Assembly (NCBI GenBank): GCA_018262455.1
Contig: JAGSPR010000044.1
Span: 1-29,826 of the forward strand
Length of the DNA: 29,826 bases
Direction of reading: 5' to 3'
DNA from: Deltaproteobacteria bacterium
Lineage (GTDB): Bacteria; Myxococcota; Polyangia; Haliangiales; Haliangiaceae
Part shown: positions 1 to 29,826 of the stretch, one piece after another
Numbering within the stretch: the stretch's first letter is position 1
How the letters are laid out: each line of letters starts with the position of its first letter
Position numbers and translations under genes: made by a program
The notes under the pieces: model-generated
What the model saw: the letters and a program-made list of their open reading frames with translations, nothing else
Database searches by the model: none
What the model was told of the DNA's origin: nothing

Positions 1-164
1 GCGATGAGGACAGGTTGCGAGTCGCGCAGGTGATGACCACGCTGGCTCAGTGCTTCGGCAGACGCGACGCCTGCGGCGAGGCCCACGCGCTCGCCGCCGA
101 GGCCCATGCGCTCGCTCCGCAACTCGATGCCGCGGCCGAGATCGCGGCATACTGCCGTCCCTGA
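1..164 (+). CDS. C-terminal end of an unknown protein (partial)
   Basis: An open frame enters from the left edge (phase begins at base 3) and ends at TGA 162-164, giving about 53 residues. It is rich in Ala, Leu and Glu, with a helical, TPR-like look (LAQCF...AHALAAEAHALAPQ). No stop interrupts it and its base usage resembles the neighbouring genes. The family cannot be named from this fragment. A TPR or other helical-repeat tail is an inference from composition only. Confidence 0.5.
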   Translation, partial: DEDRLRVAQVMTTLAQCFGRRDACGEAHALAAEAHALAPQLDAAAEIAAYCRP

Positions 165-212
165 TCGCGCGCGCCGAGCGGTCAGATCACGTGCCGTGCC
201 GCACCGGTTCGA

Positions 213-518
213 TCACACGCCGAGCGCGGCAGAGACCCGCTTGATCGCCGCGAGCTCGTGCGCTGACAGCCGGCCGTCGGCGGAGGACGCGTCGACCAGG
301 GTCTCGAGCAGCTGGCGCCGATCTTCGATCGGCAAGCCGCGCACGATCGCGTCGGCCTCGTCGAGGCCTTCGAGATCGATGACGCTGCGACGCTCATCCT
401 CGGTGAGCCCGAACGTCTGCATCACCGTGGCGAGGAACTCGCGTTCTTCGTCGGTGATGATGCCGTCGGCGATCAGGACCTTCGAGACCACCAGGCACTT
501 GGCCACCTTCGTGTTCAC
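213..518 (-). CDS. TerB-like domain protein
   Basis: A 101-residue protein starting at GTG (516-518). It has the look of the TerB / tellurite-resistance-B-like all-helical domain. Two similar acidic helix-turn segments are visible, ADGIITDEEREFL near residues 17-29 and SSADGRLSAHELAAI near 79-93, which are the paired DG-x-(I/L)-(T/S)-x-x-E signatures of this fold. The protein is almost entirely that single domain, with no signal peptide or membrane segment. TerB-like domains are associated with stress responses and metal-binding acidic sites, but the cellular role is not known for most members. It is divergent from the membrane protein gene to its right, so the two probably share the short region near 519-566. 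Confidence 0.75.
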   Translation of the reverse strand: MNTKVAKCLVVSKVLIADGIITDEEREFLATVMQTFGLTEDERRSVIDLEGLDEADAIVRGLPIEDRRQLLETLVDASSADGRLSAHELAAIKRVSAALGV

Positions 519-566
519 GCCGACAGTCTAGCGCCTTTGCGACACGGTTCGTGCTACCGCTCCCAG

Positions 567-1100
567 GTGGCGCGGTCCTATGTCGGGTACGTCCTGAAGC
601 GGGGCGGACGCTGGCGTGCCGATCTGCCCGGAGCGATGGCGCTCCTGTTCGCGATCATGTTCGTCGCCGGGCTCAAGCCGGACCTCCGGCACGAGCTCGG
701 CGTGTTCGTCTACGGCAGCCTGGGCGCCGCGCTGGTGTTCGGCTATCTGTGGTGGCTCGGGCATCGCTCGCTGCGCTGGAACCTCACCGCCGATGCGACA
801 GGCGTGCGACTGGTGGACCGTGCTGGCAAGACGGTCGATCTCGGGATCCCGAAAGCGATCGGCCACGGTCGGTACGCGATGCTCCTGACCGGCGGCCCGG
901 CTCGCCGGCTCACGCCGCACATCTGGGTCTCGATCGAGACCCGCGATGGCCGCACGTTCGTGTTCCAGCGTGCGATGGGCGCCCTCGAGCACGTCCCGAA
1001 GCACTGGCCAGAGGCGACGTCGCCACGAACGTCCGACGTGTACTCGAGCCTCGGCTTCGATCCGGTCGCGTTCCACGACGCGATCGCCGTCACGGCTTGA
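567..1100 (+). CDS. Small two-helix membrane protein, unknown function
   Basis: The frame is open from a TTG at 537, but GTG 567 (MARSYVGYVLKRGG) leaves more room for a promoter between this gene and the divergent TerB-like gene, so I prefer it; neither start has a clear ribosome site. The N-terminal third carries two hydrophobic helices (ALLFAIMFVAG and LGAALVFGYLWW), preceded by a basic segment. The rest is soluble and beta-rich (WNLTADATGVRLVDRAGKTV...), resembling the membrane-attached PH-like domains of bacterial integral proteins. That resemblance is impressionistic. No catalytic motif is visible and I do not assign a function. Confidence 0.6.
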   Translation: MARSYVGYVLKRGGRWRADLPGAMALLFAIMFVAGLKPDLRHELGVFVYGSLGAALVFGYLWWLGHRSLRWNLTADATGVRLVDRAGKTVDLGIPKAIGHGRYAMLLTGGPARRLTPHIWVSIETRDGRTFVFQRAMGALEHVPKHWPEATSPRTSDVYSSLGFDPVAFHDAIAVTA

Positions 1101-1106
1101 GCTCGA

Positions 1107-1877
1107 TCAGGGCGGCGGCTCGAACCGGTAGAACCCTGCAAGCTGCGCGTGGAGCTCGGGCTCGCTGCGGGCCAGCTCTTCGGGCTGAAGGAAGTACGCC
1201 TCGGTGGCCACCGCGAAGAACTCGGCTTCGTTCGTCGCGCCGTAGTCGTCGAGGAAGTGGCGCTTGCCCGCCTCCACGCGCTGGCGCAGCTCGCGCACCG
1301 CCTGAGAGCAGACCTCGGCCCATGCCCTCCGGGCCGCGCGGTCCGCGAGCGGGGGGGTGCCGTCGACCGTGCCGTCGAGCATGTCGATCTTGTGCGCGAA
1401 TTCGTGGAACACAACGTTGCGCACAGCGCCGCTGCGTCCGCCGGCCAGCACGTCGTCCCACGCGAGGATCACCGGCCCGCCGAGGTGCGCCTCGCCGTGG
1501 ATCGGCGTGCCCGCCTCGTCGACGGCAACGCCCCCAGGGTCGAACAAGCCACGGCGCCGGGCAGGCGAGACGACCGTCGCCGGGTAGACGAGGATCGACT
1601 CCACATCCTCGTACAGCGCGTGCTCCCGGCCGAGCAGCAACATGCACGCCTGTGCCGCGATCGTCACCTCGATCTCGTCGGTCAGCTCGAGGCCGCCGCA
1701 GCCTTCCCAGTGCTTCTCGGACATGAACACCTGGGTCAGCTCGCGGAGCCGTTGCTGGACGTCCTCCCCGAGGCGCCCCCACATCGCGACGTGCTGCGCG
1801 AGGAAGCCGTTCCAATGCCGAGGGAACGGCCGCTCCAGCAGCTTGCTGCGACGGCGTTCCGTCAACCACTCGAACAC
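1107..1877 (-). CDS. mtfA: MtfA-like zinc metallopeptidase (M90), paralog 1
   Basis: A 256-residue protein starting at GTG 1877. It matches the MtfA/M90 family over its full length. It has the N-terminal segment RPFPRHW, the conserved EKHWEGCGGLELTDE block (54-68), a VYPATV block, the LAWDDVLAGG block, and the zinc site HEFAHKIDM (His158, Glu159, His162). The third acidic ligand region is NEAEFFAVATE (216-226). In enterobacteria MtfA is a cytosolic aminopeptidase that binds the glucose repressor Mlc. No Mlc-like gene is seen here, so the partner is unknown. A second full-length paralog lies at 2484-3260 on the same strand. The selenoprotein gene sits between them on the other strand, its start 54 bases from this start. 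Confidence 0.9.
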   Translation of the reverse strand: MFEWLTERRRSKLLERPFPRHWNGFLAQHVAMWGRLGEDVQQRLRELTQVFMSEKHWEGCGGLELTDEIEVTIAAQACMLLLGREHALYEDVESILVYPATVVSPARRRGLFDPGGVAVDEAGTPIHGEAHLGGPVILAWDDVLAGGRSGAVRNVVFHEFAHKIDMLDGTVDGTPPLADRAARRAWAEVCSQAVRELRQRVEAGKRHFLDDYGATNEAEFFAVATEAYFLQPEELARSEPELHAQLAGFYRFEPPP

Positions 1878-1931
1878 CCAGCCAGACTACACTGCACCCA
1901 CGTACCCGGCCCCTCTGCCCAGGATGTCCTG

Positions 1932-2447
1932 ATGACTCAGAAGCACCTGCTGCTCGCGCTCCTCGTCGCGATCGCCTGCTCGCACCCTGCGCCGGAGGGC
2001 ACCGTGACCGGCGCGGCCGCACCCGCCACCTCGTTCACCACCACCAAGGGCGCGACCGTCGCGCTCGCGGACACGTGGGGCGCGCACAGCCAGACGATCG
2101 TCGTGTTCTATCGCGGCTTCTTCTGACACAGCTGCACCCGCTGGCTCGGCGAGCTGGCAAGTCACGCGACCGAGCTCGAGACCCGGCGGATCGCGATCGT
2201 CGCGGTCTCGGCCGATCAGCTCGACGATCTGATCGGGCTCGGCAAGACCCTCCCCGGCGTCACCCTCGTCAGCGATCCACGGCTCGAGGCGTCCGCTGCC
2301 TGGGGCCTCCGGGTCCCCGGGGCCGAACAGCCGTCCCCCGCCACCTTCGTCGTCGACGCCGGCGGCATCATCCGCTGGCGCAAGCTCGGCGACGAGCGCG
2401 GCGACTGGCCGACCTACGCGGAGCTCGCCGCGGGCCTCGCCCGCTAG
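1932..2447 (+). CDS. Selenocysteine-containing peroxiredoxin-like lipoprotein (in-frame TGA read as Sec)
   Basis: ATG 1932 is preceded by AGGA (1921-1924) at ideal spacing. The frame runs to TGA 2124-2126, then continues open for 106 codons to TAG 2445-2447. Read through, it gives 171 residues with the order of a peroxiredoxin/AhpC-TSA fold. The features are a lipoprotein-like signal (LLLALLVAIAC, Cys16), the strand-plus-loop IVVFYRGFF then residue 65 (TGA) then HSCTRWLGEL, then IAIVAVSAD, LVSDPRLEASAAWGL and PATFVVDAGG. In the family the motif is FYRG-x-W-C-P-x-C, so the TGA replaces exactly the peroxidatic Cys, making U65-H-S-C68. A SECIS-like hairpin follows at once. Ordinary calling would stop at a 64-residue fragment or drop the gene. 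Prx-like selenoproteins with UxxC are known in bacteria. Envelope location and peroxide or disulfide chemistry are inferred. A nonsense mutation of TGC is the alternative. Confidence 0.85.
2127..2156 (+). promoter_or_regulatory. Putative bacterial SECIS element
   Basis: Directly 3' of TGA 2124-2126 the RNA can form a hairpin. The outer stem CAGCU (2129-2133) pairs with AGCUG (2152-2156), and the inner stem CCG (2138-2140) pairs with CGG (2147-2149). The apical loop is CUGGCU (2141-2146) with a GG at 2143-2144, 17-18 bases after the TGA. Bacterial SECIS elements lie immediately downstream of the UGA within the coding region and have a G in the apical loop about 16-37 bases from it, so geometry and position fit. 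Fold energy was not computed. Confidence 0.65.
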
Positions 2448-2483
2448 CCCTGGGGTCAGGCACCGGCGACCGGCGGACCGCGT

Positions 2484-3260
2484 TCAATCGAGGTAGCGTG
2501 CGCGCAGGCGGTAGAAGTCGGCGAGCACCGCGTAGAGCGCGGGGTGCTCCCACGCCAGCGCGAACGGCCGGCAGAACAGCGTCTCGGTGGCGACCGCGAA
2601 GAACTCGGCCTCGTTGGTCGCGCCATACGCATCGATCACCGTCGGCTCTCCGGCATCGACGCGCATCCGGAGCTCGTTGTAGCCGGCGGTCAGGACCTCG
2701 CCCCAGCGCTCGCGTTCGCCGGCGTTCGCCAGCGGCGGCGTCCCATCGACCGCGCCATTCGCCATGTCGATCTTGTGAGCGAGCTCGTGAAACACGACGT
2801 TGCCCGACACCTCCTCGCGTCCACCCGCGAGCACGCTGTCCCACGCCAGGACGACCGGTCCGCCGAGCATCGCCTCGCCGAGGATCGTGTGCCCGTGCCC
2901 GACCGGCGATCGAGGCTGCTCGAACGTGCCGAGGCGCCGCGGCGGAGAGATCATCGTCGACGGGTATACGAGGATCGAGGCCACATCCTTGTACAGCCGG
3001 GTGTCCTCGTGCCCCAGGAGCAGCACACATGCCTGCGCCGCGATCGTCACCTGGATCTCCTCGGTCAGCTCGAGCCCGCCGCAACCTTCCCAGTGCTTCT
3101 CGGCCACGAAGACCTGCACGAGCTCGCGGAGCATGGCCCGCGATCCGGGATCGAGCCGGCGCGCGATCGCCACGTTGTCATCGATGATCGCGTCCCACTC
3201 CGGAGGGAACGGGGCCGAGAGGATCCGACGGCGACGGCGCTTGGCGAGCCAGCGGAGCAT
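2484..3260 (-). CDS. mtfA: MtfA-like zinc metallopeptidase (M90), paralog 2
   Basis: A 258-residue protein starting at ATG 3260. It is a full-length paralog of the protein at 1107-1877, with the same motif positions: EKHWEGCGGLELTEE (54-68), LAWDSVLAGG, HELAHKIDM (His158, Glu159, His162) and NEAEFFAVATE. The two align almost without gaps through the zinc site, which points to an ancestral tandem duplication. They differ most in the middle loop (about 108-128) and at the C-terminus. All zinc and catalytic residues are kept in both, so both are probably active. The gene converges on the selenoprotein gene, whose stop is 36 bases from this stop. Confidence 0.9.
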   Translation of the reverse strand: MLRWLAKRRRRRILSAPFPPEWDAIIDDNVAIARRLDPGSRAMLRELVQVFVAEKHWEGCGGLELTEEIQVTIAAQACVLLLGHEDTRLYKDVASILVYPSTMISPPRRLGTFEQPRSPVGHGHTILGEAMLGGPVVLAWDSVLAGGREEVSGNVVFHELAHKIDMANGAVDGTPPLANAGERERWGEVLTAGYNELRMRVDAGEPTVIDAYGATNEAEFFAVATETLFCRPFALAWEHPALYAVLADFYRLRARYLD

Positions 3261-3321
3261 GCAGCCAAGCTAAGTCCCGGGGGCCACCCGAGCGACTCGC
3301 CCGATCGGCCAGGTCGACGGC

Positions 3322-5046
3322 TCAGGCGCGGGCGGGCTGGCCCTTGCGAGGGCGGGCCGCCTCGGCGAGCAGCTCGGCGGCGTGCGCCTTGGCCTTCGAC
3401 GTGGCGTGCCCCCCGAGCATCCGCGCAAGCTCGTCCTTGCGGGCCGGGACCGACAGCCGGCGGACCTGGGTCTCCGTCCGGCCATCGATCTCGGTCTTCT
3501 CGACGTGGAAGTGGTGATCCGCGAACGCTGCGATCTGTGGGAGATGGGTCACGCACAGCACCTGCCGGCCGGACTCGAGCGAGGCAACCGCGCGGATCTG
3601 CGATCCCACGACCTGGGCGGTGGCCCCGCCGATCCCGGTATCGACCTCATCGAACACGTAGGTCGCGACCTCGTCGGCGCGCCGCAATGACAGCTTGAGC
3701 GCAAGCATGATGCGCGACAGCTCTCCGCCCGAGGCGACCTTCGTGAGCGGACGAGTTTCCTCGCCCTTGTTGGACGCGAGCATCAGCTCGATCCGATCGG
3801 AGCCCGCCGGGCCGAGCGCGCGGCCCTCGATCACGACCGAGAGCCGCGCCGAGCCCATCCCGAGCTCGGCCAGCGCCGCCGCGACCTCCTTCTCGAGCCG
3901 ACGCGCGGCCTTCTTGCGACTCTGGGTGAGCGCGGTCGCCGCCGCGATGGCCGACGCCTCCGCCTTCGCCCGCGCCGCGTTGATCTCGGCGATCCGGACG
4001 TCACGGCCGGCGAGCAGGTCGAGCTCGGTCCGCAGCTCGATCGCCTTCGCCATGACCTCGTCGAGGCTGCCGTTGTGCTTGCGCGTCAGCCTGCGGATCA
4101 GCGCGAGCCGCTCGTCGAGCAGCGCGAGCCGTTCGGGATCCCCCTCCAGGCGATCGGCGTAGCCGCGCAGCTGATCTGCGGCATCGTCGATCAGGGTCTC
4201 GATCTCGACGAGCTGGCGCGCGAGCGTCTCGAGCTGGGGATCGATCCGCACCGCACGCTCGACCTCGCGTGCCGCGCCGGCGACCCGATCGCGTGCGCTG
4301 TCAGAGCGGTCGTCACCGCCGTACAGCAGCTCCTCGGCCGCCCGGGCGGCACTCTGCAGCAGATCGACCGACGCGAGCCGCGCCCGCTCGACGTCGATCG
4401 CGACGTCCTCTCCCGCGGTGAGCGCGGCGCCGTCGAGCTCCTCGAGCTGGTAGCGCAGGTAGTCGATGCGGGCCTCGCGCGCGCGCTCGTCGCCACCAAG
4501 TGCCGCGAGCTCGCCGTCGCACCGGCGCAGCTCGGCCCACGTCTCGATCATCGTCGTCACGAGCTCGCCCGACTCGCCAAATGAATCGATGAGCTCGAGG
4601 TGTCGGCCTGGATCGACGAGCCCCTGATGCTGGTGTTGACCCGACAGGTCGATCAGCAGCGCGCCGAGCTCGGCGAGCCGCGCCGCGGTGGTGAGCGCAC
4701 CGTTGACATACGTCCTGCTCCGCCCGCCCCGCTGGATCACGCGGCGGATGAACACCTCGTCCCGCTCGCTCGCGCTCGACGCTGGTAGGCCGGCACCCTC
4801 GATCACGGCGGCGACGCGCGCCCGCAAATCGTCGGGGACCTCGACGATCGCTTCGACGACCGCCTCCTCGGCACCCGCCCGCGGGATGTCGGCCGACGCC
4901 CGACCGCCACGCAGCAGGTTGACGGCCTCGACGATGAGTGACTTGCCCGCGCCGGTCTCGCCGGTGAGCACGTTCATCCCGGCGCCGAGCTCGATCTCGA
5001 CGTCAGACAGGATCGCGAAGTTGGTGACTCGTAGGTGCCGCAGCAT
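3322..5046 (-). CDS. recN: DNA repair protein RecN
   Basis: RecN is the SMC-like ATPase of bacterial double-strand-break repair. From the start chosen here it is 574 residues, normal for the family. ATG 5046 ([13 protein letters not shown]) has AAGGAG eight bases upstream; the frame is also open nine codons further up but without a ribosome site. The N-terminal lobe has Walker A GETGAGKS (29-36) and a Q-loop region with GQHQHQG. The centre is a long coiled-coil-like segment rich in Ala, Arg, Glu and Leu. The C-terminal lobe has the ABC signature ASGGELSR, the Walker B and D-loop [10 protein letters not shown], and an H-loop VTHLPQIAA. The protein ends in a short basic tail ([10 protein letters not shown]). 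It follows nadK on the same strand by about 100 bases, a gene order common in bacteria. Confidence 0.96.
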
Positions 5047-5150
5047 CGCCAGTTCTCCTTGGATTGAGCGCATCGATCCCGCTGCGCGTGAAACCGCAGC
5101 TGGCTCGCGGAACGCCAGTCGAATTCAGTGACTCGTCGGGGATCGCCGCA

Positions 5151-6023
5151 TCAGCCGTCTTCCTTGCGATCCGACCGCGCTCCCCAGTGCAGCTTGTCGC
5201 GCATGACGTCAAAGAAGCCCATCGGCGAGGCGAACAGGATCAGTGGCGACGGGGCCGCGGTCATCTCGACGACGTCGCCAGGCAAGAACGAGTGAGCCCA
5301 CTGCGCGTCGACCGTGAGGATCACGCCACGCACATCGGCGCCGAGCTGCAGCCGGATCGTCGCGTTCTCCTGGATCACGAGCGGCCGGTTGGTCAGCGCG
5401 TGCGCGCAGATCGGCGTCATGGTCATCGCATCGTGGCCGGGCACGACAATCGGGCCGCCCGCGGCCATGCTGTATGCGGTCGATCCGGTCGGGGTCGCGA
5501 CGATCAGCCCGTCTGCGCGATACGAGGCAACGAACTGCGCGTCGACGAACGCGTCGATCCCGACGAGCCGTGCCATCGCCCCTTGGTGCAGCACGGCATC
5601 ATTGAGGGCGTAGCGGATCACGGGCTCGCTGCCCGCGCGCGTGAACTTCACCGCGAGCCGCATCCGGCGCTCGAGCGGCAACTTGCCAGCGATCGCTGCC
5701 TCGAGCGCGGTCCGGGCGTCGGCGGCGGGATAGCCGGTGAGAAATCCGAGCTGGCCGAAATTGACGCCGAGCACCGGGCGCTTGTGGTCGGCGACGATCC
5801 TGGCCGCGCGGAGCATGGTCCCATCGCCCCCGAGCACCACCGCGAGATCGATCGAGGCGCCCAGCTGGTCCTCCGGCAAGATCTCGGCGCCGGCTGGAGC
5901 GACCTGATCTTCGGTGGTTACGAGGGATGTGTGGCCGGATTCGTGGAGCCAGGCAACCAGCTCCTCCAGGAGCATGCCGGCCTCGGACTTGTCCGGCTTG
6001 AGAATGAAACCTACTCTCGACAC
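5151..6023 (-). CDS. nadK: NAD kinase
   Basis: This enzyme phosphorylates NAD to NADP with ATP or polyphosphate in the cytosol. It is 290 residues, as usual. The start is GTG 6021-6023 (MSRVGFILKP), with AGAGGG just upstream. The signature GGDGTM lies at 65-70, followed by VNFGQLGFLT, the LNDAVLHQG block (LNE is more usual, here Asp), and the conserved glycine-rich YRADGLIVATPTGSTAYS segment with GGPIV. The C-terminal half has the beta-rich NAD kinase fold (TNRPLVI...). It lies upstream of recN in transcription, with divergent rplM to its right. Confidence 0.96.
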   Translation of the reverse strand: MSRVGFILKPDKSEAGMLLEELVAWLHESGHTSLVTTEDQVAPAGAEILPEDQLGASIDLAVVLGGDGTMLRAARIVADHKRPVLGVNFGQLGFLTGYPAADARTALEAAIAGKLPLERRMRLAVKFTRAGSEPVIRYALNDAVLHQGAMARLVGIDAFVDAQFVASYRADGLIVATPTGSTAYSMAAGGPIVVPGHDAMTMTPICAHALTNRPLVIQENATIRLQLGADVRGVILTVDAQWAHSFLPGDVVEMTAAPSPLILFASPMGFFDVMRDKLHWGARSDRKEDG

Positions 6024-6119
6024 CCCTCTTTGGTATCACAGGCCGCTGACACTGAACTAAGGAACAGTGCACTTGCCCACCGGCCCATAGGTCTATATGG
6101 TGTCGCCGCGCGCCCCGTC

Positions 6120-6148
6120 TTGACAGGCGTTTCGCGGTTTTGTACACG
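6120..6148 (+). promoter_or_regulatory. Probable sigma70 promoter of rplM-rpsI
   Basis: A perfect -35 hexamer TTGACA (6120-6125) is followed after 17 bases by TACACG (6143-6148), a weak -10 with a TG immediately before it. It lies 23 bases upstream of the rplM start in the nadK/rplM divergent region. A short inverted repeat CCATA/TATGG (6085-6100) lies further upstream. Confidence 0.65.
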
Positions 6149-6170
6149 ACTCCTCCTTCGAGAAATGCCC

Positions 6171-6647
6171 ATGAACGGAACGACGCAAAGAAGCTCGTGG
6201 CTCACCAAAGAGGCCGGCGAGGCACAACGAGAGTGGTACGTGATCGACGCGACCGGGCATACGCTCGGCCGTCTCGCGTCCCGCATCGCGATGGTGCTTC
6301 GCGGCAAGCACAAGGCCACGTACACCCCCAACGTTGATATGGGCGATTTCGTGATCGTCCTCAATGCGGGCGGGGTCCGGTTGACCGGTACCAAGCCCGA
6401 CAAGAAGCTGTATCAGCACCACACCCTGTTTCCGGGCGGTATCCGGACCCGGCTCGCCAAGGACGTCCTTGCCACCGACCCCGAGCGCGCGATCCGCGAA
6501 GCGGTGTGGGGCATGATGCCGAAGGGACCGCTCGGCCGCCGAGTGATCAAGAAGCTGAAGATCTACAAGACGGCAGCGCACGATCATGCGGCGCAGCAGC
6601 CGCGGGTCCTCGAGCTGCCGATCCAACACGCGACTCCGAAGAACTAG
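6171..6647 (+). CDS. rplM: 50S ribosomal protein L13
   Basis: Ribosomal protein uL13, 158 residues from ATG 6171; another in-frame ATG lies two codons upstream (6165) but is too close to the GAG-type ribosome site. Family blocks are all visible: [62 protein letters not shown], and the near C-terminal [20 protein letters not shown]. The N-terminal extension of about 20 residues ([19 protein letters not shown]) is slightly longer than in many bacteria. Transcription comes from the TTGACA promoter upstream. The stop is followed directly by rpsI, the usual L13-S9 operon. Confidence 0.98.
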
Positions 6648-6648
6648 G

Positions 6649-7044
6649 ATGACGACGATGCAGAAGACCTACGCCACCGGCCGCCGCAAGACCGCCATCG
6701 CTCGCGTCTGGCTCACCGCCGGCGACGGCAAGATCGTCATCAACGATCGCAACGACGAGGACTACTTCTCGCGCCCCACTGCCCGGATGGTGATCCGACA
6801 GGGGCTCGAAGAGGTCGCGCTGCTCGACCAGTACAACGTCGTCGCCACCGTCAAAGGCGGCGGAATCTCGTCACAGGCCGGCGCGATCCGTCACGGGATC
6901 ACCCGCGCCCTGATGAAGATCGACAGCGAGCTCCGCCCGAAGCTGAAGGCAGCCGGCTACGTCACGCGCGACCCTCGCAAGAAGGAGCGCAAGAAGTACG
7001 GCCAGAAGGCCGCCCGCGCTCGGTTCCAGTTCAGCAAGCGCTGA
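6649..7044 (+). CDS. rpsI: 30S ribosomal protein S9
   Basis: Ribosomal protein uS9, 131 residues from ATG 6649 ([20 protein letters not shown]); the ATG at 6658 is an alternative start. The family marks are [13 protein letters not shown], the [14 protein letters not shown] block, [17 protein letters not shown], and the C-terminal tail [17 protein letters not shown], whose terminal Lys-Arg reaches the tRNA in the ribosomal P site. The gene starts one base after the rplM stop, so translation is probably coupled. A stem-loop with a T-rich tail follows. Confidence 0.98.
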
Positions 7045-7059
7045 TCCTGGGCCAATCGG

Positions 7060-7117
7060 GTCGGACCCTCGGGTCCGACGAGCGCCGCGCTCTCTACGAG
7101 CCGCGGCGTTTGTCGTT
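7060..7117 (+). terminator. Intrinsic terminator after rpsI
   Basis: Two inverted repeats follow the rpsI stop. The first is GTCGGACCC/GGGTCCGAC (7060-7079), a perfect repeat with a two-base centre. The second is CGCCGCGCTC (7083-7092) pairing with GAG-c-CGCGGCG (7098-7108), followed by TTTGTCGTTTT. The second has the stem plus T-rich tail of an intrinsic terminator. The first may be an extra stem or an operator. Confidence 0.7.
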
Positions 7118-7135
7118 TTCGGATACGCTGTCGCG

Positions 7136-8575
7136 GTGCGGCCCCGCGCGACGATCCTCGTCAAGCTGCTCGCCGCGCTCGTGCTGCCGACGGTGGCGCT
7201 GTTCACCGTGTTCGCGTTCGTCGCCTACGAGGTGAGCCGGCGCGACCTCGATGAAGAGCTAGGCCGGCGGCTCGAGGCGATCGCGGCCTCCGCGTCCACG
7301 CAGATCCGCGGCAAGTACCTGGACCTGGTCCAGGATGGTGAGAACAAGTGGCAGTACCGGGACCCTGCGAGCGGCCCGGTCATCGGGAAGCTCGAGACGT
7401 TCGCGAACGCGACCGGAGCGCAGTTATCGCTGTTCGATCGCAAGTTCGATGCGCGGGGCGACTCCGAGGGCAATGTCGCGATCGGCACGCCGGACTTTCG
7501 CGCCAAGCTGGATCGCAACGAGCTCGCGCGCGTGTTCGAACGGGGAGAGACCGCATCCTCGGTGACGTTCGAGGGCAAAGAGGACGGCAAGATCTACAAA
7601 GCGGGTTACGCACCGGTGCGCGCTTCTTACGACGATCCGACGATTGTCCTTGCGATCCGCGCCCAGGCGCCGGCCTCGTACTTCGCCCGGCTCGCCGACC
7701 TGCGAGATCGGCTGTTCGTGTGGGGCGCCGGGCTCATGGCGGTCAGCATCCTCGCGGCCGTGCTCTCGACCTTGCTGATCACGCGCAACGTGCGACGACT
7801 CGCGGCAGCGGCCGAGCGGATCGGCGCCGGCGAGCTCCGGGAGCGGGTCCAGATCTCTTCGAACGACGAGCTCGGGCTGCTCGCCCAGACGATGGATCGG
7901 ATGCGCCAGCAGCTCGCCGATCGCGATGCTCGCACCCAGCAGATGCTCGCCGGGATCGCGCACGAGGTCCGCAACCCGCTCGCGGGGATGACGCTGTTCG
8001 CGAGTATCCTGCGGGACGAGCTCCCCGAGGGTGACGAGCGGCGCTCGCACGTCGACAAGATCCAGCGTGAGCTCGGCTATCTCGAGCGTGTCGTCAACGA
8101 CTTCCTCGAGTACGCGCGCCGCCCCAAGCCCGAGCTCGCGCTCGCCTCCGTGCACGAGCTGCTCGCCGAGGTCGCCCAGCTCGCCTCCAGCGATGTGGTG
8201 GCGATCGAGGTCGAGCCGGTCACCCCTCCGCAGCTCGAGGTGCGCGCCGATCGAGGGCAGCTTCGCCGTGCGATCCTGAACCTCGCCAACAACGCGGTGC
8301 AGGCAGCTGGCGCGGCGGGCCACCATGGTCCGGGTGCCGTCAAGCTCGCCGCGCGCCGCAGGGGCGACGAGCTCCACTTCGAGGTGTGGAACCGCGGCAA
8401 GGAGATCTCGCCGGAGTCGTCCGGCAAGCTGTTCGAGCCGTTCTTCACGACACGCGAGAAGGGCACCGGCCTGGGCCTCGCGTTCGTGCGCGAGATCGCC
8501 GTCGATCACGGCGGCCGCGTCGACATCGCGAGCGCGAACGGCGAGACCACCTTCACGCTCGTCGTGCCGGCGTAG
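7136..8575 (+). CDS. NtrB-type membrane sensor histidine kinase
   Basis: A 479-residue protein from GTG 7136. Order of domains: TM1 about 7-30; an extracytoplasmic sensor of about 160 residues (31-192); TM2 about 193-215; a HAMP linker (about 216-268); a HisKA domain with phospho-accepting His276 in GIAHEVRNPLAGM; and an HATPase domain with the N box NLANNAVQAAG, an F box (LFEPFFTTREKG) and the G2 box GTGLGLAFVREIA. It belongs to the HPK4/NtrB-like kinases that pair with sigma54 activators, which fits the NtrC-type regulator at 9187. A TACGCT at 7124-7129 would place transcription start near the GTG, so a leaderless message is possible. The ligand is unknown. Confidence 0.92.
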   Translation: MRPRATILVKLLAALVLPTVALFTVFAFVAYEVSRRDLDEELGRRLEAIAASASTQIRGKYLDLVQDGENKWQYRDPASGPVIGKLETFANATGAQLSLFDRKFDARGDSEGNVAIGTPDFRAKLDRNELARVFERGETASSVTFEGKEDGKIYKAGYAPVRASYDDPTIVLAIRAQAPASYFARLADLRDRLFVWGAGLMAVSILAAVLSTLLITRNVRRLAAAAERIGAGELRERVQISSNDELGLLAQTMDRMRQQLADRDARTQQMLAGIAHEVRNPLAGMTLFASILRDELPEGDERRSHVDKIQRELGYLERVVNDFLEYARRPKPELALASVHELLAEVAQLASSDVVAIEVEPVTPPQLEVRADRGQLRRAILNLANNAVQAAGAAGHHGPGAVKLAARRRGDELHFEVWNRGKEISPESSGKLFEPFFTTREKGTGLGLAFVREIAVDHGGRVDIASANGETTFTLVVPA

Positions 8576-8750
8576 GAGTCCGTAACGCGTAGCGCGGACG
8601 TTGGTGGAGAACGCGGACCCGCGGCTGCCTCGCCTGCGGACTCCCCTCGCCGTGCTCAAGACAGTTGCTCGCGGGTGTGGACCGGTGCTCACTCGAGGGG
8701 CCGACGTGCCCGCGGTTCGGGGGTGGCGAGGTTCGGGGCTGGCTGCCTGC

Positions 8751-9155
8751 CTAACGCTTGACGACCCGTGCGGTCGGCAGCGGTGCCGGCTCCAGCGTGC
8801 CGGCGAGCCAGCGATCGAGCAAGCCCTGCCACGCGGCGCCCGGCGTCGGGCTGACGACCGTGAACGATGCGTGGCGACCGCGAAACCCGAGCTCGCCGTT
8901 CGTTCGGATCTCGAAGGCTGCGAAGTCTTCGCGGCGAATCTCCGCGGTGGGCTCGAGGACCTTGGCCTGCTCGGCGATCGCACGCAGCAGCGGCCTGGTC
9001 CAGGTGACTCGCAGATCGATCTTGCGCGGGATCATCAGCACGATCCGGCGATCCGTGACGATGATCATGGCGTCGGGGATGGGCCTGCCGTCGGTGAGAC
9101 AGGTCACGGGCTCCCTGGCGAGGTCCCGCTCTCCCTGTTCGCGCGGGAGCGACAT
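8751..9155 (-). CDS. Conserved-looking protein of unknown function between kinase and regulator genes
   Basis: A protein of 134 residues if ATG 9155 is used (MSLPREQGERDL), which has GAGGG five bases upstream; the frame continues to an ATG at 9173, but that would leave only 13 bases to the divergent regulator start. The sequence alternates beta-type segments (AMIIVTDRRIVLMIP, DFAAFEIRTNGELGFRG) with one helix (PLLRAIAEQAKVLEP) and ends in a basic tail. The TDRRIVL strand and overall pattern recall small PH-like domains, but I do not recognise the family. It has no signal peptide. Its place between a histidine kinase and its likely regulator, on the opposite strand, suggests either a regulator target or an accessory factor. 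Bases 8576-8750 on its 3' side hold no gene I can support. Confidence 0.6.
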   Translation of the reverse strand: MSLPREQGERDLAREPVTCLTDGRPIPDAMIIVTDRRIVLMIPRKIDLRVTWTRPLLRAIAEQAKVLEPTAEIRREDFAAFEIRTNGELGFRGRHASFTVVSPTPGAAWQGLLDRWLAGTLEPAPLPTARVVKR

Positions 9156-9186
9156 CTGTCCCTCGTGTACCATGTGACCGGACTCC

Positions 9187-10557
<1,371 letters not shown>

Positions 10558-10574
10558 CCCAGGACTTGCCGACC

Positions 10575-11195
10575 ATGAACCAGTTGACGCTGTACTACAC
10601 GCCGGGCGCCTGCTCGTTGTCCCCCCACATCGCGCTCCGCGAGGCCGACCTCGAATTCCAGCTCGCACGGGTCGACCTGCGCGCGAAGAAGCTCACCGAC
10701 GGGGGAGACTGGCTCGCAGTCAACCCGAAGGGGTACGTCCCTGCCCTGCGGCTGCTGGACGGTCACATCCTGACCGAGGGCGCCGTGATGGTGCAGTACA
10801 TCGCCGACCAGCGGCCCGAGGCGCGGCTGGCGCCGCCGGCGGGCACGTTCGAGCGCTACCTGCTGCAGGAGTGCCTGCACTTCATCGCGACCGAGCTCCA
10901 CAAGGGCATGAGCCCGTTCTACAACGCGCTCGCGGGTGACGACTTCAAGCGCCAGGCGAAGGAGCGCGTCGCTGGCCGGTTCACGACCCTCGCGCACTCG
11001 CTCCGCGATCGTCCATTCCTCATGGGCGACCGGTTCACCGTCGCCGACGGCTATGCGTTCTACGTCGCTCGCGCCTGGCAGCACAGCGTCAAGGAGAGCC
11101 TCTCGAGCTGGCCCGAGCTCGTCGAGTACTACCAGCGGATCGCGGCGCGCCCGGCGGTGGCCGCGGCCCTCGAGGTCGAAGGCATCAAGGCCTGA
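10575..11195 (+). CDS. Glutathione S-transferase (beta-class-like)
   Basis: A 206-residue protein; ATG 10575 has AGGA ten bases upstream and begins with the family N-terminus (LTLYYTPGACSLSPHIALRE). A GTG at 10554 overlapping the upstream TGA is an alternative start. The thioredoxin-fold domain (1-80) has the TPGACS motif with the Ser/Cys glutathione-contact residues, the cis-Pro block PKGYVPALRL and the glutathione-binding EGAVMVQYIA. The helical domain (about 90-206) has the N-capping box region FTVADGYAFYV. The enzyme conjugates or reduces substrates with glutathione in the cytosol. It is probably co-transcribed with the regulator gene, perhaps by chance. Confidence 0.93.
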   Translation: MNQLTLYYTPGACSLSPHIALREADLEFQLARVDLRAKKLTDGGDWLAVNPKGYVPALRLLDGHILTEGAVMVQYIADQRPEARLAPPAGTFERYLLQECLHFIATELHKGMSPFYNALAGDDFKRQAKERVAGRFTTLAHSLRDRPFLMGDRFTVADGYAFYVARAWQHSVKESLSSWPELVEYYQRIAARPAVAAALEVEGIKA

Positions 11196-11208
11196 CTCAC
11201 TGCCTGAC

Positions 11209-12012
11209 TCACTTCAGCGCGGTCTTGCAGGCCGCGAGCGCCGACTGGATCTGCTCGGAGCGGGCCTCCTGATCCGGGGTCGACTTGACGCCGGCAAGCT
11301 CGCTTGCCGTCCGGGTTGCCCAGGCTGCCACCTCCTTGTCCACTTGCGCGCCACATGGCTTGTCCTGGCACGCGCACATCCGGGTCTTGAGCGCCGCCAT
11401 CGTCGCGAGTGCGGCTTCGAGCTTGTCCGTCGTGGACGGTGGCGTTGCTGCCTCGGCCTGCTTGCGACAGCGCCTCAGGTCCTGATCGATCGCGTTGCCG
11501 CGGTCGTCCTGGGCCTTGGTCGGACGCTCGCCCGTGTTGGCGTTGAGGTCCCGCTTCCAGGCCTTGTACTCGAGGTGAACCGGGTCGGAGCACGAGCGAT
11601 CCGTGCAGCCGCACATCCGGGTGCGGAACCGCTCGAGCTCGGCGAGCGCGCGCTCGATGTGATCGGAGCTCGGGGACGCGCTACCCGCGGCGCTGCCAGC
11701 GACGAGCTTCTTGCGGCACGCCCGGATCTCGGCGTCGAGCGCGTTCCCTCGGTCATCCTGGGCCTTGGTTCGCGTCTCGCCGGCGAGCTTCACCATCAGC
11801 GCGAGGCGCCATGCCTTGACCTCGGCGTGCACGATCTCGCTGCACGCCAGGTCCGGGCACGTGCACATCCGGGTCTTGAAGACCTCGAGCTCGGAGATCG
11901 CACGCTCGAAGCCGGCGGAGGGCGCGCTGCCGGTGGATGGAGCGCTGCCATTGTCGCCGCTGCCGCACGATGCGGGCAGGCTCAGCGCCAGCAGGATCAG
12001 GAGATGCCTCAT
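11209..12012 (-). CDS. Lipoprotein with three copies of a four-cysteine repeat
   Basis: A 267-residue protein from ATG 12012. The N-terminus is a short lipoprotein signal (LLILLALSLPASC, Cys16) followed by a Ser/Gly/Pro linker. Three repeats of about 70 residues follow. Each has the pattern hydrophobic helix, (K/R)TRMCxCxDxxC, EVKAW, a Lys/Arg stretch, then KAQDDRGNA-x-D and a final Cys in RACRK or AACK. Cysteines are at 50/52/57/99, 134/136/141/182 and 213/215/220/262, so C-x-C-x4-C-x(40-41)-C is kept in all three. The third repeat is the most diverged. The gene downstream of the single-repeat gene at 12036 probably forms an operon with it. Function is unknown; paired disulfides or metal binding are possible. 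I know of no named family. Confidence 0.8.
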   Translation of the reverse strand: MRHLLILLALSLPASCGSGDNGSAPSTGSAPSAGFERAISELEVFKTRMCTCPDLACSEIVHAEVKAWRLALMVKLAGETRTKAQDDRGNALDAEIRACRKKLVAGSAAGSASPSSDHIERALAELERFRTRMCGCTDRSCSDPVHLEYKAWKRDLNANTGERPTKAQDDRGNAIDQDLRRCRKQAEAATPPSTTDKLEAALATMAALKTRMCACQDKPCGAQVDKEVAAWATRTASELAGVKSTPDQEARSEQIQSALAACKTALK

Positions 12013-12035
12013 GGCGGCATCTTCGACGAGATCGA

Positions 12036-12344
12036 CTACTCGGTGGCGCCGGCGCCGCTGCCGTCGAACTTCTTGCGGCAGGCCCGCATCTCATCCTTGA
12101 GGTCGCGACCCTTCTTGTCCTGGGCCTCGCTCGGCTTGGAGTCCTTGCCGACCTTGTCCTTCATCGCCGTCTTCCAGGCCTTGTAGTCGTCCTGGACCTT
12201 GTCGGTGCACGCCTTGTCGGTGCACTCGCACATCTTGTTCTTGATGCCCTCGAACTCGGACAGCGCCGAGTCCCACTTGTCGCCGCCGCAGGCGCCGAGC
12301 GAAAGGCCAAACAGCAAACCAGCAGCAATCGTGAATTTCCGCAT
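12036..12344 (-). CDS. Lipoprotein with one four-cysteine repeat
   Basis: A 102-residue protein from ATG 12344, with GAGGA eight bases upstream; the frame is open 12 codons further up but without a signal there. The lipoprotein signal is MRKFTIAAGLLFGLSLGAC (Cys19). The mature part is one repeat of the type found three times in the neighbour at 11209-12012: KNKMCECTDKAC (Cys39, 41, 46), YKAWKTAMKDKV, AQDKKG, and MRACRKK (Cys89). The spacing is C-x-C-x4-C-x42-C. The 5' flanks of the two genes (GAGGATGCCGGCC and GAAGATGCCGCC before ATG) are alike, consistent with gene duplication. It is likely a periplasm-facing lipoprotein; function unknown. Confidence 0.82.
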   Translation of the reverse strand: MRKFTIAAGLLFGLSLGACGGDKWDSALSEFEGIKNKMCECTDKACTDKVQDDYKAWKTAMKDKVGKDSKPSEAQDKKGRDLKDEMRACRKKFDGSGAGATE

Positions 12345-12412
12345 GGCCGGCATCCTCTTCAATCGATGCGGGCAGCGCAAGCAGGTTTTTCTGTTACTTC
12401 ACGCTGGCTCGA

Positions 12413-13369
12413 TCACTTCGCGAACGGTGGCTGTGCAGTCGGCGCCGGCTGGCCAAAGCGCTCGCGTGCCCAGACCAAGAATTCCTCGCGGCCGAGATCG
12501 AGCGCTGCCCGGCAAACGTCACCCACGTGCGGTGGAAAATCCTTGTCGAGAACCCACTTCAAGAAGCCGCGATCAGGGCCGGCCGCCAGCTCGTGGACGG
12601 GTGCCCCCCCGTGCTTCCCGAAGCCGAGCACGATCACGTCCCCTTCCCAGCGCAGGTGTCGCGACGGTCCGACCCAGCTCGCGCGACCGGGGTCACAGAC
12701 GTTGGCGATCTGGGTCCAGTCCTGGCCGTCGAGCTTGAAGTGCCGCAACATGCCGGCGAGCACGCGCCCGGTGGCGGCGACATCGGCGCTCGCGCTGTGG
12801 GCCGACGCGAAGCCGTTGCCGACGAACCGCTGGTGCGCGTGCTGCAGGCTGCGTGGCTCGCATTGCTGCCACAGCCGGAACGCATCGACGATCTGCTTGC
12901 CCTGGAAGTCGGGGAGCGGGCGGCCGATCCGCGCGTACTCGGCCTGCAACATGTCGATATCGAACGCGATGTTGTAGCCGACGATCACCTCGGCCCCGAC
13001 GAAGATCGCGGCGATCTCGTCGGCAACCGCCGCGAATGACGGGCAGTGGTCGAGCTCGGCCATCGTGATGCCGTGTACCGCCTGGGCGCCGGGATGGATC
13101 GCGACCGCGGGCTTGATCCGCCAGGTCTTGACCTCGTGGCTCGGCGCGTCCTCGTCGAGACCGCACTGCACGCACAGCTCGATGATCTGATCCTGGGCGC
13201 GGTCGGTGCCGGTGGTCTCGCAGTCAAACACGAGGATCCGGGGCTTGGTCTCGGGAGTGGCGACTCGGCCCGCGTCGGCCGAGCCGTCCTGCGGCTGCGG
13301 GTCGGACGTGATCTGTGGTGCTGGAGCTGGCTCCGGTTGCCAGTCGAACAGCGACAGTGTGCCTTCCAC
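12413..13369 (-). CDS. DnaQ-like 3'-5' exonuclease with C-terminal DUF3820-like domain
   Basis: A 318-residue protein; GTG 13369 (MEGTLSLFDW) has AAGG seven bases upstream, better than the TTG two codons earlier. After a Pro/Gln-rich N-terminal stretch of about 40 residues comes a DEDDh exonuclease domain: ExoI VFDCETTGT (Asp49, Glu51), ExoII NIAFDIDML (Asp135), and ExoIII HSASADVAATGRVL (His189, Asp194). The C-terminal part (about 235-310) has FGKHGGAPVHELA then FLKWVLDKDFPPHVGDVC, which resembles the small DUF3820-type domain (FGKHKGK...YLxWLLxxDF) often attached to such exonucleases. It is a DNA polymerase III epsilon-like proofreading or repair nuclease. It is not clearly the replicative dnaQ, because of the added domain. 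Confidence 0.88.
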   Translation of the reverse strand: MEGTLSLFDWQPEPAPAPQITSDPQPQDGSADAGRVATPETKPRILVFDCETTGTDRAQDQIIELCVQCGLDEDAPSHEVKTWRIKPAVAIHPGAQAVHGITMAELDHCPSFAAVADEIAAIFVGAEVIVGYNIAFDIDMLQAEYARIGRPLPDFQGKQIVDAFRLWQQCEPRSLQHAHQRFVGNGFASAHSASADVAATGRVLAGMLRHFKLDGQDWTQIANVCDPGRASWVGPSRHLRWEGDVIVLGFGKHGGAPVHELAAGPDRGFLKWVLDKDFPPHVGDVCRAALDLGREEFLVWARERFGQPAPTAQPPFAK

Positions 13370-13410
13370 ACGCAAACCTTAGAGTGCCCCTCTGACACCG
13401 AACCGAGCGA

Positions 13411-13425
13411 GATCGCCAAGCGATC
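13411..13425. promoter_or_regulatory. Palindrome between divergent genes, possible operator
   Basis: GATCGC, three bases, GCGATC: a perfect six-base inverted repeat in the region between the exonuclease gene (minus) and the lipoprotein gene (plus). It has no T-tail and no adjacent promoter of clear quality. An operator role is only a suggestion, since GATCG-type words are common in this genome. Confidence 0.25.
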
Positions 13426-13533
13426 GAATACGTTAGCGTTCGCGGGGATCGCTCCGGGGCTGCCGCTGCGCGGACCGGCCGCCCGGACCGCCGGCGGCTT
13501 CCCACGATGACGGGCGGCCACTACCATCCAGGG

Positions 13534-14160
13534 GTGCCTCGCCTCTGGGTCGTGTTCGCCATCGCCGCCTGTGCATGCAAGGTCAAGGAGCCGCCGGCGG
13601 TCAAGGAGTCGTTCCTCGACAACTTCGAGAGAGCGGAGGTGGGCGTCCACTACCTCGCGACCGGCCCCGGATACGCCATCGTCAACGGCGCGATGTCCGC
13701 CAGGGGCGCGCACAACCACCCGCTCTGGCTCCGCCGGCCGATCCCGCGCGACGCCAGGATCGAGTTCGACTGCTGGTCGACCCAGGCTCGCGGCGACCTC
13801 AAGATCGAAGTCTGGGGCGATGGCGAGTCGTACGATCCGGATGGCGGCGCCTACATGGCGAGCGGGTACGAGGTGATCTTCGGCGGCTGGTTCAACACCA
13901 AGTCGATCATCGCCCGCCAGGACGAGCACGCGCCTGACGTCGTGAAGCGAACGGATGTCAAGGTCGTTCCGAACAAGCGCTACCACTGGAAGATCGAACG
14001 CAAGGGCACCCTGATCCGCTGGTTCGTCGACGACATGACCACCCCGTTCCTCGAGCTCGACGACCGCCACCCGCTCGAAGGCCCCGGGCACGACCACCTC
14101 GGCTTCAACAACTGGGAAACGGATACGTGGTTTGACAACCTCGTGATCACACCGCTCTGA
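13534..14160 (+). CDS. Lipoprotein with concanavalin-like (lectin/glucanase) fold
   Basis: The frame is open from ATG 13507, but GTG 13534 gives a compact lipoprotein signal (MPRLWVVFAIAAC, 208 residues in total). Neither start has a good ribosome site. The mature part is a beta-rich jelly roll: FLDNFERAEVGVHYLA near the start, PIPRDARIEFDCWS, GYEVIFGGWFNTKSIIARQ, KRYHWKIERKGTLIRWFVD, and a closing FNNWETDTWFDNLVI. That order fits the concanavalin A-like domains seen in DUF1080/LamG-type proteins. Catalytic residues are not evident, so binding rather than hydrolysis is as likely. Bases 13376-13506 on its 5' side contain a perfect GATCGC-CAA-GCGATC palindrome (13411-13425). Confidence 0.7.
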   Translation: MPRLWVVFAIAACACKVKEPPAVKESFLDNFERAEVGVHYLATGPGYAIVNGAMSARGAHNHPLWLRRPIPRDARIEFDCWSTQARGDLKIEVWGDGESYDPDGGAYMASGYEVIFGGWFNTKSIIARQDEHAPDVVKRTDVKVVPNKRYHWKIERKGTLIRWFVDDMTTPFLELDDRHPLEGPGHDHLGFNNWETDTWFDNLVITPL

Positions 14161-14174
14161 GCTACAATTGTCGG

Positions 14175-14194
14175 ACCGACTTTGGGAAGTCGGT
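14175..14194 (+). other. Stem-loop in the leader of the kinase gene
   Basis: ACCGACTT-TGGG-AAGTCGGT, a perfect eight-base stem with a four-base loop, lies between the lipoprotein stop (14160) and the kinase start (14243). A TACAAT at 14163-14168 could be a -10, but no -35 stands at the right distance. It may be a terminator for the upstream gene, although the tail is not T-rich, or a leader structure of the kinase message. Confidence 0.4.
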
Positions 14195-14242
14195 GCGTCG
14201 CCCTGTTTGAAGAGGACCTCCTTGGGGACCCTGCTTGGTTGA

Positions 14243-18877
<4,635 letters not shown>

Positions 18878-18882
18878 CCGGC

Positions 18883-19092
18883 GTGACGGAGCTCCCCGAT
18901 GCCCGCGACGGACTGACCCGGCTCGAGCGGATCATCCTGTGGCAACTGCGCCAGGCCGAGCGCGAGCGCGCCGGCTCGGTCTCGACGGCGATGCTCTATG
19001 GCCGCGTGGTCGAACACATCAACGTGTCGGTCGACGAGTTCCAGGCGACCCTGCAGCGGCTGGTTGGCGCCGGCGTGGCGCCCAGGCGCTGA
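18883..19092 (+). CDS. Small protein, unknown function, possible winged-helix fold
   Basis: A 69-residue protein from GTG 18883, five bases after the kinase stop, so translation is probably coupled. It reads DGLTRLERIILWQLRQAERER, then STAMLYGRVVEHINVSVDEFQATLQRLVGAGV: three helices and a turn reminiscent of a small winged helix or helical regulatory protein. No family is recognised. The regular amphipathic pattern and close spacing support it being real. Confidence 0.6.
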   Translation: MTELPDARDGLTRLERIILWQLRQAERERAGSVSTAMLYGRVVEHINVSVDEFQATLQRLVGAGVAPRR

Positions 19093-19184
19093 GGCCGCCG
19101 CCAGCCCCGCGCCACGATGCCGCACGGCTCGTCGAGTCGCCGGCCGGGGGTGCTTTTCGCGCGCAGATCTGCCAGGGTCCGCCC

Positions 19185-19868
19185 GTGGCTGACGACGCCG
19201 CGAGCTCCGCACCGATCCCTGGACGAAAGCTGCTCGTCGGGATGCTCCTCGTCTTCCTGCTGGCGGTGGTGCCCGCGATCTTCGTCCCGACGCTGATGTG
19301 TCGGCAGCCAGATCCCGAGCTGCCAGACCTCGGGCCGGTGCCGGCGTTCACGCTCGTCGACGAGCGGGGCTACGAGTTCACGCAGGAGGCGCTCCGCGGT
19401 CATCCGACGATCGTCGATTTCGTGTTCACGCGCTGCGACACGATCTGCCCGGTCGTGTCGAGCAAGATGGAGCGGCTGCAGGACAAGACCGGCGACCGCA
19501 AGGCCTCGGCGCTCAAGCTGCTCTCGATCTCGGTCGACCCCGAATATGACACTCCGGCGCGGCTGGCCGAGTACGCCACCCGGTACCATGCCGACGTCGA
19601 GCGCTGGCGGTTCCTCACCGGACCCAAGGACAAGGTCACCGCGCTGGTGACCGGTGCGTTCATGATCAACATGGATCGCGACGGCCCGATGCCGTCCGGG
19701 GCCCCCTCGATCGCCCACCAGGGCTACTTCGTGCTGGTCGACGCCGAGCTGAGGATCCGCGGGGTCTACGACTCGAGGGACCAGGCGCGGCTGGACGAGC
19801 TGGTCCACCACGCGCGGTTCCTGGTCCGCACCGGGGTGGATCGCTCTTACAAGTTCGGCGGCCCCTAG
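19185..19868 (+). CDS. Sco1/SenC-like copper chaperone or thiol oxidoreductase
   Basis: A 227-residue protein from GTG 19185, with AGGG seven bases upstream. It has one N-terminal membrane anchor (about 15-36, KLLVGMLLVFLLAVVPAIFV), then a thioredoxin-fold domain. The Sco copper motif is present: TRCDTICPVVSSKM (Cys84, Cys88) and His177 in IAHQGYFVLVD. SISVDPEYDTP and FLTGPKDKV are family blocks. Sco proteins deliver copper to the CuA site of cytochrome c oxidase or reduce its cysteines, facing the periplasm. No oxidase gene is in the window, so the client lies elsewhere. Confidence 0.92.
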   Translation: MADDAASSAPIPGRKLLVGMLLVFLLAVVPAIFVPTLMCRQPDPELPDLGPVPAFTLVDERGYEFTQEALRGHPTIVDFVFTRCDTICPVVSSKMERLQDKTGDRKASALKLLSISVDPEYDTPARLAEYATRYHADVERWRFLTGPKDKVTALVTGAFMINMDRDGPMPSGAPSIAHQGYFVLVDAELRIRGVYDSRDQARLDELVHHARFLVRTGVDRSYKFGGP

Positions 19869-19985
19869 ATAGGGTTGCTAACCCGGTCGGTCGTTGTCGT
19901 GATCGGCGACGGCGACGGCCCGAAGTTCCGAGCAAGCTTCTAGAGACGTTGCGCCGGTGGCCGCGGGCGGCGACACTGCCGGCAC

Positions 19986-21002
19986 GTGGGCCTCGCCCTC
20001 AACATCGGGTTCGTGATCGTCGGCATCGCGGTGCTCTACTGGGGCGCCGAGTGGCTGATCCGTGGCTCGGCCGCGGTCGCCCGCGCGTTCGGGGTCAAGC
20101 CGCTCGTCATCGGGCTCACCGTGGTGGCCTACGGAGCCTCGGCTCCCGAGCTGGCGGTTGCCACCAAGACCGCGCTGACCCACCACCCGTCGATCGCCCT
20201 CGGCACGGTGATCGGATCGTGCGCCGCGAACATCAGCCTGATCCTGGGGCTCACCGCCCTGATCGCGCCACCGACGATCGACGGCCGGATCATCAAGCGA
20301 GAGGTGCCGGTCCTGCTCGGCTCGGTCATCGCGGTCCCGCTCGTGCTGTGGAACGGGGTGCTGTCGCGGTTCGAGGGCGTGATCCTGATCGGCTGCGCGA
20401 TCGTGTTCACGATCGTGACCCTGACGGTGTCCGCGCGGCTCGATCCCGACGACGCGAACGAGCTCGAGACTCGCGTCAGCGCCCCCGACGCCCAGGGCGT
20501 GACGAGCGGTGGGAGCAGCGGGGCGCTGATCGGCGGGCGGGCACGGCCGCGGTCGTCGCGGGGGATCGCGTCGCTGATGACCGCGTTCGGTCTCGTGTTG
20601 CTGGTCGTCGGCTCGGATCTGTTCGTCCAGGGCGGCCGCGGGATCGCGGCGCAGATCGGGATGTCGGAGCGCATCCTCGGGCTGACGGTGGTCTCGCTCG
20701 GGTGCGCGCTGCCCGAGCTGATCGGCTCGCTGGTGGCGGCCACCCGCGGCCATGCGGCGCTCGCGATCGGCTCGGTCATCGGCTCGAACCTGCTGAACGT
20801 GTTCCTCGTGCTCGGCATCACCGCGTACCTCGAGCCGATCGAGATCCGTCAGCCAGCCCATGCGGTGGAGCTGATCGGGCTCGTCGCGATCACGCTGCTC
20901 GGGATCCTGACCTTGCGCGGGAACCGCAAGATCACCCGCATCGAAGGGGCGGTCCTCGTGCTCGCCTACTTCGGGTTTCTCACCGCCTCGGCCCTGCTGT
21001 GA
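19986..21002 (+). CDS. CaCA-family Ca2+/Na+-type antiporter (YrbG-like)
   Basis: A 338-residue membrane protein from GTG 19986 with about ten hydrophobic helices and the two alpha repeats of the family. Repeat 1 is GLTVVAYGASAPELAVA (43-59) followed by ALGTVIGSCAANISLILG. Repeat 2 is GLTVVSLGCALPELIGSL followed by AIGSVIGSNLLNVFLVLG. The central acidic residues (Glu55 and its counterpart) are kept. The usual GTS-PE word is altered to GAS-APE and GCA-LPE, and the first GN-xxG-SN word is GT-VIG-SC. A cytosolic loop of about 50 residues joins the halves. Cation exchange across the inner membrane is expected, but the substrate is uncertain because of these changes. Confidence 0.88.
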   Translation: MGLALNIGFVIVGIAVLYWGAEWLIRGSAAVARAFGVKPLVIGLTVVAYGASAPELAVATKTALTHHPSIALGTVIGSCAANISLILGLTALIAPPTIDGRIIKREVPVLLGSVIAVPLVLWNGVLSRFEGVILIGCAIVFTIVTLTVSARLDPDDANELETRVSAPDAQGVTSGGSSGALIGGRARPRSSRGIASLMTAFGLVLLVVGSDLFVQGGRGIAAQIGMSERILGLTVVSLGCALPELIGSLVAATRGHAALAIGSVIGSNLLNVFLVLGITAYLEPIEIRQPAHAVELIGLVAITLLGILTLRGNRKITRIEGAVLVLAYFGFLTASALL

Positions 21003-21079
21003 TTGCAGATCCCTGGCCCGAGCCGGCTCGATCCATTTCGGTCCGCAGCGGAGCAAGGATCGAAATCACCCTACGGGGA

Positions 21080-21100
21080 GGGTCCCCCTTGTGGGGGCCC
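21080..21100 (+). terminator. Stem-loop after the antiporter gene
   Basis: GGG-t-CCCCC, TTGT, GGGGG-CCC forms a strong GC hairpin with one bulged T, 78 bases after the antiporter stop. There is no T-run, so it is a possible terminator or leader structure only. The rest of 21003-21243 (241 bases) contains no gene I can support. Confidence 0.35.
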
Positions 21101-21243
21101 GAGCCCATCTGCTCAGCGATCTCCAGCGGTTAGCTAGCGATGGGGACATCTCGCTGCGTGCGCATCTGCCACCTCAGGACACGCAAGCCGAAGACAGCGC
21201 CTGGCTGTTTCGGCAGATCGGGCAGTCACGGTACGAAGCCCGC

Positions 21244-22674
21244 ATGAAGCGCGCGATCTTCGGTGGGGTTTCGTTCGTCCTGGCACTCGCGACGACGGTC
21301 GGCATCGCAGCTGCCGACGTGCAGCAGAATCCCGCCGAGACGCCGGACAACCCGCTCGGGACGCCGTGGACGCGCCCCCAGGCCACGTATCGGTTCCAGA
21401 ACCCGGGGCTGCCGACGTACGTCGGTCCCGATGCGGTCCACGCCGCGCCCGGGTTCTCGAATGTCATCTACCTCAACAACTGCAAGCCGAATGGCTGCCC
21501 GATCAAGCCGGGCAACGCGAACTCGCTGACCAACACGTCGGGGATTCCGCAGCAACAGTCGACCGTGGCGGCGTGGGCCTACTCCGACGCGGTGTGGAAC
21601 CAGGTCGTCGCCTGCGTGCGCGAGACGTACGCGCCGTTCGGCGTCCAGATCGTCGACGAGCGCCCGGGCGCCGGCACGAACTACCACATGGGCATCGTGG
21701 CCGGCCGCCCCGGTGACGTGCAGATGCAGAACGGCGTCGGCGGGGTCTCCGAGTTCTCGTGCGGCTACATCCCGAACGCGATCTCGTTCAGCTTCGCGAA
21801 CATCTACGGCCCTGACGTCGACCAGATCTGCTGGACCGTCGCCCAGGAGACCGCCCACTCGTGGGGGCTCGACCACAAGTTCGACAACCGCGATCCGATG
21901 ACCTACCTGTCGTCCGGTCCGTCGCGCAAGGCGTTCCGCAACGAGGACGGCCCGTGCGGCGAGTTCTCGGCGCGCGCCTGCCAGTGCGGCGGTAGCAAGA
22001 TGAACAGCTTCGCGGAGATCCTCTCCACCTTCGGCTCGGGCACGCCGACGCCGCCCACCGTGACGATCACCGCACCGGCGAACAAGGAATCCGGCCTCGA
22101 GGCGGGCTTCCCGATCCGGTCGGACGCCACCGACGACGCCGGCATCGCCAAGGTCGAGCTGCGGATCGACGGCCAGCTGATCTCCTCGCTCAACAACGCC
22201 CCCTACGTGTGGAACGCGCCCGCGACGCTCGGTCAGGGCAACCACATCATCAAGGTCACCGCGTACGACATCAGCGGCACGCCGGCGGACGCGACCGTGA
22301 CGGCGGCGCTCGGCATGGCATGCGGCAGCCCCTCGGACTGCGCCAACGACACCGACACCTGCGTCGACGGCCGCTGCGTTCCGAGCGGCGACGTGACCGG
22401 CGGGCTCGGCACCACGTGCATGAACAACACCGACTGCGTCTCGGGCCAGTGCGGCGCGGACTCGGCCGGCGACCACTTCTGTGTCGAGACCTGCGATCCC
22501 GCCCAGAATGGCTGCCCGAGTGGCTTTGGCTGCCTGCCGAGCGGCGCCAGCGGCGTGTGCTGGCCCGGCGCCGACAGCGGCGAAGGGGGAATCTGCAGCG
22601 CGGGTGGCAATGCCGCTCCGGGCTTCCTGTTCATCGGGCTGGTCGCCCTGCTGGTGACCCGGCGCCGTCGCTGA
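21244..22674 (+). CDS. Secreted metzincin-like protein with QExxH site, Ig-like domain and MYXO-CTERM-like tail (paralog 1)
   Basis: A 476-residue protein from ATG 21244, with a signal peptide (MKRAIFGGVSFVLALATTVGIAAA). The N-terminal domain (about 25-260) ends in a metzincin-like site, TVAQETAHSWGLDH (Gln201, Glu202, His205, His211), with DPMTY (Met219) as a likely Met-turn. The first His of HExxHxxGxxH is Gln here. Next come an Ig-like domain (about 271-355, starting PTVTITAPAN), a cysteine-rich stretch (about 360-450) with TDTCVDGRCVP and DCVSGQC words, and a C-terminal GGICSAGG, hydrophobic helix and RRRR, similar to the MYXO-CTERM sorting signal. It is expected at the cell surface. Proteolysis is uncertain because a zinc ligand is replaced. 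The paralog at 22786 follows. Confidence 0.8.
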   Translation: MKRAIFGGVSFVLALATTVGIAAADVQQNPAETPDNPLGTPWTRPQATYRFQNPGLPTYVGPDAVHAAPGFSNVIYLNNCKPNGCPIKPGNANSLTNTSGIPQQQSTVAAWAYSDAVWNQVVACVRETYAPFGVQIVDERPGAGTNYHMGIVAGRPGDVQMQNGVGGVSEFSCGYIPNAISFSFANIYGPDVDQICWTVAQETAHSWGLDHKFDNRDPMTYLSSGPSRKAFRNEDGPCGEFSARACQCGGSKMNSFAEILSTFGSGTPTPPTVTITAPANKESGLEAGFPIRSDATDDAGIAKVELRIDGQLISSLNNAPYVWNAPATLGQGNHIIKVTAYDISGTPADATVTAALGMACGSPSDCANDTDTCVDGRCVPSGDVTGGLGTTCMNNTDCVSGQCGADSAGDHFCVETCDPAQNGCPSGFGCLPSGASGVCWPGADSGEGGICSAGGNAAPGFLFIGLVALLVTRRRR

Positions 22675-22718
22675 ATCTGGTTTCGCAGAGTTGCCGAACG
22701 GGATCGTGTGGCCGCCCC

Positions 22719-22744
22719 TGGCTACTCGAATAGCCACCATTTTT
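22719..22744 (+). terminator. Intrinsic terminator between the two surface-protein paralogs
   Basis: TGGCTA (22719-22724), six-base loop, TAGCCA (22731-22736), then cca and five T. It lies 45 bases after the first paralog's stop and 42 before the second's start. The stem is short, so strength is uncertain. Downstream, GCGGC-TTT-GCCGC (22755-22767) forms a second small hairpin in the leader of the next gene. Confidence 0.55.
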
Positions 22745-22785
22745 CACTAGGTTGGCGGCTTTGCCGCACGTTACAAAGGTTGACC

Positions 22786-24338
22786 ATGGTGGCACTGAAT
22801 CGACAGCCGTTGCTCGCTGCAGTCGTATTGCTCGCGCCACTGCTCGCCACGGTCAGCGGGGCCCAGGCGTCGCCTGGCCCGGGCAAGCAGTTCTACGTTC
22901 CCGGCCTGGGAGACTCGATCGATGAGGACGGCACCCCGCTGCCCCTGATCGACTCGCGCAAGCTGGTCCGGGTCTGGGAAGACCCCGCGCCCGGCGTGAT
23001 CGTCGCGGCCCAGGCCGACACCCGCACGATCTTCATGAATCGCTGCCCCGGCGGCTGCCGCGTCAACCGTTCCGGCACCACCAACTCGACCCTGGTTCCC
23101 GATGCGTCAAGCATCGTCGGCGCCAACGGCGGCACGCTGTCGGAGTTCTCGCAAGGCGACGCGGTGTGGTCCAACGTGATGACCTGCATGCGCGAGGTGT
23201 TCGGACCGTTCAACGTCGAGATCACCGATGTCGACCCGGGCACTGCCAAGCACTTCGAAATCATGGTCGGCGGCACCTCCGCCCAGCTCGGGATGGGCAG
23301 CGGCATCGGCGGCGTCTCGCCGTTCACCTGCAATCCCTTCATCCCCAACACGCTGGTATTCGTGTTCGACGTCTGGGGCAACGACGTCAACGAGATCTGC
23401 GCCACCGCCGCGCAAGAAGTCGCGCACTCGTTCTCGCTCGACCACGTCACCGACCCGAGCGATCCCCTCACCTACTTCCCGTTCACCGGCCGCCGCCACT
23501 TCAAGGACGCCCAGGTCCAGTGCGCTGCGGCTCGATGTCGGGGCTACCGTCCGGCCAGTCGCCGTTCGGCGACACGTGCACCGGACCCACCGGCCCCAAT
23601 GGCAACACCGGCCCGCAGAACCACCCCTGTGCGTGCGGTGCCAACAACGCGAGCGGCAACACCCAGAACTCGGTCCAGACGATCTCGGCCCTGTTCGGTG
23701 ACGGCTTGCCGAGCCCTCCCGTCGTCACGATCATGGATCCGAAGACCGGCGCCCAAGTCAGCCCCGGCTTCCCGCTCCACGCCCAGGTCACCGATGATCA
23801 GGGAATTGCCAAGGTCGAGTTCCGGGTCGACGGCCAGCTCGTGCTGTCGCTCGTGAATGGCCCCTACGCGTTCAACGCGCCCGACACGCTCGGCGACGGG
23901 ACGCACACCGCGGAGGTCACCGGCTACGATGTGTTCGGCACGACCGCGAAGGCCTCGGTGCAGGTCATCATCGGCAAGCCGTGTGGCAAGCCGGCGGATT
24001 GCCCGCTCGACACCGACACCTGCATCGGCGGTCGTTGCGTGCCCGGGCCCGGCGTCCAGGGCGGACTCGGCAGCACCTGCGCCCTCGCGAGCGACTGTGC
24101 TTCGGGGCTGTGCGAAGGCGACGCGAGTGGCAACCGGTTCTGCGTCGAGGTCTGCGCGCCCGGCGCCGGCCAGTGCCCGAGCGGCTTCGGCTGTCTCGAG
24201 AACGGCCCCAGCGGCATCTGCTACCCCGGCTACGACGATGGTAGTGGCGGCGGCTGCTCGAGCAGCAGCGGTGGCCCGGTCGGGTTCGGGCTGGGCTTCG
24301 CGGCCCTGCTGCTTGCCAGTCGGCGCAAGCGGAGCTGA
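22786..24338 (+). pseudogene. Frameshifted secreted metzincin-like protein, paralog 2 of 21244-22674
   Basis: ATG 22786 has AAGG seven bases upstream and a signal peptide (LLAAVVLLAPLLATVSGAQA). The first piece follows paralog 1 in order: DAVWSNVMTCMREVFGPF, GIGGVSPFTCNPFIPNTL, then ATAAQEVAHSFSLDH (Gln210, Glu211, His214, His220) and DPLTY (Leu where paralog 1 has Met). At about 23521-23526 (TGCGCTGC) the coding frame moves to another phase. The second piece, open to TGA 24338, has CGSMSGLPSG, an Ig-like domain (PPVVTIMDP...), cysteine words like those of paralog 1, and a tail GGCSSSSGG, hydrophobic helix, RRKRS. One missing base, or two extra, restores a single protein of about 517 residues. 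It may be a true mutation or a sequence error; the downstream half shows no decay. Confidence 0.75.
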
Positions 24339-24379
24339 GCTGGGACTTGCCGGCGTCCCCGGCCACGTCATCCTCGTTC

Positions 24380-25183
24380 GTGAACGCGCGCGACTACGCC
24401 CGCTCGATCGTCACCAGCCTGACGCTCGAGGCCAAGCTCGAGCCGCCCCCGGACGGGCTCGTGCTCGAAGACGCCGGGCTGCCGCTGGTCCTCGCGGCGC
24501 CCGGCCGGCCGCCGGGGCTCGTCATCGTCCCGAGCCGCCAGGCGAAGGTCCCGCCGATCGAGGGGATGCGCGATCCGAGCCAGCGCGCCCGGATCCTCCA
24601 CGCGCTCGCCAACCACGAGCTCCAGGCGATCGAGCTGTTCGCGTGGGCCCTGCTCGCCTATCCGGCCGCGCCGCTCGCGTTCCGCCGCGGCCTGGTCGCG
24701 ATCCTCGCCGATGAGCAGCGCCACCTCGAGCTGTATCGCGCCCGGCTCGCGGCGCACCGCGTGGCGTTCGGTGACTTCCCGGTCACCGGCCACTTCTGGA
24801 ACAAGCTCGATCACCTGACCGGGCCCCTCGAGTTCGTGTGCGCGATGAGCCTGACGTTCGAGAACGCGAACCTCGACTTCGCGGGGGACTACGCCGCGGC
24901 GGCGCGCGCGGCCGGGGACGACGCCACCGCCGCCGCGCTCGAGCGCGTCCACGCCGACGAGATCGGGCACGTCCACTTCGGCTGGGTGTGGATGCAGAAG
25001 CTCGCCGGCGATCGCGATCCCTGGCTGACGTACACGGCCCACCTGCATCCGCCGCTCGGGCCCCACCGCGCGCGCGGTGCGCGGTTCGATCGCGAGGCGC
25101 GCCAGCGCGCCGGGCTCGACGAGCGCTTCATCGATGCCCTCGAAGCCGTGGTCGCCAAGCGCCCCTCGGGCGAGCCTCGGTGA
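24380..25183 (+). CDS. DUF455 ferritin-like protein
   Basis: A 267-residue protein from GTG 24380 (MNARDYARSIVTSLTLEAKL); a TTG at 24347 is an alternative start, only eight bases after the preceding gene. It matches the DUF455 family, a four-helix ferritin-like fold related to the tRNA hydroxylase MiaE. Likely di-metal ligands occur as two sets: Glu80 or Glu85 (NHELQAIELF) with Glu112 and His115 (DEQRH), and Glu161 (FENANLDF) with Glu194 and His197 (DEIGH). FGDFPVTGHFWNK and HVHFGW are also typical. Oxidation chemistry at a diiron-type site is inferred from the fold; substrates of DUF455 proteins are unknown to me. The ATP-grasp gene starts three bases after its stop, so the two are probably made together. 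Confidence 0.88.
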   Translation: MNARDYARSIVTSLTLEAKLEPPPDGLVLEDAGLPLVLAAPGRPPGLVIVPSRQAKVPPIEGMRDPSQRARILHALANHELQAIELFAWALLAYPAAPLAFRRGLVAILADEQRHLELYRARLAAHRVAFGDFPVTGHFWNKLDHLTGPLEFVCAMSLTFENANLDFAGDYAAAARAAGDDATAAALERVHADEIGHVHFGWVWMQKLAGDRDPWLTYTAHLHPPLGPHRARGARFDREARQRAGLDERFIDALEAVVAKRPSGEPR

Positions 25184-25186
25184 GCC

Positions 25187-26161
25187 ATGGTCGTCGCGCA
25201 CGCCAACCTCGATTGCGAGTCGACCTGGAGCGGCCTGGCGTTGCCCATGGCGGTGCAGCAGCGGATCAGCCTCTACGGCACGCTGCTCGGGGCGCTCGCG
25301 CCCGTCGACGCACCTGACGACTTCGAGCGGCAACGCCGCGAGGACCTGGATGGCAAAGCGAGAGCGCAGCTCGAGCTCGAGCTGTGGACGCCGGCCCCCG
25401 TCGACCCCGCGCGGCTGCAGCTGCCCTGGAGGCCCAGGCTCCGCACCGGCACGCCGCCGCGCGCCGACCTCGCGTGGGCTGATCCGGCAGCCCGCGCCGC
25501 CAACGATCGCCGGCTCGCGCACCACGTGGTCGCCCAGCACGGGCTCGCGCTCCCCGGCTCACGGGTGATCACCCGCGTCGACGAGCTCGAGCTCGCCGGG
25601 GAGTGGATCGCGAAGCTGCCGTGGACGGCCGCCGGCCGCGATCGTTGCCGAGGTCGCGGCGCGCCGACGCCGGACCAACGCACGAGGCTCGAACGGCTGC
25701 TCGCGGTGTGCGGCGCGCTCGTCGTCGAGCCATGGTGCGAGCGGATCGTCGATGTCGGGGTGTGCGCGATGGTCGATCCGCACGGCGTGGTCACCGCGCA
25801 CCCGCCCCACGGCCTGCTCACCGATCCGCGCGGTGGCTTTCTCGGGATCGACCTGGCGGGCGCGAGGCTCGAACCCGGCGAGCACGCGCAGCTCGCGGCG
25901 ATGGTGGCCGCGGCGGGTGCGGCGATCTCCGGGACCGGCTACGCGGGTCGGTTCGCGATCGATGCCTTCGCCTACCGGGCCGGCGGGGAACGACGGTTTC
26001 ACCCGCTGTGCGAGATCAACGCACGGACGACGTTTGGCTGGGTCGCGTGGGCATGCGCGGCGTGGACGCAGACCACGCGGCTTGGGTTTGGCGAGCCACC
26101 CGACGGCGCGCGGGTGCTGATCGCTCCTGGGAGCGACCGCGTCACGGCGTGGATCGCCTGA
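25187..26161 (+). CDS. ATP-grasp-type protein, unknown substrate
   Basis: A 324-residue protein from ATG 25187, three bases after the DUF455 stop. The middle and C-terminal parts look like an ATP-grasp fold: WIAKLPWTAAGRDR (Lys143), LVVEPWCERIVDVGV (Glu181, adenine-binding strand), then GRFAIDAFAY (Asp259) and FHPLCEINARTTFGW (Glu276, Asn278) for Mg-ATP. The N-terminal part (about 1-110) resembles a pre-ATP-grasp domain but has no motif I can name (AHANLDCESTWSGLALP). ATP-grasp enzymes join a carboxylate to an amine or thiol through an acyl-phosphate. Here the acceptor is unknown. Its end overlaps the convergent lipoprotein gene by 20 bases. Confidence 0.78.
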   Translation: MVVAHANLDCESTWSGLALPMAVQQRISLYGTLLGALAPVDAPDDFERQRREDLDGKARAQLELELWTPAPVDPARLQLPWRPRLRTGTPPRADLAWADPAARAANDRRLAHHVVAQHGLALPGSRVITRVDELELAGEWIAKLPWTAAGRDRCRGRGAPTPDQRTRLERLLAVCGALVVEPWCERIVDVGVCAMVDPHGVVTAHPPHGLLTDPRGGFLGIDLAGARLEPGEHAQLAAMVAAAGAAISGTGYAGRFAIDAFAYRAGGERRFHPLCEINARTTFGWVAWACAAWTQTTRLGFGEPPDGARVLIAPGSDRVTAWIA

Positions 26162-26663
26162 TCTCGAGCTTGGAGACCGGGGCCACCCGAGGCAGCGAGT
26201 CACCCGCGCGATGCAGTCGACCGCCCTGTCCGTGGTACCGCGGGAACGGATCCTTCGGATCGAGGGCCGCCACGATGATGTCGCCTCGCCGGGTCAGGTA
26301 GAGCACCGGCTCGAGGCCATCGGCGGTCGGGTGCTGGAACTTCACGCTCAGACCGCTCGGGGACGACGCCTCCACGGTCCCGGCGGGCAGCGCACCGGAG
26401 ATCAGGGTCGCGATCCGCCACGCCTTGCGCTCCTCGTCGGCGAAGTCGGGCTTGATGCCGCGCAGCGTGTCGCCGGTGATCGCGGCGGCCGCCGCCCCGT
26501 CGACGACGACGGTGATCTCGAGGTGCTGCGGGATCGGAACATCCTTCGTGGGCGGGGGCTCCGCCCATTGCTTGGCTTCCCCCTCGGAGCTCGCCCGCGA
26601 GCAGGCGGCGCCCGCTGCGACCACCGCAGCGAAGACCATGATGCTGCGAGTCCAGCGTGCCAT
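26142..26663 (-). CDS. Lipoprotein of unknown function
   Basis: A 173-residue protein; ATG 26663 (MARWTRSIMVF) is chosen because it begins a lipoprotein signal ending in VAAGAAC (Cys21), while the upstream ATG would add 12 residues before it. After an acidic/Pro linker (PPPTKDVPIPQ) comes a beta-alpha-beta domain: LEITVVVDGAAAAAITGDTL, KAWRIATLISG, VLYLTRRGDIIVAALDP. No family is recognised. It is divergent from the unknown gene at 26744, and its stop overlaps the ATP-grasp gene end. Confidence 0.72.
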   Translation of the reverse strand: MARWTRSIMVFAAVVAAGAACSRASSEGEAKQWAEPPPTKDVPIPQHLEITVVVDGAAAAAITGDTLRGIKPDFADEERKAWRIATLISGALPAGTVEASSPSGLSVKFQHPTADGLEPVLYLTRRGDIIVAALDPKDPFPRYHGQGGRLHRAGDSLPRVAPVSKLEIRRSTP

Positions 26664-26730
26664 CCAAGGAGTGTAGCATCGCGCGTCATGGAGGCTCATC
26701 TGGTCAGCCGGATCCCGATCCAGTTCGCGC

Positions 26731-26736
26731 TATAGT
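26731..26736 (+). promoter_or_regulatory. -10 element of a probably leaderless promoter
   Basis: TATAGT lies 7 bases before ATG 26744, so transcription from it would begin at about the A of the start codon. No ribosome site precedes this ATG. No convincing -35 is seen at 17 bases; CGGATC is the word in place. Confidence 0.45.
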
Positions 26737-26743
26737 CCCGCCG

Positions 26744-27634
26744 ATGTTCGCCACGCGCGTCTACCACTATCGGGACCCGGCGGCGGTCATCCTGGGGCTC
26801 AAGGAGCTCCGCAAGCAGGGCCTGACGCCGCGCGGCCTGCTGTTCGTCGCGCTCGATCCCCGCGGCGAGACCTCGATCGCGGTGCCCGAGGACCTCGATG
26901 CGGTGGCCAGCATCCGGGTCGGAGACAAGCTCTCCCTCGTGCCTCCCTGGGAGGGCCGCTACTTCCACTTCGATGCGGTCCATCGGCTTCCCGGCGACAG
27001 CGTCCTGTGGAACGGCGATCGCCGGCTCGGTGATACCGGGAGCGCGCCCGAGGTCGCGTGCGCGATCTCCGAGTGGCTGAAAGGCAGCTCGGCCAAGAAC
27101 GTGTTCCTCGGCTGCACGCCCCACGTGCCCGGATCGTGGTGGACCGTCGATCACATGTCGATGGTCACCGAGCTCCACTCGCTGGGCCTGCTCGACTGCG
27201 TCGTGACGACCAACGGGCTGCTCGCCCGCAAGATCGACGACACCCGGCTGTTCCACCTCGACTTCCAGTCACTCGCGCAGCACGGCAGCCCGAACGAGGG
27301 CTGGCAGGAGGTGTTCAGCTCGGAGATGGGGAACATCCTGCTCATCGAGCGCCGCGTCCTCCAGTACCGGCTCGTGATCACGTGCGAGCGCGGGCTCGTC
27401 GAGATCGACGTCTCGCACTTGCCCGACCTCGTGATCGAGACCGCGCGCGTGCCGATGCGCTCGGGGTTCGGGGTCGTCGGCCGGATCGATAACGGCGCGT
27501 TCGCCGTGACCGCGGGCACCATCGAGCCCTGGGGCCTGACGAACATGAGCCCCGCGATGCTCGTGGGCTCGCCGACCGGTAGCTTGCTCGACCTGCCCAA
27601 GACGCTGCGCGCGATGCCGCTCGACAGCGAGTGA
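26744..27634 (+). CDS. Uncharacterised 296-residue protein
   Basis: The protein runs from ATG 26744 (MFATRVYHYRDPAAVILGLK). It is soluble, with no signal or membrane segment. Alternating strand and helix blocks are visible: GLLFVALDPRGETSIAVPEDL, YFHFDAVHRLPGDSVLWNG, NVFLGCTPHVPGSWWTVDHM, LLDCVVTTNGLLARKIDD, and a beta-rich C-terminal half with FGVVGRIDNGAFAVTAGTIEPWG. The PHVPGSWWTVDHMSMV block holds His and Asp residues that could line an active site, but I do not recognise the family. The coding pattern is strong, and the start coincides with a likely leaderless promoter. Confidence 0.8.
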   Translation: MFATRVYHYRDPAAVILGLKELRKQGLTPRGLLFVALDPRGETSIAVPEDLDAVASIRVGDKLSLVPPWEGRYFHFDAVHRLPGDSVLWNGDRRLGDTGSAPEVACAISEWLKGSSAKNVFLGCTPHVPGSWWTVDHMSMVTELHSLGLLDCVVTTNGLLARKIDDTRLFHLDFQSLAQHGSPNEGWQEVFSSEMGNILLIERRVLQYRLVITCERGLVEIDVSHLPDLVIETARVPMRSGFGVVGRIDNGAFAVTAGTIEPWGLTNMSPAMLVGSPTGSLLDLPKTLRAMPLDSE

Positions 27635-27660
27635 CGACCGATCACGGCAACGCGCCGCGA

Positions 27661-27876
27661 CTACGGATTGGCGGCGTGACCGGCGAGGACCAGGAAGCCG
27701 AGCATCAAGAGCACGACCCCGGTCAGCGGCCACAGCCCGAACGCGATCGCAACCAGCATCCGGAGTTGCTCGATGATCGGGTGCGGCGGGCTGGTGCGCG
27801 GGGCCCGCGGCGGCGCCATCAGCTGACCGGCCTTCTTGACGACACGTGCCTGCGGGATCGGGTCAAGGCTCGCCAT
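27661..27876 (-). CDS. Small single-pass membrane protein
   Basis: A 71-residue protein from ATG 27876. It has a Pro/Ala/Arg-rich cytosolic N-terminus (residues 1-38) and one or two hydrophobic segments (about 40-66, LVAIAFGLWPLTGVVLLMLGFLVLAG). It is convergent with the unknown gene on its left (26 bases between stops) and divergent from the carboxypeptidase gene. A role cannot be inferred. Confidence 0.6.
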   Translation of the reverse strand: MASLDPIPQARVVKKAGQLMAPPRAPRTSPPHPIIEQLRMLVAIAFGLWPLTGVVLLMLGFLVLAGHAANP

Positions 27877-27886
27877 GGAAGCTCAG

Positions 27887-27892
27887 TATGAT
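27887..27892 (+). promoter_or_regulatory. Possible -10 of the carboxypeptidase gene
   Basis: TATGAT lies 54 bases before GTG 27947. The -35 position has only a poor match (near GTCAAG). It is given because it is the best -10 word in the divergent region. Confidence 0.3.
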
Positions 27893-27946
27893 GGGTTCGC
27901 GCCAGGACGCAGCTGGAGATGACCGGCGTGAGATCCGAGGTGTAAC

Positions 27947-29692
27947 GTGGCGCACGCAGGCCCCTGGTCCCCCATGATGCCCAACCTCCAGAACTGGTCA
28001 CTCGGCTTCCGGAACAGCTACCTCGACTACGAGGCGCTCACGCGCCAACTCCGCGCGTGGACAGAGGCATTTCCCGGACTCTGCCGGCTCCACTCGATCG
28101 CCCGCACGCCCGAGGGCCGCGACGTCTGGCTGCTCGTGGTGGGGCCCGAGCCCGACCGGATCCGTCCCGCGGTGTGGGTCGGTGGCAACGTCCACGCCGC
28201 GGAGCTCGCCGGCTCGAGCGTCGCGCTCGCGATCGCCGAGGACGCGCTGCGTGCGCACCTGGAGCCCGACACCCTCGCCCTGCCCGCGGCGGTGCTCGAG
28301 CGACTGCGTGACGTGCTGTTCTACGTCGTGCCGCGGATCTCGCCCGATGGCGCCGAGTGCGTGCTGCAGGTCGGCCGCACGGTCCGCTCGGTCCCCCGTG
28401 ACCACCGGATCGAGCGAGGCAAGCCACGCTGGATCCCCGGCGACGTCGATGGGGATGGCCTCGCGTTGTCGATGCGGATCGTCGATCCGGGCGGCGAGCT
28501 CGTCGAGGCCCGCGAGTTCCCGGGCCTCTTGGTCGAACGCACGCTCGAGGACGAGGGTCCGTTCTACAAGCTCTACCCCGAAGGCCAGATCGAGCACTTC
28601 GACGGCAAGCACATCCCCTCGCCATTCTTCCTCGGTGACAACCCGGTTGATCTCAACCGCAATTTTCCGTGGTCGTGGGCGCCCGGGCACGAGCAGATCG
28701 GCGCGGGGCCGTACGCCACGAGCGAGCCCGAGTCCCGCGGCGTCGTCGAGTTCGCGACGAATCACCCCGAGATCTTCGCGTGGGTCGATCTACACACGTT
28801 CGGCGGCGTGTTGATCCGTCCGCTCGGGCATGGCCCCGACACGAAGATGGACGCAGAGGACCTGGCGATCTTCCGCCAGCTCGAGTCGTGGATGACCGAG
28901 CACACCGGGTACCCCACGGTGTCCGGCTACGACGAGTTCCTCTACGAGCCCGACAAGCCGTTGCGCGGCGATCTCAGCGACTACGCGTACAACCAGCGCG
29001 GCGCGCTCGCCTACGTGATCGAGCTGTGGGACCTGTTCAAGCGACTCGGCATGGAGCGACCCGCGAAATTCGTCCAGTACTACGACCGCGTCGCGCGCGC
29101 CGATCTCGTCAAGCTCGCCTGGTGGGACCGCGACGAGAACGCCAGCCGGTCGTTCCCACCGTGGCGTCGGTTCGAGCACCCGCAGCTCGGACCGATCGAG
29201 ATCGGCGGCATCGATCCCCGGGTCGGGATCTGGAATCCCCCGCTCCACGAGCTCGCGCAGGTCTGCGCGACGCAGGCTGCCGTGTTCCTCCGGGTCGCCG
29301 GGCTCGCGCCTCGGCTGCGAATCGCGACGATCGATCGCGCGACGCTTCCCGGCGGCATCACGCGCGTCGACGTCCAGGTCATCAACGATGGCTACCTCGG
29401 CTCGTACGGAATTCCCTCGGCGAAGAAGCTCGACTTCAACGAGCCGGTCTACGCGACCGCGCGCGTCGACGGCTGCGAGCTCGTCGATCCCGGGACCGCG
29501 CACCAGCTGCTCGGTCATCTCGATGGCTGGGGTCACGGCCTGCACACCGGCCAGAACCTGCCCGCGTACCCGGGCACGCGCGGCAACACGCACGCGGCGT
29601 GGGCGAGCTACCTCGTCCGAGGCGCCGGCACCATCGAGCTACGGATCGGGTCGTGTCGCGCCGGGTTCGTCACGGCGCGCGTCGCGCTCTAG
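27947..29692 (+). CDS. M14-family zinc carboxypeptidase
   Basis: A 581-residue protein from GTG 27947, with GAGGTG five bases upstream. The N-terminal catalytic domain (about 25-395) has the zinc site His83, Glu86 (VGGNVHAAELAG) and His283 (WVDLHTFGG), substrate-binding DLNRNFPWSW (235-244, Asn237 and Arg238), and catalytic Glu359 (YVIELWDLF). An insert with GDVDGDG (165-171) before the Asn-Arg motif is typical of one bacterial subgroup. The C-terminal part (about 430-581) is beta-rich (TLPGGITRVDVQVINDGYLG...) and probably forms an accessory sandwich domain. No signal peptide is seen, so it is either cytosolic or exported by another route. All catalytic residues are present. Confidence 0.93.
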   Translation: MAHAGPWSPMMPNLQNWSLGFRNSYLDYEALTRQLRAWTEAFPGLCRLHSIARTPEGRDVWLLVVGPEPDRIRPAVWVGGNVHAAELAGSSVALAIAEDALRAHLEPDTLALPAAVLERLRDVLFYVVPRISPDGAECVLQVGRTVRSVPRDHRIERGKPRWIPGDVDGDGLALSMRIVDPGGELVEAREFPGLLVERTLEDEGPFYKLYPEGQIEHFDGKHIPSPFFLGDNPVDLNRNFPWSWAPGHEQIGAGPYATSEPESRGVVEFATNHPEIFAWVDLHTFGGVLIRPLGHGPDTKMDAEDLAIFRQLESWMTEHTGYPTVSGYDEFLYEPDKPLRGDLSDYAYNQRGALAYVIELWDLFKRLGMERPAKFVQYYDRVARADLVKLAWWDRDENASRSFPPWRRFEHPQLGPIEIGGIDPRVGIWNPPLHELAQVCATQAAVFLRVAGLAPRLRIATIDRATLPGGITRVDVQVINDGYLGSYGIPSAKKLDFNEPVYATARVDGCELVDPGTAHQLLGHLDGWGHGLHTGQNLPAYPGTRGNTHAAWASYLVRGAGTIELRIGSCRAGFVTARVAL

Positions 29693-29718
29693 AGTTGCTC
29701 GCGACTGAACATCAGGTG

Positions 29719-29826
29719 CTACATCCGGCGGCTGACGCCGAGGCCGCCCTGAAACGTCAGTGGCTGCGGATTGAAGTTGTGGACATCGGTCTTGGTCAGG
29801 AGCACGTGGGTCACGATGAGCCGGAC
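29719..29826 (-). CDS. C-terminal end of a probable beta-barrel outer membrane protein (partial)
   Basis: The frame enters from the right edge and stops at TAG (29719-29721), giving 35 residues that end LTFQGGLGVSRRM. The alternating hydrophobic and polar pattern of VRLIVTHVLL and LTFQGGLGVS looks like the last two strands of an outer-membrane beta-barrel. The usual terminal aromatic residue is absent. It converges on the carboxypeptidase gene, 26 bases apart. Confidence 0.5.
   Translation of the reverse strand, partial: VRLIVTHVLLTKTDVHNFNPQPLTFQGGLGVSRRM

Follow-up and report, generated by a model that had tools for sequence, protein, structure and literature searches.

A probable lipid-anchored selenoprotein of the Prx-like UxxC kind in a Myxococcota lineage

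Background

The canonical motif of peroxiredoxins is PxxxTxxC, and in AhpE a catalytic arginine, Arg116, belongs to the active site. Other thioredoxin-fold oxidoreductases are characterised by a cis-proline; one of them, the thiol-disulfide oxidoreductase ResA, has a CxxC motif and is located in the envelope. The selenoprotein SelL carries the motif UxxU, where U stands for selenocysteine (Sec).

Selenoproteins that combine a peroxiredoxin-like domain (PF00578) with a UxxC motif are already known and common: the consulted part of PMC2398784 calls this kind 'Prx-like 1' and counts 225 of them in an ocean survey, and the consulted parts of PMC9312934 and PMC13188914 name them 'Prx-like thiol:disulfide oxidoreductase'. 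The Sec-containing peroxiredoxins described in the same portions of PMC9312934 and PMC13188914, and in that of PMC1088965, have the motif TxxU. According to the latter, bacterial SECIS elements lie just downstream of the UGA, and their apical loop is small and contains a guanosine. Among the hits listed by a literature search, with subscription journals mostly outside its coverage, no paper concerns selenoproteins of Myxococcota, and the string 'myxococc' is absent from the selenoprotein papers searched for that word, PMC9312934 and PMC13188914 included.

Here we study a gene of a 29,826-nucleotide stretch of DNA, called the window in what follows, whose frame is broken by one TGA. Its product resembles the Prx-like UxxC selenoproteins, as far as the consulted text describes them, in its AhpC/TSA domain, in the UxxC that replaces TxxC and in having Cys-containing homologues; compared by description, the window clade differs from them by the blocks RWLGEL and DWPTYAEL and by a lipoprotein-like N-terminus. 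It shares Pfam family and fold class with the Sec-peroxiredoxins (TxxU), but its U comes three residues earlier and a Cys occupies the peroxidatic place. Where AhpE (Rv2238c), a 1-Cys peroxiredoxin, has the Thr and Arg116, the product has Sec and Pro. The best NCBIfam match, over residues 30-127, is the SelL-related redox protein (NF040769); the score of 38.4 bits is far from the cut-off of 120, and the window protein has UxxC. ResA is matched both by the family profile and by fold, but below several peroxiredoxins in both searches.

Results

A reading frame broken by one TGA

A sequence-only reading of the window had proposed a frame broken by a single TGA and preceded by a good AGGA site, and both are confirmed (Table 1). 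The TGA is the only internal stop; 106 sense codons follow it, and reading through yields a product of 171 amino acids. The Pfam family AhpC-TSA matches residues 27-149 (E 1.6e-18, 67.3 bits against a cut-off of 26), so that the homology spans the TGA. The motif around codon 65 is FYRGFF-U-H-S-C, and the product contains Cys16, U65 and C68 as its only Cys or Sec residues.

Table 1. Features of the gene, in window coordinates
Feature	Position	Strand	Remarks
Prx-like selenoprotein gene (best explanation)	1932..2447	+	171 codons when UGA counts as Sec; ends at TAG 2445-2447
AGGA, likely ribosome-binding site	1921..1924	+	ATG 7 bases further on; from sequence
TGA, codon 65, probably read as selenocysteine	2124..2126	+	first residue of UxxC
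Cys68, second residue of UxxC	2133..2135	+	aligned with the peroxidatic Cys in true peroxiredoxins
Putative signal peptide with lipobox-like A-I-A-C	1932..1979	+	Cys16 (1977-1979), candidate lipidated residue
Candidate bacterial SECIS hairpin	2140..2158	+	8-bp stem 2140-2147 / 2151-2158, loop GGC 2148-2150
Pro136	2337..2339	+	replaces Arg116 of AhpE; resembles cis-Pro of thioredoxin-fold oxidoreductases

Elsewhere in the window, TGA ends six of the seven genes that were checked, namely those of RecN, NAD kinase, both M90 peptidases, the Na/Ca exchanger and the sigma-54 regulator; the seventh, a kinase-TPR ORF, ends in TAG. UGA thus still stops translation here, which makes a changed genetic code unlikely. 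Against a changed code, or unspecific read-through without Sec, stand these six TGA stops, the fact that Cys is the only alternative found at the site, and the enrichment of selA in genomes with TGA-bearing matches, both described below, and we consider it extremely improbable.

Codon 65 among relatives

A search among 5.8 billion proteins with the read-through product returned 15 relatives. Five of them (P0002-P0006) are full length, 48-57% identical, and carry Cys at position 65 (FWCxTC): these are the Cys homologues that the sequence-only reading had proposed to look for. The other ten have 101-102 residues and begin at the column directly after Cys68, as gene callers stopped by a Sec codon might leave them; the expectation that annotation would truncate such a gene finds support in these ten of the 15 database relatives, which all begin after the motif.

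A scan of genome contigs added a locus with TGA at the same codon: L001, on contig JACCYD010000620.1 of a Myxococcota MAG (genome G001), which reads FRGFYUKSCTRWLGEL. The survey of its class, described next, gave a second, L006 (genome G073), 52% identical. Among the matches listed, they are the closest orthologues of the window gene. Of 289 genomes in the class of G001, at least 50 have a match at E <= 1e-12; in at least 42 of these, one or more matches contain a TGA. The counts are lower bounds, since no more than 12 candidates were scored in any one genome. We inspected 33 loci, that is, 32 of the 59 matches listed by the class survey and one weaker match: column 65 is TGA in 25 of them and Cys in the remaining 8, with no third state. 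The 25 TGA loci come from 23 genomes out of the 42 that have a TGA-bearing match, and it is in these 23 that the position of the TGA was verified. Genome G001 carries two more TGA-bearing Prx-like UxxC genes, L004 and L005 (FYRGDWUPHC and FYRGHWUPWC), so several Sec paralogues coexist in it.

Rates of substitution were estimated by the method of Nei and Gojobori, with our own script, after the TGA and in the 44 codons that precede it. For the pair window-L001, dN is 0.41 and dS 0.85 after the TGA (0.56 and 0.76 before); for window-L006, 0.44 and 0.68 (0.39 and 0.61 before); and for L001-L006, 0.42 and 0.83 (0.48 and 0.65 before). Protein-level constraint persists past the TGA, and is roughly as strong as in the 44 preceding codons. 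The decayed 3' half that the sequence-only reading had named as a possible sign against Sec is not seen in L001 and L006. An extra conservation of the codons right after the TGA appears for window-L001 only, and is absent for window-L006 and L001-L006.

In a tree of 34 rows, built without 15 of the 33 loci L002-L034, the window protein, L001, L006, the five Cys proteins and the ten fragments form one clade with support 100/99. Sec and Cys states are mixed on this tree: there are five changes overall, two of which are forced by well-supported branches.

These comparisons bear on two explanations in which the TGA is an accident. In the first, the gene is a pseudogene whose premature stop truncates the protein: the ordinary use of TGA as a stop in six of the seven checked genes speaks for it, as does the fact that the Sec machinery is known from relatives' genomes alone, but it is at odds with the TGA at the same site in L001 and L006, with the coding constraint past the TGA and with the TGA-linked hairpin of the next section, and we judge it very unlikely. 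In the second, a sequencing or assembly error turned a Cys codon into TGA, a change of one base. Against it, the TGA recurs in separately assembled genomes, and the window has a fully paired 8-bp hairpin that is found in none of the eight Cys genes; such an error is barely credible.

The gene shows the pattern expected of a bacterial selenoprotein: its UGA lies in frame, homology extends to either side of it, and homologues have Cys there. By comparison with its relatives, UGA 2124-2126 behaves as a sense codon, at a position that is Sec or Cys in them. That Sec is inserted at codon 65 seems to us nearly certain, and the proposal of a UxxC with Sec at this codon, made from the window sequence, agrees with the 25 TGA and 8 Cys states among the 33 loci and with the hairpin linked to the TGA.

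A hairpin linked to the TGA

A hairpin can form at +14 to +32 after the TGA. In the window by itself it is not significant: it has 8 pairs against 6.6 expected, and 156 of 1000 synonymous versions equal it (p 0.139 in another run). In the set of 26 TGA genes, the eight stem positions hold 177 pairs, against 142.8 +/- 5.1 in synonymous-codon shuffles, a count reached by none of 1000. The evidence for the hairpin thus rests in the set of genes, and not in the single sequence. The hairpin was spotted in the sequences on which it was then tested, and relatedness plays no part in the shuffles. A rerun on non-redundant TGA genes gave 155 pairs against 124.4 +/- 4.8 for 23 genes, and 147 against 117.5 +/- 4.8 for the 22 that remain without the window. 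The 16 TGA genes that all encode LGEL give 113 pairs against 89.0 +/- 4.2. None of 1000 shuffles reaches the observed count in any of these three cases.

The eight Cys genes have 37 pairs against 34.0 +/- 2.6, a value reached by 159 of 1000 shuffles, and the two of them with LGEL have 12 against 10.4 +/- 1.3, reached by 203 of 1000. At least six contiguous pairs are present in 22 of the 26 TGA genes and in none of the 8 Cys genes; six of these eight encode other residues in the stem region and only two share LGEL, so that the contrast between TGA and Cys genes is partly a protein difference. Among the TGA genes, L019 and L029 have five of the eight pairs or fewer, and the pairing of L016 and L020 is below their own synonymous mean.

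Two-sided, compensatory changes occur at three stem pairs in the 26 TGA genes: the pair +15/+31 is CG in 17, GC in 6, AT in 1 and unpaired in 2; +18/+28 is GC in 23, AT in 2 and GT in 1; and +19/+27 is CG in 23 and TA in 3. Every one of the 26 has a loop that starts with G; the codon demands it, and 6 of the 8 Cys genes share it. A scan over all offsets from 1 to 120 and loops of 3 to 6 gives the hairpin the top rank in the TGA genes, with 6.4 of 7 pairs; in the Cys genes it comes fourth, with 4.6 of 7. Folding energy gives no signal, neither for the window stretch (z -0.40 and 0.42) nor against synonymous shuffles in the 26 TGA and 8 Cys genes (mean z 0.03 and 0.02), and a search of Rfam found nothing.

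The hairpin is kept in the TGA genes beyond what the codons require, and not detectably so in the 8 Cys genes. Its features fit the bacterial SECIS elements described in the consulted part of PMC1088965.

Selenocysteine machinery in the lineage

The RecN protein of the window is 80-82% identical, over nearly its full length, to those of genomes G129, G066, G157, G166, G060, G001 and G121. At E <= 1e-150, RecN matches are found in 25 genomes, of which 24 belong to the family of G073 and one, G010 (62%), lies outside. The Sec machinery was surveyed in that family (30 genomes) and in the class of G001 (289 genomes), taken as the window's relatives. The RecN matches of G019, G028 and G010 carry one TGA inside, perhaps no more than the ordinary stop close to the end.

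In the family of G073, a tRNA-Sec scores over the cut-off in 26 of 30 genomes, the best match of each having at least 66 bits against a cut-off of 47, in a search whose built-in controls passed in 5 of 14 known genomes; selD is over the cut-off in 27 of 30. The suggestion of an organism able to decode Sec finds its support, at the level of the lineage, in these two counts. An in-frame TGA, wherever it lies, is present in 17 of the 27 selD matches and lacking in 10; this split may reflect a change between Sec and non-Sec SelD inside the family.

Genome G073 has the whole set: selA (530 bits), selB (298 bits), tRNA-Sec and selD. In G001, selB and selD are present; no selA and no tRNA-Sec were found there, a weak absence as the contigs seen are 3-13 kb long. 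Across the class of G001, selA is over the cut-off in 127 and selB in 128 of the 289 genomes, a sign that Sec machinery is widespread in this Myxococcota class. Moreover, 38 of the 42 genomes whose matches include one with TGA have selA over the cut-off, compared with 89 among the remaining 247 (p 1.6e-11, kinship ignored). The four exceptions are G001 and G104, which have selB, and G134 and G194, with neither gene over the cut-off. Three genomes, G065, G086 and G109, have two selA matches over the cut-off each.

The active site

The fold is plainly peroxiredoxin-like. Among proteins of solved structure, the best matches in sequence are peroxiredoxins, the nearest being Bcp and AhpE. In the alignment to true peroxiredoxins, U65 falls in the column of the Thr of TxxC and C68 in that of the peroxidatic Cys, while R61 and U65 occupy the places of the expected Pro and Thr of PxxxTxxC. 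The Cys68 column is Cys in all 24 alignment rows that cover it, the remaining 10 rows being fragments. The residue aligned with Arg116 of AhpE is P136, and this column is P in 33 of 34 rows. The sequence-only reading had placed Sec at the peroxidatic position; the alignment puts Cys68 there, three residues after U65, and we reject that placement. With a UxxC at the TxxC site and an AhpC/TSA score above the cut-off, the product agrees with the Prx-like UxxC selenoproteins.

ResA is among the matches of the family profile (E 1.3e-16), and Foldseek retrieves the ResA structure 1su9 at rank 30, with a TM-score of 0.81 by target.

Selenium is a good peroxide nucleophile, and a Sec-dependent peroxidase may be imagined on this scaffold: U65 would reduce hydroperoxides, C68 would resolve, and an envelope thiol would reduce the enzyme back. 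Such a function would be in keeping with the peroxiredoxin fold and with Bcp and AhpE as nearest solved relatives. However, both the Thr of TxxC and the Arg are replaced, and the known Sec-peroxiredoxins, in the consulted part of PMC1088965, have TxxU. The replacement of Thr by U65 and of Arg by P136 makes the peroxidase the weaker reading, and we consider it unlikely.

N-terminus and neighbourhood

Read against the lipobox consensus, the residues AIAC that end at Cys16, seen by eye, are lipobox-like. A Cys near the N-terminus is also present in seven relatives (L001, L006 and P0002-P0006), so the lipoprotein-like beginning noticed in the window alone is a shared one. We think it likely that the product is a lipoprotein.

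Two paralogous M90 (MtfA-like) metallopeptidases flank the gene on the opposite strand, at 1107-1877 (-) and 2484-3260 (-). They were not found beside L001 and L006, where 10 ORFs were scanned and 3 had a Pfam domain, none of them M90. Further along the window, 18114-19868 (+) is a 584-residue ORF with a late SCO1/SenC domain (residues 411-546); it overlaps the end of the kinase-TPR ORF (14243-18877), and its true start is probably further in.

Discussion

These data are best explained by a gene for a selenoprotein with a peroxiredoxin fold, one of the 'Prx-like, UxxC' kind that is probably anchored by a lipid. We hold it to be highly likely that the product is a Sec-containing UxxC redox lipoprotein, an estimate that leaves its substrate aside. 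As to its activity, UxxC replaces TxxC, Pro136 replaces Arg116, ResA is matched, and the consulted parts of the reviews name this kind a thiol:disulfide oxidoreductase: on these grounds we lean towards thiol-disulfide exchange rather than peroxide reduction, an envelope thiol-disulfide oxidoreductase being the most likely role.

Such a protein might work as follows. SelB would bind the hairpin, as a SECIS, and bring Sec-tRNA-Sec to the UGA; the product would then be exported and anchored through Cys16. At the start of a helix, U65 would attack an oxidised substrate or a disulfide, and C68 would resolve the intermediate into a U-C selenenylsulfide, to be reopened by some thiol reductant. Since the product has no Cys or Sec other than these two and Cys16, UxxC must carry the whole cycle.

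The window clade occurs in at least 2 of the 289 class genomes (G001 and G073, among the matches listed). In an evenly drawn sample of the phylum, of 377 genomes, only G001 carries it at the level of orthologues (1.2e-73), two other matches of G001 and one of G197 being at the level of paralogues; G073 is not among the matches of this sample, and was probably not drawn. A search of plasmids gave one record, 28.6% identical. What is new here is a clade, rare and probably lipid-anchored, within a known family of selenoproteins. We would give about even chances to the fuller statement that a rare, unnamed Myxococcota clade of lipid-anchored Prx-like selenoproteins belongs to a family with repeated swaps between Sec and Cys, many members being filed as 101-residue 'peroxiredoxin' stubs.

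A gene broken by annotation is thus very probably whole, and it enlarges a known family of selenoproteins by one clade. The hairpin common to 22 of the 26 genes offers this lineage a testable SECIS. If the proposed role is true, these bacteria would have at their envelope a Sec-based UxxC reductase whose cycle is closed by the neighbouring Cys alone, and which would be fed by an envelope reductant yet to be discovered.
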